From: Cyanobacteria bacterium RI_101
Lineage (GTDB): Bacteria; Cyanobacteriota; Cyanobacteriia; Cyanobacteriales; Microcystaceae
NCBI GenBank assembly: GCA_016471375.1
Contig: WGLZ01000013.1
Span: 1-64,000, forward strand
Direction: 5' to 3'
Length of the DNA: 64,000 nt
Shown: positions 1-64,000 of the stretch, piece by piece
Layout: each line of letters begins with the position of its first letter
Numbering within the stretch: the stretch's first letter is position 1
The notes under the pieces: model-generated
Told to the model about the DNA's origin: nothing
What the model saw: only the letters and a program-made list of their open reading frames with translations
Database searches by the model: none
Made by a program: the position numbers and the translations under genes

Positions 1-61
1 TAGCCCCCATCCACTTGTCTAGCTCTTGGATAATCTCATTTAAACTTTTTTCGCTAATCAT
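1..61 (-). CDS. N-terminal end of an unidentified small protein, cut by the window edge
   Basis: An ATG at 61-59 on the minus strand opens a reading frame that begins MISEKSLNEI and runs out of the window after 20 codons. A purine-rich GCAGGAG lies about 10 bases upstream, which supports translation. Too little is visible to name a family. The neighbouring sequence on the right is pseudogene debris, so this frame could itself be a remnant. Confidence 0.35.
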   Translation of the reverse strand, partial: MISEKSLNEIIQELDKWMGA

Positions 62-103
62 GATAATACACTCCTGCAACTTCTCTCACTTCCCATTATA
101 CAC

Positions 104-400
104 CATGCTCTGAATGCACGACTCATCTGTAAATGCTATAGTTCCGCCTCCTACGACCTCCACAGCAAAAAACAAATCTACGAAGCTACGGGCGTCCGAG
201 AATATATCGTTTGGCGCACCCTAGAGCGCCAGTTGGATTGGTTTGTTCTTCACCAGGGGGGCTATCAACCCCTTGCCCCCGATGGGGAGGGCATTCTCCG
301 CAGTCGGGAGTTCCCCGGTCTCTGGCTCCATCTGCCGGCGCTGTTGCGAGACGACATGGCGACGGTCTTAAGAACCCTTGACCAAGGTTGCCAAGGCTAG
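104..400 (+). pseudogene. C-terminal remnant of an Uma2 (DUF820) family endonuclease
   Basis: The plus frame ending at the TAG at 398-400 reads SSASYDLHSKKQIYEATG followed by VREYIVWRTLERQLDW. This is the typical C-terminal half of Uma2/DUF820 proteins (a YDL..K...Y...GV.EY.VW pattern), a PD-(D/E)xK nuclease-like family greatly expanded in cyanobacteria. Only about 90 residues remain and no start codon or N-terminal domain precedes them, so the gene is truncated at its 5' end. Bases 256-333 recur almost unchanged at 30422-30498. Family call from sequence pattern; function presumed lost. Confidence 0.7.
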
Positions 401-520
401 TTCGAATAACCACACCTAATTATCTAGCGCTCAAGCCAGCGAACTCTCGTTGACACAGCTCTTAAATACGGCTCACATTGCCCTATAAATGCGCCCGAAC
501 TTGCGCGTTAGTCTGCGTTA

Positions 521-878
521 TCATAGCGACACCTCCAGTAAACCGGCTAGCTTTTTCAAAATCCGTAAGACCTCCCGCCATTCAGAAGCCAGAGTATAAA
601 GGGAAAACGCCCGCGATAAGCTGTAAAGCCGTTCTGGTTGTTGGGTCAGCTTCACAAACAAAATATCATCTCCATTAATCAACAGACCAAACAAAGGGCG
701 CTCCGATTGGGGACTAGCTAACAGATAGGCCAGAGCTTGGGGTAGCGCCGAACGGGTCGGAATCTAGGATTTTTCAGATCCGAATTCGCCGAGACCAGAT
801 TTTCCTCATCATATTGCAAAATTTCAGCCGCCGAGACCTTAGCGCCGTCTCCGAGGTTTGCAAATTGCCAGGAAAGCC
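521..878 (-). pseudogene. Frameshifted remnant resembling a cyanobacterial restriction-endonuclease-type protein
   Basis: On the minus strand the frame ending at the TGA at 523-521 reads ALAYLLASPQSERPLFGLLI then NGDDILFVKLTQQPERLYSL. It closely resembles the C-terminal end of small cyanobacterial proteins annotated as type I restriction R-subunit-like (a QALAYMLANP..E..FGLVTNG..F.F.KL pattern, from memory). Upstream, near 760-770, the coding signal shifts to another frame that reads VSAAEILQYDEENLVSANSD; the first frame has an in-frame stop there. The two parts may be one frameshifted gene or two remnants side by side. No start codon is visible and the amidase gene abuts at 895. Confidence 0.5.
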
Positions 879-894
879 CTTTTTAAACAGGCGC

Positions 895-2286
895 TTAAAT
901 AAGCGGGCGGGAGAACTGAACCCGCTCTTCCAAGCGCCGGGCCAACGCCAACAGAGTCGCTTCTCCCGCGGGGCGTCCCGCGAGTTGGACGCTGTAGGGC
1001 AATCCGTCTTCCTCCCAACCCATCGGTAAAGATAACGCGGGTAGGCCGCTGGCGTTAAAGGGCGGACAGGGCGCCACCCATTGGATAATTTTGGCCACTG
1101 TTTCCTCTGGGGTAAGTTCAGCCCAGGCGCCAATACGGGGAGGGCGGTGGTTGTAAACCGGTAGGACTAAAAGATCAAAGTCTGCAAAAAAGGCGACGAT
1201 TTGCCGGGAAATCAACTGCATGGACTGGGTCGCCCGCAGATACTCCCCCGCTGTGCCGCTAGTTTCTCCCAACCAACGATTCACCGGACTTAAATACTCC
1301 AAGGGAATCCCCGCGGCGCCGACCCCAGCTTGCCAAATGGTTTTAAAGGGTTCCGCTAGACCTTCGGCGTTAAAGCAGGCTTCTTCGACGCTGTGACCCA
1401 ACGCCTCCAGGTGGGCGACGGCTTCCCGGACGCCCCGTTGACTGACCTCGTCCGCCGGGGGGAAGGGGCGCATTTGGGTGGTAAAGGCGATTTTAAGCCG
1501 GGGCAGGGGTCGCTCTAAACTGGCTAGAAAAGGAATTTCCGGGTCGGGGAGCCAATAGGGATCGCCGGTGGTATAGCCCGCGAGGACGTCTAGGAGGGCG
1601 GCGCTGTCGGCTACGGTTTGGGTTAAAGCGCCGCCAGAAGCAATGCCGCTTTGGTAATCCCCCACCGGCGCGTTAGAAACTCGGCCCCGACTGGGTTTCA
1701 GTCCCACTAACCCGCAACAAGCGGCGGGGCCCCGCAGAGAGCCGCCCCCGTCGGAGCCGTGGGCCGCGGGAATTAAGCCCGCCGCCACCGCGGAGGAGGC
1801 GCCGCCGCTACTGCCGCCGGGGGTGTAGTCCACATTCCAGGGATTGCGGGCGGGGGGCAGTCCGGGGGTTTCGGTGTAGGGAAAAGAGCCGAGTTCCGAG
1901 GTTGCGGTTTTTCCTAGCAGAATGAACCCTGCCTCCCGCAGACGAGCCACAATACCGTCGTCCGCCGGCGCCGGTTGGGGTTGAGCGTAGAGCGCCGCCA
2001 CGCCGTAGCCCGTGGGCATCCCCGCCACTCGGTTCAGGTCTTTAACGGCGGTGGGAACGCCAAAAAAGGGCGGCAAATCTTCGGGAGCTAAGGTCGTTAA
2101 CTGTTCCGTTTTCGCCTGGGCGTCCGCCAGCGCCGCTTCCGCGTCCACATAAACAAAACTGCCCAGTTCCGGGTTCCGGCGCTCGATCCGTCGCAGAAAA
2201 TAGGCGGTCGCTTCCGCGGGAGAAAGCTGACGACGGCGAATCAGTTGGGCGATTTCCAGCGCCGAAAGGCGGGCAAGCTCAGTCAT
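895..2286 (-). CDS. Amidase signature family hydrolase (GatA-like)
   Basis: A 463-residue amidase-signature enzyme that should hydrolyse an amide bond by a Ser-cisSer-Lys triad. The triad is visible: Lys82 in AVKDLN, Ser159 in the GGSSGG motif and Ser183 in GSDGGGSLRGPA. Length matches the family. The ATG at 2286 (MTELARLSAL) was preferred over an upstream start at 2490 because the extra 68 residues look non-coding and would run through the start of the divergent gene at 2404. Whether it is the GatA subunit of Glu-tRNA(Gln) amidotransferase or a stand-alone amidase cannot be settled; no gatB or gatC is nearby. The substrate is unknown. Confidence 0.88.
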   Translation of the reverse strand: MTELARLSALEIAQLIRRRQLSPAEATAYFLRRIERRNPELGSFVYVDAEAALADAQAKTEQLTTLAPEDLPPFFGVPTAVKDLNRVAGMPTGYGVAALYAQPQPAPADDGIVARLREAGFILLGKTATSELGSFPYTETPGLPPARNPWNVDYTPGGSSGGASSAVAAGLIPAAHGSDGGGSLRGPAACCGLVGLKPSRGRVSNAPVGDYQSGIASGGALTQTVADSAALLDVLAGYTTGDPYWLPDPEIPFLASLERPLPRLKIAFTTQMRPFPPADEVSQRGVREAVAHLEALGHSVEEACFNAEGLAEPFKTIWQAGVGAAGIPLEYLSPVNRWLGETSGTAGEYLRATQSMQLISRQIVAFFADFDLLVLPVYNHRPPRIGAWAELTPEETVAKIIQWVAPCPPFNASGLPALSLPMGWEEDGLPYSVQLAGRPAGEATLLALARRLEERVQFSRPLI

Positions 2287-2403
2287 GGACAGACAAAGAC
2301 GGGGACAAAGGCTTATCTTACTCCATCGGCTGATCTCCGCTGAAAATCGGCGTATGATTAGGTTTCGGCGCCGGGAGAATGCCCCCTCAGTTTCGTTTTT
2401 TTT

Positions 2404-4881
2404 ATGCTGATCCCCCTCTCTAGTTTGATCGTCGCTCTGGTTATCCTCGGCAATCTCGGGTTGCTTCTGGGGGAGCTGCCCTTTTATCAACGGTTACCGG
2501 CGCTCTGGCGCCATCGCAGGGATCCCGTCTTTTTGCTCGGCGCCGGGTTAGTCAGTCTGGTTTTAGGTTTGGGGTTGCCTGGCTATTGGGGCTGGGTTGA
2601 AGGCGCCGTCCTCCAGCAATTTAGAACTTCCGTCGGCTTACTGGCTCTCGGTTTACTCCTACTAGCCTTTTGGCGGGAGTTGTTTTGGGAAAATCCCTTA
2701 GCGAAATGGGTCAAGCGCCGGAGCCGACCCCGCCGGACTGTATTGATTTGGGTCTTGCTGTTGGGAATCATCGCCCTAGCCCTGCTGGCGCCCTTGGCTT
2801 CGTCAAAGATCATTTTTTCCAGTAGCTTAGAAAGCGTCTCCCATGTGGGCTGGATCGTTCAGGCCAAATTGGCGCTGGAGGAAGGTCAATTTCCCCTGCG
2901 GGTGGCGCCCTTGGAAAATAACGGTTGGCGTTATCCTAGCTTTCAGTTCTATAGTCAGTTTCCCTATACCGTAGCGGGATTAATCTATAAATTCATCACT
3001 CCCGATAATCCCTACAGCGCCTATCGGCTGGTGCTCTGGGGATCTTTAACCCTAGGGGGACTGTTTATCTCTCGTCTAGCTTTGGCGCTCAGCGCCTCTC
3101 CGGTGGCGGCGCTGTTAAGCGGCGTCGCCTACATGAGCGCCCCTTATTTTTTAAACAATATCCACGCCAGGGGAGCCTTCACGGAATCCGTCGCCCAGGG
3201 TCTTTTACCGATTGTTTTATTTTATAGCTGGCGAGTTTGTCAAAGACCTAATTTAAGAAGCGCCGTCTTTGCCGCCGTCGCTTGGTTTGCTCTCGGAGTA
3301 ACCCATATTATTACCTTTCTCTATGCCACGCTTTTTTTAATCCTCCTCGGCGCTGTTTTATTCTGCCGAAGTCCTCGGCGCCGGGCGTTTAAAAAACCGG
3401 TTTTCTTCATAACCCTCAGTTACCTCTGGGCTTGGGGCTTGGCGCTCTATTTTCTAGCGCCGGTTTTACTGGAATCCTCATCCCTTTCCATCCGCCAGCA
3501 GATCAACATGATCAGCCCCTTTGACACCCGTTGGATGACGCCCTTAGCTAATTTACTCTCCCCCCTTTCCCTGCCGCCGGAGCCAACCCTAGACGGAGTC
3601 GCCGCCACCTACGGGCTACACCCGGCCATTGGTTGGATTTTCCTGGCGGGTTGGGGCGCCGTGGCTTACTATCACCTGGGACAAAAATCCATTCCGGCTA
3701 AATTAGAGCCAGCCCGCGCCCTCTTTACGCCGGTTTTAAGCCTTTTTCTCCTCGCTTTTTTCCTGCTTTGGAGTCCGGTGGATATTTGGGCTTTTCTACC
3801 CCGACAGTTGTGGGTGACCCAATTTACCTTCCGCTTTTTAACCCATCTGATGTGGACGGGGGCCTTGTTAAGCGCCTGGGGGATAGTCTTAATTTTTCGC
3901 CAACGCCTCGACCGGCGACATCTCGTCTTGGGGATTTTAATTATCATTTTGCTCAACCGCCCCTGGCTTCCGGTTCCTAAAGGAAACGTGACCGTCGCCT
4001 CTGTCATGCAAGAGCCGTTATTTCGGAATTCCGGCGCCTTGGATTATCTCCACCGCCTCCCCAGCCGCCAGTTATTGGGCAATAGCGAACTGCCGGTTAC
4101 GGCGCTGGATTGGATTCCCAGTTTTGGCAGTTGGAACACCTTTTTAACCCGTAATTTGGAACTCTTCGCCCAATTTCCCGACCCGACCCAGACCCAAGTT
4201 CCCGCGGGTTACCTCGCTCGTTTCCGCTATCCTAAACCCGCCCCCGGCGGCGCTCCCCGCTTAATCCTGACGGGACGATTAGATCCCGAGGAAGACCTTG
4301 GGCCCGATAGCGTCAGTGTGGATCTCAATCAACAGCGCCTTGGGGAAATTAACCTCAACCAACGGGCCTTTAATTTAGATATTCCCCTACCTCAAATTGA
4401 GGACAAAGAACCCGATTGGACCTTGACCTTCACCCTGCAAAGTCCCGATCCCAACCGTCCGCCTCCCCGGTTATTAATTGACCAGTTTAAAATTATCGGT
4501 TTAACCCCCTCAGACAGCGCCGTTACCGTGACCCAAACCCAAAACGCTTGCCGGCGCGTCGGCGCCGTTACCCAATGCCAAGTCCAGGGCGACCCCGCCG
4601 CGGAAGTGGCGCAACTGCCCGTTCTGTATTATCCCCGACTCCTGCGGGTGGAGATTAACGGTCAACCGGCGCCCTATTTTCCCGTTCATCACCGGGATTA
4701 CCATTTAGTCGGGGTTCGTCTCCCCCCCGGCGCTCATACCGTCACCGTCGCTTTTCGGGGTCTAGTCTGGGCCAATTTCCTCAGCGCCGTCAGTTGGTTG
4801 GGGTTAATCCTAGCGGGATTTCTGACCTTGCCCCGTTTTTCGCCAGTCGCCGGAGACCGTAAACTGAAAAACATCGATTAA
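2404..4881 (+). CDS. Large membrane protein with a 6-pyruvoyl-tetrahydropterin synthase-related membrane domain
   Basis: An 825-residue polytopic inner-membrane protein. The first roughly 560 residues hold about a dozen hydrophobic segments; the rest is a soluble, probably periplasmic, beta-rich region closed by one last membrane span near residues 795-815. The stretch around residues 140-260 (SHVGWIVQAKLALEEGQFPL, a YPSFQFYSQFPY run and an ARGAFTES motif) matches the membrane family called PTPS-related, which has a GT-C-like architecture. Its role in bacteria is not established; a glycosyl-transfer function is only a guess. It is divergent from the amidase and followed 12 bases later by another membrane protein, so the two may be co-transcribed. 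Confidence 0.75.
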   Translation: MLIPLSSLIVALVILGNLGLLLGELPFYQRLPALWRHRRDPVFLLGAGLVSLVLGLGLPGYWGWVEGAVLQQFRTSVGLLALGLLLLAFWRELFWENPLAKWVKRRSRPRRTVLIWVLLLGIIALALLAPLASSKIIFSSSLESVSHVGWIVQAKLALEEGQFPLRVAPLENNGWRYPSFQFYSQFPYTVAGLIYKFITPDNPYSAYRLVLWGSLTLGGLFISRLALALSASPVAALLSGVAYMSAPYFLNNIHARGAFTESVAQGLLPIVLFYSWRVCQRPNLRSAVFAAVAWFALGVTHIITFLYATLFLILLGAVLFCRSPRRRAFKKPVFFITLSYLWAWGLALYFLAPVLLESSSLSIRQQINMISPFDTRWMTPLANLLSPLSLPPEPTLDGVAATYGLHPAIGWIFLAGWGAVAYYHLGQKSIPAKLEPARALFTPVLSLFLLAFFLLWSPVDIWAFLPRQLWVTQFTFRFLTHLMWTGALLSAWGIVLIFRQRLDRRHLVLGILIIILLNRPWLPVPKGNVTVASVMQEPLFRNSGALDYLHRLPSRQLLGNSELPVTALDWIPSFGSWNTFLTRNLELFAQFPDPTQTQVPAGYLARFRYPKPAPGGAPRLILTGRLDPEEDLGPDSVSVDLNQQRLGEINLNQRAFNLDIPLPQIEDKEPDWTLTFTLQSPDPNRPPPRLLIDQFKIIGLTPSDSAVTVTQTQNACRRVGAVTQCQVQGDPAAEVAQLPVLYYPRLLRVEINGQPAPYFPVHHRDYHLVGVRLPPGAHTVTVAFRGLVWANFLSAVSWLGLILAGFLTLPRFSPVAGDRKLKNID

Positions 4882-4893
4882 CCTTCCCTCCCC

Positions 4894-5931
4894 ATGATTC
4901 CCCTCTACGAGGACGACTTAGACTGGGCCGCCCAGGCGGGTCTATTGAACCCGGAGCAAGTGGCCCCCCTCTGGCAGGCCCTGGGGGAGCGGGCCCAAGC
5001 TCGCCCTCGTTTTAGCGGCGTCACCGCGGCTTACTATGGCGGCGCCCTGGTGGTAATGGCGGCGCTGGGACTCTTTTTAACCTTGGCTTGGGAAAATTTA
5101 GGGGGCTGGGGCATTTTCGCCCTGGCGCTGGTTTACGGCTTGGGCTTAAGCGGCGCCGGCTATTGGCTCTCCTTCCGGCAGAGGTTAACCATTCCCGGCG
5201 GTCTTTTGTTCACCGCCGCGGTTTGGATGACGCCCCTCGCGGTCTATGGTCTCCAGCGGGCCTTAAACTTTTGGAGTCAGGGAGATCCGGGACAGTACGC
5301 TAACTTTTACACCTGGATTCGGGGCAGTTGGTTCCTGATGGAAATCAGCACCTTAATTGTCGGCGCTATCGCCCTCTACTTTGTCCGCTTTCCCTTTTTA
5401 ACCTTTCCCCTGGCTTGGTGTCTCTGGTTTCTCTCCATGGATGTCGCTCCCCTCTTCTTCGGCGCCGACGCGGATTTTCGCGCCCGCGCTTGGGTCTCCT
5501 TTTGGCTGGGGTTAGGGGGATTAATCCTGGCTTATTTAGTGGATCTACGCTCCCCCCGCAGTCGGGGCGACTACGCCTTTTGGCTCTATCTCTTCGGTTT
5601 ATTAAGCTTTTGGCCTAGTTTGCCCTTCACCGGCGCCGATACGGAATGGAGCCGTTTTCTCTATTTTTTAGTAAACCTAGGGCTGATGATTCTTTCCGTG
5701 GCCCTGCGGCGCCGACTGTTAATGGTCTTTGGGGCGCTGGGGGTTTTTGGCTACTTAAGCTACTTGGCGTTTCAGGTCTTCGCCCAGTCCTTGCTCTTTC
5801 CCCTGGCCCTCTCGGCGCTGGGCTTAGGACTCATCGCCCTAGGTGTCCTCTACCAGCGCCATTGTCGGCGCTGGGAAGCCTATTTTAAGCGGCGCTGGCC
5901 CGGCGTTCAAGGTTTTTTACCAAAGGAATAG
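4894..5931 (+). CDS. DUF2157-like integral membrane protein
   Basis: A 345-residue protein with a soluble N-terminus of about 50 residues (LDWAAQAGLLNPEQVAPLWQ) followed by about nine to ten hydrophobic segments. The N-terminal 'aaGli...q...l' helix pair before a membrane array is typical of the DUF2157 group of predicted membrane proteins. No catalytic motif is visible. It starts 12 bases after the preceding membrane gene and ends 3 bases before the DUF4087 gene, suggesting one transcript from 2404 to 6369. Function unknown. Confidence 0.7.
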   Translation: MIPLYEDDLDWAAQAGLLNPEQVAPLWQALGERAQARPRFSGVTAAYYGGALVVMAALGLFLTLAWENLGGWGIFALALVYGLGLSGAGYWLSFRQRLTIPGGLLFTAAVWMTPLAVYGLQRALNFWSQGDPGQYANFYTWIRGSWFLMEISTLIVGAIALYFVRFPFLTFPLAWCLWFLSMDVAPLFFGADADFRARAWVSFWLGLGGLILAYLVDLRSPRSRGDYAFWLYLFGLLSFWPSLPFTGADTEWSRFLYFLVNLGLMILSVALRRRLLMVFGALGVFGYLSYLAFQVFAQSLLFPLALSALGLGLIALGVLYQRHCRRWEAYFKRRWPGVQGFLPKE

Positions 5932-5934
5932 GTT

Positions 5935-6369
5935 ATGAGTCAATCATTTTGGCTAGCGGTTCTGGCAACGGGATTGTGGGTGGAAACGGCGCTCGCGCAA
6001 GCGCCTCTCCAGAAGCGTTGCGGCTGGTTTTCTAACCCGACGCCGGGGAATCTCTGGCTCAGGGACGCCGACGGAGAATGGTTAATCGGCGCCCAGGGGG
6101 GCTACCAAACGCCGGGGGATTGGCCCTGGCCGGCGTTTGGCCCTCAAGACTGGGTGACGACCAATAGCGGCGACTACGGCTACGGTTGCGCCTGCTTTGA
6201 ATTGCGGGTCGATCCCAAAAGTCGCCGGGTTTTGGAAATTAAAACCAGTCAACCCCGGCCCCTCGGCGCCTGTCGTCAAGATCCCCGCCTTTCTCCCCTC
6301 GGGGGGAAGGGAGATCGACGTTTCGTTACGAAGGCAACGAAGCCAATCCTCGACGGTCTCAGTTTCTAG
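5935..6369 (+). CDS. Secreted DUF4087 family protein
   Basis: A 144-residue protein with a signal peptide (about residues 1-22, cleavage after ETALAQA) and the DUF4087 signature KRCGWFSNPTPGNLWLRDAD, then GGYQTPGD and NSGDYGYGCACFELRVDP. Four cysteines suggest disulphides in the periplasm. The family usually ends soon after the second conserved cysteine region; here about 25 extra residues after DPRLSPL look unrelated, so the tail may come from a late frameshift or a lost stop. Function of the family is unknown. Confidence 0.72.
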   Translation: MSQSFWLAVLATGLWVETALAQAPLQKRCGWFSNPTPGNLWLRDADGEWLIGAQGGYQTPGDWPWPAFGPQDWVTTNSGDYGYGCACFELRVDPKSRRVLEIKTSQPRPLGACRQDPRLSPLGGKGDRRFVTKATKPILDGLSF

Positions 6370-6537
6370 ATTGAGCCGGGACAAACCGTCGGCCTTGTCG
6401 GGGAGAGTCGAACTCTCCTCCGGTTCATCGCGACGCCTGCGCCCCGGCTCGTTTGCAAGACTGCGAATTATTAATTCTGGACGACCCCAGCGCCGCCCAG
6501 GGTATAGTTAAAGACTGGGTATCTTTGAGAAATCGCC

Positions 6538-7320
6538 ATGGCACTTTTAGATCTGACGGGAAAAAAAGCCCTTGTGACGGGCATCGCCAATAATCGCTCT
6601 ATCGCCTGGGGGATCGCCCAACAACTCCATCAGGCCGGCGCCGAATTGGCCGTAACCTTTTTACCGGACGAGAAGGGGCGCTTTGAAAAGAAAGTGCGGG
6701 AACTGGTGGAACCCTTAAATCCCAGTTTAATTCTGCCCTGCGACGTCCAAAACGACGAGCAAATGGAAGACCTGTTTCAAACCGTCGGCGCTCAGTGGGG
6801 ACAGTTGGATATTTTGATCCATTGCCTCGCCTTTGCGGACAAAGAAGGCTTAACGGGCGACTTCAGCGATATTCCTCGGGAGTCCTACGGCAAGGCGCTG
6901 GAGATTAGCGCCTATTCCCTCGGGCATTTGGCTCGGTTAGCCAAACCCTTGATGACCCAAGGAGGCAGTCTGATCACCCTCTCCTACCTGGGGGGCGTCA
7001 AAGTCATCCCCAACTACAACTTAATGGGGGTGGCCAAAGCGGCGCTGGAAATGACGGTGCGCTATTTGGCGGCGGAATTGGGGCCCCAGGGGGTGCGGGT
7101 CAACGCCATTTCCGCCGGGCCGATTCGGACTCTGGCTTCCTCCGCGGTGGGCGGCATTTTAGACATGATTCACCACGTGGAAGCGACGGCGCCGCTCCGA
7201 CGGACGGTAACCCAAACGGAAGTGGGCAACGCCGCGGCCTTTTTGGCCAGCGACCTGGCCAGCGGCGTCACGGGACAAATTCTCTACGTGGACGCCGGTT
7301 ACGAAATTATGGGGATGTAA
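6538..7320 (+). CDS. fabI: Enoyl-[acyl-carrier-protein] reductase (NADH)
   Basis: FabI reduces trans-2-enoyl-ACP to acyl-ACP in the last step of each fatty-acid elongation cycle. The 260 residues show the FabI-type dinucleotide motif (TGIANNRSIAWGIA) and the Tyr-x6-Lys pair Tyr160/Lys167 in PNYNLMGVAKAALE, plus the AGPIRTLASSAV segment of the substrate loop. Length is that of the family. Its stop overlaps by one base (TAATG) the start of a small TPR gene, which implies translational coupling. Two other lipid genes, fabH and plsX, lie elsewhere in the window. Confidence 0.96.
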   Translation: MALLDLTGKKALVTGIANNRSIAWGIAQQLHQAGAELAVTFLPDEKGRFEKKVRELVEPLNPSLILPCDVQNDEQMEDLFQTVGAQWGQLDILIHCLAFADKEGLTGDFSDIPRESYGKALEISAYSLGHLARLAKPLMTQGGSLITLSYLGGVKVIPNYNLMGVAKAALEMTVRYLAAELGPQGVRVNAISAGPIRTLASSAVGGILDMIHHVEATAPLRRTVTQTEVGNAAAFLASDLASGVTGQILYVDAGYEIMGM

Positions 7321-7832
7321 TGGGCCCGTCCTTTGAGGAGCGTTTCCAGGCGGGCAAAGAGGCCTTTGAGGGGGGACGCTATCGCCTCAGCGTCGAGGCG
7401 CTGGAGGAGGCTGTTCAATTAACCAATCTGGGTTCCCGGCAGGGGGGAGAGGCCCAACTCTGGCTCGTTTTAGCCTACCAAGCCAGCGGGCGCTTGAAGG
7501 AGGCCCGGACGCTCTGCCGCAAACTCGTCCGTCATCCCCACCCGGACTGTCGCAAAAATAGCAAAAACGTCCTCTATATCCTCGAAGCGCCGCGGTTGAC
7601 CCGTCCCAAGGAATGGTTGACGGAGATCCCCGACTTAACCCAAACGGAAAATAGCCGTCCCGCCTACGCCGCCGCGGCCAAATCCCCCCGGCGCCCCAAG
7701 GAGAATCCTTCCCCGATTCTTTTTGAAGATCTGAGCCGCATGAACACCCGGGACAACGGCTTTGTGGCGGCGGCTCTCGCCCTAGGGGCGGCCCTGCTTC
7801 TAATCTTGGGAATTTGGGCCAGGGTCGGTTAA
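7320..7832 (+). CDS. Small TPR-like protein with a C-terminal membrane anchor
   Basis: A 170-residue protein. Residues about 5-80 form tetratricopeptide-like helices (FQAGKEAFEGGRYRLSVEAL, then QLWLVLAYQASGRLKEARTL). A polar linker follows and a single hydrophobic helix (residues about 147-166) ends the protein. This is a cytosolic TPR domain tethered to a membrane. The start codon shares its A with the fabI stop. The family is common in cyanobacteria but has no assigned role. Confidence 0.75.
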   Translation: MGPSFEERFQAGKEAFEGGRYRLSVEALEEAVQLTNLGSRQGGEAQLWLVLAYQASGRLKEARTLCRKLVRHPHPDCRKNSKNVLYILEAPRLTRPKEWLTEIPDLTQTENSRPAYAAAAKSPRRPKENPSPILFEDLSRMNTRDNGFVAAALALGAALLLILGIWARVG

Positions 7833-8078
7833 GCTAACGGTTTGGCTTAATCGGCGCTGTTTTTAGTTTTTAAACGTTTTCGATGAGGGCGATTTCGCCG
7901 GGCCGATAGGGGGCTTTAAATCCGGTTCCCCCTTTCCGCGGCGCCGTACTGAGCCTGGCGACGGAGCGGTTTGACACGTTTCGACCGCTCTTTAGCCATT
8001 GGTTGAATGATTTATTTTTAGCGTTCTTAGGTTACTCAACCATAATTTAAAATCGATAAAAACTCAATAAGTATTGAT
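7833..8078. other. Intergenic region with a small hairpin and a possible minus-strand gene remnant
   Basis: GAGCGGT (7964-7970) and ACCGCTC (7984-7990) form a 7-bp stem followed by TTT, a weak terminator candidate for fabI and the TPR gene. On the minus strand an open frame without an ATG ends at the TAA near 7880 and reads VARLSTAPRKGGTGFKAPYR. I do not recognise it; it could be a small gene started by the GTG just before, or a remnant. Confidence 0.3.
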
Positions 8079-8990
8079 ATGTTTATTGCAAATCTGAGAT
8101 GCTTCCAGGCTTGGAGCGCCGGTTATGAGCGTCAGCGCGACTGGTTTCGTCAATTAACGCAACTGCAGGGGTCTGTGATTCCGGCCATTACTCCCAAGGT
8201 TCTTTTTTGCGTCCTCTTTAGCGTTTTGGTGTCCCGCATCCACTTGGGAGGTTTTCATTTGGCCATTCCCGTTAAAACCGGCCTCATCCCCAGTATTGTC
8301 CTGGGTCTTTTATTGGTTTTTCGCACCAACACCGCCTACGACCGTTTTTGGGAAGGGCGCAAGCTCTGGGGCAACCTCGTCAACGTCGTCCGCAACCTCT
8401 CCCGAGGGATTTGGGTTCTAGTCAAAGAAACGGCGCCGGAGGACCGCCGGCAAAAACGGGAGGTCATCAAACTGCTCGTCGCCTTTTCAGTGAGCGCCAA
8501 GCTATTTCTGCGGGGGGAAACCGTCAATCGCGAATTAGCGGCGCTGGTTTCCCCGGAGGACTATCGACAGTTACAACAGGTTCATCATCCTCCCTTGAGG
8601 ATCGCCCTTTGGGTGAGCGCCTACCTGAACCGGCAATTGGAGCGCCATGCCCTCAACCCTTATCAGGCTAGCGCCCTGTTAAAACTGGTGGATCAAATGG
8701 TGGACGCCCTCGGCGCCTGCGAGCGGATTTTGAAAACGCCGATGCCCCTGGCCTACGCCATTCACCTCAAGCAACTGGTTTTCATCTATTGCCTGAGTCT
8801 GCCCTTTGAATTAGTAGATCAACTACTCTGGCTGACGGCGCCCATTGTGGGACTGACCAGTTTCGCGATTTTTGGCATTGAGGAAATTGGCTCGGAAATT
8901 GAAAATCCTTTTGGCTACGACGCGAACGATTTGCCCCTAGACCAAATTTGTCAGACGATGCGGGCTAATATCGATGACTTGATTCAGTAA
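8079..8990 (+). CDS. Bestrophin family anion channel (UPF0187)
   Basis: A 303-residue membrane protein of the bestrophin family. Recognisable features are the LVFRTNTAYDRFWEGRKLWG segment after the second hydrophobic region and the C-terminal IENPFGYDANDLPLD motif, both typical of the bacterial and chloroplast members. Bestrophins form pentameric anion channels; thylakoid relatives conduct chloride or bicarbonate and tune proton motive force or carbon supply. The sequence does not tell which membrane it occupies here. An AT-rich stretch precedes the start and the gene appears monocistronic. Confidence 0.88.
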   Translation: MFIANLRCFQAWSAGYERQRDWFRQLTQLQGSVIPAITPKVLFCVLFSVLVSRIHLGGFHLAIPVKTGLIPSIVLGLLLVFRTNTAYDRFWEGRKLWGNLVNVVRNLSRGIWVLVKETAPEDRRQKREVIKLLVAFSVSAKLFLRGETVNRELAALVSPEDYRQLQQVHHPPLRIALWVSAYLNRQLERHALNPYQASALLKLVDQMVDALGACERILKTPMPLAYAIHLKQLVFIYCLSLPFELVDQLLWLTAPIVGLTSFAIFGIEEIGSEIENPFGYDANDLPLDQICQTMRANIDDLIQ

Positions 8991-9053
8991 GTGAACTTTG
9001 ATAGAACTTCCTCTACGCTCAAGCAAAGATTTTAAACTTCGTTTTTAATAAAA

Positions 9054-9125
9054 CTCCCCGGGTAGGATTCGAACCTACGACCAATCGGTTAACAGCCGAC
9101 CGCTCTACCACTGAGCTACCGAGGA
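9054..9125 (-). tRNA. tRNA-Asn(GUU)
   Basis: On the minus strand a 72-nt cloverleaf is complete: acceptor TCCTCGG/CCGGGGA with discriminator G, D-arm GCTCAGTGGTAGAGC, anticodon stem-loop with loop CTGTTAA giving anticodon GTT, and T-arm GTAGGTTCGAATCCTAC. The 3' CCA is not encoded. Confidence 0.97.
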
Positions 9126-9233
9126 ATGCTGACAACAGTCGTTCATCATAGCAAGGGTAAGGGGATTTAGGCAAGGGGGTAGACAAAAAAATTTTTCCCT
9201 AGTCTCATTTCGCCCCCCGATCCCCCAACCTCG

Positions 9234-9264
9234 CTGAAATCTGATATCTGGTAACTGATATCTG
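9234..9264. repeat. Copy of a dispersed 'CTGATATCTG' repeat
   Basis: CTGAAATCTGATATCTGG followed by TAACTGATATCTG is one of at least five places where this short, internally repetitive, partly palindromic sequence occurs in the window (also 17919-18022, 19422-19468, 31394-31420, 55442-55580). It lies between tRNA-Asn and the CGLD27 gene. Confidence 0.7.
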
Positions 9265-9317
9265 TTTTTAGGCTACAGTTAGGAAAAAACCTTGCCCGCC
9301 AACGCCCCCAGTCGAGG

Positions 9318-9845
9318 ATGATGCCGGATTCTGAGTCAACCCTCTGCCCCGTTCCCCAGGAGCAACGCCCCATTAACGAATACGAAGCCCTCAAATCCGC
9401 CTGGATTTTAGGCTGGGGCGCCCTGCCCCTCCACCGCTACGGTCGGAAATTAGGGTTCTTTTCCCTGGGGGCGGCGCTGTTGGCCAGCCCCATCGCCGCG
9501 GCCAGTTTCCCCCCCGCTAAATATCCCTTGTCTTTTACCCTCGCCACCCTGCTGGGTCTCGGCCTCGCCCTGGGACTTCTCGTCCTCAGAATTTTCCTCG
9601 GCTGGTTCTATATCGCCGACCGTCTCCGCTCCGAGCGAGTGATCTATGAGGAGTCAGGCTGGTACGATGGTCAAACCTGGCCCAAACCCCCGGAAGTGTT
9701 GGTTCGAGACCGGCTCATTGTCCAATATCAAGTCAGTCCCATTCTTCGGCGGTTGGGGGTCACCCTAGGGGGCGTTTTCGCTTTATTAGTCTTTGCAGTC
9801 GGCGCTTTGGCGCTCTGGGCCCCCGACCTCTCCCCGGGCCGTTAG
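9318..9845 (+). CDS. CGLD27 / Ycf36 family membrane protein (DUF1230)
   Basis: A 175-residue protein beginning with the hallmark CPVPQEQRPINEYEALK, which identifies the family called Ycf36 in algal plastids and CGLD27 in plants. Three to four hydrophobic segments follow, with a YEESGWYDGQTWPKP motif between residues about 110 and 125. The family is restricted to oxygenic phototrophs; its plant member has been linked to iron homeostasis, but the biochemical role is unknown. Either ATG of the ATGATG at 9318 could be the start. The last 60 bases overlap convergently with the thioesterase gene. Confidence 0.88.
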   Translation: MMPDSESTLCPVPQEQRPINEYEALKSAWILGWGALPLHRYGRKLGFFSLGAALLASPIAAASFPPAKYPLSFTLATLLGLGLALGLLVLRIFLGWFYIADRLRSERVIYEESGWYDGQTWPKPPEVLVRDRLIVQYQVSPILRRLGVTLGGVFALLVFAVGALALWAPDLSPGR

Positions 9846-10319
9846 TTTGGCTAAAATCTCCCGGACTTCCGGCGGCAGTCGGCGCCGAATTTTCCCCTTG
9901 GCGGGGTCGACGGCCACCAGGGTCACTTTAGCGGTTAGACAAAGCTCCTGGGTTTCTAGACAGTCAATGCGGTAGTCCCAATCCAGACGCACCCCCTGGA
10001 TTTCCTGCATGGCGGTTTTCACCAGCGCCGTTTGCCCCAGGCGGAGGGAACGGTGGTAGCGCAGGGAGAGATCCACCACCGGCAGGTCGCATCCCAGGGC
10101 CACCAGTTCGGCAAAATCTACGCCAATGGCCCGGAGACATTCCACCCGAGCGGTTTCCATCCAGGTTAAATAGGCGCCGTGCCAGACGGCGCCGCTGTAG
10201 TCGGTGTGGTGGGGTTGCACCCGCACCAAAAATTCAAACCACTTCTCGGCGGTGGCTTTCAGTTCGGGGGCGGAAGCCAGACTTCCGGCTTCGGGGGGCA
10301 GTTGGGGAGAGGCGGCCAC
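9786..10319 (-). CDS. Hot-dog fold acyl-CoA thioesterase (YbgC/DHNA-CoA hydrolase type)
   Basis: A 177-residue single hot-dog domain protein. The signature VQPHHTDYSGAVWHGAYLTW followed by METARVECLR matches the 4-hydroxybenzoyl-CoA/YbgC group, with Asp in HTD as the likely catalytic residue. Cyanobacterial relatives include 1,4-dihydroxy-2-naphthoyl-CoA hydrolase of phylloquinone synthesis; menD of the same pathway lies at 49283. The assignment to that pathway is an inference, since related thioesterases act on other acyl-CoAs. The C-terminal 20 residues, which overlap CGLD27 on the other strand, look poorly conserved. Confidence 0.78.
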   Translation of the reverse strand: MAASPQLPPEAGSLASAPELKATAEKWFEFLVRVQPHHTDYSGAVWHGAYLTWMETARVECLRAIGVDFAELVALGCDLPVVDLSLRYHRSLRLGQTALVKTAMQEIQGVRLDWDYRIDCLETQELCLTAKVTLVAVDPAKGKIRRRLPPEVREILAKLTARGEVGGPERQSADCKD

Positions 10320-10370
10320 GGGTCTAGGTTAACAAAGACGGGACAACTCGCCTATTTTACCGCCCCGGCT

Positions 10371-10766
10371 CTAATCTTCTTCTTTGATATAGATTTCGTC
10401 GCCCCGTTGGTAAAAGTTATAGGTTTTACCGTGATCCTCGCAGTTGGAACCGCGGGCGGCGTAGGGCGAAATTTTTGTGCGCACAAAGTTCGTGCGGGAG
10501 GTGGCGTCGTCGTCATAGCGGATCGTGAGTTGGGGGGAGCGATTCTCGCCAGGATAATCGTATTCCCAAATCATTTTTTTCCATTTACCCGGCGCCACAC
10601 TGCCTTGATTCCAGTCGCCCTTGTCGCCCCAGCGATAAAAATAGTTAATTGTGCGCCCCGTCTCCGTGCCAATACAAGCCAGGGCAAATTTTGGCGCTTG
10701 AGCTAAGACCTTACCGTTACCGAATCCCAAGAGTGAGAGCAGGAGAGCAAAATTAAGTAATTTCAT
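10371..10766 (-). CDS. Small secreted protein of unknown function
   Basis: A 131-residue protein with a clear signal peptide (MKLLNFALLLSLLGFGNGKV then LAQA). The mature part of about 110 residues is rich in Trp, Tyr and Gly with two cysteines (CIGTETGRTINYFYRWGDKG, then GSNCEDHGKTYNFYQRGDEI), suggesting a small beta-rich disulphide-bonded periplasmic domain. I do not recognise the family. The long upstream gap (to 11079) suggests its own promoter. Confidence 0.6.
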   Translation of the reverse strand: MKLLNFALLLSLLGFGNGKVLAQAPKFALACIGTETGRTINYFYRWGDKGDWNQGSVAPGKWKKMIWEYDYPGENRSPQLTIRYDDDATSRTNFVRTKISPYAARGSNCEDHGKTYNFYQRGDEIYIKEED

Positions 10767-11079
10767 AGATTTAAGTTTCCTTGTACGAAAAAATGGCTAG
10801 GACATAATCTCTCTTCCCTTACAAAGGGACTTAACTTAGGCGGCTGAACACTTGCTCTTATTTGCTAGCGAGGAATTTAACACACGAGTTTAGGTATTAG
10901 CCACAGTTTAATGAACAGTCCTAATCTCTGTCTTAGCTCACTTTTCTAGTTCTGGAACACTTCCCCATGAGGATTTGGGGCAAATTTAACAAAATCTTAA
11001 GCTCCAAGCTCAATCCTGAAACCGGCGCCGTAAAATGATGGGTTTAGCGTCCTTTTAACAATACCCCTTTCCCCCTTCC
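10767..11079. other. 313-bp divergent intergenic region
   Basis: AT-rich spacer between the small secreted protein (minus) and hemB (plus). It should carry both promoters. No repeat, hairpin with a T-tract or RNA gene was recognised, and no clear -35/-10 pair stands out. Confidence 0.5.
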
Positions 11080-12066
11080 ATGTTTCCCATCACTCGCCCC
11101 CGCCGTCTTCGTCAAAGCGACCCCCTGCGCCGTATGGTCAGGGAAACCACCTTGACGGTTAACGATCTGATCTATCCTCTCTTTGCCGCGCCGGGAACCG
11201 GAGTGGCCAAAGAAGTGGTCTCCATGCCGGGGGTCTATCAACTCTCGGTGGACAAGATTGTGGAGGACGCCAAGGAAGTCGCGGATCTGGGCATTCCCGC
11301 CATTATTCTCTTCGGCATTCCCGACGTTAAAGACGACGACGCCACCGGCGCTTGGCATGATTGCGGCATTGTCCAAAAGGCGGCGACGGCGGTCAAAGAG
11401 GCTTTACCGGATCTGGTGGTGATCGCCGACACCTGTTTGTGCGAATACACCCAGCACGGCCACTGCGGCTACCTGCAAACCGGCGATTTAACCGGTCGGG
11501 TCTTGAACGACCCCACCCTAGAATTGTTGAAAAAAACCGCCGTTTCCCAAGCCCGGGCCGGCGCCGATATTATCGCCCCCTCCGGCATGATGGACGGCTT
11601 TGTGCAATCCATTCGGGAAGCCTTAGACGAAGCGGGTTTTAGCGATACGCCTATCCTTTCCTACGCCGCTAAATACGCCTCCGCCTACTACGGCCCCTTC
11701 CGGGACGCGGCGGAGTCTAGCCCCCAGTTTGGCGACCGGCGCACCTACCAAATGGATCCCGGCAACGCTCGGGAGGCTCTCAAGGAGGTGGAACTGGATC
11801 TGCTAGAAGGCGCCGATATGGTGATGGTAAAACCGGCGCTGTCCTACATGGATATTATCTGGCGGATTAAGGAAATGACCAACCTGCCGGTGGCGGCCTA
11901 CAACGTCTCCGGGGAATACGCCATGGTTAAGGCCGCGGCGCTCCGGGGTTGGATTGACGAGGAACGGGTGGCGCTAGAAACGTTACTGAGCTTGAAACGG
12001 GCCGGCGCCGATTTAATTCTGACCTACCACGCCAAGGACGCGGCTCGTTGGTTGTCGAAAAATTAG
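11080..12066 (+). CDS. hemB: Delta-aminolevulinic acid dehydratase (porphobilinogen synthase)
   Basis: HemB condenses two 5-aminolevulinate molecules to porphobilinogen, feeding haem, chlorophyll, bilin and cobamide synthesis. The 328 residues include both Schiff-base lysines, Lys198 ([17 protein letters not shown]) and Lys251 ([14 protein letters not shown]), and the cysteine cluster Cys119, Cys121 and Cys129 in [16 protein letters not shown] that marks metal-binding members. Length is normal. It is convergent with a membrane protein gene 14 bases away. Confidence 0.97.
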
Positions 12067-12080
12067 GCGGTTAAAGTTGA

Positions 12081-13916
12081 TTAACGGAGAATTTTCCAGC
12101 CCTGGCATTTATCTTTAACCCACTGGTCGTCCAGGGCGAATTCTCCCCGCAGGCGATACGGACTTTGGGGATGAAAATAGGAACTGTAGAGAAAGGTCAT
12201 CGGCGCTTTATTGACCAGACAAATTTTGTCCCCGGGTTGGATAGCGCCGAGGATTTTCTCGTCCAGAAAACCTTTTTGCTGGAGTTGTTGGGAAAGGGGT
12301 TGGAAGGCGGGATAGGTGAAAAATTTATCGGTTTTATCCACAAAGATCAGGGTGAAAACTAAGGCGACGAGTCCAAAATATTGAGGTCGGAGCCACTGAT
12401 TGACTCCCCGCCGAGTTTCGCTATAGCGACAGACTAAATAGGCGTTTAAACTCACCAAGACCATCATCCAGTACATGTAATAGCGCAGTTCGTAGGACTG
12501 GGGCATCCAGACGGTGATGCCGGTCATGGCGGCGAAGAAAATTAAGGCGACGCAGGTTTCCCGACCCCAATTTAAGGCGCACAACAGGGCGAATAAAACC
12601 AAGTTAAAGACTACATAAGCGCCGAAATAGCCCCCCAAACCAAAGCGCTCTTCGTGCCAGGAAATAAAATCCATGGCTAAGGTCCAGGGCCAAGGACGGC
12701 GCTCGTCAAAGGCGTCGATTTCCAAGACCGAACGCCCCCACCGGAGGGGGGGAGAAAGTTGACGCAGGCTGGGATGCATGAAATCCGGGGAGCTTTCCGT
12801 GTGATTCAGCGCCTGACCCGCGAGGGTAATTTTAATGGGATAAACGGGATTGTGATAGAGGACGATATTTTTAATGGGGACGGAAAAAATTACTAAACTG
12901 GCGAGAAAAACGACCCCCGCCACTTTTAGTAATCTCAAATTATTCTCTAAGCGGGGTCGCCCGACTTGCCAGTAATGGCGGACAAGGAGGGGCAAGGTGG
13001 CTAAAATTAATAGGAAAACGAGGGGAATCAGTTGCAGTTTAATCTGGGCGGCGCTGAAGGCGCCGAGAAAGAGCAAGATTAAACTATTACGGTTCAGTTC
13101 TCTCTGACCAATATAGAGTAAGTATAGCGTTAAAATATAAACGGCAAGGGCGACGTTACCCGGTAAATCAATATAACTCCTAGCCGCGTGCATGTGGATC
13201 ATGGGCACGGCCAGCAGGGAAAGAGTCGCTAAATAAAAGGGAATTTTAACGACTCGAACGAGGTAAATAATTAACAGGATTAAGCTAACGTAGGCCACTA
13301 AATTAGTGGCTTCAATTCGCCGAAAAATAAACCAAAATAAACCTTGCAACCAGTTGGCTAGGAGGGGAAAGCCTAAAAAGCGATTTTCGGTAAAATATTC
13401 AAAGGTATATTGCTCTGGCGTAATGATATTCCAAAGACGAGCGGCAAAGGGAACATGATACATAAAGGCGTCCCCGCCGTAGTTATAGTCAAAGAAAGCG
13501 ACCCCAAAAATAGACAGGAGGGCGACGGCGCCGAGAAAGGTCAAGCCATAGCCAATTAACTCTAGGGGGCCGATCCCTCGCGTTTTCTGGGAAATGACCC
13601 AGCGTTTCAGGGGATTATTCTCTTCTAAGGTTTCCAAAACGGCGCCGGCGGTGACCGTTAATCCTAACAGACCTAAAACAATACGACCCAGACGGAGATC
13701 GTCTCCGCGAAAAATATTCCAATAACCGGCGATCCCCAGCGCCCCCGCCAAGGCTAAGGAGACCGTTCCCCAGAGAAAGACGAGATTATCTTCTAACTTG
13801 GCGATTCCGGGAAAAAAAGGAAGCGATAAATAACCCCGATAAACGACAACGCCCAAGAGCAAAATGGATAGACCAAGAATCAGTCCAAGCAGGGGAACGA
13901 ACATGGGAAACCGCAA
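12081..13916 (-). CDS. Polytopic membrane protein, GT-C glycosyltransferase-like
   Basis: A 611-residue protein with about twelve hydrophobic segments. After the third or fourth comes the acidic, aromatic loop FFDYNYGGDAFMYHVPFAAR, then RFLGFPLLANWLQGLFW, and the C-terminus is a short soluble tail. An Asp/Tyr/His-rich first periplasmic loop is typical of lipid-linked-sugar GT-C enzymes, but no motif fixes the family or substrate. It appears monocistronic and is convergent with hemB. Function unknown; the glycosyltransferase call is inference from architecture. Confidence 0.6.
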   Translation of the reverse strand: MRFPMFVPLLGLILGLSILLLGVVVYRGYLSLPFFPGIAKLEDNLVFLWGTVSLALAGALGIAGYWNIFRGDDLRLGRIVLGLLGLTVTAGAVLETLEENNPLKRWVISQKTRGIGPLELIGYGLTFLGAVALLSIFGVAFFDYNYGGDAFMYHVPFAARLWNIITPEQYTFEYFTENRFLGFPLLANWLQGLFWFIFRRIEATNLVAYVSLILLIIYLVRVVKIPFYLATLSLLAVPMIHMHAARSYIDLPGNVALAVYILTLYLLYIGQRELNRNSLILLFLGAFSAAQIKLQLIPLVFLLILATLPLLVRHYWQVGRPRLENNLRLLKVAGVVFLASLVIFSVPIKNIVLYHNPVYPIKITLAGQALNHTESSPDFMHPSLRQLSPPLRWGRSVLEIDAFDERRPWPWTLAMDFISWHEERFGLGGYFGAYVVFNLVLFALLCALNWGRETCVALIFFAAMTGITVWMPQSYELRYYMYWMMVLVSLNAYLVCRYSETRRGVNQWLRPQYFGLVALVFTLIFVDKTDKFFTYPAFQPLSQQLQQKGFLDEKILGAIQPGDKICLVNKAPMTFLYSSYFHPQSPYRLRGEFALDDQWVKDKCQGWKILR

Positions 13917-14004
13917 AACAACAGCGAGCTAACAGCATAGTAGCGGAAGACGCGGCCGTCCCTGGCGATTCCCCGGGGTTATAACTCCGACGGCAAGAGT
14001 AACC

Positions 14005-14223
14005 CTAATCTTTTAACGCTTCCACGCTCCGTTCCAGCATGGTTTCTTCTAAGTGTTTGTCCTGTTGGCGCTCCTCCGCCAGCAGTTCCCGGGCCTTTTC
14101 TTCGAGGCTGTCATCCGCCCGGGGCGCCGTTTCCGCGGCCCGCTCGACCATGGTTTCATGGCGTAGGGATTCCTGTTGGCGCTCTTGAACGAGTAATTCT
14201 CGGGCTTTATCCTGAGTGCTCAT
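14005..14223 (-). CDS. 72-residue acidic/basic helical protein built of two tandem repeats
   Basis: The whole protein is a duplication: KARELLVQERQQESLRHETM then VERAAE is echoed by KARELLAEERQQDKHLEETM then LERSVE, joined by an acidic linker. Both halves are predicted long charged helices with no membrane segment or signal. Similar small cyanobacterial proteins with ERxxxxxxxETMLER motifs exist (from memory), without known function. It sits 177 bases downstream of lrtA, beyond that gene's terminator. Confidence 0.7.
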   Translation of the reverse strand: MSTQDKARELLVQERQQESLRHETMVERAAETAPRADDSLEEKARELLAEERQQDKHLEETMLERSVEALKD

Positions 14224-14348
14224 GGGGATAGTCTCCGACGACGAGTTGTAAATTTAGCGACAATCCCAGTTTAGGATTTTGCCGATCCCTTGCGGGGAAT
14301 GGCGGGGCGCTCTGTCACGAAAGTTTACAGAGCGCTGGTTTAGCGGCG

Positions 14349-14370
14349 AAAAAAGCCCCCCGAAGGGGGC
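14349..14370 (-). terminator. Rho-independent terminator of lrtA
   Basis: Read on the minus strand, GCCCCC-TTCG-GGGGGC forms a perfect 6-bp stem with a UUCG tetraloop and is followed immediately by TTTTTT. It lies about 30 bases past the lrtA stop codon. Confidence 0.9.
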
Positions 14371-14400
14371 GGAGTTCAGTCAAGCAAGCTAACTCGGAGA

Positions 14401-14982
14401 CTAAGACTCGCCGTTGGCGCGGGGTTGGATGACGCCAAAGCCGCCGTGGTTGCGCATATAAATAACGTTGATTTCGTTGGTCTCCTGATTACGGAACATA
14501 TAGAAATCATGATCCACTAACTGCAATTGCTCCAGCGCCTCGTCGATGGACATGGGAGGCATGGTGAAATATTTCATCCGCACGACCTGGGAGGGCAGTT
14601 CGGGAGTCCGGTCGCCGATGAGATCCCCCTCTACGGGTTTATCTTCGACGCTGGCGCTGGTTTTGACGTGGGATTGGTTTTTATCCAGCAGGCGCTCTTT
14701 ATACTTGCGCAACTGCCGGGAGATCTTATCCGCCACGAGGTCAATGCTGGCGTAGAGGTTTTCGCTTCCTTCCTGGGCCCGGATCACGGCGCCGTTGGCG
14801 TAAACCGTCACCTCCGCTTTGTGCTTATCGGTAATGCGGGCGTTGCGGGCCACGGAAAGGTGGACGTCCACCTTGGAGGTAATGCCCTGGAAATGTTTAA
14901 CCGCCTTCTCTACTTTTTCTTCGACGTAATCATGGATCGCTTCGGTAACGGTAATATTATTGCCTTGAATTAACAGTTTCAT
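14401..14982 (-). CDS. lrtA: Long-form ribosome hibernation promoting factor (light-repressed protein A)
   Basis: A 193-residue long-form HPF. Residues 1-100 are the HPF/RaiA domain that binds the 30S decoding region ([20 protein letters not shown] start). Residues about 130-190 are the C-terminal dimerisation domain ([20 protein letters not shown] then [20 protein letters not shown]) that joins two 70S ribosomes into 100S dimers. In cyanobacteria this gene is lrtA, whose message accumulates in the dark and depends on a long 5' leader; a leader of about 250 nt is consistent with the promoter candidate at 15239-15267. A terminator follows. Confidence 0.94.
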
Positions 14983-15475
14983 ACTGAATTCTCCCTAGTT
15001 CAATTGGAATGGAGTGGAATTGAAGAGCAGTTAAGCGATTAAAGCGACGGTTAGCCGAGGTTCCAGGGTTGGACCGACAAGTCTAACCCCGGCGGCGAGG
15101 AACCTGAAAAAGACGGGGACGGCGGGAGACGGGGGGCGATGCTCATGGAGGATGCGATAAAAAAATCAGCCCAAGGAAAAAGAGCGACAACGTTGTGGCG
15201 GAAACCCTGAAAGCGCTTTTTTCCTCAGACTCTCACTATCTTTAGGGTAGCGCTATGTATTTGCCAAAACATCGCTAACGTCCGCTTTGTGATGTTCCTT
15301 TGCATCTCTTAACGTTTCTTAACCTTTCCTTGAAGATCGCCGGCGCCGCCAACGGTTCAGGGCCGGCGCTAAATCCAAGGGGGCGAAATTTCGCTAGGTC
15401 GGCCCGGCGCCGGGGCGGAGGGGGCTTTTATGGGATAATCGGTTACAGCTATTTTACCGAGTTGCGGAATCTGCC
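14983..15475. other. 493-bp divergent region: lrtA leader and the rubA upstream region
   Basis: No coding frame is evident. The left half should be the transcribed leader of lrtA. The right half, next to rubA, has several GC-rich complementary blocks (GCCGGCGCC near 15340 and GGCCGGCGC near 15361; CCCGGCGCCGGGG near 15402) that could fold, but they also reflect the genome-wide GGCGCC excess. Confidence 0.5.
15239..15267 (-). promoter_or_regulatory. Candidate sigma-70 promoter of lrtA
   Basis: On the minus strand TTGGCA (15267-15262) and TAAAGA (15244-15239) are separated by 17 bases. Transcription from here would give lrtA a leader of about 250 nt, in line with the long leader described for lrtA elsewhere. 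The -10 element is a poor match to TATAAT. Confidence 0.4.
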
Positions 15476-15823
15476 ATGAGCGAACGACTCCCTGAAAAGA
15501 TGCTCTCCGAGTTGGCTTCCCCCAACCACGAATGCCGGGCCTGCGGCTATGTCTACGTCCCGGACAAAGGAGATCCGAAAGCGCAAATTCCTCCCGGAAC
15601 GCCTTTTGACGACCTGCCCTTTAGTTGGCGCTGTCCCGTCTGCGGCGTATCCCGCAGTCAGTTTGTCAACACGGGGGCCAGCAACGCCCCGGCGGGCTTT
15701 TCCGAAAATTTGAACTATGGCTTTGGCTTTAACCAAATGACGGGGGAGCAAAAAAATCTCCTGATTTTCGGCGCTTTACTGCTGGGCTTTATCTTCTTTA
15801 TTAGCCTCTACGGATTGCAGTAG
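15476..15823 (+). CDS. rubA: Membrane-anchored rubredoxin
   Basis: A 115-residue protein with a rubredoxin domain (residues about 18-65) whose iron is held by Cys20/Cys23 (ECRACGY) and Cys53/Cys56 (RCPVCGV), followed by a linker and one C-terminal membrane helix ([20 protein letters not shown]). In cyanobacteria, algae and plants this rubredoxin is needed to assemble photosystem II and is typically encoded just upstream of ycf48-psbEFLJ, exactly as here. Confidence 0.95.
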
Positions 15824-15909
15824 TCTTTTCGGCGTAAAGATACCAAACTGGCGACCCCGCTCTGATTCTACCGCCCGGCGCTCTCTAGCATTGTACTACA
15901 AATACCATC

Positions 15910-16926
15910 ATGAAATTTTTAGGGCAAACTTTCCGACGGTTGGCGATTTTTATAAGTCTTGCGTTCCTTTGTTTAGGGTGTAGTCGCATTCCCGACCTCG
16001 GAGCCAATCCTTGGACGGTGATCCGATTGGAAACCGACTCCACCTTCGCCGATCTGGCCTTTACCGACGATCCCCAACACGGTTGGCTGGTGGGCACGAA
16101 GGAAACGATTTTTGAAACCGCGGACGGCGGCGCGACCTGGCAACCCCGTCCCATTGACTTGGGGGAAGAAAAAGCCAGTTTCACCTCGGTGAGCTTTAAC
16201 GGTCAAGAGGGCTGGATCGCCGGCAAGCCCTCCATCCTCCTCCACACCGAAGACGGCGGCCAGAACTGGTCCCGCATTCCCCTTTCCGAGAAACTGCCCG
16301 GCGCTCCCTACAGCGTGACGGCGCTAGCGCCGCAAACCGCGGAGATGATCACCGATCTGGGGGCCATTTATAAAACCGCCAACGGCGGCAAAAACTGGAA
16401 AGCCTTAGTCCAAGGCGCCGTGGGGGTGGCCCGAACCATTGAGCGCAGTTCCGACGGGCGCTATGTGGCGGTTTCCGCCCGGGGGAATTTTTACTCCACC
16501 TGGGAACCCGGTCAGGTCGAGTGGACGCCCCACAACCGCAATTCTTCCCGGCGCTTGCAAAAAATGGGCTACGGGCGGGACGGGCAACTCTGGCTCCTGG
16601 CCCGGGGCGGTCAACTGCAATTCAGCGCCGATCCCAACGCCGAAGAGTGGAGCGACGTCATTTCCCCCCAATCTAAGAGCAGTTGGGGGCTGTTGGATTT
16701 GGCTTTCCGCACCCCGGAGGAAGTCTGGGTGGCTGGCGGGAGCGGCAATCTTCTGGTCAGCGCCGACGGAGGGCAGACCTGGGCCAAAGACCGGCAGTTA
16801 GAAGACGTGCCCGCGAACCTTTACCGGATTTTATTTCTCGACGACCAGCGGGGCTACGTGCTGGGGCAAAACGGGATTCTGCTGAAATACTCCCCCGCCC
16901 CGGAAACTCCGGCGGAGCCAGCCTAA
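15910..16926 (+). CDS. ycf48: Photosystem II assembly factor Ycf48 (HCF136)
   Basis: A 338-residue lipoprotein: signal sequence ending in the lipobox L-G-Cys24, then a seven-bladed propeller made of repeated units with D/E-GG--W patterns (ADGGATWQPR, EDGGQNWSR, ANGGKNWKA, ADGGQTWAKD). Ycf48 binds newly made D1 and promotes formation of the photosystem II reaction-centre complex in the thylakoid lumen. It lies between rubA and psbE, its usual place. Confidence 0.95.
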   Translation: MKFLGQTFRRLAIFISLAFLCLGCSRIPDLGANPWTVIRLETDSTFADLAFTDDPQHGWLVGTKETIFETADGGATWQPRPIDLGEEKASFTSVSFNGQEGWIAGKPSILLHTEDGGQNWSRIPLSEKLPGAPYSVTALAPQTAEMITDLGAIYKTANGGKNWKALVQGAVGVARTIERSSDGRYVAVSARGNFYSTWEPGQVEWTPHNRNSSRRLQKMGYGRDGQLWLLARGGQLQFSADPNAEEWSDVISPQSKSSWGLLDLAFRTPEEVWVAGGSGNLLVSADGGQTWAKDRQLEDVPANLYRILFLDDQRGYVLGQNGILLKYSPAPETPAEPA

Positions 16927-17011
16927 CGGATTCTAGGATTATTAACCCGATTCGCCCCGGAAAATAGTAAACTGAACATTACCCTGCTTGTTGTTTTAGA
17001 GGAGAACACTT

Positions 17012-17263
17012 ATGTCTGGTTCTACCGGGGAGCGCCCCTTTTCCGATATTGTCACCAGTATTCGCTACTGGGTTATCCACAGCATTACCATCCCCATGCT
17101 CTTCATCGCGGGTTGGCTCTTTGTCAGCACCGGTCTAGCCTACGACGCCTTTGGCACGCCCCGGCCGGACGACTACTTTACCCAAACCCGTCAAGAGCTT
17201 CCTATTATCGAAAACCGTTACGAAGCCGGTCAAGATATCCAGCGCTTTAACCAACAGCAATAA
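17012..17263 (+). CDS. psbE: Cytochrome b559 alpha subunit
   Basis: An 83-residue single-span protein. His23 in [13 protein letters not shown] is the haem ligand and the lumenal tail [18 protein letters not shown] is the conserved PsbE C-terminus. With PsbF it binds the b559 haem at the photosystem II core. A strong GAGGAG Shine-Dalgarno precedes the ATG. First gene of psbE-psbF-psbL-psbJ. Confidence 0.98.
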
Positions 17264-17295
17264 TTAACTTATTTTTTGTTTAGGCATTCCCAACT

Positions 17296-17430
17296 ATGGC
17301 GACCAACAATCCCAATCAACCCGTTACTTACCCCATTTTCACCGTGCGCTGGTTAGCGGTTCACACCCTGGCTGTGCCCACCGTTTTCTTCATCGGCGCT
17401 ATCGCCGCTATGCAGTTCATCCAACGTTAG
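17296..17430 (+). CDS. psbF: Cytochrome b559 beta subunit
   Basis: A 44-residue protein with the PsbF core [20 protein letters not shown]; His23 is the second axial ligand of the shared haem. It begins 32 bases after psbE and ends with the typical AMQFIQR. Partner of PsbE at the photosystem II core. Confidence 0.97.
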
Positions 17431-17442
17431 AAAATTTACCCC

Positions 17443-17562
17443 ATGGAAAGAAACAGTAACCCTAATCGCCAACCGGTAGAGCTTAACCGCACCTCCCTCT
17501 ATTTGGGATTGCTCCTAGTCGCTGTGCTTGGCATTCTTTTTTCGAGCTATTTCTTCAACTAA
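17443..17562 (+). CDS. psbL: Photosystem II protein L
   Basis: A 39-residue single-span subunit. The N-terminus [20 protein letters not shown] and C-terminus SSYFFN are the family pattern. PsbL sits at the monomer interface of photosystem II and influences quinone-side electron transfer. It begins 12 bases after psbF. Confidence 0.97.
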
Positions 17563-17607
17563 TCGCGCTTTAAGACAACTTTTTTAAACATCCTTAAGGA
17601 GGGTTTT

Positions 17608-17727
17608 ATGTTTGCAGAAGGCAGAATTCCGTTATGGGTTGTGGGCGTCGTGGCCGGTATGGGCGTCATCGCCGTTGTCGGTCTCTTCTTCTACGGCGCT
17701 TACGCCGGTTTAGGCTCTTCCATGTAA
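17608..17727 (+). CDS. psbJ: Photosystem II protein J
   Basis: A 39-residue single-span subunit starting [20 protein letters not shown] and ending GLGSSM, the PsbJ pattern. A good AAGGAGG ribosome site precedes the ATG. PsbJ helps shape the plastoquinone exchange channel and guides assembly. Last gene of the operon, followed by a terminator. Confidence 0.97.
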
Positions 17728-17753
17728 GCGCCGGCGCCGACCCGTTTACAAAG

Positions 17754-17788
17754 AAGGGAAGTCCTCTGGAAGGGCTTCCCTTTCTTTT
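17754..17788. terminator. Terminator between psbJ and cobB, probably bidirectional
   Basis: AAGGGAAG (17754-17761) and CTTCCCTT (17775-17782) form an 8-bp stem followed on the plus strand by TCTTTT and on the minus strand by CTTTGT. It can end psbEFLJ and, read the other way, cobB, whose stop codon is only 10 bases off. Confidence 0.82.
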
Positions 17789-17797
17789 GAGGCTTTG

Positions 17798-19237
17798 TTA
17801 TGAATAGCGCCGACAAGCGCCGAGAAATCCTTCCAGCAAGAGGGGACAACCGCCAAAATGAACGTGGAGATAGGACGCTTGTAGAGTCGGGCCGCTCCAA
17901 CCCTCAAGGTCAGATGACAGATGACAGAGATCAGATATCAGGTAACAGTTATCAGTTATCAAAGAAGAGGGATCATACCAAACTCCACTGCTCACTGCTA
18001 ACTGCTTACTGCTCAATGTCAATTGGGTTCGATGAAATTCGTGACCTCTAATTTGGGTTCCGTGGGGGGCGAAGCCTGTTTTCGCTATCGTTTTCGCCTG
18101 ACGGTAGCCCAGGGTTAAACGGTCGCTCCAACGGCAGTCCGCGGGTAAAATACCGAGCCAAGGATAAGATCGTTCCTCCGCGTTCAGATAAGCGCCGCAA
18201 AGATACATCAACCCGCCGCATTCGGCGTAAACCGGTAGACCTTGGCGGATTTTTGTCTGTAAATCTGCAATCAAGCGCCGATTTTGGCTCAGTTCTTCGG
18301 CGAAGACTTCCGGGAAACCGCCGCCTAAAATGAGACCTTGAGCGCCTTGGGGTAAGGCTGAATCCTGAAGAGGACTAAAGGGTATTAATTCGGCGCCGTT
18401 GGCTTCCAGAAGGGCTAAGTTTTCGGCGTAGTAAAAGTTAAAGGCTAAATCCTGAGCGATGGCGATGTTGAGTTTATCCCCCCTAACCCCCCTTGGAAAG
18501 GGGGGGAAACTGCTCAAAGTCCCCCTTGTAAAGGGGGATTTAGGGGGATCTAAAGTTGGCGCCGATAATAAGGGCCAGAGTTGGTGCCAATTAAAACCCT
18601 GCGCTAGATGGGCCAATTTTTCTTGATACTCCGTAAAATTCTCCAACTCCGGCGCCGGCACCAGTCCCAAATGCCGGGATTGCAGGGGTTCCAAATCTCC
18701 CCGGTAAAGGGTTCCTAAAATGGGCAGATGTAACGGCTCTAGAGCCTGTTCTAAGAGTTGAAAATGGCGCCGGCTAGCCACCCGATTTAAAAAGACCCCC
18801 GCCAGCTTGACCTCGGGGTCAAAATTTCCGTAGCCCTGGACAATGGCCGCCACAGAGCCAGACAAACGGGAACAATCCACTGTCAGCGCCGCGGGTATGC
18901 CTAACAAGCGAGCAATATGGGCGCTGGAGGCGTAATCCCTTATTCCTTGGTAACTCACCCCGTCAAAGAGACCCATCGCGCCTTCCACTAGGGCGAATTC
19001 GGCGCTCTGACAACCCCGGCGCCAACTGTCCTTCACCCATTCTGGGGAGGTTAAAACCGGGTCAAGATTGAGGCAGGGGCGCCTCGTCACCTGTTGGTGA
19101 AAACGAGGATCAATATAATCGGGCCCCACCTTAAAGGATTGAACGGAGTGACGCCCCCGGGCCAAAAAAGAAAGAAGCGCCCAAGTGAAGGTGGTTTTCC
19201 CCACCCCACTGCGCTCCCCAGCGATCAGTAAAGCCAT
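17798..19237 (-). CDS. cobB: Cobyrinate a,c-diamide synthase with two in-frame repeat insertions
   Basis: CobB/CbiA amidates the a and c side chains of cobyrinate with glutamine and ATP. Domains: dethiobiotin-synthase-like ATPase with P-loop GERSGVGKTT (residues 7-16), and a class I glutamine amidotransferase domain with Cys340 (YAECGGLMYL) and His460 (SYLHVHFGG). The start is the ATG at 19237; earlier in-frame sequence is repeat DNA. Two stretches do not belong to the family: residues about 230-255 (PPKSPFTRGTLSSFPPFPRG region) and about 407-445 (QLAVSSGVWYDPSSLITDNC region), which are translations of dispersed DNA repeats found elsewhere in the window. The frame stays open through both, so the enzyme may still work. 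Confidence 0.92.
   Translation of the reverse strand: MALLIAGERSGVGKTTFTWALLSFLARGRHSVQSFKVGPDYIDPRFHQQVTRRPCLNLDPVLTSPEWVKDSWRRGCQSAEFALVEGAMGLFDGVSYQGIRDYASSAHIARLLGIPAALTVDCSRLSGSVAAIVQGYGNFDPEVKLAGVFLNRVASRRHFQLLEQALEPLHLPILGTLYRGDLEPLQSRHLGLVPAPELENFTEYQEKLAHLAQGFNWHQLWPLLSAPTLDPPKSPFTRGTLSSFPPFPRGVRGDKLNIAIAQDLAFNFYYAENLALLEANGAELIPFSPLQDSALPQGAQGLILGGGFPEVFAEELSQNRRLIADLQTKIRQGLPVYAECGGLMYLCGAYLNAEERSYPWLGILPADCRWSDRLTLGYRQAKTIAKTGFAPHGTQIRGHEFHRTQLTLSSKQLAVSSGVWYDPSSLITDNCYLISDLCHLSSDLEGWSGPTLQASYLHVHFGGCPLLLEGFLGACRRYS
17919..18022. repeat. Dispersed 'CTGATATCTG / ACTGCTAACTGC' repeat inside cobB
   Basis: Internally repetitive sequence (GATGACAGATGACAGA, CAGTTATCAGTTATC, CTGCTCACTGCTAACTGC) in the 3' part of cobB, in frame with it. 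The same family occurs at 9234-9264, 19244-19275, 19422-19468, 31394-31420 and 55442-55580. Confidence 0.75.
18478..18550. repeat. 73-bp double-hairpin repeat inside cobB
   Basis: Two adjacent hairpins: CCCCCCTT-GGAA-AGGGGGG and CCCCCTT-GTA-AAGGGGG, followed by ATTTAGGGGGAT. A near-identical copy lies at 52491-52566 between rsfS and fabH and a divergent one at 45128-45214. Here the element is read through in frame by cobB (residues about 230-255). Confidence 0.88.
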
Positions 19238-19461
19238 TTTTTCAGTGAGCAGTGAGTAGTTATCAATTATCGGAAATTGTCTATGAACGCCGTTGGCCTT
19301 GACCACCTCTCCACGGGAGGGGAATCATTCTGGTGACTAGTCCCGCAAAAATCCCCCTCCTTTGGCAGAGAGCTAAAGGCGGAGAGAATAAGGCTTGCTT
19401 GATAAACAAACTACGATAAATATCTGACATCTGTTAACTGCTAACTGTTAACTGATATCTG
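19238..19461. other. Spacer between cobB and the end of the cpc operon
   Basis: Contains two stretches of the CTGATATCTG repeat family (19244-19275 and 19422-19468, the latter abutting the cpcD stop). A hairpin at 19359-19379 pairs CCTTT.GC with GC.AAAGG and, on the minus strand, is followed by AGGGGGATTTTT; it may terminate the cpc transcript. No gene seen. Confidence 0.5.
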
Positions 19462-19692
19462 TTAATTGTTGTAGGGTTTAATGCTGACAATGGTGCCCCC
19501 CAGACGGGTGATGCGACGCATTTCTTCGTTCATGCGGGCGTAGGGCACTTTCAGGAAAACGCTACCGCTACGGCGAAAATCGTAGGCGTTGTTGTCGCTT
19601 TCTTCGGTCTGTCTGAGACCGCTGACTTCGTAAACAAAGACCCGATTGGCGGAGACGCCATTGGAACCCACTAAAGCGGATTGACCGAGCAT
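19462..19692 (-). CDS. cpcD: Phycobilisome rod-capping linker, 9 kDa
   Basis: A 76-residue CpcD-domain protein (ANRVFVYEVSGLRQTEESDN, ending GGTIVSIKPYNN) that caps the distal end of phycocyanin rods. The ATG at 19692 follows a CGAGG ribosome site; the longer upstream frame is not conserved. It is the last gene of cpcB-A-C2-C1-D. Its stop codon lies at the edge of a dispersed repeat. Confidence 0.95.
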   Translation of the reverse strand: MLGQSALVGSNGVSANRVFVYEVSGLRQTEESDNNAYDFRRSGSVFLKVPYARMNEEMRRITRLGGTIVSIKPYNN

Positions 19693-19809
19693 AATAATAA
19701 CCTCGTTAAGGAAAAATAAACAAGAAAAAAAGAAAAAGGAGAATTCCGCTGTCCTCAACCTGTTTAAAGAGGCAAAGGCCATGGGAATTCTTCCCTGGGA
19801 TCTTAAGGC

Positions 19810-20685
19810 TTAATTTAAGCTAGCGGGGGTGATGCTAGCGATTTTGCCGCCCAAACGGCTCACCTGTTGCAGGGTGGCGTTGAGTTGCTCGAAGGGCACA
19901 ATAATGGCCTTGTTGCTCCGACGCACCTTGGGATAGCCGGGGGCGCTGATGGCGGCGATTTCGACGCGGAACAGTTTGCCCGCTTTGCCAAAGGGAACGG
20001 AGCCGCCCAGCGCTTTGGCGGGAGTGACGCCGGCTTTGGAAGGACGGTAAGCCCAGCCGCTGTTACTGCCGCTGGGGCCGATGATGGCGGAGGCGGTGTT
20101 TTGGGCCAGTTCCGTGGCTAGACGGGAGTCTTTCCGCTCTAGTTGGGCCCGGTCGCTATTGGCGTAGCCCCGGTACAACCGGAACAGCCGGGTAAAGCCC
20201 ACGGTGCGGTCGCCCACTTGGTTGTTAAAGCGGTAGTAGGGAACGATATTTTCCCCGAAGTTTTCCTGGTATTCCACGGAATCCAGATAGGAGTCAATCT
20301 CGGCGTCAAAGCCCTGGGTTTCGTAGAGGTCGAGGTGGAACACCACTTCGTCTTCCCCATAGGGCGCCCGACCCAACAGGTGTTTGTAGTTGAGTTCGAT
20401 GACGCGGGTTTGGAAACTGCCGTAGAAAAACTTCTTCTTGTAGAGTTCCGACTTGGCCAGGGTGCGAATAAATTCCCGCACGCTGATGGAGCCGTTGCGC
20501 AGAAGGGACTCGGCCCCCTTGAGACGCTCGGAATCCATGATGTAATCGTTGCCGAGCACCTGACGATAGGCGGCCCGAATCACCAAATTGACGTCTTCGG
20601 TCGTCCAATCAGGACGCAGTTCCACAGGTTGAGTCTCGTTGTAGGGCGCGATGCCTAAACGAGAGGCGGCGACGGTAATGGGCAC
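19810..20685 (-). CDS. cpcC1: Phycocyanin-associated rod linker polypeptide, 33 kDa type
   Basis: A 291-residue linker: PBS-linker domain at residues about 20-150 ([40 protein letters not shown]) and a CpcD-like domain at about 235-288 ([20 protein letters not shown]). The length and the segment [20 protein letters not shown]-like region (about 205-225) match CpcC1 of Synechocystis as I remember it. It joins phycocyanin hexamers within the rod. Confidence 0.95.
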
Positions 20686-20732
20686 AGGGAAATAACTCCT
20701 TTTGGGTAAGGGTGAACGAGGGCAAACCGGCG

Positions 20733-21554
20733 CTAGGCGGCGGTGATGCTGGTAATCATTCCGCCTTGGCGGTTGATTTGCTGTAGTTTGTCGGAGAGTT
20801 GCTCGTAGGAGACGAGGTACTCCTGATTACTCCGGCGAATACGGGTTCCAGCGCCGAGCTTAGCTCCCATGACCACCCGGACGCGGTAGAGTTGGCCCCG
20901 TTCCCCGGCGGAGGTTCCCCGGAGACTTTCCGTGGTGGAGCCGCTATCCACGGGGGAGGCGCTGTTGAGCGCCAATTCCCGGGTTAGTTTAGCCCGACCG
21001 CCGCCGCTCTGGGTGCGGTCGCTGGTGGCGTAGCCCCGGTAGAGTTGGAACAAACGGCTAAAGCCCACGGTTTTTTGCCCCCGTTGGGTGCTAAAGCCGC
21101 GGTAGTAGGGCACAATAGAATCCCCGAAACTTTCGGTATATTCGGGAGAGTCGATGTAGGAATTGATCTCCGCTTCGTAACCGCCCTGGCTGTAGAGGTC
21201 GGTGTGGAAGGCGATTTCCTCCTGACCATAGGGCGCCCGTCCGAGGAGATGTTTGTAGTTCAACTCGATGAAACGGGTTTGGGGATTGGCTTGGAAAAAC
21301 TTGCGGCGATAAAGATCCGACAGCGCCACCGCCCGGACAAAGTCCCGGATGGAAATTTCCCCGCCCCGTAGCAGGGACTCGGCGCTGGTCAGGCGCTCTG
21401 AGGCCATCAGGTGCTCGTTGCCGAGGACTTGACGGTAAACCGCCCGAATCGCGGCTTCCACTTCCCCTTCCGTCCGGTTGGGACGCATTTCCAACGGCGC
21501 CGCTTGCTCTAAAGCCAGAATGCCGAGGCGCTGGGCCGATACTAAACTAGTCAT
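20733..21554 (-). CDS. cpcC2: Phycocyanin-associated rod linker polypeptide, 30 kDa type
   Basis: A 273-residue paralogue of the neighbouring linker, with a PBS-linker domain ([40 protein letters not shown]) and a C-terminal CpcD-like domain from about residue 215. The start is the ATG at 21554, preceded by AAGGAG; the frame extends upstream without conservation. It is separated from cpcA by a strong hairpin, consistent with lower linker than subunit synthesis. Order and length suggest CpcC2, the distal rod linker. Confidence 0.94.
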
Positions 21555-21600
21555 CCTAAAATTCTCCTTTGAGTCTTGTTTTTTTAGACGGATATAGCAA

Positions 21601-21661
21601 GACCTGGACAAGGAAGAAGATTGTTAACCCATCGTCAACAGCCCCCCGCCTTATCCAGGTC
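21601..21661 (-). promoter_or_regulatory. Nested hairpin in the cpcA-cpcC2 intercistronic region
   Basis: The arms GACCTGGATAAGG and CCTTGTCCAGGTC (minus strand) pair over 13 positions with one U-G pair; inside, TGTTGAC pairs with GTTAACA. The structure lies 22 bases after the cpcA stop. No U-tract follows, so it is more likely a processing, stability or partial-attenuation element that sets cpcBA above cpcC than a plain terminator. Confidence 0.75.
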
Positions 21662-21683
21662 AAGTGTAGAATCTAGGTTCTGA

Positions 21684-22172
21684 CTAGCTCAGGGCATTGA
21701 TGGCGTAGTCGAGGTAGGAGTTGGCTTCCACAGCGGGATCGCCAGAGAGGCCGTGGTTGGCTTTGATGTATTTCAGAGCTTCCACGTACCAGCTGGGGGA
21801 GAGATCGAAGGTGCGGTTGATTTCGTCAATCCCAGCGATCAGGTACTCGTCAAGGGGACCGGTACCGCCAGCCACCAAGCAGTAGGTGACGATGCGGAGG
21901 TAGTAACCGATGTCGCGAGCGCACTTGTCTTTACCCCGTTGGTCGGCGGCGAAGTTGGCGCCTTGCATTTGGGTGGTGTAGGGGAATTTGTTGTAAACCG
22001 CTTGGGCGGCGCCGTTGACCAGGTTTTGGGCGTTGGCGGTGAGGGCTTTGGCGGCTTGCAGACCGGCGTTGGCTTGACGCAGACGACCGAAAGCGATTTG
22101 CAGTTCGGTGCTGCTCAGGAAACGGCCTTGGGAATCAGCGGTAGCGACGGCTTCGGTTAAAGGGGTTTTCAT
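21684..22172 (-). CDS. cpcA: C-phycocyanin alpha subunit
   Basis: A 162-residue phycobiliprotein. Cys84 in [17 protein letters not shown] binds phycocyanobilin. The N-terminus [20 protein letters not shown] is typical. It assembles with CpcB into the trimers and hexamers of phycobilisome rods on the thylakoid surface. It lies 71 bases after cpcB. Confidence 0.98.
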
Positions 22173-22243
22173 GGTTTTAGTATCTCCCGTGATGAATGGT
22201 GAAAAAGTTTCCTAGATAGGGCGGTTGCGGTTGACCTAACAAA

Positions 22244-22762
22244 CTAGGCAACAGCGGCGGCGGCGCGGTCGAAGTAGCCGGCAATTTCAGCGACGAGGGC
22301 GCTGCAATCGCCGCGGGTGATACCGTTGGTATCGTTGACGATTTCGAGGGCGGCTTCTTTCATTTTTTGCACGCCGGCGGCGACAGAAGCGCCGGGAACC
22401 CCTAGGGCGACATAGGTTTCACGCAGACCGTTTAAGCAACGATCTTCAAGGACGGAAGCGTCGCCGGTGAAGGTCGCGTAGGTGACATAGCGGAGGATGA
22501 TTTCCATGTCCCGCAGACAAGCGGCCATCCGACGGCTGGTGTAGGCGTTCCCACCGGGTTGGATGAGTTGGGGCTGCTCGGCGAAGAGGGCGCGAGCGGC
22601 GTTGGAAACGATAGCGGACGCGTTGCCGGTGATCCGGTTAACGGAATCGAGGCGTTTGTTGCCTTCGGCGACGGTGGAGGTCAGAGCGTCCAGTTGGGAA
22701 GCAGAGAGGTACTCGCCACGAGCGTCAGCTTGGGATACAACCCGAGTGAAGAGGTCTAACAT
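22244..22762 (-). CDS. cpcB: C-phycocyanin beta subunit
   Basis: A 172-residue phycobiliprotein with two bilin cysteines, Cys82 ([16 protein letters not shown]) and Cys153 (TRGDCSALV), and Asn72, the residue methylated in this family. It is the first gene of the cpc operon and is preceded by a GTAGGAGA ribosome site and a leader of roughly 250 nt. Confidence 0.98.
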
Positions 22763-23041
22763 TGAATGAATCTCCTACTTGACAGAGTTTGAGTTGGGAT
22801 TATATAAAAATTGGTTTTCCCCAAAGGAGAATTTAACCTTGAGGACGTCTGGGGACTCCCTCTATGGATTCAGAGACGGAATGTAACTTTTCCGCAATCT
22901 TCCTAGGGAATAGCCGGGAAAACTGAGAAAAGCTCAGGATGGTCTCATAAATCAGAGAAACTCTCAAAGGCTTACGGCGCTTGACCTCCGCCCTGTTTGA
23001 ATCTCTCCGTAATCTTTTATACACCGCCGGGGCCCTTTCTG

Positions 23042-23059
23042 TGTGTTACGTTATGTAAA
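23042..23059 (-). promoter_or_regulatory. Second, imperfect HLR1-like repeat
   Basis: Minus strand TTTACATA-AC-GTAACACA: the first half fits the HLR1 half-site, the second differs at one position. It would overlap the -35 region of the TATAAA promoter at 23016-23021, a position from which a bound regulator could repress. Confidence 0.45.
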
Positions 23060-23074
23060 TTTTTTTACCGCTTT

Positions 23075-23092
23075 TTTGTAACGGAATGTAAC
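23075..23092 (-). promoter_or_regulatory. HLR1 element, predicted RpaB binding site of the cpc operon
   Basis: Minus strand GTTACATT-CC-GTTACAAA matches the HLR1 consensus (two (G/T)TTACA(T/A)(T/A) half-sites two bases apart) at every defined position. RpaB binds HLR1 at light-regulated cyanobacterial genes. The site begins 4 bases after the wecG stop codon and about 54 bases upstream of the candidate -10, a position compatible with activation under low light. Confidence 0.7.
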
Positions 23093-23095
23093 AGG

Positions 23096-23908
23096 TTAAC
23101 GAGCCGTCAGCGCCCGTAGGAGAAAGCGGGGCAGGGCCAACATCCGGCGCCAGCGCCAGGGTTCCTGATAGAGGCGGTAGAGCCATTCCAGATTATTGTC
23201 GCAAAACCATCGGGGCGCTCTTTCCTTCGCGCCGGACCAGACGTCGAAACTGCCCCCCACCCCGATCCACCAAGACTGGGGGCAAAGATAACGGTTTTCG
23301 GCGATCCAATACTCCTGCCGGGGGACGCCGAGACCGACAAAGATTAAGGGGGGTTGTTTTTCCTTGAGGGTTTGGAGCCAAAGTTCCCGCTCCTCCGGGG
23401 CAAGGAAGCCGTGATTAACCAAAATCTTTAAATGAGGATATTCCCCCCGCCAGCGTTGGGCGGCCTGTTCCGCCACTCCCGGCGCGCCGCCGTAGAAGGC
23501 GATTAATCTGGGGTTTTCCCCCTGGGCGGCGCTTTGGATTAACCATTCCGCCAACTCGATCCCCGGACAGCGCCGCTGGTCGATCCCTTCCAGTTTCAGA
23601 TACAGGGTCACCCCGGCGCCGTCGGGCACCACCAATTCCGCCTGACTAATGATTTGGTGAACCTTTGGCTCTTTTTCCGCCAGCATCACCATCTCTGAAT
23701 TGAGGGTGACGACGTGGCCGCCCCGGTTCTGGTCTAAACATTGCGCTAACCACGGGCCGTAATTCTCCGATAGGTGAACTGGGAGCGTAAAAACGCGACT
23801 CTGGCGGGGCGGGGCGAGAACCATAGGGGATTGGGGAGGAATGGATAAGCGCGCCTCTTGATCCTGGGGAGCAAAGGGGGATTGGGTCAAGACTCTGGCG
23901 GTCGTCAA
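23096..23908 (-). CDS. WecB/TagA/CpsF family glycosyltransferase
   Basis: A 270-residue GT26 enzyme that would add an N-acetylhexosamine or similar sugar to a lipid-linked acceptor for cell-surface glycan. Visible motifs are VVTLNSEMVMLAEKE, the acidic VVPDGAGVTLYLK with the likely catalytic Asp, and VGLGVPRQEYWIAEN. The TTG at 23908 overlaps the stop of the upstream gene, implying coupling; the ATG at 23824 is an alternative that removes 28 poorly conserved residues. Confidence 0.87.
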   Translation of the reverse strand: MTTARVLTQSPFAPQDQEARLSIPPQSPMVLAPPRQSRVFTLPVHLSENYGPWLAQCLDQNRGGHVVTLNSEMVMLAEKEPKVHQIISQAELVVPDGAGVTLYLKLEGIDQRRCPGIELAEWLIQSAAQGENPRLIAFYGGAPGVAEQAAQRWRGEYPHLKILVNHGFLAPEERELWLQTLKEKQPPLIFVGLGVPRQEYWIAENRYLCPQSWWIGVGGSFDVWSGAKERAPRWFCDNNLEWLYRLYQEPWRWRRMLALPRFLLRALTAR

Positions 23909-24705
23909 GGCGCCGCCGGCTCCAGACGGAGAAAGCCCGCGATTTGGATCTCCTCGGGGCTAATTTGCCAGCGGAGGAGACGGGCGACGATCCCCTGGCT
24001 TTGGGCCCGCCCCAGGTCGAGACGCTCGTTGACAATTCCGGCCACGGTCTTGAGGATACGACTGGAAATACGGCGCTCCCCGAGGGTCGCGGTCGGCTCC
24101 ACCAATTCTAACCGGCGCCCCTGAATCAGTTTAAGACCGGTATTCACCCGAATCGGTAAGGTTTCCGGCGCCGCGGCGCCGGGGGGAGTTTGTTCTAAAG
24201 TTAAAGCCAGTTCCAGGCGGTTCTCCGGCAGAAGCGTTAACTGTAACGCCTTGAGGGTTAAGGGCGGCGCCTCCGGGGGCACAATCCGATTTAACAGGGA
24301 TTGCAGTCGGGCCAGAACCTCGGCGCTGGCCAAGGCTCGATTCAGATCCGCCTGGGTCAGGGTCAAACGAAAAGCTCCGTCCAAAGGGCGCCGGAGGGCG
24401 CGCCGCAGGGCCGGCAGATTACGCCCCTCCAACTCGGCCCAATTGAAATCAATGGCCTCAATTTCCAATTCCGCCGCCGCGATTCGGGCCTGGGGGAAGA
24501 CTTCCAAACCCCGACTGGCGATCCGCGCCCGTTGGACTTTCCCCTGAACAATTTGCCAACTGGGAGTGTTATCGACGCGAACCGCCAGTTCCTCCACCCC
24601 CGTCACCGAGCGCCGAATCCCCTGTTCGATCACCTGATCCGCCACCAGCCCCACCGGGGAGAGCAAGCCGAGAACGCCGGTCAAGGCGATTAAAAACCAT
24701 TCCAT
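23905..24705 (-). CDS. LmeA-like phospholipid-binding protein (DUF2993)
   Basis: A 266-residue protein with an N-terminal hydrophobic anchor or signal (MEWFLIALTGVLGLLSPVGL) and a repetitive beta-rich body typical of DUF2993: GVEELAVRVDNTPSWQIVQG, then LEIEAIDFNWAEL and FRLTLTQADLNRALAS. Members of this family in actinobacteria (LmeA) and cyanobacteria are thought to bind phospholipid in the envelope. The ATG at 24705 was chosen because it starts directly with the membrane segment. Its stop overlaps the wecG start. Confidence 0.78.
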   Translation of the reverse strand: MEWFLIALTGVLGLLSPVGLVADQVIEQGIRRSVTGVEELAVRVDNTPSWQIVQGKVQRARIASRGLEVFPQARIAAAELEIEAIDFNWAELEGRNLPALRRALRRPLDGAFRLTLTQADLNRALASAEVLARLQSLLNRIVPPEAPPLTLKALQLTLLPENRLELALTLEQTPPGAAAPETLPIRVNTGLKLIQGRRLELVEPTATLGERRISSRILKTVAGIVNERLDLGRAQSQGIVARLLRWQISPEEIQIAGFLRLEPAAP

Positions 24706-24839
24706 AAATCGCTTCCTAGGAGTCCGGTTTTGCCTTTCAATTTTTCCCAATCATCCCAGATAAGGTGTCTTAGGCTACGCTTTTGGGGTTGGGTTGCTTG
24801 GATAGTATTAATCATTATGATTCATCTTCCGTAGCGCCG

Positions 24840-25598
24840 ATGCCCATCGTTATTTCCGTCCACTCCTACCGAGGCGGCACGGGTAAGTCTAATTTTACCG
24901 CCAACCTCGCCGCGACCCTGGCCCTGGGGGGTCAACGGGTCGCCGTGGTGGACACCGACGTGCCCTCTCCGGGGATTCACAACCTTTTTAGCCTTGAGCC
25001 GGAACACATAGAGAAAACCCTCAATACCTACCTCTGGGGAGAGAGCGCCATCGAAGAGGCGGCCTACGACGTCGGCGCGGGGTTGGGGGTGACGGCGCCG
25101 GGGCAATTGTTTCTGGTGCCCGCCAGTATTAAGGCGGACGATATCGCCCGGATTCTCAAGGACGGCTACGATGTGCGGCGCTTGAACGACGGTTTTCGCA
25201 GTTTAGTGAAAAGTTTGACCCTAGACTATCTCTTGATCGACACCCATCCGGGGCTATCCAAGGAAACCTTTCTCTCCATCGCCATTTCCCATTTTTTACT
25301 CCTGATTCTCCGCCCTGACAAACAGGATTACCAGGGCACAGCGGTGGTGGTGGACGTGGCCCGACAACTCAAAACCCGACGGATGTTACTGGCCTTGAAC
25401 AAAGTCCATCCCCAACTCAATCTGGAGGCGCTGAAAACCAAAGTGGAGGAAACCTACGGGGAAACCGTGGCGGGGGTCTTTCCCCTCTCCGAACGCTTTG
25501 TCCAACTGGCCAGCGAGGGAGTCTTTTGTGTCCAGTACCCCGACCACCCCATCAGCGCCGAGTTTCGTCGCGTCGCCCAACAACTCCGGGAGGTTTAA
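24840..25598 (+). CDS. ParA/MinD-type P-loop ATPase
   Basis: A 252-residue SIMIBI ATPase. The Walker A is of the deviant ParA form with Arg in the signature position (SYRGGTGKSN, Lys16), followed by VAVVDTDVPSPG (switch I) and LLIDTHPGLSKE (Walker B and switch II). It lacks the C-terminal amphipathic helix of true MinD, and minC/minE are not nearby. It could position a cellular cargo or act in signalling; the partner is unknown. The ATG at 24840 begins at the first beta strand. It ends 5 bases before glsA. Confidence 0.82.
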   Translation: MPIVISVHSYRGGTGKSNFTANLAATLALGGQRVAVVDTDVPSPGIHNLFSLEPEHIEKTLNTYLWGESAIEEAAYDVGAGLGVTAPGQLFLVPASIKADDIARILKDGYDVRRLNDGFRSLVKSLTLDYLLIDTHPGLSKETFLSIAISHFLLLILRPDKQDYQGTAVVVDVARQLKTRRMLLALNKVHPQLNLEALKTKVEETYGETVAGVFPLSERFVQLASEGVFCVQYPDHPISAEFRRVAQQLREV

Positions 25599-25603
25599 GA
25601 CCC

Positions 25604-26632
25604 ATGTCCATCGGTAATTTAGAAGCCCTAGCTAATGACATCGCCGCCGCGGCCTCTCCCTTTCGCGGGTATCTCAACGACCTGCGCCAGAAATACCAAC
25701 CTCTTCAAGACGGCGCCGTGGCGGACTACATTCCCGAATTGGCGCTAGCGGACCCAAACGATTTTGGCCTTTGCGTCGCCACAAAAGCGGGACAAATTTT
25801 TGAAGCGGGGGACTGCGATGTCCTCTTCACCATTCAGTCCATTTCTAAGGCTTTTATCTTCGGCTTGGCGCTGGAGGATCACGGCCGGGAGTATGTGCTC
25901 AGCAAAGTGGGGGTGGAACCCACCGGGGAGGCGTTTAATTCTATTGTTCTAGACGAAGCCACCAACCGTCCCTACAACCCCATGGTCAACGCCGGCGCCA
26001 TCGCCACGGCGGACTTGATCGAGGGCGCTAACAGCGCCGAGCGTCTGAAACGGGTGTTGGAAATGTTCCGGCGCTATACGGGGCGGGAATTGGATATTAA
26101 TATGCCGGTCTTTCTATCGGAGAAAGCCACCGGGAATCGTAACCGGGCCATGGCTTACCTGATGCTTAATTTCGGCATGGTGAGCGAGAAGATCGAGGAG
26201 ACCTTGGATTTATATTTTCAACAATGCTCCCTGATGGTCAACGCTCGGGATCTGGCGCTGATGTCCGCCACTCTAGCCAACGGCGGCGTTAATCCCGTCA
26301 GCGGAGAGCGGGCCTTAGCGGAAACCTATGTCCAGGACGTGATTAGCGTCATGCTCACCTGCGGTATGTACGACGCCTCCGGGGAATGGTGCTACCGAGT
26401 GGGGCTACCGGCTAAAAGCGGCGTCGGGGGCGGCATTACGGCGACGGCGCCGGGGAAACTGGGCATTGGGACTTATTCTCCTCTCCTCGACGCCAAGGGC
26501 AATAGTCTGCGGGGCATCCGGGTTTGCGAGGCTTTATCTCGGGACTTTGGCTTGCATTTATTTAACGCGGCGCCGGCGGTTCACGATCTGGAAGCCTGGC
26601 TTCAAGGCGGCGACGATGCGGCCCGTTGGTAG
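25604..26632 (+). CDS. glsA: Glutaminase
   Basis: A serine-dependent glutaminase of 342 residues that hydrolyses glutamine to glutamate and ammonia. The Ser-x-x-Lys catalytic pair is Ser79/Lys82 in FTIQSISKAFIFGLAL; NRPYNPMVNAGAIATADLIE and VGLPAKSGVGGGITATAPGK are the other family signatures. The ATG at 25604 follows a GGGAGG ribosome site. It lies 5 bases after the ParA-like gene and overlaps the sensor gene by 17 bases, so the three are probably one transcript. Confidence 0.94.
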   Translation: MSIGNLEALANDIAAAASPFRGYLNDLRQKYQPLQDGAVADYIPELALADPNDFGLCVATKAGQIFEAGDCDVLFTIQSISKAFIFGLALEDHGREYVLSKVGVEPTGEAFNSIVLDEATNRPYNPMVNAGAIATADLIEGANSAERLKRVLEMFRRYTGRELDINMPVFLSEKATGNRNRAMAYLMLNFGMVSEKIEETLDLYFQQCSLMVNARDLALMSATLANGGVNPVSGERALAETYVQDVISVMLTCGMYDASGEWCYRVGLPAKSGVGGGITATAPGKLGIGTYSPLLDAKGNSLRGIRVCEALSRDFGLHLFNAAPAVHDLEAWLQGGDDAARW

Positions 26633-27932
26633 CGGATCGGGGGGCCGATTCTGGCGCGGCTTAGTTCGACTGTTGACCCGCCGCGCCGTCACGCTTCTCA
26701 CCCTGCTGTTTGTGGGAATTGTCATCGCCACCCTTTTGAGCATGGCCCAATTGTCCAAAGCCCTCGTCCAGAGCCAGGCGACCCAGAACGCCATGTTGAC
26801 GGCCGAGGCGCTCAAGCAAGCCGGACTTCTGTATAGCGAGCGGGTGGCGGAGGAGTTGAAAAATCTGCCAGACATTAAGATTACCCATGATCACCTCAAT
26901 CAAGCGAACGCTATTCCCATTCCCTCCACCTATCTGATCGAGTTAAGCCGTCATATTCAGGCTAAAAATATGGGCATGTCGGCGCGGCTCTACAGCGATT
27001 ACCCCTTCCCCTGGCGACAAAAAGACGGCGGCCCCCGCAATGATTTTGAGCGGCAAGCTTTGGCGGAGTTGCGTAAAAATCCCGCCCAACCCTATATCCG
27101 ATTTCGGGACGATCAAGGGCGCCCGGTGTTGCAATACGCGGAAGCCAGTTTGATGAAGGCGAGTTGTATTGATTGCCATAATCGCTACGCCGGCAGTCCT
27201 AAAACCGACTGGCGGGTGGGGGACGTGCGGGGGGTGTTGGAGATTATTCAACCCCTAGAAAGCTATGAAATCCAAACCCGAGAGGGGTTAAAGCAGATGT
27301 TCGTCCTCCTGAGCGGCATTTCCGTGGTCGGCGTCGGCGGTCTCACCTTGGCGCTGGGGGATTTACGGCGCCGTATTACCGAGCGCCGCCAAGCGGAGGA
27401 AGCCCTGCGCATCGCCGAGGAAAACTACCGCAGTATTTTTGAGAACGCCGTGGAGGGAATTTTTCAATCCAGCCCCGAGGGGCGCTATCTGCGGGGGAAC
27501 GCGGCGCTGGCCCGGATCTATGGCTATGACTCTTGCCAGGAAATGATTGAGCAAATTACGGATATTGGCCGACAGATCTACGTCGATCCCGAGCGCCGGG
27601 TCGAATTCCAGCGCCGTCTAGAGACGGAGGGCACGGTGAAGAACTTTGAGTATCGCTCCTACCGCAAGGATGGGGAAATTATTTGGACGCAGATCGACGC
27701 CCGTTTAGTTAAAGATAGTCAGGGGCGGGCTTTATACTATGAAGGCATGGTGCAGGATATCAGCGAGCGCAAGCGCCGGGAAGCGGAATTGAGACAACAA
27801 TTGGCGGATCTGAAGGTCGAGATTGACCAGGGCAAGCGCCAGCAGGATGTGGCTCAACTGACCCAAAGCAATTTCTTTTTGGAAGTCCAACAGGAAATCG
27901 AGGCGATTGATCTAGAGTCTTTTTGGCGCTAG
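26616..27932 (+). CDS. Membrane sensor with a c-type haem (DUF3365, Tll0287-like) domain and a PAS domain
   Basis: A 438-residue protein. TM1 is at about residues 24-45 and TM2 at about 228-250, enclosing a DUF3365/Tll0287-type periplasmic domain whose motif SCIDCHNR (Cys184, Cys187, His188) should bind haem covalently. A PAS domain follows (about 268-385), then a charged helix ending LTQSNFFLEVQQEIEAIDLE. There is no kinase, cyclase, methyl-accepting or DNA-binding output domain. Redox or ligand state of the haem could be relayed by the PAS dimer to a partner. It overlaps glsA by 17 bases. Confidence 0.83.
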   Translation: MRPVGSGSGGRFWRGLVRLLTRRAVTLLTLLFVGIVIATLLSMAQLSKALVQSQATQNAMLTAEALKQAGLLYSERVAEELKNLPDIKITHDHLNQANAIPIPSTYLIELSRHIQAKNMGMSARLYSDYPFPWRQKDGGPRNDFERQALAELRKNPAQPYIRFRDDQGRPVLQYAEASLMKASCIDCHNRYAGSPKTDWRVGDVRGVLEIIQPLESYEIQTREGLKQMFVLLSGISVVGVGGLTLALGDLRRRITERRQAEEALRIAEENYRSIFENAVEGIFQSSPEGRYLRGNAALARIYGYDSCQEMIEQITDIGRQIYVDPERRVEFQRRLETEGTVKNFEYRSYRKDGEIIWTQIDARLVKDSQGRALYYEGMVQDISERKRREAELRQQLADLKVEIDQGKRQQDVAQLTQSNFFLEVQQEIEAIDLESFWR

Positions 27933-28131
27933 GGGAGCGGGTTAGCTGAACACCCGCAGACTAGAGCGCCGCGACGCTTGGGTGACGGTGGATAGACTGC
28001 TTCATCCCCCTAACTGAAAATTAGGGGGGGGCAAACCGGCCCGTTGATGAGCACTTTCTCCCAAAAGCTTTGATAGTCGTTTTTTTCTCCACTAAAAGGC
28101 TTGAAACTGCTAAAATAAAGTTTTTAAAGAA

Positions 28132-28159
28132 TTGATTTACATAGTGTATACTCTATTAT
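28132..28159 (+). promoter_or_regulatory. Promoter of the candidate small RNA
   Basis: TTGATT (28132-28137) and TATTAT (28154-28159) are separated by 16 bases in AT-rich DNA, a good sigma-70 pair. Transcription would begin at or just before the G run at 28163-28166. Confidence 0.5.
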
Positions 28160-28162
28160 ATA

Positions 28163-28233
28163 GGGGCGAACGTCGGCTTCATGTCGTGTGTCCAAGTGGT
28201 AACCCTACTTAGACCTAGCCCCTCTTTGTTTTT
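28163..28233 (+). ncRNA. Candidate structured small RNA of about 70 nt
   Basis: The segment is closed by AGGGGC (28162-28167) pairing with GCCCCT (28218-28223) and ends in CTTTGTTTTT, as a terminator-closed small RNA would. Inside, GTCCAAGT and ACTTAGAC can form a second hairpin with one mismatch, and short ACG/CGT pairing is possible. I cannot match it to 6S, Yfr1, SRP RNA or tmRNA. Its presence just upstream of restriction debris and convergent to the DUF3800 gene is notable. Confidence 0.4.
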
Positions 28234-28303
28234 CAAGGGTTAATGGATTCCGGTCGCTATACCACTCGCCGTAAGGTTTATTGCGTCTATCATAAATCCA
28301 TAA

Positions 28304-29167
28304 TCAACCTATATTTTTTGGCAAGTGGCCGAAAAAACTGGCTCTCTGGGGATCACGCCGAGACTTGTATCTTGTTATACAGTTACGATTTGACATTAAC
28401 TCAGAAAAGCTCATCCAGTAAGGGTTCTGGCCAATTGGCTCCCTAACTACCAGCCTCATTCCCGGAGAGCCAAAAAACTGGTCTTCCTCTCGCTCATAGA
28501 GTCTTTGTCTCGCCCAGAGATAGTAGTCGATGATCTGCAAGCCTGCAACCTGAGATGGATAAGCAGGTTTTATAAGAACTGAACTATTTGAGCTAATTTT
28601 CCACTGAGCTTCAAAATTTTTCTGAGCTTGATTAATTGCTTGCTCTAAAGCTTCTTCGCGAGCTTCTTTACCCCGTCTGGCAATGGCAATCTCGATGACA
28701 TCCGCCTTATGAAGCATTCCTTTAAACAAGCGTTTGATCAGGTCATCATAGATGGCATTTTGTTGAAGCTTCTTACCTAAGCTTTTATAATCTGCCTTTG
28801 CCGCTTCAGCGATTTCAGCCTTGCTACGAATGGCTACAAAAACTTTAACGTCAAAAGATTGAATTAGCTCAAAAATTTTTTCTCGAATCTCGGCGTAGTC
28901 ATCTTTTGCATGGAAAGCAACGGCTGTCTTTTTGGCTTCCGGTTGCATGGAAGATATGCCTTTGTAGCGTGGGTGGGTCATTAGGCTAGAGCGAAGCGAG
29001 TCCAGTTCCCAAGCAACTTGCTCTGGATCAGCAATTTGAGCAACACCCACCATGAAAAATTTGGATGCTCCGGGTTGTCCTACGATGATGCGACCCTTTT
29101 TATCAAAAAATGAGAGATCACCTGCCTCATCGACAAAGTAATGACGAAATTGGATTTCTTCTGACAT
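28304..29167 (-). CDS. DUF3800 domain protein of a defence-type island
   Basis: A 287-residue protein opening with HYFVDEAGDLSFFD, the DUF3800 acidic motif (Asp and Glu of an RNase H-like fold), with FHAKDDYAEIREKIFELIQS mid-way and the LQIIDYYLWARQRLYE helix carrying the later acidic residue. The family is predicted to be nucleases and is often found beside restriction or other defence genes. The gene seems intact. It lies 37 bases after an HsdS fragment on the same strand. Its last 45 codons are duplicated at 29653-29792. Base composition is more AT-rich than the rest of the window, a sign of transfer. Confidence 0.8.
   Translation of the reverse strand: MSEEIQFRHYFVDEAGDLSFFDKKGRIIVGQPGASKFFMVGVAQIADPEQVAWELDSLRSSLMTHPRYKGISSMQPEAKKTAVAFHAKDDYAEIREKIFELIQSFDVKVFVAIRSKAEIAEAAKADYKSLGKKLQQNAIYDDLIKRLFKGMLHKADVIEIAIARRGKEAREEALEQAINQAQKNFEAQWKISSNSSVLIKPAYPSQVAGLQIIDYYLWARQRLYEREEDQFFGSPGMRLVVREPIGQNPYWMSFSELMSNRNCITRYKSRRDPQRASFFGHLPKNIG
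28340..28479. repeat. 140-bp direct repeat, copy 1 (3' end of DUF3800)
   Basis: Matches 29653-29792 at about nine positions in ten by eye, including long identical runs such as GAAAAGCTCATCCAGTAAGG. It encodes the C-terminus of the DUF3800 protein (FFGSPGMRLVVREPIGQNPY). Both copies border GCCGAAAAAACT-like sequence. Confidence 0.88.
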
Positions 29168-29204
29168 GTAACGAAGGACGCAACGTATTTAAACTATTTT
29201 TACA

Positions 29205-29669
29205 CTAGCCTGAAATTATAGCCTCTAATTCTGCGATCGCCTCATCCTCAACATCATTAGCTTCATCTTTGCATGAAAATGCATTGCGAATGTAATCTCC
29301 TACTATTTTTTGCTCTTCAATAGGGACATCTGGGCATAAAACGTTTGCTATATAATGTTCATCCACGTGGTCTACTACTCCACCGTAGATTTGAGCAAAA
29401 ATTTGATGCTTTGCATAAGGAGTTAAAAAGAATGCTGTGAGAAATCCTGCATCGTATTTGGCATCTGAGAATACCCTAATCATGTCATCTGAACCAGCCC
29501 AACTTGTATATTTTTTTGTGACTAAAGCAGCACGCGCAGCAGTGCCAGAACGAGTTATTAAAATTTCGTTCTCTCTCAACATACACTCCTTGATAGCTTT
29601 AGCATTAGCTACTGGAGAAATTGATTGATGCTGGAAGATACGAAATAATGTCGGCTCTCTGGGGAGCAC
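29205..29669 (-). pseudogene. C-terminal fragment of a type I restriction specificity (HsdS-like) subunit
   Basis: A 154-codon frame whose body reads MLRENEILITRSGTAARAAL, then YAKHQIFAQIYGGVVDHVDE and PDVPIEEQKIVGDYIRNAF. The '.Gdilit.sGt' strand, the 'yG....hi....i..i.vP.....q..i' helix entry and the C-terminal helix are typical of HsdS target-recognition domains. Only about one such half is left; the first codons (from the GTG at 29669) come from the 140-bp repeat, so the 5' part was lost by rearrangement. The only HIP1 octamer I noticed in the window lies here (29233-29240). Confidence 0.65.
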
Positions 29670-29792
29670 GCCGAAGACTGTATCCTGTTATACAATTAAG
29701 ATTTGGCGTTAACTCAGAAAAGCTCATCCAGTAAGGGTTCTGGTTAATTGGCTCCCTAACTACCAGCCTCATTCCCGGAGAGCCGAAAAAAC
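29653..29792. repeat. 140-bp direct repeat, copy 2
   Basis: Second copy of the DUF3800 3' end (minus frame FFGSPGMRLVVREPINQNPY). It is detached from any DUF3800 body and forms the junction between the HsdS fragment on its left and the HsdR fragment on its right. Confidence 0.88.
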
Positions 29793-30265
29793 TACTCAAC
29801 GACGAGCTGAAGGTTCGCGCGAAAAAGAACCTGGTGCAGAGCAAAACCCTGATGGAAATGCTAGAAAAAGCCATCAAGAAGTATCAGAATAAGATCCTCA
29901 CCGCCGCCGAGGTCATAGAGGAGCTGATCCGCATCAGTCGAGAGATCGTCGCCTCCGACGCCGAAGCCCAGAATATGGGGCCGTCAGACTACGAATACGC
30001 CTTCTATACCGCCGTGGCTAACAACGAAAGCGCCCGGGAACTGATGCAACAGGACAAGTTACGGGAGTTAGCGGTGGCGCTGACCCAGAAAATTCGCGAG
30101 AACGCCACGATCGACTGGACAATCAAGGAAAGTGTGCGGGCGAAGCTGAAAGTCATTGTGAAGCGTATCCTACGACAATACGGCTACCCGCCCGATATGC
30201 AGTTACTAGCAACGGAAACGGTACTGAAACAGGCAGAGATGATTGCCAGTGAGATGGCGGGTTAG
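29788..30265 (+). pseudogene. hsdR: C-terminal fragment of a type I restriction HsdR subunit
   Basis: From the repeat junction the plus frame reads KLLNDELKVRAKKNLVQSKT then LMEMLEKAIKKYQNKILTAA and EVIEELIRISREIVASDAEA, ending MIASEMAG. This is the helical C-terminal region of HsdR, the translocase/nuclease subunit. The nuclease and helicase domains are missing. A GTG at 29834 could still start a 143-residue protein, but no function is expected. Opposite orientation to the HsdS fragment shows that the locus was rearranged. Composition is closer to the host than that of its neighbours. Confidence 0.82.
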
Positions 30266-30658
30266 TCTTAAGGGGTATGACCTAGCGCTGGACTGGAACG
30301 CCTCAATATTCCGGCTAAAGCGCAATGGTTGCTTTCGTCCAGTGAGCTTCACCGTTAGTTGTAGGGTGTTAAATGAGGGGCTAGGTAATAGCGCTCGATT
30401 TAGACAAAGATATTAACTTAGAGATGGAGCCAGAGACCGGGGAACTCCCGACTGCGGAGAATGCCCTCCCTATGAGGGACAAGGGGTTGATAGCGCCCTT
30501 CTTAAGGATAGGAGAGGGAAATCGCCAGAGATAAGGAGCATAAAGTATAAACTGCCGCCGGAGGTCTCCATTCCTGAAAGCAAACAATTAGCCCAGCGCC
30601 GGCCCTAGAAGAACTAGAAGCGGCGCCGAAGGAAGACGAACCCTAGAATTAAACGTTC
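30266..30658. other. 393-bp region of gene debris
   Basis: Contains the Uma2 scrap at 30422-30498. Near 30590-30646 a plus-strand tail reads EELEAAPKEDEP and stops, preceded by a frame break; it looks like the end of another decayed gene. No intact gene seen. Confidence 0.5.
30422..30498 (-). pseudogene. 77-bp scrap of an Uma2-type gene
   Basis: On the minus strand this reads GAYQPLV..EGILRSREFPGLWLHL-like sequence and agrees with 256-333 in all but about five positions. Flanking bases on either side do not match, so it is an isolated fragment. Confidence 0.75.
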
Positions 30659-31381
30659 CTAGGTATGATGAGCGCCGTTAACCCGGAGAACTTCCCCAGT
30701 TACGTAGCTACTGGCCACGGGAGAGAGGAGAAACGCCACCGCCCAGGCGATCTCTTCCGGTTTGCCAAAGCGTCCGAAGGGAATCTCGGCGGTGATTTTT
30801 TGGCGGATATCTTCCCGAATCGCTAGGGTCATCTCCGTGTCGATAAAACCGGGGGAGACGGCGTTGGCCCGCACCCCGTAGCGAGCGCCTTCCCGAGCTA
30901 GGGATTTCATCATGCCAATGACCCCGGCCTTGGTGGCGGAATAATTGGTTTGGCCGACGTTGCCCCGCTCCCCGGAGATGGAGCTAATGGCCACAATGGA
31001 GCCGGCTTTGCGCTCGTAGAGGCCGCTAATGAAGGGTTTAATACTGTAGGCCACGCCCTTGAGGTTGACGTTTAAGACCGCGTCCCAATCCGCAGGGGTT
31101 AGTTTCGGGAAAAAGTTGTCTTTGGTGATACCGGCGTTGGCCACCACGCCGTAAACCGGCCCCAGTTGGGCTTCGATTGTCTGAGCGGCGCTGGTCATCG
31201 AATCCAGATCCGTCACGTCCGCCGCCACGCCCAAAGCGCCGCTGGGGCCGTTATCCACCTTGAGATCCGTAAAGGCCACCTTAGCGCCGAGGTCTTGTAG
31301 AAGCGCGACAATAGCGGCGCCGATGCCCCGATTGCCGCCGGTGACGACGATGACTTTATCTTCCAGTCCGAGAGATAGCAT
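30659..31381 (-). CDS. phaB: Acetoacetyl-CoA reductase (short-chain dehydrogenase)
   Basis: A 240-residue SDR: nucleotide motif TGGNRGIG (residues 14-21), NAG at 82-84, and catalytic Ser134, Tyr147 and Lys151 (QTNYSATKAGVIGMMKSLAR). FabG and PhaB are hard to separate by sequence, but the gene lies 41 bases downstream of a thiolase in the order phaA-phaB, so reduction of acetoacetyl-CoA to 3-hydroxybutyryl-CoA for polyhydroxybutyrate is the likely role. The synthase genes phaC and phaE are not in the window. Confidence 0.85.
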   Translation of the reverse strand: MLSLGLEDKVIVVTGGNRGIGAAIVALLQDLGAKVAFTDLKVDNGPSGALGVAADVTDLDSMTSAAQTIEAQLGPVYGVVANAGITKDNFFPKLTPADWDAVLNVNLKGVAYSIKPFISGLYERKAGSIVAISSISGERGNVGQTNYSATKAGVIGMMKSLAREGARYGVRANAVSPGFIDTEMTLAIREDIRQKITAEIPFGRFGKPEEIAWAVAFLLSPVASSYVTGEVLRVNGAHHT

Positions 31382-31393
31382 AGGGTTGCTCCT

Positions 31394-31420
31394 AAATTGT
31401 TAACTGATCACTGATAACTG
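31394..31420. repeat. Copy of the CTGATATCTG repeat family between phaA and phaB
   Basis: TTGTTAACTGATCACTGA then TAACTGAC; a short copy of the repeat seen at 9234, 17919, 19422 and 55442. It fills most of the 41-bp intercistronic space. Confidence 0.6.
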
Positions 31421-31422
31421 AC

Positions 31423-32613
31423 TTAAACCCTTTCCAGCGCCACCGCCGTGCCGCCGCCGGTGCCATGGCAGAGCGCCGCCAGTCCGAGGGATTTTTGTTG
31501 TTGACGGAGGGCGTAGAGGAGGGTGACGATAATTCGAGCGCCGGAAGCGCCGATGGGATGCCCGAGGGCGATGGCGCCGCCGCGGACGTTAAGTTTATCG
31601 AGAGGAACCGAGAGCAGTTTTTCCATCAGCAGGTTACTGACGGCGAAGGCTTCGTTATTTTCCAGCAGGTCAAAGTCCGCCGCCGTCCGATTTAGTTTGG
31701 CCAACAGTTTTTGGGCGGCGAAAATAGGAACTTCGGGAAAGCGCCAAGATTCGCCCCCGGCCCAAGCCCCGCCGAGGAGTTTCGCCATTGGCTCCAGTTG
31801 ATACTTCTCCACCGCTTCGGCGCTGGCGAGGATCAAGGCCGCGGCGCCGTCGGTAATTTGGCTACAGTTGCCTGCGGTGAGCACGCCCTCTGGGTTAAAG
31901 GCGGGGCGCAGTTTGGCTAGGGTCTCTAGGGTGGTGTCGGGCCGGATACCTTCGTCGGCGGAGATGGTTTGGGTTCCTTTACGGGTCTTGACCTCCAGGG
32001 GCGCGATTTCGTCTTTAAATAACCCCCCTTCCGTCGCCTGGGCCGCCCGCCGGTGGGACTCGTAGGCCACCTGGTCTAAAGACTGACGGCTAAAACCGTG
32101 CTCAGCGGCGAGGCGCTCCGTTTGTTCCCCCATCCCTTCCCCAGTGAGGGGGTCGCTTAAACCGTCTTTGAGAAGCAAATCCTGTAAATTTTCCGGCGCT
32201 CCGAGAAGGAACTTATAACCCCAGCGGGCCCGGTGGGAGAGGTAGAAGCCGGTTTGGGACATGGATTCCATGCCCCCCGCTAGAACCAGATCCGCTTCCC
32301 CGGCCCGGATGGCAGTCGCGCCGTTGATGACGCTCATCATGGCGGAGGAGCAGACCATATCCACGGCGTAGCCGTCCACGCTGGGGGGGATACCCGCTTT
32401 AACCGCCGCTTGACGGGGGAGCAGTTGCCCCTGACCCGCCCTCAAAACATTGCCGAAAATGTACAAATCCAACTCGGCGCCGCTTAAACCCGCCTGGGCT
32501 AAACTCGCTTTCATGGCCTCGGCGCCGAGATCCGTCGCCGCTAAATCCGCTAGAGCGCCGCCAAATTTCCCCAGAGGAGTGCGTTTGGCCGCCACAATAA
32601 AGACATCGCGCAT
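31423..32613 (-). CDS. phaA: Acetyl-CoA acetyltransferase (beta-ketothiolase)
   Basis: A 396-residue thiolase that condenses two acetyl-CoA to acetoacetyl-CoA. Catalytic Cys88 (VDMVCSSAMMSVING), His352 (GHPIGASGARI) and Cys382 (LCHGTGGGTA) are present, as is NEAFAVSNLL. First gene of the phaA-phaB pair. Confidence 0.94.
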   Translation of the reverse strand: MRDVFIVAAKRTPLGKFGGALADLAATDLGAEAMKASLAQAGLSGAELDLYIFGNVLRAGQGQLLPRQAAVKAGIPPSVDGYAVDMVCSSAMMSVINGATAIRAGEADLVLAGGMESMSQTGFYLSHRARWGYKFLLGAPENLQDLLLKDGLSDPLTGEGMGEQTERLAAEHGFSRQSLDQVAYESHRRAAQATEGGLFKDEIAPLEVKTRKGTQTISADEGIRPDTTLETLAKLRPAFNPEGVLTAGNCSQITDGAAALILASAEAVEKYQLEPMAKLLGGAWAGGESWRFPEVPIFAAQKLLAKLNRTAADFDLLENNEAFAVSNLLMEKLLSVPLDKLNVRGGAIALGHPIGASGARIIVTLLYALRQQQKSLGLAALCHGTGGGTAVALERV

Positions 32614-32709
32614 ATTTAAGTTCCCAAATTTAACCGGGGGAGAGGCCCCTCCCCCATGCTAGCGGGGTTCTCCGTTGTCGGCGCTGTCTCAGAGCGTACG
32701 CGGTTATAT

Positions 32710-33555
32710 CTAGTTTGTCAGATTCCCCTGAAGTCGGCGGGCCAACTGGGTATGAAGCCGATGGCTGGCTTTGTAGGCAAAGTAATGGGCTGGAGGAATG
32801 GGCCCCAATAGACTCAGATCTCCAAGCAGATCTAATAACTTATGCCGGGCCGGTTCGTCACTAAAACGGAGGGGCGGATTCAGCCAGGTTTCCCCGTCGC
32901 AGACCAGGGCGTTCTCCAAACTCCCCCCCTGAATCAGCCCCGCTTGGCGCAACTTTTCGACTTGATCCGCAAAGCCAAAGGTGCGGGCCGGCGCCACTTC
33001 CGCGGCAAAAGATTCCGTTTCGGGACTCCAGGAATACCACTGTTTGCCAATGGGGGCGTAGCGGGGAAAATCAATGCCGTAGGTAAAGCGCCGTTGCGGA
33101 GCCGGGATGGCGATGACAAAGGCGTCGCCGTCGTAAACCGCGACAGGCTCGGTCAAGGGGGGAACTTCAGCGGCGTTGTCTACTGGAGTTAACCCCCCGG
33201 CCTGAAGCGCCTGCCACCAAACTAGACCGGAGCCGTCCAACAGAGGCAACTCCGGGCCGTTCACTTCAATAATCAGATCTTCTAAACCCATCACCCCTAA
33301 CACCGCCAGTAAATGCTCAACCGTTCTGACCGTAGCCGACCCGGCGCCGAGTTCAGTGGAAAGAAGGGTTTCCCGCACCTGGGAGAGATCCGCCGGAATT
33401 TCCGGGCGCCCGGGCAAATCGACCCGAATAAAAACCCGCCCCGTTCCCGCTGGCGCCGGTTTCAGGGTGACGGCGGTCATCTGGCCCAAATGTAGCCCCG
33501 CGCCCCGACAGGTTACAGTATTCTGCAAAGCGACCCGAGAAAAGTGCGTTTCCAT
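32710..33555 (-). CDS. lpxC: UDP-3-O-acyl-N-acetylglucosamine deacetylase
   Basis: LpxC makes the committed step of lipid A synthesis. The 281 residues contain the zinc ligands His81 (TVRTVEHLLAVLG), His238 and Asp242 (PARHKLLDLLGD), and the catalytic His265 (KASHRLHTQLA), nearly the same numbers as in E. coli. It is divergent from the DUF3038 gene with 45 bases between the starts. Confidence 0.95.
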   Translation of the reverse strand: METHFSRVALQNTVTCRGAGLHLGQMTAVTLKPAPAGTGRVFIRVDLPGRPEIPADLSQVRETLLSTELGAGSATVRTVEHLLAVLGVMGLEDLIIEVNGPELPLLDGSGLVWWQALQAGGLTPVDNAAEVPPLTEPVAVYDGDAFVIAIPAPQRRFTYGIDFPRYAPIGKQWYSWSPETESFAAEVAPARTFGFADQVEKLRQAGLIQGGSLENALVCDGETWLNPPLRFSDEPARHKLLDLLGDLSLLGPIPPAHYFAYKASHRLHTQLARRLQGNLTN

Positions 33556-33600
33556 CCTTCAGCGCCGAAAATATCGCCTCACTTTAACAAAATTTCGCCC

Positions 33601-34062
33601 ATGACCGCGTTAACCTACCTAACCTCCCTCCTGTTGGCGCTTCAATCCTTAACCGACCTCGGGCCCCGTCTCTGGAGTCGGGCGCTCCGGGCCCAGAACC
33701 TTGACGCCGACCGCTTTCCCCTGCCCCTCAAAGCGGAAGATTTACAGCCGGAAGGAGAAGAAGCGCCGATGGCGGCCAGCGCCTGGATGGCGGTGGTTTG
33801 TTACCTCGCTCAGCAGAACCGGGAACTCCTGCGGCGGGCGGTGAACCTGCTGGAGCAACGGCGGGAAAGCGGTCAAGACCCCCTGGCCGCGGAACTTTTG
33901 GGCGCTTTTTATCGCCATTACCAGGAGAGCGACCCCGCCCTAACGGCGCTTTCCCCGGAGGCGGCGCGAGAGTCGGCCTTTAAACGATTGGTTGAATTAC
34001 TCTTTTACAGTGGCCCCCAGGGCTACCAACACCTTGAAACCGTTGTGGATCAGTTGGCTTAA
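33601..34062 (+). CDS. DUF3038 family cyanobacterial protein
   Basis: A 153-residue, mostly helical soluble protein (TYLTSLLLALQSLTDLGPRL; VVCYLAQQNRELLRRAVNLL). I call it DUF3038-like because it directly precedes a DUF4335 gene, the usual pairing in cyanobacteria, and because of the N-terminal 'L..ll.ALe.lt' helix. It is shorter than the family members I recall. The ATG at 33601 was taken; an upstream frame from 33544 would overlap the lpxC start. Function unknown. Confidence 0.62.
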   Translation: MTALTYLTSLLLALQSLTDLGPRLWSRALRAQNLDADRFPLPLKAEDLQPEGEEAPMAASAWMAVVCYLAQQNRELLRRAVNLLEQRRESGQDPLAAELLGAFYRHYQESDPALTALSPEAARESAFKRLVELLFYSGPQGYQHLETVVDQLA

Positions 34063-34064
34063 TT

Positions 34065-35393
34065 GTGTTTAACCTGTTTAAAGAGAAAATCCTGCGGCGC
34101 TATACTCCCCCCACCTGCACCCTCGAACTCTGGGGCAAACCCCGACCGCTCTCCCCCGCCTCGACTCTGCCGCCCCAGTACCGTTTCCAACTCCACTTCG
34201 ACGATCCCCGCCTCAGCGAAGACGAGCAAACCACCCTGTCGGGCGACCAGCGCCGTCTGCCGATTTTAGCGGACTTAGTTGAGAATTATGTCCGTAGCTT
34301 TCTCCAACCCGCCTTCGACCCCCGGGGGTTTAACCGAACCGCGGCGCCGGAGCTAAGTCTAGGCTCCCTTAACTTGCTGGCCCATCGATTTGAGTTTCCC
34401 GGCTGGAGCGACAAGGAGGCTTTAACCCTAACCACCACCCAACTCTTCGACCTTTCCCAGGCGCTGGAAATGTGGCGGGCCGACGTCCGGCTTCAGGAGC
34501 GCTCCCAAGCCGCGGCTCCCTCTTCCCGCGGAAAAAATCTCCAAACCGCCGCGGCCCTACTCTGCGGGGCCTTGCTACTAACCGGCGGCGGTCTCGCCGC
34601 CTGGCGCTTCCGCCCCCGTCCAGTCCCGGTGGCCTCCGCGCCGACCCCGCCCCCCCCTCCCTTCCTGGCGCCCGGCGTCGCCCCTCCGGTTCCCCCGCCC
34701 CCCCAAAATTTGCCGGCCCAGCCCCCCCGCCTCGGCGCCGTCCTCGGCGCTCGGGATCCCCTCCCCGCCCCCGCGCCCGCCCAACCGGCGACTCCCCCTC
34801 TCCGCAACCCCAACCTCGTTTTAGTGGCTCCGCCCCCGCGGGATCTTCCCCCCGTTCCCCCGGCGCCGGCCGCGCCCCAAGCCCAAACCGTCAATCCCCC
34901 GCCGCCCCAGACCTTTGCGCCCCTGGAAGGGCCGGTTCCCCAGGCCAACTTGCCGATTCTGCCCATCCAAGGCTCTCCCCTCCCTAATTTTCAGGGGCAA
35001 ACCCTCGCGCCGCCCCCGGATTTGCCGCCCCTGCCCCCGGCGCCCAACCCCCAGATTCCCCTAGAAAGTCGTCCCCTAACGGCGCCGCCGGTTAGTAGCC
35101 AAAATTTATTGGACACGATTCCCCAGGTCTCTCAGGTGCGAGATTATTACCAAAAAAACTGGCAACCCCCGGAAGCGCCGACCCAGACTCTGGAGTATCG
35201 TCTGCAACTGAAACCCGACGGCTCCCTGGGGGAAATTATTCCCTTGGGCAAAGCGGCCCGCCTATATCTCGCCCAATTGCCCCAGCCCCAACCCGGCGAG
35301 GCCTTTGTCGCGCCCCTCACCCCCCCGGATTCCCCCCTGCTCCGGTTAGTGTTGACCCGCCAGGGAACCGTCCAGACTTTTTTAGAGGATTAG
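34065..35393 (+). CDS. DUF4335 family protein with a membrane span and a long proline-rich region
   Basis: A 442-residue protein starting at a GTG two bases after the DUF3038 stop. Residues 1-155 are the DUF4335 domain (RRYTPPTCTLELWGKPRPLS, RFQLHFDDPRLSEDEQTTLS). One membrane helix is at about 165-185. Residues about 190-345 are extremely proline-rich, and 350-442 form a small C-terminal domain (LEYRLQLKPDGSLGEIIPLG). The proline stretch could span a periplasmic or cytoplasmic gap. Restricted to cyanobacteria; function unknown. Confidence 0.8.
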   Translation: MFNLFKEKILRRYTPPTCTLELWGKPRPLSPASTLPPQYRFQLHFDDPRLSEDEQTTLSGDQRRLPILADLVENYVRSFLQPAFDPRGFNRTAAPELSLGSLNLLAHRFEFPGWSDKEALTLTTTQLFDLSQALEMWRADVRLQERSQAAAPSSRGKNLQTAAALLCGALLLTGGGLAAWRFRPRPVPVASAPTPPPPPFLAPGVAPPVPPPPQNLPAQPPRLGAVLGARDPLPAPAPAQPATPPLRNPNLVLVAPPPRDLPPVPPAPAAPQAQTVNPPPPQTFAPLEGPVPQANLPILPIQGSPLPNFQGQTLAPPPDLPPLPPAPNPQIPLESRPLTAPPVSSQNLLDTIPQVSQVRDYYQKNWQPPEAPTQTLEYRLQLKPDGSLGEIIPLGKAARLYLAQLPQPQPGEAFVAPLTPPDSPLLRLVLTRQGTVQTFLED

Positions 35394-35482
35394 CGCCGAG
35401 TCTTTGCGGAAAACCCCTAACGCTTTAAACTGGAGTTTCGTGCTCTCCCGTCCTTTGAAAATTAGCGTCTAGCGAAGTAATC

Positions 35483-36208
35483 GTGCGTAAAATTATCCTT
35501 GCCGGCAATTGGAAAATGTATAAAACCCAGGCGGAGTCCCAGGCGTTTTTGCGAGACTTTAAGCCCCTGGCGGAAGAAGCGCCGGAAAATCGGGAAATAG
35601 TCTTGTGCGTCCCCTACACGGATTTAGGAACCCTCTCGCAACAACTCCACGGCGGTCGCATTCGTCTCGGCGCCCAGAATGTCCATTGGGAAGACTGCGG
35701 CGCCTATACCGGGGAAATTGCCGGCGCCATGTTGACGGAGTTGGGCGTCCAGTATGTGATCATCGGCCACAGCGAGCGCCGGCAGTATTTTGGCGAAACG
35801 GACGAAACCGTTAACCTACGACTACGGGCGGCCCAAAAGCAGGGTTTGACGCCTATCCTCTGCGTGGGAGAAAGCAAGGCCCAGCGAGATCATGGAGAAA
35901 CGGAGACGGTGATTAGTCAACAGTTAAAACGGGGTTTAGTTGGGGTGGATCAAAGCCGGTTGGTCATCGCCTACGAACCCATCTGGGCCATCGGCACCGG
36001 CGACACCTGCGAAGCGACGGAGGCTAACCGGGTCATCGGCGCCATTCGGGCCCAACTGAATAATCCCGACGTTTCTATCCAGTACGGCGGCTCGGTCAAA
36101 CCGGAAAATATCGACGAAATTATGGCCCAGCCGGAAATCGACGGCGCCTTGGTGGGCGGCGCGAGTTTAGACGCCCAAGGTTTCGCCCGTATCGTCAATT
36201 ACCAGTAA
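35483..36208 (+). CDS. tpiA: Triose-phosphate isomerase
   Basis: A 241-residue TIM barrel that interconverts dihydroxyacetone phosphate and glyceraldehyde 3-phosphate. Lys11 (AGNWKMYKT), His96 ([14 protein letters not shown]) and Glu165 ([12 protein letters not shown]) are the catalytic residues. The start is a GTG at 35483 ([10 protein letters not shown]). It ends 6 bases before the AI-2E transporter gene. Confidence 0.97.
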
Positions 36209-36214
36209 AGGGCC

Positions 36215-37234
36215 ATGACCCTGAGCCAATGGTTAGGATTAACGGCGTTAGCAATCAGTGTCTATATACTCTGGCAGTTGCGGCAACTGCTCCTGCTGGT
36301 TTTCCTCGCCATTGTCCTGACCACGGCGCTTCTGCGGGGGGTGAAAGCGCTGGAGCGTTTTGGACTTCGCCGTCCCTGGGCAGTCAGCGCCGTTCTGTTG
36401 CTAACTTTCGGGTTGATGGCGGCCTTTTTCGCCCTTGTTTTACCCCCCTTTTGGGAGCAATTTAAGGTTCTTATCGGGGAAGCCCCCCGGGCGGAGAATC
36501 GTTTGCGGGAACTTTGGCTCAACCTAGAATCGGAAGGGTTAAAGCAAGCGTTGGAAAGCTACTTTCAGGGCGCCTCCGTGGCGGAGTCCCTGGCCCAGGC
36601 GGGCGCTAACCTCGCGCCCCGGCTTCTGGCTTGGCTCTCCAATTCCCTCAACGCCTCCTTACAAATTGTCTTCGCCCTGGGCTTGGCGGTGATGATGGTC
36701 TGTCGCCCCCAATCCTACCGGCGCCTCGCGCTCAAACTTTTTCCCGCTTTCTACCGGCGCCGGGCGGACGAAATTTTGACCCTTTCGGAGTCGGCGCTGG
36801 GGAATTGGCTGACGGGCATTTTCATTAACTCCCTCTTTATCGCGGCGCTTAGCGGTTTGGGGTTATGGGCGCTGGGGATTAAATTAGTGCTGGTTCACGC
36901 CATTATGGCCGGATTACTCAACTTCATTCCCAATATCGGCCCGGCGGCCAGCGTTGTTTTTCCCCTGATGATCGCCCTCTTGGACAGTCCTTGGAAAATC
37001 GGCGCCGTTTTGGTTTTATATTTTGTCATCCAAAATATTGAAAGCTACTGGCTGACGCCCATCGTGATGGCCAAACAGGTGGCGCTCCTGCCGGCGGCGA
37101 CTTTGATGGCCCAGTTGGTCTTCGCCTCGGTGCTGGGACTCTGGGGCTTAATTCTCGCTCTCCCCCTCGCGGTGGTGGTCAAAACCTGGCTAGAAGAGGC
37201 GCTGATTCGGGACATTTTGGATCAATGGGTTTAA
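36215..37234 (+). CDS. AI-2E family (PerM/YdiK) membrane transporter
   Basis: A 339-residue protein with seven to eight membrane segments and a large loop between the third and fourth (residues about 85-145). NFIPNIGPAASVVFPLMIAL and the IENYWLTPIVMAKQV-like stretch near residue 275 are family signatures. The family exports diverse solutes or exchanges ions; the name AI-2 exporter is not a substrate assignment here. Probably co-transcribed with tpiA. Confidence 0.87.
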   Translation: MTLSQWLGLTALAISVYILWQLRQLLLLVFLAIVLTTALLRGVKALERFGLRRPWAVSAVLLLTFGLMAAFFALVLPPFWEQFKVLIGEAPRAENRLRELWLNLESEGLKQALESYFQGASVAESLAQAGANLAPRLLAWLSNSLNASLQIVFALGLAVMMVCRPQSYRRLALKLFPAFYRRRADEILTLSESALGNWLTGIFINSLFIAALSGLGLWALGIKLVLVHAIMAGLLNFIPNIGPAASVVFPLMIALLDSPWKIGAVLVLYFVIQNIESYWLTPIVMAKQVALLPAATLMAQLVFASVLGLWGLILALPLAVVVKTWLEEALIRDILDQWV

Positions 37235-37238
37235 CGTC

Positions 37239-38351
37239 CTATTTCGCCATTAAATAATACAAAACTCCGTCGTCGCTCATTAACCCCGCCCGAGCGCCGG
37301 CCAATTCGCCGGTGCCCATAAAAATATCCACCCGACCAGGGCCCTTAATGGCGCTGCCGGTATCCTGATCTAGGACAAAGCGATTGACGGTTCGCTTTTG
37401 CAAATTAGCGTCGGGAATCGGCGCCTCAAGGAGCGCCAAAGCGCCGGGGGGCATGAGGCTTTTATCCGTGGCGATGGAGCGCTCGGCGGTGACGGGCGCG
37501 CCAATGCTTCCCTGGGCCGGAGCGCCGGCGCCGGTCGTTTTAAAGAAAATGAAACGCTGATTGCGGGGAATATAGGCGCTCAGTTGTTGGGGATTTTGGC
37601 GAAAATAGTCCAAAATCAGGGGCAGGGTAACCTCGCCGGGTTGAAAAACGCCGTCTTTGACCAGTTCTTTCCCCAAACTCACATAGGGATAATCGGTGCT
37701 TCCGGCGAAGGCCAGGGAGAGGCGAGCGCCGTCTAGGAGATTAATCTTGGCGGAGCCTTGGATTTGGACTAAATAGGCCGAGAGGCGGCTGGAAAACCAG
37801 AGCAGTTCCGAGCCTTGGAGTTGGCCGCCCCGGCCGTCTCTCCCCTCCAATTCCGCCCGAGTGGGGTGGGGTTTGGGCCAGCGGCTAAAATTTTTGGGCA
37901 AGCCGTAGACCGGGTATTGATATTCTACCGTCCGGCGCCGACTGGCTTGATAGACCGGCTCAAAGTAACCGGTAAAATGCACCGTCCCCCGGTTATCTTG
38001 CCCCTGGGCTTGGTAGAAAATAAAGTCCCGTTTTACGCGCGCCTCCAGCGCCTGGGGGGTTTTCGCCTGGGCTAAGAGGGTTTGAAACCGCAGGAGAGAG
38101 CGCCGAGTCCGTTCCCGGGTAACGCCGGGGATGGGGTAATTTCGGTAAGCTTTAACCGCTTGGGAGCTTTGCAAGTAACGCAGACTGTGATTCAGGGCCC
38201 GAAGCAGGGCTTGGCGCTGGGCCGGCGTCCGCCAGAGTTGGGGGTCTAGCTCTGTTTCCAAACTTGGCGCGGTTACCGGGACGAGGGCTTGGGCCCCCAC
38301 CCGATGGGGGAAAAAAGCTAACGCCGCCAGCAGGAGCAACAGAGAACGCAT
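37239..38351 (-). CDS. mltA: Membrane-bound lytic murein transglycosylase A
   Basis: A 370-residue exported enzyme that cleaves peptidoglycan to 1,6-anhydro-muropeptides. A signal peptide (1-20, ending HRVGA) is followed by the MltA domain (GYFEPVYQASRRRTVEYQYP; SAYLVQIQGSAKINLLDG) and the C-terminal 3D domain (NRFVLDQDTGSAIKGPGRVD then IFMGTG) with the catalytic Asp. There is no lipobox cysteine after the signal, so it may be soluble in the periplasm. Convergent with the transporter gene 4 bases away. Confidence 0.93.
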   Translation of the reverse strand: MRSLLLLLAALAFFPHRVGAQALVPVTAPSLETELDPQLWRTPAQRQALLRALNHSLRYLQSSQAVKAYRNYPIPGVTRERTRRSLLRFQTLLAQAKTPQALEARVKRDFIFYQAQGQDNRGTVHFTGYFEPVYQASRRRTVEYQYPVYGLPKNFSRWPKPHPTRAELEGRDGRGGQLQGSELLWFSSRLSAYLVQIQGSAKINLLDGARLSLAFAGSTDYPYVSLGKELVKDGVFQPGEVTLPLILDYFRQNPQQLSAYIPRNQRFIFFKTTGAGAPAQGSIGAPVTAERSIATDKSLMPPGALALLEAPIPDANLQKRTVNRFVLDQDTGSAIKGPGRVDIFMGTGELAGARAGLMSDDGVLYYLMAK

Positions 38352-38465
38352 AGCAATAGAGACAATTTTTGTGACTTAATGGTGACGAAAACGGGCTAGC
38401 TTTAGTTCCCGACGGTCTAAAAGCGGGCTAAACTAAGGGCGCCGTCTTCGGTTATATCGTCCTCC

Positions 38466-38939
38466 ATGACCTCTCTCCGCGAACTTCAGACTGAGCAAAT
38501 CCTAGCGCTACTCCAAAGCTACCGCTTCGACCTCAAGGGCCGCTCCCCCCTCGCCCTGCTAGAAAAGTGGCGAGAACAGTTTTCCCCGGATTGGATTTCC
38601 CTAGCGGTGATTGAAGCCCTTTACCAAGGCCGGTACAAAGCCGTTTCCGTGGAGCATTTACTGGCTCAGTGGCGAGAGCGGGGACGGGCCGCCGTCCATT
38701 TCAGCGCCGATTTTGAGCGTCTGGTGGCGGAAAACTTGCCGGCGCCGGTTTGCTCTAGAGAGCTGGAAACGATAGAGCCGGAGCCAGTCGCCGAGCCGGA
38801 AACGCCCCCCTTAATCCCCCGCCACCCCGGTCAAGCGATCCGCGCGTTTAGTCCCTCCGCTCTCGATTCCGCCCTCGGCTTAAAACTGCGACAGTTGGCC
38901 CGCCTTGGCTCCGGCGCTCCCGAGGCCGTGCTAGAGTAA
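38466..38939 (+). CDS. Conserved cyanobacterial protein of unknown function
   Basis: A 157-residue soluble protein. The first 95 residues are helical and conserved-looking (LLEKWREQFSPDWISLAVIE then ALYQGRYKAVSVEHLLAQWR and VHFSADFERL); the middle is a Pro/Glu-rich linker and the end is short and variable. I recall similar proteins across cyanobacteria with the 'AVIEALYQGRYKAiSVe' core but no function. It precedes the LapA-domain gene by 32 bases. Confidence 0.7.
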   Translation: MTSLRELQTEQILALLQSYRFDLKGRSPLALLEKWREQFSPDWISLAVIEALYQGRYKAVSVEHLLAQWRERGRAAVHFSADFERLVAENLPAPVCSRELETIEPEPVAEPETPPLIPRHPGQAIRAFSPSALDSALGLKLRQLARLGSGAPEAVLE

Positions 38940-38971
38940 AAATCGCTTCTTTGGGGGAAGACCCACAGGGT

Positions 38972-39589
38972 ATGGCCGGGTTAATCGCGCTTTTTTTGTT
39001 AGGGCTGGGTTGCGTGTTTCTCTTGCAAAATCGAGAACCCGTCCTTCTCTATTTCCTTGGCAACAGTTCCCAGACGGCGCTGTTTCAGCTCGCTCTTCCC
39101 CTCGGCGCCTGGGTGGTTTTGTTTGTCTTCGTCGGCCTTGTGTTGGGGTTAATTTTGCCCGCCTGTTATCGTCTGGGACAACCCTCCCGACCCGGCGCCG
39201 TCAAACCGAGTCGGCCTGCCTTCGGCTACGCTCGGGAAGAAGCTCCAGCCCCGGCTCGCTCCCCTCAGCCGGCGCGGGAATCGCCCCAAACTCCCGGGCC
39301 CGCGGAAACTTGGGACTGGAATCCCATCCCGGAAGTAGAAGATTGGCAGGAGCCGGAACCCACGGCGGCGCCGTCCCCGCCCGCGGAGCCAAAACCCTTG
39401 GAACGGGAGCAAGCGCCGCCCCAGAGTCGCCAGGAGGGATCGGTGTACCGTTACCAATATCGGGACAAAGAAACACAATCTTCCCCAGAAGGAGTCTATA
39501 CGGCGCCCTATCGGGTCATCACTTCGCCCCAAAATCCCTCCCCGGCGCCGGAGTCCGCGGAAGAGGAAGACGGAACGGATTGGGTTTAA
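38972..39589 (+). CDS. LapA (DUF1049) domain membrane protein with a proline-rich tail
   Basis: A 205-residue protein with two N-terminal membrane helices (AGLIALFLLGLGCVFLLQNR; PLGAWVVLFVFVGLVLGLIL) joined by a loop, the LapA/DUF1049 pattern, then about 130 residues rich in Pro, Glu and Ala without predicted fold. The ATG at 38972 was preferred to a TTG 21 bases upstream. LapA-domain proteins help lipopolysaccharide assembly in enterobacteria; the role in cyanobacteria is not known. Confidence 0.72.
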   Translation: MAGLIALFLLGLGCVFLLQNREPVLLYFLGNSSQTALFQLALPLGAWVVLFVFVGLVLGLILPACYRLGQPSRPGAVKPSRPAFGYAREEAPAPARSPQPARESPQTPGPAETWDWNPIPEVEDWQEPEPTAAPSPPAEPKPLEREQAPPQSRQEGSVYRYQYRDKETQSSPEGVYTAPYRVITSPQNPSPAPESAEEEDGTDWV

Positions 39590-39633
39590 ACGTTGTTTAG
39601 GGGTTACTGGCGGCAAGCCATTAACGATGGGGT

Positions 39634-41274
39634 TCAATCCCTCCGCGCCGTCATGGTCCAAAAAGGAAAAGTTTGGCTTGGATTAATCACCGCGCCTTGG
39701 ATGTGATTCTGAGCGAAGGCAAAGTCCTTGGACTGCCAAAGGGGAATATAGGGGACGGTTTCCGCCACCAGCGCCTGAATCACTCCCAGTAGTTCATTCC
39801 GGCGCTCGGGGTTCAGTTCCCGGCGCTGGCGGTCAATCAAGGCTAGGAGTTGGGGATTGTAATAAAAGGAGCCTTGGTTTTGAGCTCCGCCTTCAATACA
39901 GCCCTCCTCCGGGGAACCCTGGGCGCAACTGAGGAAGGGGTAGATGTAATTATCGGGGTCTAAAAAGTCGGGATACCAGTTAGAAAGGGAGCTTTCGTAC
40001 AAGCCCTTGCCCACGTTTTTAAAGTAGGCCGCGGAGGCGATGCTGTTGGGTTGAAATTCCAATAACCCCTCTAGATCTCGTTTGGCCACGGCCCGGAGAA
40101 TGGCGGCCACCATGCTGGCGGGAACAGAGGTGGCGGAGTGCCAAATTTGCACCTGCAGGGGATTCTCGGCGCTGAAGCCGGATTCTCTCAGTAATTGTTT
40201 CGCCTGTTCCACATTGGCGGCGCCGTAACGGGTCTGAAACGCCGGTTGGTAGGCGCTGAAACTGTTGGGAATTAAGCTATACAAGGGTTCCGCTAGTCCC
40301 CGCATGACCCGTTCATTGAGGAGATCCCGATCCACCAGCGCCGCGATGGCTTGGCGGACCTGGGGCGATTTCAGCGCCGGTTGTTGGGTGTTGAGCGCCA
40401 AAAAATTAATCACCAATCCCGGCGCTTCGATCACTTGCCCTTTCCCCGCTTTGGCGTCGGCTTGGAGGGTTTTTACCTGTTGGGCCACCAGGGATTGATA
40501 AGCCACATCCACGGCGCCGGTGCGGAAGGCGTTAAACAAGTTAGCGGGGTTGCCGGGGAAGAGTTGCAGGTTAATCCCTTGATTTTTGGGCTTTTCGCCC
40601 CAGTAGTCCGGGAAGGGGGTTAATTTGAGGGAATCGCTACTGAAACTGGCGAGTTGGTAGGGCCCAGTGCCGGCGAATTGATCCGGTAAAAATTTTCCTT
40701 CTCCGAGTTCATAGGTCTGGGGAGAAACCGCGCAGGCGCCGGGAAAAGCTAGGAGAGCGGGAAACGCCGCAAAGGGCTTCTTCAGCGTCAGGGTTAACTC
40801 GTACTCTCCCGTGGTTTCAATCTGATCGACAGTATCCGCCAGTAAAAAAGAAGGCTCGCCGCCGTTTTCGATAAAGCGCCGCAGGGAAAAGGCCATGGCC
40901 TCCGCGTTAAAAACGGCGCCGTCGTGGAACTTGACCCCGGTTCTTAACGGAATCGTATAGCGGAGACCGTCGGCGCTCAGTTGGGGAAAGTCCGCCGCCA
41001 GTTGGGGCTGGAGTTCCGTTGTTCCTAATTTATAGGTGTAAAGGGTTTCCCCCAGGTTATAGATGACCATCAACCCCGCCAGGTCATAAGTATCGGCGGG
41101 ATCAATGGTTCGAGGTTTGAGGACGGTGCCCAGGGTAATGACCTCGGGGTCGGCGCGGTCGGGAGTAACCGTAGGGGCGGCGCCGCAGGCGGGGAGAAAG
41201 AGCAAACTCCAAACCAGCGCCCAAATTAACCCCAACCGGCGCCAGTCGAAGGGGCTAGACAGTCGCCGGAGCAT
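39634..41274 (-). CDS. ABC transporter substrate-binding lipoprotein, oligopeptide/nickel type (SBP_bac_5)
   Basis: A 546-residue lipoprotein: lipobox L-P-A-Cys at about residues 27-30, then a DppA/OppA fold ([49 protein letters not shown]). The family binds peptides, nickel or other solutes in the periplasm; the ligand cannot be read from sequence, and no permease genes are adjacent. Its start overlaps the end of leuA by 20 bases. Confidence 0.88.
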
Positions 41275-42850
41275 TCTTCTCCTGAGTTTGAAGAGCGCCG
41301 TAGAGCCGGTTGAGGGCGCTGAGGTAGGCCCGGGCCGAGGCGACGATAATATCGGTGTTGGCGGCGTAGCCGCTATAGACGGCGCCGTTGTGACGCAGAC
41401 GGATGGTGACTTTCCCGAGGGCGTCGATGCCTTCGGTGACGGAGGTGACGGAGAACTCGATTAACTCGTTGGGAATCTCCACCACCCGGTTAATGGCTTT
41501 ATAAACCGCGTCCACCGGCCCTGTGCCAATGGCGGCGTCGGTGCGCTCTTCTCCGTCGGGGGTGCGCAAAGTCACCGTGGCGGTGGGGCGGGCGCGGTCG
41601 CCGCAGGAAACCTGCACCAGTTCTAAACGAAAGAGTTCGGGCGCTTGGCGGATTTCGTCGCTGACGATGGCTTCCAGATCCCAGTCGGTGATTTCTTTGC
41701 GTTTGTCCGCGGTTTCTTTGAAGCGTAAAAAGGCGTTATTTAACTCCGTTTCCGAGAGTTCAAAGCCCAACTCTTTCAGGCGAGTGCGAAAGGCGTTGCG
41801 GCCGGAGAGTTTCCCCAGAACGATTTGGTTTTGGGTCAAACCGATGGACTCGGCGTCCATAATTTCGTAGGTGAGTTTATGTTTGAGCACCCCGTCCTGA
41901 TGGATGCCGGACTCGTGGGCGAAGGCGTTGGCGCCGACGATGGCTTTGTTGGGCTGGACGGACATGCCCGTTAATTCCGACACCAGGCGGGAGGCGCTGT
42001 GAATCTGTTTGGTGTCAATCCGGGTTAAGGGTTCCGTCGATTCCGGCGCTCGTCCGAGGAAGGGGTTGAAGTAAGAGCGCCGCACATGGAGCGCCATCAC
42101 CAATTCCTCCAGCGCCGCGTTGCCGGCCCGCTCGCCGATGCCGTTAATGGTGCATTCCAATTGTCGAGCGCCGTTTTTGACCGCTTCCAGGAAATTAGCC
42201 ACCGCCAAACCCAAGTCATTGTGACCGTGGACGGAAATAATGGCTTGGTCAATATTGGGGACGTTTTCCTTAATGCCCTTAATCAAAGCGCCGAACTCCG
42301 CCGGGGTGGTATAGCCTACGGTGTCGGGGATATTGACCGTGGTAGCGCCGGCGGAAATGGCCCGCTCTAGCACTTGGTAGAGAAATTCCGGGTCGCTCCG
42401 GCCCGCGTCCTCCGGGGAAAATTCCACATCCTCAACGAAGGATTTGGCGTAGGCCACCATCTCCGGCACAATGGCTAAAACTTCCGCCCGCGTTTTTTTG
42501 AGCTTGTACTCTAAATGAATATCGGAGGTGGCTAAAAAGGTGTGGATGCGGGGTTTAGCGGCGGGCTTCAACGCTTCGGCGCAGGTTTGAATATCTTTTT
42601 GGGTGGCTCGGGCTAAACCGCAAATGGTGGGGCCGCCGACGGCGCCGACGGTTTCGGCAATCTTTTGCACCGCTTCAAAATCGCCGGGACTGGCGTAGGG
42701 AAACCCCGCTTCGATGACGTCCACCCCCAGACGAGCCAGGGCGCGGGCGATGGTCAGCTTTTCATCAACGGTGAGGGTGGCGCCGGGGGATTGTTCGCCG
42801 TCCCGGAGAGTGGTGTCGAAGATGATAACGCGGTCTGGCTGAGTCGTCAT
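41255..42850 (-). CDS. leuA: 2-isopropylmalate synthase
   Basis: A 531-residue enzyme that condenses 2-oxoisovalerate with acetyl-CoA in leucine synthesis. The HMGL-like TIM barrel shows [17 protein letters not shown] at the N-terminus and [18 protein letters not shown] with the metal-binding HxH; the C-terminal regulatory LeuA dimer domain (about 395-520) for leucine feedback is present. Length is standard. It overlaps the binding-lipoprotein gene by 20 bases. Confidence 0.96.
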
Positions 42851-42965
42851 GGTTGCCTGGTTCCCCTAGGGGGGTCATGGATAGACAATAATCTTTGCAT
42901 TATAGGCGACAATTTAGAGAATTGGAGTCCGGCGCTTTTCCAGTTTTTCTTGGAGATTAACCCCC

Positions 42966-44087
42966 ATGAGCGAATATCAATACTATGAATTTCAGGCGTT
43001 AGACCGTTCCCTGACGGCGGCGGAAAGGGAAAAATTGAGCGCGATTTCCAGTCGGGCCAAGGTGACGACCCGCTCGGCGGCGTTTAACTATGGCTACAGC
43101 GACCTAGACAGCAACTTCCTCGACCTACTGGAGCGACATTTTGACATCGCCTACTACATCGCCAACTGGGGCACTCAACAACTGGCCTTTCGTTTCCCCG
43201 CCGATTTTCTCTCTCCCCAGGCGCTAGATTCCTATTGCTTGGAAGACGTTGTGGAAGTGATTCGCCAAAAAGACAACTGGATCCTGAATTGGAACTTTAA
43301 TCAAGAGGAGGGCTTTTCCTTTTGGATCGAAGGGCAAGGGCGACTGGACGCCTTAGTCGATCTGCGCCGGGAACTCTTAGCGGGGGATTATCGGCCCCTC
43401 TACCTAGCTTGGCTCAAGGGGATTCAGATCCTAGAGGAGGAGGATAAGGATAATCTTCCCGAACCCCCGATTCCCCGCGGTTTGCAAAGCCTTTCCATGG
43501 CACAAAAAGCCTTTGTTGAATTATTTGAGGTCGATCCCCATTTACTGAGCGCCGCGGCCCAACTGAGCCAGCCCCTCGGCGCCGCTTCCGCTCCCTCCTC
43601 TAAAACCTTACGCCAGGCGGTTGCCAAACTTTCCCGCTCTGATTGCGACAATTTTTTAGTGCAAATACTTCAGGGGGAAGAAAATGTCGGCGCTCGACTG
43701 CGCAAAAAACTTCAGCCCCATTTACCCAGCGCCGAGGAACCGGCGCCGTCCCACCGAACCGCCGGTCAACTGCTGGAGTCCGCCCGTCAAGCTCAGGAAG
43801 AGGAAGAACGCCTCGCGAAGGAAGCGGCCGTTCAAAAGAAAGTTAAATCCCTTCAGGCGTTAGCGCCGCAAGCGCCGAAGCTTTGGGACGAGGTGGATAC
43901 GTTGTTGCTGGAAAGTAAGCCCCAAAACTACGACCGAGCCGTTACTATCCTCTCCCAACTGCGGGACTTAGCGGAGTATCAAAAAACCTTGCCGGAATTC
44001 CAGCGCCGGATGACCAAGATTAGCCAACGCTACCCCAACCGGCGCTCTCTTTTAGAGAAATTTAAAAAGGCTCGGCTTATCTCTTAG
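42966..44087 (+). CDS. Conserved protein with a 'MSEYQYYEFQAxDR' N-terminal domain
   Basis: A 373-residue soluble protein. The N-terminal 170 residues (MSEYQYYEFQALDRSLTAAE; AYYIANWGTQQLAFRFPADF) belong to a family I recall as often encoded next to SWIM zinc-finger proteins; no such gene is next to it here. The C-terminal half is highly charged and helical (QAQEEEERLAKEAAVQKKVK), probably coiled coil. Function unknown. Divergent from leuA. Confidence 0.7.
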   Translation: MSEYQYYEFQALDRSLTAAEREKLSAISSRAKVTTRSAAFNYGYSDLDSNFLDLLERHFDIAYYIANWGTQQLAFRFPADFLSPQALDSYCLEDVVEVIRQKDNWILNWNFNQEEGFSFWIEGQGRLDALVDLRRELLAGDYRPLYLAWLKGIQILEEEDKDNLPEPPIPRGLQSLSMAQKAFVELFEVDPHLLSAAAQLSQPLGAASAPSSKTLRQAVAKLSRSDCDNFLVQILQGEENVGARLRKKLQPHLPSAEEPAPSHRTAGQLLESARQAQEEEERLAKEAAVQKKVKSLQALAPQAPKLWDEVDTLLLESKPQNYDRAVTILSQLRDLAEYQKTLPEFQRRMTKISQRYPNRRSLLEKFKKARLIS

Positions 44088-44202
44088 ATGCCAAAGCTAG
44101 ACTGTGTACACAATAGACAAGTCTCTACCCGTAAAATTTAAGAGGGAGCCACCAATTACGGCGCTTTTCCCTCAAGCCAGACAAGCTTCCCCCATTTTAG
44201 CC

Positions 44203-44520
44203 ATGCCGCCCACCATCGAAACCGACCTAAGGGAAATCTTTGCCAAGTTCGACCAGCGTTTTGACCGTCTGGAGCAACGCCTAGACGGTCTCCAAAAAGA
44301 CCTCGCCGACCTGAAAACCTCCCAACAAAAAGACATGACCGACGTAAAACTTTCCCAAGCTGAAATCAGGGGAGATATCCAGACCCTAGACGAGAAGGTG
44401 AGCGGATTTGGGAAACGGCTTGAGAATCAGGAGTTTGTGAACCGCTCCGTTTTCGCCGCCATCCTAGTCACTATCTTGGCTGGGGCGGTCAGGTTCTTGG
44501 GATTTTTCCCTAACCCCTAA
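44203..44520 (+). CDS. Small coiled-coil protein with a C-terminal membrane helix
   Basis: A 105-residue protein: heptad-like coiled coil at about residues 5-75 (FDQRFDRLEQRLDGLQKDLA) and one membrane helix at about 80-100 (SVFAAILVTILAGAVRFLGF). The ATG at 44203 (MPPTIETDLREIF) was chosen; a GTG at 44104 gives 33 extra residues that look non-coding. Similar small proteins are scattered in cyanobacteria; function unknown. Confidence 0.65.
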   Translation: MPPTIETDLREIFAKFDQRFDRLEQRLDGLQKDLADLKTSQQKDMTDVKLSQAEIRGDIQTLDEKVSGFGKRLENQEFVNRSVFAAILVTILAGAVRFLGFFPNP

Positions 44521-44567
44521 AATCGAAGCGAAGGCTAAGGGAGATAAAACCGAAGCGCGACGAGAAG

Positions 44568-45083
44568 TTAAGGCCCCGTTAAGCGCCGACCCTGCCGATC
44601 CACCACCATAATGTCCCATTGCCCGTCCTTGGCCACTTCAAAGGCCAGCCGTTGACCGTCGGCGCTGAGGTTCGGGCGCCGGGTTTCCCCTAAGACGTCG
44701 GCGGTTAAATTGCGCTTTTGTTGGGTCTGACGGTCGTAGAGGTAAATGTCGGTTTTACCCTGACGGCTGAGGCTAAAGGCTAGATAGCGCCCATCGGCGG
44801 AAATACTGGGATGGGAAACCACTTCGTCCAAGGCGTTTAACCCCGGTAGGGTTTCCAGCGTGCGGGTCTGGATATTAAACACATAGACGCCCTGATAGCC
44901 GTTGCGGTCGGAAACAAAGGTCAAAAACGGCGGCGCTAGCTGGGGAGAGTTTTCTTCGGCGGGGCTGTTTAAACTCCGTCCGCCCCGGTCAAAGGGAAAA
45001 TTAAGGTAGCGGGGATAGCCGCCGCAGGCCGTCAGGCTGAGGGAAATTAAGCTGAGCGCGACCCAGAGCCGTCTCCTAGGCAT
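44568..45083 (-). CDS. TolB-like beta-propeller lipoprotein
   Basis: A 171-residue lipoprotein (lipobox L-T-A-Cys at about residues 17-20) with three WD40-like/PD40 units: FLTFVSDRNGYQGVYVFNIQ, HPSISADGRYLAFSLSRQGK and RPNLSADGQRLAFEVAKDGQ. Three units are too few for a closed propeller, so the protein may oligomerise or be a shortened member. The ATG at 45083 starts the signal sequence; the longer frame upstream is repeat DNA. Function unknown. Confidence 0.78.
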   Translation of the reverse strand: MPRRRLWVALSLISLSLTACGGYPRYLNFPFDRGGRSLNSPAEENSPQLAPPFLTFVSDRNGYQGVYVFNIQTRTLETLPGLNALDEVVSHPSISADGRYLAFSLSRQGKTDIYLYDRQTQQKRNLTADVLGETRRPNLSADGQRLAFEVAKDGQWDIMVVDRQGRRLTGP

Positions 45084-45437
45084 GGGAAAACTAAATTGAC
45101 TTTTAGAAAACAAGGCGTTTCTTTTGCCCTCATCCCCCAGCCCCTTCTCCCAGAGCGGGAGAAGGGGAGTCAAAGTCCCTCTCTCTCTTTGGGAGAGGGA
45201 TTTAGGGTGAGGGTCAAAGTTTGAAGCGTACTAGTGATAAGAGCTAGATGATCCCATCCTCGCATCCTAGCGGAAACCGGGCGCCCAGCGCCGGAATGTG
45301 AAGAAAGTTAACTAAATCTAAAGCTTGATTACAAAAACCGGGGTTTCGGCGCCGTTTCCCTAGGGGTAATGATAGTTTAGGGAGCACCGCTTTTAACAAC
45401 CCGCTCAAATTTTTAGCAAACGCCCTTTAAATTTGCC
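45084..45437. other. 354-bp intergenic region with a repeat
   Basis: Holds the repeat at 45128-45214, then about 220 bp of AT-rich sequence upstream of the small gene at 45438. No RNA gene or clear promoter recognised. Confidence 0.5.
45128..45214. repeat. Divergent copy of the double-hairpin repeat
   Basis: CCCCTTCTCC-CAGAGC-GGGAGAAGGGG and CCCTCTCTCTCTTTGGGAGAGGG form two hairpins, followed by ATTTAGGGTGAGGG. The layout (hairpin, CAAAGTCC spacer, hairpin, ATTTAGGG tail) is that of the copies at 18478 and 52491, but the stems differ. Confidence 0.75.
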
Positions 45438-45614
45438 ATGTATAACCAACAGCCCCAAAAAGATTTAGTCAGCGCCGCTTTAACCGCCGCCCTCGGCGCT
45501 GGGATTGTCACCACCTTCGCCGTGGGTCAGGGACAACACCCCGCTCAAGGCTTAATCATCACGGCGCTGGCGGCGCTTCTGGGAGTGGCCTGCTACCACT
45601 GGGATTTGTTTTAG
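45438..45614 (+). CDS. 58-residue membrane peptide
   Basis: ATG at 45438 to TAG at 45612-45614. The product has a short polar start (MYNQQPQKDLVSAAL) and two hydrophobic stretches (AALGAGIVTTFAVG; LIITALAALLGVACYHW). Codon use and the many GCG/GCC codons match the host. I recall similar small cyanobacterial proteins with a 'QxPxxDLxxAxxxA..G.' start but no function. Confidence 0.6.
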   Translation: MYNQQPQKDLVSAALTAALGAGIVTTFAVGQGQHPAQGLIITALAALLGVACYHWDLF

Positions 45615-45766
45615 GGAGAAATAACGAAAGGGGCGGTTCGGTTCTGCCCCCCTTGGCCGCGGAAAAAAGTTTGTTACAGTAAACCCACAGCCCTTCAGTC
45701 CAGAAACCCTGACCGACTCGGAAGGGCGTCCTCGGATTAAAACGCTCAGCGCCAAGGAGATCAGCC

Positions 45767-46108
45767 GTGAACCCAGAAGCCAACAGACCTCAAAATTTTT
45801 TTAGCCCGACGGACTCCAATAACAGCGAGAGTCTCTGGGACTATGTCCAGACCCTGAGTCAGGAAACCATCGCCCAACTGTCCCGCCCCGAGTCCCCGGA
45901 GGTGTTTCAGGTGATGGAGCGCAATATCATCGGCTTGTTGGGTAATTTGCCCCCGGAACAGTTTGGCGTCACCATTAGCACCAGTCGGGAGAGCCTCGGG
46001 CGCCTCCTAGCCTCCGCCATGATGAGCGGCTATTTCCTTCGCAACGCCGAACAGCGCCTCGGATTTGAACAAACTTTACACATCGCCAGCGGCGCCGGCG
46101 AAGATTAA
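45767..46108 (+). CDS. DUF760 family protein
   Basis: A 113-residue soluble protein (LWDYVQTLSQETIAQLSRPE; VMERNIIGLLGNLPPEQFGV; SRESLGRLLASAMMSGYFLR) of the DUF760 family, found in cyanobacteria and chloroplasts. The start is a GTG. Plant members have been tied to chloroplast functions and some are stress-regulated; the molecular role is unclear. Its last 44 bases overlap the mutY frame. Confidence 0.85.
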   Translation: MNPEANRPQNFFSPTDSNNSESLWDYVQTLSQETIAQLSRPESPEVFQVMERNIIGLLGNLPPEQFGVTISTSRESLGRLLASAMMSGYFLRNAEQRLGFEQTLHIASGAGED

Positions 46109-47213
46109 ATCCTTACCGAAGGAATTTTTACGGGAGTCCCTGTTAGTTTGGTACCGAACTCAGGGACGCAAACTGCCCTGGCGAGAAACCCAAGATCCCT
46201 ACGCCATCTGGGTTTCGGAAATCATGCTCCAGCAGACCCAGGTGAAAACCGTTTTACCCTACTACCGGCGCTGGTTAGACCGGTTTCCCTCCCTCACGGA
46301 CTTAGCTCAAGCGGAGTTGGAGTCGGTGCTAAAAGTTTGGGAAGGGCTGGGCTACTACGCTCGGGCCCGCCATCTTCATCGGGCCGCTCAAATTATTGAA
46401 CAGGACTATGGCGGAGCCTTTCCCCAAACCCTAGAGGCGGCGCTGAAACTGCCCGGTATCGGCCGGAGCACCGCGGGCGGTATCCTCAGTTCCGCCTTTC
46501 ACTTGCCAGTTCCCATTCTCGACGGCAACGTTAAACGAGTTTTAGCCCGTTTAATCGCCCTCCCGGTTCCGCCCCAAAAAGCTTTGCCCGAACTATGGAT
46601 AGTTTCGGAAACCCTACTCCCGCCCCAAGCGCCAAAGGAATGGAATCAGGCGCTGATGGATCTCGGCGCGCTGGTCTGCGTCCGGCGCCGGCCCCTCTGC
46701 GGAGATTGCCCCTGGTCCGCCGTTTGTTTAGCCTATGCTCAGGGATCACAACATCAACTGCCTCAAACCATGACCAAAGCGCCTCTCCCCCACAAACGCA
46801 TCGGCGTCGCCGTGATTGTGAAAGAAAACCAGCAATTTTTAGTAGACCGGCGCCCGCCCCAGGGCTTACTGGGGGGACTCTGGGAATTTCCGGGGGGCAA
46901 AATCGAAGCGGGGGAAACCGTGGCGGATTGTATTCGCCGGGAAATTCGGGAGGAACTGGCGCTAGAAATTGAGGTCGGAGAGGAATTAATCGTGATTGAC
47001 CACGCCTACACCCATTTTCGGGTCACCCTCTACGTTTACCTCTGCGGCTATTTAGGCGGGGAACCCCAGGCGCTGGCCTGCGAGGAAGTCCGTTGGGTCA
47101 ATTTGGAGGAATTAGCAACCTTGCCCTTCCCCGCGGCTAACCAAAAAATAATCGACGCCCTCCGTCGGCGCTGGAGCCAAGAGACCAGAACGGCGCCGGG
47201 ACTTTCAGCCTAG
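46065..47213 (+). CDS. mutY: A/G-specific adenine DNA glycosylase with a NUDIX domain
   Basis: MutY removes adenine mispaired with 8-oxoguanine. Residues 20-225 form the HhH-GPD glycosylase: catalytic Glu52 (WVSEIMLQQTQVKTVLPYY), Asp153 (ILDGNVKRVLAR), helix-hairpin-helix LPGIGRSTAGGILS, and the 4Fe-4S cysteines 205, 212, 215 and 221 (C-x6-C-x2-C-x5-C). Residues about 245-370 are the NUDIX-like 8-oxoG recognition domain (FPGGKIEAGETVADCIRREI). No ATG lies before the conserved region; the TTG at 46065, inside the DUF760 gene, is the likely start. Confidence 0.93.
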   Translation: MNKLYTSPAAPAKIKSLPKEFLRESLLVWYRTQGRKLPWRETQDPYAIWVSEIMLQQTQVKTVLPYYRRWLDRFPSLTDLAQAELESVLKVWEGLGYYARARHLHRAAQIIEQDYGGAFPQTLEAALKLPGIGRSTAGGILSSAFHLPVPILDGNVKRVLARLIALPVPPQKALPELWIVSETLLPPQAPKEWNQALMDLGALVCVRRRPLCGDCPWSAVCLAYAQGSQHQLPQTMTKAPLPHKRIGVAVIVKENQQFLVDRRPPQGLLGGLWEFPGGKIEAGETVADCIRREIREELALEIEVGEELIVIDHAYTHFRVTLYVYLCGYLGGEPQALACEEVRWVNLEELATLPFPAANQKIIDALRRRWSQETRTAPGLSA

Positions 47214-47276
47214 GGCGTTCTTGGTTAGAATAAAGGGCTAAACATCAACCGTCAATTAAGCATCCGATTCGCGACC

Positions 47277-47735
47277 ATGACCAGCGCCCCGAGCCAATCC
47301 CCCGAGTCCGCACCCCCGTCCTTAACCGCGGAAGAAGCCTTCCAGCAGGGGATGGAACGCTACGAAGCCGGGGAAGCGCCCCAGACCCTCATCCCTTGGT
47401 TTAAGGAGATTTGCGACCGAGCGCCGAAAAACGCCACGGCTTGGAGTTGTCTGGCTTGGCTCTATCTACTGGCGGACCGGCCTTCCCCGGCGCTGAAGGC
47501 GGCCCAGCGGGCGGTTAAGATCGACGCCAAGCACCCCCAGGCTCAGGTTAACTTGGCGCTGGCCATGTTGGCGGCGAAACGCTCCGGGGTTCGTCCCCAC
47601 GTCGAACTGGCGGCCCAAATTATGTCTCTAGACCAGGAGTTGTCCAAAATCGTGCTGGAGAGTTTGGAAGACGGTCTTCAGCGGAAACCGGATTGGGAGG
47701 ACGCCAAACGGGTTCAGAAATGGCTTTTGGGATAA
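47277..47735 (+). CDS. TPR repeat protein
   Basis: A 152-residue soluble protein with two to three tetratricopeptide units (AEEAFQQGMERYEAGEAPQT; AWSCLAWLYLLADRPSPALK; AVKIDAKHPQAQVNLALAML). A Pro/Ser-rich start precedes the TPRs. There is no signal or membrane segment. A protein-protein scaffold; partner unknown. It lies 89 bases upstream of icd. Confidence 0.8.
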   Translation: MTSAPSQSPESAPPSLTAEEAFQQGMERYEAGEAPQTLIPWFKEICDRAPKNATAWSCLAWLYLLADRPSPALKAAQRAVKIDAKHPQAQVNLALAMLAAKRSGVRPHVELAAQIMSLDQELSKIVLESLEDGLQRKPDWEDAKRVQKWLLG

Positions 47736-47824
47736 TTCCGGCGCTTTTGCAACCTTGATTGCAGTCCGCCCCAAACAATGGCGGTAAGATGCGAAAATCA
47801 TCCTTCAGTTGCAATGGCAGGTCT

Positions 47825-49252
47825 ATGTACGACAAACTTCAGCCCCCCGGCGCCGGCTCTAAAATTACCTTCGCGGACGGCAAACCCCAGGTGCCCAACG
47901 ATCCGATTATTCCCTTCATCCGCGGAGACGGCACCGGCGTGGATATTTGGCCCGCGACCCAAAAAGTCCTCGACGCCGCGGTAGCCCAGGCCTACGGGGG
48001 CGAGCGCCAAATCCATTGGTTTAAAGTGTACGCCGGGGACGAAGCCTGCGACCTCTACGGCACCTATCAGTATTTGCCGGAAGACACCCTCAAGGCCATC
48101 GGCGAGTACGGCGTCGCCATTAAAGGCCCCCTGACCACCCCCATCGGCGGCGGCATTCGTTCTTTAAACGTGGCTCTACGGCAAATTTTTGACCTCTACG
48201 CCTGCGTCCGTCCCTGTCGCTACTACCCCGGCGTCCCCTCTCCCCACAAGTCCCCTGAAAAGTTAGACGTGATCGTCTATCGAGAGAATACGGAAGATAT
48301 TTACCTCGGCATCGAATGGAAGCAGGGAAGCCCCATCGCCGACCAACTCATTCATCTACTAAATACGGAACTGATCCCCGCCACCCCGGAGCACGGTAAA
48401 AAACAAATCCCCCTGGATTCCGGCATTGGCATTAAACCCATCAGTAAAAGCGGCTCCCAGCGCCTGGTGCGGCGGGCCATCCAACACGCCCTCAAGTTGC
48501 CCCCCGCTAAACAACAAGTAACGCTGGTTCATAAAGGCAACATCATGAAATACACCGAAGGCGCCTTCCGGGATTGGGGCTACGAATTGGCGACGACGGA
48601 ATTTCGGGCCGAGTGCGTGACGGAGCGGGAGTCTTGGATTTTAGATAATCAAGACCGGAACCCCGACCTTTCCCTAGAAGACAACGCCCGCAAAATCGAG
48701 CCGGGTTACGATGCCCTGACGGAGGAGAAAAAAGCCGCGGTCCGGGCCGAAGTTTCCGAAGTTTTAACTCAGATCGGCGCTAGCCACGGTCAGGGGCAAT
48801 GGAAAACTAAAATTATGGTCAACGACCGCATCGCCGACAGTATTTTCCAACAAATCCAAACCCGCCCCGACGAGTACTCCATCCTCGCCACCATGAACCT
48901 CAACGGCGATTACCTCTCCGACGCCGCCGCGGCCATTGTGGGGGGTCTGGGCATGGGCCCCGGCGCCAACATCGGCGACCGAGCGGCTATTTTTGAAGCC
49001 ACCCACGGCACGGCGCCGAAACACGCCGGGTTAGACCGGATTAACCCCGGCTCGGTGATTCTTTCCGGGGTGATGATGTTGGAATTTCTGGGCTGGCAGG
49101 AGGCGGCGGATCTGATTAAAAAAGGGATCGGCGCCGCCATCGCTAATCGGGAGGTCACCTACGATTTAGCCCGCCTGATGGAACCCCCCGTCAATCCGCC
49201 CCTCAAGTGTTCCGCCTTCGCCCAGGCGATTATCGACCATTTTGGCGATTAA
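47825..49252 (+). CDS. icd: Isocitrate dehydrogenase (NADP+)
   Basis: A 475-residue enzyme making 2-oxoglutarate, the carbon skeleton for nitrogen assimilation and nitrogen-status signal in cyanobacteria. The substrate Ser region [20 protein letters not shown], the [14 protein letters not shown] strand and [20 protein letters not shown] metal site are visible. Its length with an insertion at about 300-350 is typical of the cyanobacterial form. The ATG at 47825 was chosen; the frame extends 66 bases upstream without conservation. I see no NtcA box (GTA-N8-TAC) just upstream. Confidence 0.96.
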
Positions 49253-49282
49253 GCCCCGGCGCTCCGCCCATTCCGCCCCTCG

Positions 49283-51010
49283 ATGTTAGATTCCCGCACC
49301 GTCAATAGCCTCTGGTGCTCCGTTTTGGCGGAGACCTTAGTTCGCTTAGGACTCGCCCAGGCGGTTCTTTGTCCGGGGTCTCGCTCCAGTCCTTTAACCC
49401 TAGCGTTGGCCCGTCATCCTCAGATAGAAACCTTGCCGGCGCTGGACGAGCGCTCCGCCGCTTTTTTCGCCCTAGGGTTAGCCAAAGCCGGAGGGAAAGC
49501 CGTCGCCTTGGTCTGCACCTCCGGCACCGCGGCGGCCAACTTTTTTCCGGCGCTGGTGGAAGCCCGGATGAGCCAGGTTCCCCTATTGGTTCTGACGGCG
49601 GATCGTCCCCCGGAATTGCGTCACTGTCGGGCCGGGCAGACTATTGATCAAGTCAAGCTCTACGGCGCCTATCCCCAGTGGCAGGCGGAATTAGCGGCGC
49701 CGGAAAATGGATTAGAGCGTTTACAGTATTTGCGCCAAACCTTGGTTTACGCCTGGGAACAGGCCCATTGGCCCCGTCGGGGGGTCGTTCATCTCAACTG
49801 TCCTTTTCGGGAACCCCTAGCGCCGCCGCCGGAGGGAGAACCCCTAGAATTGCCCCCCGGTTTTGACCCGGAAACCTTTTTCTCGGCGCTCGCCCCCGCT
49901 TTTCCGGTTGTAACGCCTCAACTGACCAGCGCCGTTCCCCCCTTGCCCCCCAAGGGCTTGATCCTCTGCGGCTATTGTTTGGGCGATCTAGATCCTGAAA
50001 CTGTCGGCGCCCTCGCTCGGCGCTTGGGTTACCCGGTTCTCGGAGATGGCATTTCTCCCCTTAGAAACGGTTATCTGGGCGATTATCCCCTCATTAGCCG
50101 CTACGACTTTATTCTGCGCTCCCCCGAGACGGCCCGAAATTTACAGCCTCAAGCCATTATTCAAATTGGGGAACCGCCTACCAGTAAGGAATTGCGGGAC
50201 TGGTTAAGCCGCCAGACAGCGCCGGTTTACATTTTGGAACCCACGGGGGAAAACCCAGATCCCCTCCATCGTCCCAGTCAAGTTTGGCGCTGTTCTCCTC
50301 AGGTTTGGTTAAACGCCCTACCGGAAGGGGAGCCAGCCCCGGAAAGTCTAGATTACTGCCAGGCCTGGTTAGCGGCGGAGCGGCGCTGTCAAGCCCAAAT
50401 GGATCAGGCTTTAAGAAAAACTGAAGAATTACTTCCTGGAACGGTTTTTGCCCAACTTCCCCGCCTTCTCCCCCCCGGCGCCCAGGTGATGGTGGCTAAT
50501 AGTATGCCGGTGCGATATTTGGAATATTTCTGGCCGCCGAACCCGCAAAAGATTTCCCTCTATGTCAACCGCGGCGCCAACGGCATTGACGGAACCCTTT
50601 CCACAGCGCTGGGTTTAGCCCAGGGGGGAGCGCCGACCTTTTTGCTGACGGGGGATTTGTCCCTGCTCCACGATACCAACGGCTTTCTGCTGGCGCCGAT
50701 TTTTCGGGGGCGGTTAACCATTATTTTGTTAAACAATCAAGGGGGCGGCATTTTTGAATTTTTGCCCATCGCCCAATCCGGGGAGCGGGAACTCTTTGAA
50801 ACCTATTTCGCCGCGCCCCAAAACGTCGATTTTGCCCAACTCTGCCGGGTTTACGGCGCCGCCTATACCCGAATCGCCAGCCTCGCCGAACTGCGTCGGG
50901 CCTTAACCTCAGAGTCAACCGCTAAGATTCGCCTCTGGGAAATTCCCGTTGACCGGCGCCGGGAAGCGCCGGAATTGCAGACATTGCTCCGTCGTCTGGC
51001 GGCGCTTTAA
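49283..51010 (+). CDS. menD: 2-succinyl-5-enolpyruvyl-6-hydroxy-3-cyclohexene-1-carboxylate synthase
   Basis: A 575-residue thiamine-diphosphate enzyme of phylloquinone (photosystem I quinone) synthesis; it joins isochorismate and 2-oxoglutarate. N-terminal CPGSRSSPLTLALARHPQ and LDERSAAFFALGLAKA (Glu57, the ThDP-activating Glu) and C-terminal GANGIDGTLSTALGLAQG and TGDLSLLHDTNGFLL (metal and diphosphate site) are clear. It starts 30 bases after icd, whose product 2-oxoglutarate is its substrate, so the two may be co-transcribed. Confidence 0.95.
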   Translation: MLDSRTVNSLWCSVLAETLVRLGLAQAVLCPGSRSSPLTLALARHPQIETLPALDERSAAFFALGLAKAGGKAVALVCTSGTAAANFFPALVEARMSQVPLLVLTADRPPELRHCRAGQTIDQVKLYGAYPQWQAELAAPENGLERLQYLRQTLVYAWEQAHWPRRGVVHLNCPFREPLAPPPEGEPLELPPGFDPETFFSALAPAFPVVTPQLTSAVPPLPPKGLILCGYCLGDLDPETVGALARRLGYPVLGDGISPLRNGYLGDYPLISRYDFILRSPETARNLQPQAIIQIGEPPTSKELRDWLSRQTAPVYILEPTGENPDPLHRPSQVWRCSPQVWLNALPEGEPAPESLDYCQAWLAAERRCQAQMDQALRKTEELLPGTVFAQLPRLLPPGAQVMVANSMPVRYLEYFWPPNPQKISLYVNRGANGIDGTLSTALGLAQGGAPTFLLTGDLSLLHDTNGFLLAPIFRGRLTIILLNNQGGGIFEFLPIAQSGERELFETYFAAPQNVDFAQLCRVYGAAYTRIASLAELRRALTSESTAKIRLWEIPVDRRREAPELQTLLRRLAAL

Positions 51011-51139
51011 GATTTCAGTCTTAAAGTTTGCAGGAAAGGGCTTCTTCCCAGATATTTTGCAATGGGGCAAATTGGGGTTATAACAGGAAGGGCGGGCCCC
51101 GTCGTCCCGTCTAGGCTTCGTTTTCATGAGGAGTGTTTT

Positions 51140-51907
51140 ATGGCGTCCCTACTGCGAAAATCTTTAACCCTACTGAGCCTAGCGTGCTCGACTCTAGCCC
51201 TGGGCGGCGCTCCCGCGGGGGCCCAAGCTTTCCAAGAGGAATCCGCCACGGTGCGAGCGCCGGGGACTCCCGCCAACCCAGCGGAAGCGGCCTTCTCTCA
51301 GGATTACCAAACCTACCAACAATTTCTCAATCAAATCTCCAGCATTAGCCAACTGCGGGACGTCTCTCCTCAGGACTGGTCCTACGAGGCGCTGAGGAAT
51401 CTGGTGGAAAACTACGGCTGTATTGTCGGCTATCCCGACGGCACCTATCGGGGCAACCGTCCCCTCACTCGCAATGAATTCGCCGCCGGTCTTAACGCCT
51501 GTTTGACTCAATTGGAAAAGCGGATGCTGACCTCCCGCAATCAGGCCCAGAGCGTCAACGACCCGACCCTGACCCAATTCCGGCGCCTGTCGGTGCAACC
51601 GGGGGAAGACCTGGATAGCGTCTTTAATCGGGCGTTTTATAACCAAACGGGGCGCTTTTACGAACTGACGGATATTTCTGGACAGGCCAATAAAATTTTC
51701 GGCTGGCGGACGTTTCCCGGCTCCTTTATGGACAACATGATCCGCGACGACGCCCTGACGGTGGAAACGATTTACCAAGACGCCCTTCAGCAACAGCAAC
51801 GGGGAACCGATGTGAGAACGCTGGATATTCCCAACCCCTTTGACCGCTCTCTTCAGGGGAATCCCAATTATCTCCGCAGTGGGGAAACGCCCGTCGCTCC
51901 CTTTTAA
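51140..51907 (+). CDS. Exported SLH-domain protein without a porin barrel
   Basis: A 255-residue protein with a signal peptide (MASLLRKSLTLLSLACSTLA, cleavage near GAQA) and one SLH domain at about residues 70-130 (SQLRDVSPQDWSYEALRNLV then YGCIVGYPDGTYRGNRPLTR). This start is just like that of cyanobacterial OprB-type porins, but the coiled coil and the beta barrel are absent; the remaining 120 residues (FNRAFYNQTGRFYELTDISG; IPNPFDRSL) are distinct and end naturally. It may bind peptidoglycan-linked polysaccharide through SLH. An AGGAG site precedes the ATG at 51140. Confidence 0.8.
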   Translation: MASLLRKSLTLLSLACSTLALGGAPAGAQAFQEESATVRAPGTPANPAEAAFSQDYQTYQQFLNQISSISQLRDVSPQDWSYEALRNLVENYGCIVGYPDGTYRGNRPLTRNEFAAGLNACLTQLEKRMLTSRNQAQSVNDPTLTQFRRLSVQPGEDLDSVFNRAFYNQTGRFYELTDISGQANKIFGWRTFPGSFMDNMIRDDALTVETIYQDALQQQQRGTDVRTLDIPNPFDRSLQGNPNYLRSGETPVAPF

Positions 51908-52001
51908 GGACGCGAATAAGGAACTGGGGCGGTCGCTCAAGGAAGCGCCAACATTTTTAGGAATTTGGGTTAGGCTGAAATAATCCTTTATCCTCGACCC
52001 T

Positions 52002-52415
52002 ATGACGGAAAGCCAACCCCTCGCCCATCCTTCTCTCGAACAACTTCTCTGGACCATTAGCCAAGCCGCCGACGACCGCAAAGGGGGGGATTTGACCCTG
52101 CTGAAAGTGAGCGACGTCTCCTACCTAGCGGACTATTTTGTCATGGTCACCGGCTACTCCCGGGTCCAGGTTCGGGCCATCGCCGACAGTATTGAGAAAA
52201 AACTGGAAACAGAGTTTGGGCGCTTGCCCCTCCACACCGAAGGCCGGAATGAGGGGAATTGGATTTTGCAGGACTACGGCGATATTCTCGTCCATATTTT
52301 TATGCCGGAGGAGCGGGACTTCTACCAACTTGAGGCCTTTTGGGGCCACGCCGAGCGGGTAGAGTTAACCCAGTTAGCCCAAAGCCTCGGTATTGAGCAA
52401 CCGGCGCTGGCCTGA
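52002..52415 (+). CDS. rsfS: Ribosomal silencing factor RsfS
   Basis: A 137-residue RsfS/YbeB/Iojap protein that binds uL14 on the 50S subunit and blocks subunit joining. Motifs: [33 protein letters not shown] and [20 protein letters not shown] then [13 protein letters not shown]. Length is normal. It is followed by the double-hairpin repeat. With lrtA, the window holds two ribosome-inactivating factors. Confidence 0.94.
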
Positions 52416-52490
52416 GCGGTTGTTTAACAAAGATCAGCCCACCGGTTTTATCCCCCCTTGGAAAGCTACCGTGTATACACAACTGTCAGA

Positions 52491-52566
52491 ATCCCCCCTA
52501 GCCCCCCTTTCCAAGGGGGGAACCGACTTCAAAGTCCCCCTTACAAAGGGGGATTTAGGGGGATTC
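52491..52566. repeat. Double-hairpin repeat between rsfS and fabH
   Basis: Near-identical to 18478-18550: CCCCCCTTT-CC-AAGGGGGG, a CTTCAAAGT spacer, CCCCCTT-ACA-AAGGGGG and ATTTAGGGGGATT. It ends 8 bases before the fabH stop codon and may serve as a convergent transcription terminator. A partial copy (CCCCCCTTGGAAAG) lies 40 bases to the left. Confidence 0.88.
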
Positions 52567-52574
52567 CGGGGAAA

Positions 52575-53570
52575 CTAACCCCAGCGAATAATTGCGCCAC
52601 CCCAACTTAAACCGGCGCCGAAACCCGCCAGGGCGATCAAATTCCCCGGTTGGATTTTGCCCGCCGCCACCGCTTCGTCTAGAACCAAAGGAATAGAAGC
52701 TGCGGAGGTGTTGCCGTACTGGGCTAAATTGCTGAGGATTTTCTCCGGGGGAATGCCGAGACGCTCCCCCACGGCGTCCAAAATGCGTTGGTTGGCCTGA
52801 TGGAGCGCCAACCAATCCAGTTCCTCGGGTTTAACGCCGGCCTGAAAACAGACCTTTTCCACGATCTCCGGCGCTCGGGCCACGGCGAAGCGATAGACCT
52901 CTTTCCCCTTCATGGCGATGGGTTGGTAAGCGCCTTGAGAAATAACCGCCCCCTCTCCCAGGATTTGAGGTCGCCCTTGATAACGGAGGGATAACGCTTC
53001 CCCCTGGGCGCCGTCGGAGCAGAGTTCAAAGGCCAGGAGGTTATCCCGGTCTGAAACCTGGAGAACCGCGGCGCCGGCGCCGTCCCCAAAGAGGACGCAA
53101 GTCGTTCGGTCGGACCAATCCAGCCAACGAGAGAGGATGTCGGCGCCGATCACCAGAACCGTCCGGTAAGCGCCGGCCCGAATAAATTGAGCGCCGGTGA
53201 CCAGGGCGAAAACAAAACCGGAACAGGCCGCGGTCAAATCAAAGGCGACGGCCCGTTCGGCTCCGAGTAAATGTTGAATTTTGCCGGCGCTGCCGAATAA
53301 ATCGTCGGGCGTGGAGGTGGCCAGAAGAATTAAATCCACCGCTAGGGGATCGACTCCGGCGTTTGCGAGAGCTTCCCGGCCCGCCGCCGCGGCCAACTCG
53401 GCCAAAGAAGTCTCCGGGGGCAGTAAACGGCGCTGGCGGATGCCCGTGCGGGACTGAATCCAGTCGTCGGAGGTTTCCACCAAACGGCTCAGGGCCTCGT
53501 TGGCAAGGGTTTGGGAGACGATGGCGGAGCCGCTACCGACAATGGACACTCCTTGACGCGGATGATTCAA
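52575..53570 (-). CDS. fabH: Beta-ketoacyl-ACP synthase III
   Basis: FabH starts fatty-acid synthesis by condensing acetyl-CoA with malonyl-ACP. The 331 residues carry the Cys116 nucleophile (LTAACSGFVFALVTG), the His of LALHQANQRILDAV and the Asn of YGNTSAASIPLVL. It lies 39 bases downstream of plsX on the same strand, the common plsX-fabH order. Confidence 0.96.
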   Translation of the reverse strand: MNHPRQGVSIVGSGSAIVSQTLANEALSRLVETSDDWIQSRTGIRQRRLLPPETSLAELAAAAGREALANAGVDPLAVDLILLATSTPDDLFGSAGKIQHLLGAERAVAFDLTAACSGFVFALVTGAQFIRAGAYRTVLVIGADILSRWLDWSDRTTCVLFGDGAGAAVLQVSDRDNLLAFELCSDGAQGEALSLRYQGRPQILGEGAVISQGAYQPIAMKGKEVYRFAVARAPEIVEKVCFQAGVKPEELDWLALHQANQRILDAVGERLGIPPEKILSNLAQYGNTSAASIPLVLDEAVAAGKIQPGNLIALAGFGAGLSWGGAIIRWG

Positions 53571-53609
53571 ACTGTTCTCTCCCCTAAATGGATTCAGCGA
53601 AACCTAACG

Positions 53610-54647
53610 CTAAGCGCCGGGTATGGTCTCGGGCGTCGCCGCTAAGTTGGCCGTCCAGGCGCTGATGCGCTCCGAGACGCGGTTATCGTAGGCTTCCTGG
53701 GCGAGACGGATGGCGTTAAACACCGACGGCGCTTTGGAACTGCCGTGGCTAATAATACAGATGCCGTCAACTCCGAACAAGAGGGCGCCGCCGTGCTCGG
53801 CGTGGTCGATCCGTTGCTTGATCCGCTTCAGGTTCGGCGCCAAAATGGCGGAGCCGACTAAACCCCGCCAGCCTTGGGGCAGTTCTTCTTTAAAAATATT
53901 GAGGACAATTTCCCCCACCGCTTCGGCGAATTTTAAAACCACGTTGCCCACAAACCCGTCGCAGACAACGACGTCAAAATTGCCGGAGAGGATGTCTCGC
54001 CCTTCGGCGTTGCCCACAAAGGGAATCTTGGGGTTGGCTTCTAGGCGCTGGTAGGTTTGCAGGGCTAAATCATTCCCCTTCGTCGGTTCTTCGCCAATAT
54101 TGAGCAGTCCCACCTTGGGGTCCGGGGTGCCGAGGACGTACTTGCTATAAACGGCGCCCATGAGGGCGAACTGCTCCAAATATTTGGGCTTGCAATCCAC
54201 GTTGGCGCCGACGTCGAGGAGGATCACCGATTTATCCGCCAGCAGGGTCGGAAACACCGTGCCGATGGCCGGCCGGTCAATCCCCTTGAGTCGCCCCAAC
54301 TTTAACAGCGCCGCGGCCATAGCCGCCCCGGAATGACCGGCGGAAACCACCGCGTCGGCCCGCCCCTCTTTCACTAAACCCATGGCCACATTGATAGACG
54401 CCTGGGGCTTGCGCCGGAGCGCCGTCAGGGGTTCTTCCTCCATGGACACCACCCCTTCGGCGTCGATAATTTGCAAATTGCCGTGGTCGCCGGGATTCCG
54501 GGCCAGGTAGGCTTGGATTTGCTCCCGGTCTCCCACCAATAAAATTTCCACCGCCAACTCGGCGCCCGCGCGGATGGCTCCGGCGACAATTTCATCCGGG
54601 GCATGGTCTCCCCCCATCGCATCCAGTGCAATTCTTGCGCGCGTCAC
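53610..54647 (-). CDS. plsX: Phosphate acyltransferase PlsX
   Basis: PlsX converts acyl-ACP to acyl-phosphate, the donor for PlsY in phospholipid synthesis. The 345 residues show IALDAMGGDHAPDEIVAGAI at the start, SAGHSGAAMAAALLKLGRLK and the GNAEGRDILSGNFDVVVCDG segment. The GTG at 54647 was chosen because the protein then begins MTRARIALDAMGG; a TTG 18 bases further up is possible. Likely operon with fabH. Confidence 0.95.
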   Translation of the reverse strand: MTRARIALDAMGGDHAPDEIVAGAIRAGAELAVEILLVGDREQIQAYLARNPGDHGNLQIIDAEGVVSMEEEPLTALRRKPQASINVAMGLVKEGRADAVVSAGHSGAAMAAALLKLGRLKGIDRPAIGTVFPTLLADKSVILLDVGANVDCKPKYLEQFALMGAVYSKYVLGTPDPKVGLLNIGEEPTKGNDLALQTYQRLEANPKIPFVGNAEGRDILSGNFDVVVCDGFVGNVVLKFAEAVGEIVLNIFKEELPQGWRGLVGSAILAPNLKRIKQRIDHAEHGGALLFGVDGICIISHGSSKAPSVFNAIRLAQEAYDNRVSERISAWTANLAATPETIPGA

Positions 54648-54842
54648 GACTCTAGCCCACCTCAATGAGAATCCAGGAAATTGTAGCAGACTCCCCCAAC
54701 CTAGTTACCAGCGGGTTACTAGAAAAATTCCCCTCGCGATTTTTAAGATCTCCCGTTTCGGTGATTCCCCCGAAGCGCCGCTCGGTTTTTGGTAGAATTT
54801 AAACTCGCACCTTGATTCGGACTCTCCCGTTAAACATAGCCC

Positions 54843-55439
54843 ATGATACCTACCGTCATCGAAACTTCAGGTCGGGGCGAGCGCGCCTTTGACATTTACT
54901 CCCGTCTCTTGCGGGAGCGCATTGTCTTTTTGGGACAGGAAGTCCGGGACGAAAGCGCCAATTTGGTGGTGGCCCAACTCCTCTTTTTAGAAGCGGAAGA
55001 TCCCGAAAAGGATATTTACCTCTACATCAACTCCCCCGGCGGCTCCGTTTCCGCCGGTTTGGGAATCTTCGACACCATGAACCAAGTTCGTCCCGATGTT
55101 TGCACCATCTGCATCGGTCTAGCGGCCAGCATGGGCGCCTTTCTCCTCAGCGCCGGCGCCAAGGGCAAACGCATGAGCCTCCCCAACTCCCGCATTATGA
55201 TTCACCAACCCCTGGGCGGCGCCCAGGGTCAGGCCACGGACATTGAAATTCAAGCCAAGGAAATTCTTTACCTCAAGGGTCTGCTCAATCAACACCTGGC
55301 TAACCATACCGGACAACCCCTAGACCGCATCGCCGAGGACACCGAGCGGGACTTCTTCATGTCCGCCGAGGACGCCCAGGAGTACGGTTTAATCGATCAG
55401 GTCATCGACCGGCGCCCCTCCGCCGCCAATCCCCTTTAA
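54843..55439 (+). CDS. clpP: ATP-dependent Clp protease proteolytic subunit
   Basis: A 198-residue ClpP with an intact triad: Ser96 ([11 protein letters not shown]), His121 ([12 protein letters not shown]) and Asp170 ([13 protein letters not shown]). Cyanobacteria carry several clpP paralogues and a non-catalytic clpR; this is a catalytic one, and which paralogue it is cannot be told here. An extended -10-like GGTAGAAT lies about 50 bases upstream of the ATG. Confidence 0.95.
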
Positions 55440-55441
55440 CA

Positions 55442-55580
55442 GAGTTCAGATATCAGATACCAGATTTCAGATTTCAGGGGATGGACTGGGCTTGACCTAG
55501 CCAACTTGAGGGCTATTTGGTTACGATGGGCGCTAATAACCGTTCACTGATATCTGATACCTGATATCTGTTCACTGAAT
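55442..55580. repeat. Two arms of the CTGATATCTG repeat family after clpP
   Basis: CAGATATCAGATACCAGA at 55448 and CTGATATCTGATACCTGA at 55549 are inverted relative to each other with about 70 bp between, so the RNA could form a long stem. The enclosed sequence holds no gene. Confidence 0.72.
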
Positions 55581-55587
55581 AACCGCT

Positions 55588-55971
55588 ATGTTAGGACGAT
55601 TTCAGCGCAGTTGCCTCCGTCTGGAAGTTCCCGCCCCCGGCGCCGCCGTCGGTCAGGCGCTGACTCGCGCGTCTCAATTGCGGCAATGGTTAGCTCCCCA
55701 ATATTTCGGGCTGGGTCTGCCGGAGCGTTTAACCCAGGGGCTGACTTTTACGACGGGTTTAGGGTTGCTGACCATTGAGCACCGGGTGGACTACCTGAGC
55801 GATAACGCCCTGCGTCTGCTTCTGAGTCGGGGGGTGGACGGGTTTCAGGAATGGAGTTGGGGGGACGGCTGGGCGCAATCCCGCCTGGAGGGAATTTCCC
55901 TTCTGCCCCTCAACCTAGCCCAAACCGCCTGTCTCTGGCGCCTACGGCAATTTCTAGAGTCTGAGCGTTAA
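55588..55971 (+). CDS. Conserved cyanobacterial protein of unknown function
   Basis: A 127-residue soluble protein with a SRPBCC-like alternation of strands (LGLLTIEHRVDYLSDNALRL; GVDGFQEWSWGDGWAQSRLE) and a final helix (NLAQTACLWRLRQFLES). The 'GiDGf.eW.WGdGW.QSrleG.SLLPLNl' core resembles proteins I have seen throughout cyanobacteria, without an assigned role. It lies 6 bases from the convergent sds stop. Confidence 0.68.
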   Translation: MLGRFQRSCLRLEVPAPGAAVGQALTRASQLRQWLAPQYFGLGLPERLTQGLTFTTGLGLLTIEHRVDYLSDNALRLLLSRGVDGFQEWSWGDGWAQSRLEGISLLPLNLAQTACLWRLRQFLESER

Positions 55972-55976
55972 TTCGC

Positions 55977-56948
55977 CTAATAAATACGACTGAGGACATA
56001 GTCCGCGACGTCGATCAGGGAATCCTTGGCCGCCGAAGGCTGGAGGCAATCCAGATATTGCAGGGCTCGCTTGCCGTGGCTCTGGGCCAATTCCCTCGCT
56101 CGATGGACGCCATCGCTTTGACGCACCAGCGCCAGCGCCTGCTCAATGTCGCCGTTTTCGGCGAATTCCCGCTCGATTAAGCCCCGCAAACCCGGAAACT
56201 CTTCCAGGGCGAACAGCGCCGGCGCCGTGATATTGCCGCTGAGGAGGTCGGAGCCGGCGGGTTTACCGAGGACTTCCGTGGGGGAGGTAAAGTCTAGAAT
56301 ATCGTCCACAATTTGGAAAGCCAGCCCCAGATCCCGCCCGTAGCGGTAGAGTTTTTCCGCGGTTTCGAGGGAGACGTCGCTTAAGACCGCCGCCGCTTTG
56401 GCGCTGTTGGCGATTAAGGAAGCGGTTTTGTAATAACTTTTGTCGAGGTAAACCTCTAGGGAAACCTCGACGTCGAAGCGGTTGATGCTTTGTAAAATCT
56501 CTCCTTCGGCGAAGTCCCGAATCACTTCTGAGAGGAGCTTCACCACCTGTAAATTATCCAGATTAGCCAGATACCAGGAGGACTGAGCAAAGAGAAAGTC
56601 CCCCGCCAAAACGGCGATCCGATTGTCAAAGAGACTATTGACCGTGGGCGCGTTGCGCCGCAGGGCCGCTTCGTCCACCACGTCGTCGTGGACTAGACTG
56701 GCGGTGTGGATCATTTCCGTGATCTCCGCCAGGCGCCGATGGCGGGGCGTCGGTTCCTCTCCCCCCAGGGTGGCTCTAGAAACCAGCAGGACAATGGCCG
56801 GCCGCAGACGCTTCCCCCCCGCCTCAAATAAGTGCTCCGCCGCGGCGCCGAGAATGGGATGACGGGCGCTGATGAGCCGTTTTAAATTTTCCGTTAATAG
56901 GCGGAGGTCTGACTCAACGGGCGCAAAGAGAGAGGTACTAGAGAGCAT
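55977..56948 (-). CDS. sds: Solanesyl (long-chain) diphosphate synthase
   Basis: A 323-residue trans-prenyltransferase that makes the C45 side chain of plastoquinone-9. Both aspartate-rich motifs are intact: Asp88/89/92 (SLVHDDVVDEAALRRN) and Asp215/216/219 (QIVDDILDFTSPTEVLGKPA). Small residues before the first motif agree with a long-chain product, which, with the cyanobacterial setting, suggests solanesyl diphosphate. Exact chain length is inferred. Confidence 0.9.
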   Translation of the reverse strand: MLSSTSLFAPVESDLRLLTENLKRLISARHPILGAAAEHLFEAGGKRLRPAIVLLVSRATLGGEEPTPRHRRLAEITEMIHTASLVHDDVVDEAALRRNAPTVNSLFDNRIAVLAGDFLFAQSSWYLANLDNLQVVKLLSEVIRDFAEGEILQSINRFDVEVSLEVYLDKSYYKTASLIANSAKAAAVLSDVSLETAEKLYRYGRDLGLAFQIVDDILDFTSPTEVLGKPAGSDLLSGNITAPALFALEEFPGLRGLIEREFAENGDIEQALALVRQSDGVHRARELAQSHGKRALQYLDCLQPSAAKDSLIDVADYVLSRIY

Positions 56949-57043
56949 TGGCTAGCCAAACCCGGCGGATGATGTGACAAAAGTTTACAATTCTAGTCCT
57001 CAGTATAGTCAAGTCTTTGACTCCTCGCCTAGGCAAAACCGCT

Positions 57044-58012
57044 CTAACCCGCTCGATGGGAGTCCACTTTCTCCAGCGCCGCCTGGATCTCGTCCGCGGC
57101 CTCCAGTTCTGTCCCGACGACGGAGCGCACCCCCTCCAGGGTAGAAAGAATATTGCGGGGATCGAGGAACATCACCTTGGCGCTTTCGCTATTACCGACG
57201 GCGGTCGCCATTTGTAAATACTGCTGAGCCAGGATAAATTGCAGAGCCTCCCGCCCGCGGCGCTCGTTCGCCAGTTTCGCCGTCAGGATAGCGAGGGCCT
57301 CCGCCGTGCCCTTGGCTTCTAGAACCCGTTGTTGTTGCTCCGCCTCCGCCTTGAGGATCGCCGCCTTTTTCATCGCCTCCGCGTCTAGAACCCTCGCTTC
57401 CGCTTGCCCTTGGGCGGAGTTAATGGCGGAGTCCCGTTGCCCTTCCGAGGTTAAAATCGCGGCCCGTTTTTTGCGCTCCGCCGCCATCTGCAATTCCATG
57501 GATTCCAGCACCGCCTTGGAGGGCATGATGTCCCGCAGTTCCACCCGGGTTACTTTCACGCCCCAGGGATCGGTGGCGATGTCCAGATCTCGCAGGAGGG
57601 TTTCATTAATTTCCGTGCGGGCGGTGAAGGTCTGATCCAGCTCCAACTTGCCCACTTCCGAGCGAATTTGGGTCAAGACGAGGTTCACCATAGCCGATTG
57701 GAGATTTTCGACTTTATAGTAAGCTTTTTCCATATCGACAATGCGCCAATAGACCACCGCGTCCACCGTAATGGAAACATTGTCCTTGGTAATGCAAGAT
57801 TGGGGGGGGATATCTAAAACCTTTTCTCGGATGGTGCCTTTATAAACTACCCGGTCCATAATGGGCAGAATAAAATTGAGACCGGGGCTAAGTTTTTTGT
57901 TGTAGCTCCCTAGGCGCTCCACGAGATACTCGTTTTTTTCGTTGACGATTTTGACGGAACCGAAGAGACCGGAGCCGAAGATGACGAGGAAAACCAAACC
58001 AAAGAATTCCAT
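57044..58012 (-). CDS. SPFH (band 7, stomatin-like) membrane protein
   Basis: A 322-residue protein with one N-terminal membrane helix ([20 protein letters not shown]), an SPFH domain ([40 protein letters not shown]-like region near 80-100; [18 protein letters not shown]) and an Ala/Glu-rich coiled coil at about 175-250. It is a slipin/QmcA-type scaffold that would form large ring assemblies at a membrane. The companion NfeD gene is not adjacent. Probably monocistronic. Confidence 0.9.
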
Positions 58013-58054
58013 AGGGGTTGAGGAGGGTAGAGAGTCGGGGTTATTCTAACAAAT

Positions 58055-60157
58055 TTAGGAGGGGTTCTCAGGCTCCTGAAGGACAAAGCGCCCCGGCGCC
58101 GTTTGCAGAAAATCCGTCATCTCCTCGAAGGGAATAGCCCGACTAAACCAAAAGCCCTGCATTTCGTCGCAACCTAAGCCCCGTAGGCGCCGCGCTTGAG
58201 CCTCGGTTTCCACTCCTTCCGCCACCACCTTCAGATTAAAGCCCCGCCCCAGGACTAAAACGGCGCCGATAATGGCTTCGTCGGCGGGGTCGGTGAGCAG
58301 ATCTTGAATAAAAGCCCGGTCGATTTTGAGGGTATTAAAGGGAAAATGTTTCAGATAAGCCAAGGAGGAATAGCCGGTGCCAAAATCATCCATTGATAAA
58401 GAGACCCCCAACTCCCGAAACGCCTCTAAAAGTTGGCGGGCCGCGGCCACATTCTGCATAACGATACTTTCGGTGATTTCCAATTCAATCCGCTGGGGGG
58501 GAATATTTTCTTCCGCCAGCGCCCTCGCCAAGGTGGGGAGTAAATCCGCCTCCTGAAACTGGCGGGGGGAGAGGTTGATGGCAATGCGAAACTCTGTCGG
58601 GACGAGGGCCTGCCAACGCCGAAAGTGTTCGCAAGCTTTACGAAGCACCCATTCTCCTACGGGAACGATTAAATTACTCGCTTCCAGGATCGGCACAAAT
58701 TTCGCCGGAGAAACCAGCCCTTCCTTCGGGTGTCGCCACCGGAGCAGGGCCTCTACCCCGGAAATCGCGCCGGTGCGGATATTAATCTGGGGTTGATAGT
58801 AGAGGACAAATTGATCGCTCTCCAGCGCCCGGTGGAGTTCGTGCTCCAGACTAATGCGGGTAAACTTATTAGCGATCTGAGAAGGGTCGTAGAAGCCGTA
58901 GGGACGGTAGGCCTGATTTTTAAGGTCGTTCAGCGCCGCGTTGCCGTTCATCAAGAGAGTTTCGGTGTTATCGCCGTGGTCGGGGTAAAGGGCGACGCCG
59001 ATGTGGGCCTGGAGATAGAGGGGGTTTTCCCGGATTAAAATGGGGCGTTTGATCACCGCCAGCAGGCGCTTGGCGAAAGCCTCCGCTTCCTTGACCCCTT
59101 GGCAGGTGGCTAACAAAATGGCGAACTCGTTCCCCTGCCAACGACAGAGACAGTCCCCCAACCGCACCTGGGCCTTGAGGCGCTCCGTCGCCTGACAGAG
59201 CATTTCGTCCACTAGCGCGTGGCCCAAAACGTCGTTAAGGGAATCAAAGTCCCGGAAGCCGACGAACAGTAGGGCGATTTGGTGATTTCTTTCCTGGGCG
59301 AGGGTCAACGCCCAGGAGACCTCCTGTTTGAAGAAAAAACGGTTGGGCAAATCCGTAATCGGGTCATGGAAGGCTTGATAATTGAGGGATTGTTCGGCGA
59401 CTTTACGCTCGGTAATATCGAAAATATAACTGCGAATAAACTGATTTTCCGGTAAATAGTGAAGATGTTGCTCGTAGAATTTATCTTGAACTTGCACTTC
59501 CCGGCGCCGGATATAATAATTCTTCTCTTCTTGTAAATTACTGTTTAATCCCTTGAGTAAGGGATGCTCTACAGACTCTTCGATCAAAGTCGGAAATTTT
59601 TCTTGAGCGGATAGATTGATATAGGTAATACGCCCAAAGTAATCAATTTCTACTAAAGGATAGGGGCTATATTCAATCATCGACGCCAATTTCTCTAGGC
59701 GCTCCGGGGGCAGGGATTTGAAATTGGGGTCGTGGATCAGGGTCGCTTCCCATTGCTCCTGGGGCAGGGGATCGGCTAAGTCAAAAAAACCTTCCCGCTG
59801 GCTGGCCGCTAGCGCCTGTTCTTCTTCGAGAGAAGTGGTCAGGATTTGGTAGAAAGCTTGAATGTCTTCGGCGAAGCCAATCACGTCCCCATGTTCCAGC
59901 TCTCGCTCTAGAAAAGACTCCCCGTTGATCCAAATGCCGTTGCGACTGCGGTTACCCTCCAGGTCCCCGTCAATAATCTGGAAACTGATTTCTAGATTCG
60001 GATTGATTTTTTTGACTAGGGTGGCGTGTTTACGGGAAATTTGGGGCGAAGGGATTACAATAGTATTGCTAGGATGGCGGCCGATAGAGTAGTACGAATT
60101 TTGGAGACGAATCACCCGTTTAAAGGAGGGCGAATCAATGATCAATCGGTGTAACAT
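58055..60157 (-). CDS. FHA-PAS-GGDEF-EAL protein, probably a c-di-GMP phosphodiesterase
   Basis: A 700-residue cytosolic protein. FHA domain at 1-110 (YYSIGRHPSNTIVIPSPQIS, SRKHA, then NRSRNGIWING), a PAS-like unit at about 160-270, GGDEF at about 280-430 and EAL at about 440-690. The GGDEF signature is replaced by W-Q-G-N-E-F (residues 340-345), so cyclase activity is unlikely. The EAL domain keeps Glu469-Ala-Leu-Leu-Arg, DDFGTGYSSL and VAEGVET, so it should hydrolyse c-di-GMP. The FHA domain suggests control by a phosphothreonine partner. Start at the ATG at 60157. Divergent from the hybrid kinase gene. Confidence 0.93.
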   Translation of the reverse strand: MLHRLIIDSPSFKRVIRLQNSYYSIGRHPSNTIVIPSPQISRKHATLVKKINPNLEISFQIIDGDLEGNRSRNGIWINGESFLERELEHGDVIGFAEDIQAFYQILTTSLEEEQALAASQREGFFDLADPLPQEQWEATLIHDPNFKSLPPERLEKLASMIEYSPYPLVEIDYFGRITYINLSAQEKFPTLIEESVEHPLLKGLNSNLQEEKNYYIRRREVQVQDKFYEQHLHYLPENQFIRSYIFDITERKVAEQSLNYQAFHDPITDLPNRFFFKQEVSWALTLAQERNHQIALLFVGFRDFDSLNDVLGHALVDEMLCQATERLKAQVRLGDCLCRWQGNEFAILLATCQGVKEAEAFAKRLLAVIKRPILIRENPLYLQAHIGVALYPDHGDNTETLLMNGNAALNDLKNQAYRPYGFYDPSQIANKFTRISLEHELHRALESDQFVLYYQPQINIRTGAISGVEALLRWRHPKEGLVSPAKFVPILEASNLIVPVGEWVLRKACEHFRRWQALVPTEFRIAINLSPRQFQEADLLPTLARALAEENIPPQRIELEITESIVMQNVAAARQLLEAFRELGVSLSMDDFGTGYSSLAYLKHFPFNTLKIDRAFIQDLLTDPADEAIIGAVLVLGRGFNLKVVAEGVETEAQARRLRGLGCDEMQGFWFSRAIPFEEMTDFLQTAPGRFVLQEPENPS

Positions 60158-60453
60158 AGGCCCTGATCCTGAAGAGGGCGCTTGGGGTATCCCCAAAGAC
60201 TAAGACTCCCCCTAAGATAGGAGAAAGACGGGCCTGCGAGCGCCGTTTCAACCTTACTCTACCTTTTTTCCTAGGGTCAACCCCAAGAAACTCTTTCTTA
60301 ACCTCCTCTTTCGCCCTCTCGCCCTGCTTCCTTAGTTGGGAACCACCCTCAAAATCCCCCTTTTTTGAGAGGGACTTAAGAGAATTTACGTAGGGAATTA
60401 GGCGTTGGCTAAGCAACCTCTTCGGAAACCTCTCCTAGGGAACCGTAGCCGCT
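60158..60453. other. Divergent region between the EAL protein and the histidine kinase
   Basis: 296 bp. CCCCCTTTTTTGAGAGGGACTT near 60354-60376 is a degenerate half of the double-hairpin repeat. A rough inverted pair (CCTAGGGTCAACCCC near 60270) is also present. No gene seen; promoters for both neighbours should be here. Confidence 0.45.
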
Positions 60454-63312
60454 ATGTCCAGGACTTCTCTTCCTCAATTATTACTGGTCGATGACAAACC
60501 GGAAAACTTACGCTTGCTAGAAGATATTTTATCCCCGGCGGGCTATGAGTGCCAATCCGCGACCTCCGGGAAAGCGGCGCTGGCGGCCGTCGATCAAAAT
60601 TTTTATACATTAGTCGTTTTGGATTTAATGATGCCGGGGATGGACGGATTAGAAACCGCCCAAAGAATCCGGCAAACCCAGCGGGGAAAGGCTTTGCCCA
60701 TCGTCTTTTTAACAGGCTCTCAGCCCGCGGAGGCGGACATTATAGCGGGTTATGAACTGGGCGCTTGCGATTATTTAATTAAACCCGTTCATCCCCGCAT
60801 TTTACTCTCCAAGGTCAATGTTTTTGTTCAGCTAGAACAACAGAAGCAACAGCTTATTCATCAATTTACAGAATGCGAGTGGGTGAGAGACCAGTTAAAT
60901 CATTTAACCCATAATCTTGAACAAATTGTTCAAGAAAAAACCCAGGCTTTGGAATGTCAAAACCGGCGCTTAGAAGAACAACTCCAACGCCAACAACATC
61001 TAGAGCAAGTCCTGGCCTCCATTTCCGACGCCGTGCTTATGACGGACGAGGCGGGGAATTTCACCTTTATTTGTCCCAATATCGACCATATTTTTGGCTA
61101 TACTCAGGCAGAAATTGAAAATCTGACCAATATTGAGGCGCTTTTAGGCGATCTAGAACTTGACCTCAGCGATCTCAATGGCTATTCAGAAATTGTCAAC
61201 CGCGAGCGCCGGATTGAGGATCGTTGGGGGCAATCTCGGGATTTACTGATTAATATTAAAAAAGTCGCCATCGGCGCGAGTCGTTATCTTTATACCTGTC
61301 GGGATATTACGGAACGCAAAAAAATCGAAGAAGCCCTCCGCCAAAGTCGCAACCAACTGGACAATATTCTCTCCCATACCCGCAACGCCCTCATCGTTCT
61401 CGACCAAGGGGGTCTGATTCAATACGTTAACGCCAGCGCCGTCGAACTGTTTGGACGTCCCGAAGGGGATTTAATTGGCTCCGATTGGGGTTATCCCCTC
61501 ACCACCGACGGCGCCGAAATTGAAATTATTACTCCCGCTCAGGAACTCAAAGTCGCTATTCTGACCCTAGGGGAAATTATCTGGGAAGAAGAGCCGGCTT
61601 ATCTGGTTTCTTTACGGGATATTACTGAGCAAAAGGCGCTAGCGGAATCGTTAGAGGAAAACGAGCAAAAATATCATCATTTGATGGAGAATCTCCAGAG
61701 CGGCGTCGTCGTCCACGGGCCCGACACCCGCGTCACCTACGCCAATCCCGCCGCGCTGGAGTTTTTGGGGCTAGGGGAGCGAGAAATGCTAGGTAAATCC
61801 GACACCGATCCCGCTTGGCGCTTTTATCGCGGCGATGGCCAGCCGATCCAAAACGCCGACTTTCCTGTTAATCAGGTTTTGGAAACCCATCAGCCCCTAC
61901 GCAATTTTGAAATGGGCGTCTATCGACCGGATTTAGACGCGGTGTTGTGGGCGTGGATCAACGCTTATCCTGAATTGAACGAAGCCGGAGAACTCCAACA
62001 AATTATCGTCACGTTTATTGACATTACCGAACGCAAAGAAGCCGAATTTCAACTCCAAAACCTGAACGACCAACTAGAAACTCTAATTCAGTCTAGAACC
62101 CAAGAGCTAGAGGCCGCTAACGCCCACCTCCTGCGGGAAATGATTGAGCGGGAGCAAGTTGATTTAGCTCTGAAAAATCAGGAGTTAAAATATCGGGCTT
62201 TGGTCGAAGACGCCGGAGACGCCATTATTTTGATGGATATTGAGCAAAATATTTTGGAAGTCAATCATCAAGCCATTAGCCTGACTGGTTACTCCCAGGA
62301 AAATTGGCTTAATCTTTCCCAACTCAGCTTTATCGCTCCCTCCCGGCGCTCGGAAGCCCAGGACTTTTGGCGGGAACTTCTACGAAAAAAAAATCTGGTC
62401 TGGTCGAACTCGGAAATTCTCACCCAAACGGGGGAAAGCATTGGTTGCGATATTACCGCCAGTTTGATTGAATACGGCGATCAACGGGTGGTGCAATGGA
62501 TTATTCGGGATATGCGGGAGCGCCAACGGGCGGAGGCCAAGATCCAAGAGGCGCTGGAAAAAGAGCGGGAACTGAGCCAACTCAAGGGGCAATTTGTGGA
62601 TATTGTTTCCCATGAATTTAGAACGCCCCTCACGTCCATTCTGGGCTTTGCCGAACTCCTACTGCGCTATCAACAGCGCCTCTCCCCGGACAAGCAACAG
62701 CGCTACATTCAAAATATCCAGACCTCCGGTTTCCGCCTCAAGGCCTTAATTGAAGACGTGCTTTGTCTCAGTCGGGCCGAATCCGGGCGCCTAGACTTCC
62801 ACCCGGAGCCAACCTTAGTGACGGAGTTTTGCCAGGAACTCTTGGAAGAACTACGCTATGGGCAGGGGCAACATCACGATTTGCGCTGGCGAGAAGAGGG
62901 AATCTGTCGCGGCTTGGCGCTGTTGGACGCTCGTCTTCTGCGGCACGCCCTCTCCAATCTCCTCAGCAACGCCATTAAATATTCCCCGGCGGGGAGCGTC
63001 GTCGCCTTAACGTTAACCTGGGCGCCGGAGCGGTTAATCCTGACGGTTCAGGATCAAGGCATCGGCATTCCCGAAGCGGATCAAGCGGCGCTGTTTGAAT
63101 CCTTTCGCCGGGCCAGCAATGTGGGCACTATCGAAGGCACGGGACTCGGATTAAGTATTGTTAAACGCTATGTGGAATTACAAGGGGGAGAAATTACCTT
63201 TGAAAGTCGCGTCGACGTCGGCAGCGCCTTTACCATTACCTTGCCTCTAGTCTGGGCCGAGGGCGGCCCGAATCCCGGCGCCGAGGAGGCCGATTTGGGA
63301 ATTGCGGATTAG
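60454..63312 (+). CDS. Response-regulator/multi-PAS histidine kinase
   Basis: A 952-residue cytosolic hybrid. Receiver domain at 8-125 with phospho-acceptor Asp57 (TLVVLDLMMPGMDGLETAQR) and the Lys of YLIKPVHP. Coiled coil to about 185, then four PAS domains (about 186-290, 295-395, 405-530, 570-690), HisKA with His720 (FVDIVSHEFRTPLTSILGF) and HATPase (LSNLLSNAIKYS, VQDQGIGIPEADQAALFESF, GTGLGLSIVKRYVE). The receiver sits at the N-terminus, so it is probably an input rather than a relay. No transmembrane segment. Target unknown; the divergent EAL gene is a candidate partner. Confidence 0.94.
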   Translation: MSRTSLPQLLLVDDKPENLRLLEDILSPAGYECQSATSGKAALAAVDQNFYTLVVLDLMMPGMDGLETAQRIRQTQRGKALPIVFLTGSQPAEADIIAGYELGACDYLIKPVHPRILLSKVNVFVQLEQQKQQLIHQFTECEWVRDQLNHLTHNLEQIVQEKTQALECQNRRLEEQLQRQQHLEQVLASISDAVLMTDEAGNFTFICPNIDHIFGYTQAEIENLTNIEALLGDLELDLSDLNGYSEIVNRERRIEDRWGQSRDLLINIKKVAIGASRYLYTCRDITERKKIEEALRQSRNQLDNILSHTRNALIVLDQGGLIQYVNASAVELFGRPEGDLIGSDWGYPLTTDGAEIEIITPAQELKVAILTLGEIIWEEEPAYLVSLRDITEQKALAESLEENEQKYHHLMENLQSGVVVHGPDTRVTYANPAALEFLGLGEREMLGKSDTDPAWRFYRGDGQPIQNADFPVNQVLETHQPLRNFEMGVYRPDLDAVLWAWINAYPELNEAGELQQIIVTFIDITERKEAEFQLQNLNDQLETLIQSRTQELEAANAHLLREMIEREQVDLALKNQELKYRALVEDAGDAIILMDIEQNILEVNHQAISLTGYSQENWLNLSQLSFIAPSRRSEAQDFWRELLRKKNLVWSNSEILTQTGESIGCDITASLIEYGDQRVVQWIIRDMRERQRAEAKIQEALEKERELSQLKGQFVDIVSHEFRTPLTSILGFAELLLRYQQRLSPDKQQRYIQNIQTSGFRLKALIEDVLCLSRAESGRLDFHPEPTLVTEFCQELLEELRYGQGQHHDLRWREEGICRGLALLDARLLRHALSNLLSNAIKYSPAGSVVALTLTWAPERLILTVQDQGIGIPEADQAALFESFRRASNVGTIEGTGLGLSIVKRYVELQGGEITFESRVDVGSAFTITLPLVWAEGGPNPGAEEADLGIAD

Positions 63313-64000
63313 ATAGACGGGAAATTGGGGCATGAGATGGCTCATACTGCCTTTGTCCCGAAAGGCGTCCAGAAAAGCGCCGCCGGTTAAAAGCGGCAGA
63401 ATTTTAGCGGCGATACCCCCGGCGAGGTAAACCCCTCCAAAAGCCAACAGTTTGAGCGCCCAGTTCCCCGCTTCGGCGCCGTAGGCGGAGACAAAAAGCT
63501 CTAGGGTTTTGAGACATAAGGCGTCGTTTCCGGCTAAAGCCTGTTCCGAGATCGCCGCGGCGAGGTCAATGGGGTTTGGTCCCCCTGGGGGGTAAGCTTG
63601 CCAGCGCCGGTAAAGGTCTTTTAAGTCTTCTGTTTCTTGCTGAGGGAATTGGCGCCGCAAAAAGCCGTAAATGTTAACAATGCCCGCCCCGGAGACCACG
63701 TCTTCCACGGAGACCGTTGTTAAGCCTTGCGCTTTCAGGTCGGTTACTAAGGCAAATTCTAGCGGGCTTTGGGGAGCGAAGGCCGTATGACCGCCCTCGC
63801 TGGGAAAAACTCGATACTGTTTTTCTCCCTGGGGAATCAAAAAACCTTGACCCATCCCCGTCCCGGCGCCGAGGAGGGCGATGGGGGTATTTTTTTGAGG
63901 ATGGCCTTCTTGAAGGGTGATTAAATCCTGGGGCTTTAACCCTAAGGGCAGGGGGTCTTGTTGAAATCCGACAACGCCGTAACCGATGGCCGTAAAGTCG
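63247..64000 (-). CDS. glk: Glucokinase, 5' end beyond the window
   Basis: The frame is open to the right edge and ends at the TAG at 63249-63247. Visible are DFTAIGYGVVGFQQDPLPLG, GAGTGMGQGFLIPQ (the 'GPGTGLG' phosphate loop of ROK-independent bacterial glucokinases), FPSEGGHTAFAPQSPLEFAL and a C-terminal GGVYLAGGIAAKILPLL, then SQIGLLGAGIRAAL. The N-terminal ATP motif is outside. It phosphorylates glucose. The last 66 bases overlap convergently with the kinase gene. Confidence 0.93.
   Translation of the reverse strand, partial: DFTAIGYGVVGFQQDPLPLGLKPQDLITLQEGHPQKNTPIALLGAGTGMGQGFLIPQGEKQYRVFPSEGGHTAFAPQSPLEFALVTDLKAQGLTTVSVEDVVSGAGIVNIYGFLRRQFPQQETEDLKDLYRRWQAYPPGGPNPIDLAAAISEQALAGNDALCLKTLELFVSAYGAEAGNWALKLLAFGGVYLAGGIAAKILPLLTGGAFLDAFRDKGSMSHLMPQFPVYLIRNSQIGLLGAGIRAALGPD

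Follow-up and report, generated by a model that had tools for sequence, protein, structure and literature searches.

Convergent RNA and protein genes are familiar from type I toxin-antitoxin pairs such as txpA/RatA and bsrG/SR4, in which a long antisense overlap joins the antitoxin RNA to the gene of a small peptide toxin, and which provide a precedent for antisense control by a convergent RNA. RNAs lying beside genes of the DUF3800 family are also an already known kind of element. The DUF3800 RNA motifs reportedly originate from a study of 224 candidate structured RNAs, and one of them, DUF3800-VI (RF02915, typed Cis-reg in Rfam), is a compact three-way junction adjoining a DUF3800 gene, with a consensus of 52 positions, a P2 loop of 5 nt and a P3 loop of 4 nt. 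Two others, DUF3800-I and DUF3800-IX, are named in passages of a further publication (PMC11701678). In type III systems (ToxIN, TenpIN and CptIN), the antitoxin is described, in portions of two accounts, as a set of tandem RNA repeats located upstream and belonging to one transcription unit (PMC12373285, PMC5086642). Finally, passages of one of these accounts indicate that in AbiF/RCd22 a structured RNA, which lies ahead of its gene and contains two abiF motifs, neutralises a toxic protein through direct binding, both in cis and in trans (PMC12373285).

The DUF3800 proteins themselves, which are found in chromosomes, plasmids and phages, are described in part of one source as displaying an RNase H fold with catalytic rearrangement, and as having been associated earlier with putative non-coding RNAs (PMC10910872); excerpts of that and a second source further place them next to Cas12a2 and within certain CRISPR loci of types VI-F and V-A2 (PMC10910872, PMC12669027). 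A literature search on DUF3800 returned no paper that establishes the function of these proteins, and the RNA considered below is not described in the passages on DUF3800 that were available.

The locus in question lies within a window of 64,000 nucleotides (the whole stretch of DNA that was analysed) from Cyanobacteria bacterium RI_101. An earlier note on this window had proposed a small RNA of an undescribed kind, with its own promoter, a closing stem, a further internal hairpin and a T-rich end, convergent with an intact DUF3800 gene in an island of restriction debris. The features now assigned are as follows.

28123 to 28128, plus strand: -35 box TTTAAA (weak), separated from the -10 box by an 18-nt spacer
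28147 to 28152, plus strand: -10 box TATACT, at a conserved offset from the RNA motif
28162 to 28223, plus strand: core of the three-way-junction RNA gene, 62 nt, assigned by covariance model and covariation
28162 to 28167 and 28218 to 28223, plus strand: closing stem P1, AGGGGC pairing with GCCCCT
28170 to 28177 and 28183 to 28189, plus strand: P2 hairpin, loop UUCAU
28190 to 28199 and 28205 to 28214, plus strand: P3 hairpin
28215 to 28217, plus strand: junction CUA
28224 to 28234, plus strand: T-rich tail, the probable 3' end of the RNA as judged from sequence
28205 to 28207, minus strand: stop codon of the DUF3800 remnant (antisense CTA), within a P3 arm of the RNA gene
28205 to 28303, minus strand: C-terminal remnant of DUF3800, identified by translation (profile positions 243 to 273 at 28211 to 28303, E 6.2e-8)
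28340 to 28471, no strand assigned: MITE of 132 bp with ends GGCTCTC/GAGAGCC, which splits DUF3800
28469 to 29167, minus strand: N-terminal part of DUF3800 up to the insertion (clade profile 1 to 233)

The closing stem and T-rich end were thus found where the earlier note had drawn them, as was the convergence with the DUF3800 gene; internal pairing was found as well, in the form of two hairpins within a three-way junction rather than one. Taken on the window alone, the element was barely above chance, and the single-sequence fold and the promoter and terminator scans did not separate it from background. Folding of the lone 73-nt RNA gave -22.8 kcal/mol versus -16.7 for shuffles (z = -2.1, equalled by 9 of 200 shuffles), the 5 kb scanned contained six promoter-like sites versus 4.4 expected, and a terminator scan around the RNA gave approximately the expected result. 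Its acceptance as a real conserved RNA gene is due to the comparison of homologues, since the window by itself would not suffice; the sequence comparison supports that acceptance firmly, and the gene would be transcribed into an RNA of about 62-80 nt.

Homologues were collected by several routes. A search at the DNA level gave matches in 9 of the order's 291 genomes, including that of the organism itself, and the RNA was absent by that search from four congeners (G001-G004). Scanning a named genome collection for an exact pattern yielded 32 loci, 25 of which were accepted by structure; among the seven set aside, five (L039, L042, L048, L051 and L056) misfold for the family and two (L060 and L061) fold partly. 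The accepted loci are distributed among cyanobacteria (Nostoc, Dolichospermum, Westiellopsis, Chlorogloeopsis, Nodosilinea and others), with six further contigs binned as Auribacterota, 'bacterium', Bacteroidetes, Phycisphaerae, Pseudomonadota and Brocadiaceae, bins that may be wrong. A covariance model, R1, subsequently located the RNA at 17 places in 15 of 386 cyanobacterial genomes and also reached distant variants; in the organism's own genome the window RNA was its sole match at E <= 0.001 (81 bits, E 5.4e-20).

In an alignment of 28 distinct homologues, made after the removal of three duplicate cores, 96.7% of cells correspond to standard pairs and double changes occur at 10 pairs. The number of doubly changed cells (57) compares with a mean of 20.2 in shuffled alignments, none of 500 of which reached it, and the signal was lost when pairing partners were slid along the same alignment. 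A wider alignment of 37 distinct homologues, fitted to the covariance model, gave 101 such cells versus 29.7. The invariance of the core is partly imposed by the search pattern, and covariation was therefore judged on P1 and P3. P2 is nearly invariant, with a C-G to A-U exchange in one copy and outer pairs broken in a few variants, these P2 changes coming from copies found by routes other than the exact pattern. The window RNA retains all of its pairs except for a C-A mismatch at 32-50 that is common within its subgroup. The earlier note had made its proposal depend on conservation of the stem and its neighbourhood in other genomes, and both were found, with covariation in the 28 homologues and a long DUF3800 match at 18 of the 25 accepted loci.

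Several divergent copies may be recorded separately. A variant found at L083, L084, L085, L086 and L114 carries AAAAUU 5' of P2 and CCUAUA 3' of P3; a separate DUF3800 subclade accompanies it at L083, L084 and L114, and at L086 no DUF3800 is in view. On a plasmid of Annamia dubia (L103), two copies (4739-4801 and 5483-5543) lie on either side of a broken DUF3800, one of them 50 nt ahead of a 336-aa frame; this frame contains an HELGH motif, is presumably ImmA/IrrE-like and is followed by a 231-aa frame. The two partly folding matches are to the core motif, one in a type III restriction locus of a Pseudomonadota metagenome-assembled genome (L060, 3712-3764, 35.6 bits) and the other in a Bipolaricaulota genome of the same sort (L061, 2643-2692, 34.9 bits), these scores being inflated because the same pattern had selected them; no DUF3800 is apparent among the frames listed for either, and the two are chance matches or distant relatives. 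A phage reservoir for the RNA and its DUF3800 clade received no support from the viral contigs and phage records searched: the viral contigs contained no exact match to the RNA core and the phage records no match to the region, and clade DUF3800 was absent from both (by two peptide patterns only in the viral contigs).

The same alignments fix the strand of the gene. Among 824 cells, 95.5% form standard pairs on the RNA strand versus 84.2% on its complement, and on the RNA strand 110 cells are G-U versus 17 that are A-C; the RNA strand is assigned because G-U pairs favour it. Most homologues carry a sigma-70-like promoter shortly before the RNA. With upstream regions anchored on the conserved motif, a -10 hexamer (at least 5/6) was found 14-32 nt 5' of that motif in 33 of 40 distinct regions, versus 10.3 in shuffles (sd 3.0; maximum 18 in 300 shuffles), and a -10 together with a -35 (at least 3/6) in 31 of 40 versus 7.0. 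An automatic P1 finder, which misplaced the stem in several rows, gave a -10 in 27 of 39 versus 11.2 when used as the anchor. The TTGATT/TATTAT pair favoured by the earlier note is thereby displaced: the position conserved across homologues points to TATACT at 28147-28152, with TTTAAA at 28123-28128, as the probable promoter of the window RNA.

Comparison of gene neighbourhoods then established the association with DUF3800. At 18 of the 25 accepted loci DUF3800 matches over a long stretch, from a gene that is either whole or broken; three loci (L038, L058 and L067) have a short C-terminal remnant, and four (L040, L055, L068 and L069) have no match. All of the matches run convergently with the RNA, which they either touch or approach to within about 55 nt. 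Uninterrupted pairs are present, for example, in the cultured cyanobacteria Westiellopsis prolifica IICB1 (L043) and Chlorogloeopsis fritschii PCC 6912 (L050). The covariance search for homologues beside other DUF3800 genes that the earlier note had proposed gave a similar picture, since 9 of the 17 places in the 386-genome survey adjoin DUF3800 and two more (G101 and G265) adjoin a remnant. Counted against a pair are the places where DUF3800 is wholly absent, six of 17 in the survey and four of 25 in the collection. In the reverse direction, all 11 genes matching the clade profile at E <= 1e-50 in the 386 genomes are accompanied by the RNA, nine of these RNAs being survey matches and two weaker (G325, E 1.7e-4; G464, E 9.6e-6); two of the 11 genes are broken (the organism's own and that of G254). 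Lower-scoring DUF3800 pieces (a fragment in G270, and those of G302 and G529) lack the RNA.

The two genes are not simply adjacent but interlocked. Wherever the gene is near-complete, at 22 loci in all, the DUF3800 stop codon falls inside the RNA gene; in 12 of them it is antisense to the conserved CUA that precedes P1, in nine it lies in a P3 arm and in one in P1. The resulting convergent overlap is about 9-19 nt when P1 is taken as six pairs (less in L115). In the nine loci with the stop in a P3 arm the junction CUA is retained although it does not serve as the stop codon, and is thus kept for the sake of the RNA; the stop within the RNA gene in turn implies that RNA and DUF3800 are inherited as one unit. 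Distances between RNAs and between proteins correlate (r 0.916, n = 22; none of 5000 permutations as high), with those of the poorly registered L083 and L084 RNAs overstated, a correlation that linkage alone can explain. The pairing proposed in the earlier note therefore finds strong support in its conservation, both among cyanobacteria and on the six contigs binned elsewhere, and the comparison shows that an RNA gene, conserved and specific to one strand, is locked to a single clade of DUF3800.

Where the protein gene has been lost or truncated, the RNA has a somewhat higher share of broken pairs, with 7 of 216 cells at orphan or truncated loci versus 4 of 384 at loci with DUF3800 (P = 0.063, pair 32-50 excluded). 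Excluding the outermost pair as well, a choice made after the data were seen, gives 6 of 206 versus 1 of 366 (P = 0.010). This excess fits dependence on DUF3800 rather than a role for orphan RNAs. A natural decay series is also apparent at what seems to be one dnaK-dnaJ locus, where the RNA accompanies an uninterrupted DUF3800 (L064, whose locus was judged from frame sizes), a frameshifted one (L030) and none (L055).

The DUF3800 gene of the window, taken to be intact in the earlier note, proved to be split by the MITE, which is flanked by an 8-bp target duplication, AAAAAACT, at 28332-28339 and 28472-28479. A stop codon separates the two DUF3800 profile pieces, and the last residues of the open reading frame at 28304-29167 are contributed by the MITE. 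That element has 14 matches in the organism's own genome and none in five other genomes searched; in the window its family is present at 28340-28477 and 29653-29790, and an open frame crosses both copies. The window copy is thus probably a decaying unit, with its predicted nuclease half broken by the MITE and its RNA half intact. A second DUF3800 of another kind, uninterrupted, resides elsewhere in the same genome (L088, G000:C39:26290-26886, open frame 272 aa), and a DUF3800-VI RNA (67.5 bits) lies immediately upstream of it.

In Pfam, the window protein matches DUF3800 alone at E <= 0.001 (PF12686; 31.8 bits versus a curated cut-off of 21), and the proteins of its relatives also fall in or near that family; the PADLOC candidate-defence model DUF3800_VII matches the window protein as well (E 4.9e-14). 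Relative to the rest of Pfam DUF3800, this clade, whose members are about 273 aa in length, has its own RNA and its own C-terminus. An AlphaFold2 model of the L043 protein (pLDDT 77.5, 14 sequences) matched RNase H2 by Foldseek (E 7.3e-05) and by VIA-align (best Z 11.7, rmsd 2.8, 164 aligned residues), with Argonaute and Piwi rows scoring lower; the structural matches listed are to RNase H2/H3 and Argonaute, with no ToxN-like fold among them. The clade is accordingly predicted by this model to possess an RNase H2-like fold. An alignment of 22 proteins, which omits L049 because its DUF3800 contains an internal stop, has 33 invariant residues, including D13, E14, D17, D90 and D214, and the VDEAGD sequence of the clade presumably resembles the DEAG motif of RNase HII.

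The earlier statement that the RNA matches no family holds for Rfam 15. A cmscan search found no relevant family in the whole window, nor in nine relatives' loci at E <= 1; at permissive thresholds (E <= 5 for the element, E <= 10 for L065) there was no DUF3800 RNA match, the best matches of the element being snoRNA models at E 0.42 and above, and the surroundings of L114 and L115 also gave no Rfam DUF3800 RNA match. The letters of the RNA core were not found in a literature text search, and nothing in a literature listing tied IsaR1 or other cyanobacterial sRNAs, which were also considered, to the window RNA. Searches for DUF3800-I and DUF3800-IX gave no match in 146 genomes, and none in the controls either. 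DUF3800-VI exceeds its gathering score at L088, L124, L125, L126 and L127, falls below it at L128 and is absent from the E. coli plasmid loci L122 and L123. This RNA and that of the window display no sequence match in either direction, and whereas DUF3800-VI lies upstream of, and on the same strand as, a gene of another DUF3800 clade, the window RNA has its own promoter on the opposite strand and overlaps the 3' end of its gene. That both are three-way junctions, yet differently placed, suggests that shape matters and that place is free. The element is therefore not of an undescribed kind, as had been proposed, given the DUF3800-associated RNAs already in Rfam; what is new, apart from those motifs, is this RNA sequence family and its interlocked convergent layout, although the RNA could equal one of the motifs of the 224-candidate study that never entered Rfam.

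The neighbourhoods of the relatives are mixed. A sample of 76 neighbour proteins (from 153 frames at 22 relatives' loci) contains type I and type IIG restriction, Mokosh-type MkoA and DruA proteins, as well as DnaJ and metabolic proteins; the families were taken from the matches listed (the first 25 of 94 and the first 25 of 253), and ten proteins were looked at separately. Several of the RNA neighbourhoods consist of housekeeping genes, and a Geminocystis plasmid copy lies within a type I restriction gene cluster. As raw neighbour counts without a background, these are only suggestive of an enrichment for defence genes. In the window, a C-terminal fragment of a type I restriction subunit (T1RH-like_C) at 29834-30265 and a 154-aa frame with no Pfam match at 29205-29669 are consistent with the island of restriction debris that had been described there.

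The reading that we prefer, at roughly even credence, is that the RNA is one half of a DUF3800-RNA pair and most likely serves to keep the nuclease from acting. An RNA of about 62-80 nt would fold and bind the RNase H2-like DUF3800 as a dedicated partner; the bound RNA would keep the nuclease inactive, in the manner of the RNA antitoxin of type III-like systems such as AbiF/RCd22; and the nuclease would be set free once a phage or stress halts RNA synthesis. Binding of the protein by the RNA is likely, and restraint of the nuclease by it is a proposition with about equal weight on either side. The RNA is found without DUF3800, and clade DUF3800, in the genomes surveyed, never without the RNA, which is the pattern expected of an antidote, although target size alone (about 820 bp versus 62) may explain this asymmetry.

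AbiF/RCd22 is the best working precedent for such a pair, as both consist of a structured non-coding RNA gene adjoining a protein gene, with binding and toxicity being extrapolated for the DUF3800 pair; they differ in that RCd22 precedes its gene, and in their proteins, Abi_2 in the one and DUF3800 in the other. Type III systems would work on the same principle if the nuclease is restrained through binding of the RNA, but the window RNA is a single unit on the opposite strand, with no tandem repeats, and the RNA is single-copy at each locus except for the two separate copies on plasmid L103. The convergent type I pairs resemble it in that an RNA overlaps the 3' end of a protein gene, and differ in the extent of the overlap, the conserved RNA fold and the size of the protein.

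A different role for the same ribonucleoprotein, in which the RNA would be an activating or targeting cofactor and the active complex would cut a target such as phage nucleic acid, is rather unlikely. It would produce the same co-occurrence of RNA and DUF3800, and both the predicted RNase H2/Argonaute-like fold and the reported proximity of DUF3800 to Cas12a2, type VI-F and type V-A2 loci (in the passages cited above) are compatible with it; yet the consensus 62-nt core is almost wholly paired, with unpaired stretches of at most 5 nt, and its loops are similar within subgroups rather than diverse. This scarcity of unpaired sequence leaves no room for a long guide and disfavours a guide role. 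Less probable still is control of DUF3800 expression through antisense pairing of the 3' ends or transcription collision, without binding of the protein. The overlapping ends of the convergent genes at all 22 loci speak for such control, but the overlap is short, the best-conserved parts of the RNA (P2, its loop and the junctions) lie outside it, and compensatory changes maintain P1 and P3.

The possibility that the element is merely a two-way transcription terminator of DUF3800 seems very remote: when one mismatch is allowed, P1 extends over 14-19 pairs in L040, L047, L063, L065 and L115, and T runs follow some of these, but a terminator has no need of a conserved P2 loop, junctions and its own promoter, the G-U pairs favour one strand, and intact RNA copies survive where DUF3800 is gone. 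A small peptide read from the AUG of the P2 loop can be dismissed almost entirely, for although an AUG follows the loop in 37 of 39 aligned copies, a stop occurs 2 to 10 codons later in many of them, residues past MPCV are not conserved, and sequence changes track base pairing.

We suggest tentatively, and with somewhat more doubt than confidence, that these loci represent a widespread and undescribed defence or addiction module, in which an RNase H2-like DUF3800 nuclease would be checked by a three-way-junction RNA encoded within the 3' end of the nuclease gene. The presence of a compact three-way-junction RNA with a second DUF3800 clade, in another position and on another strand, is an argument for an RNA that acts in the service of the protein and not as a regulator of its mRNA. 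If the reading of restraint by the bound RNA is true, then DUF3800 RNAs in general would be protein-binding antidotes, free in position and strand, rather than the cis-regulators that the Rfam typing of DUF3800-VI suggests. The interlocked gene ends described here also illustrate a way in which the genes of a protein and of an RNA can become inseparable.
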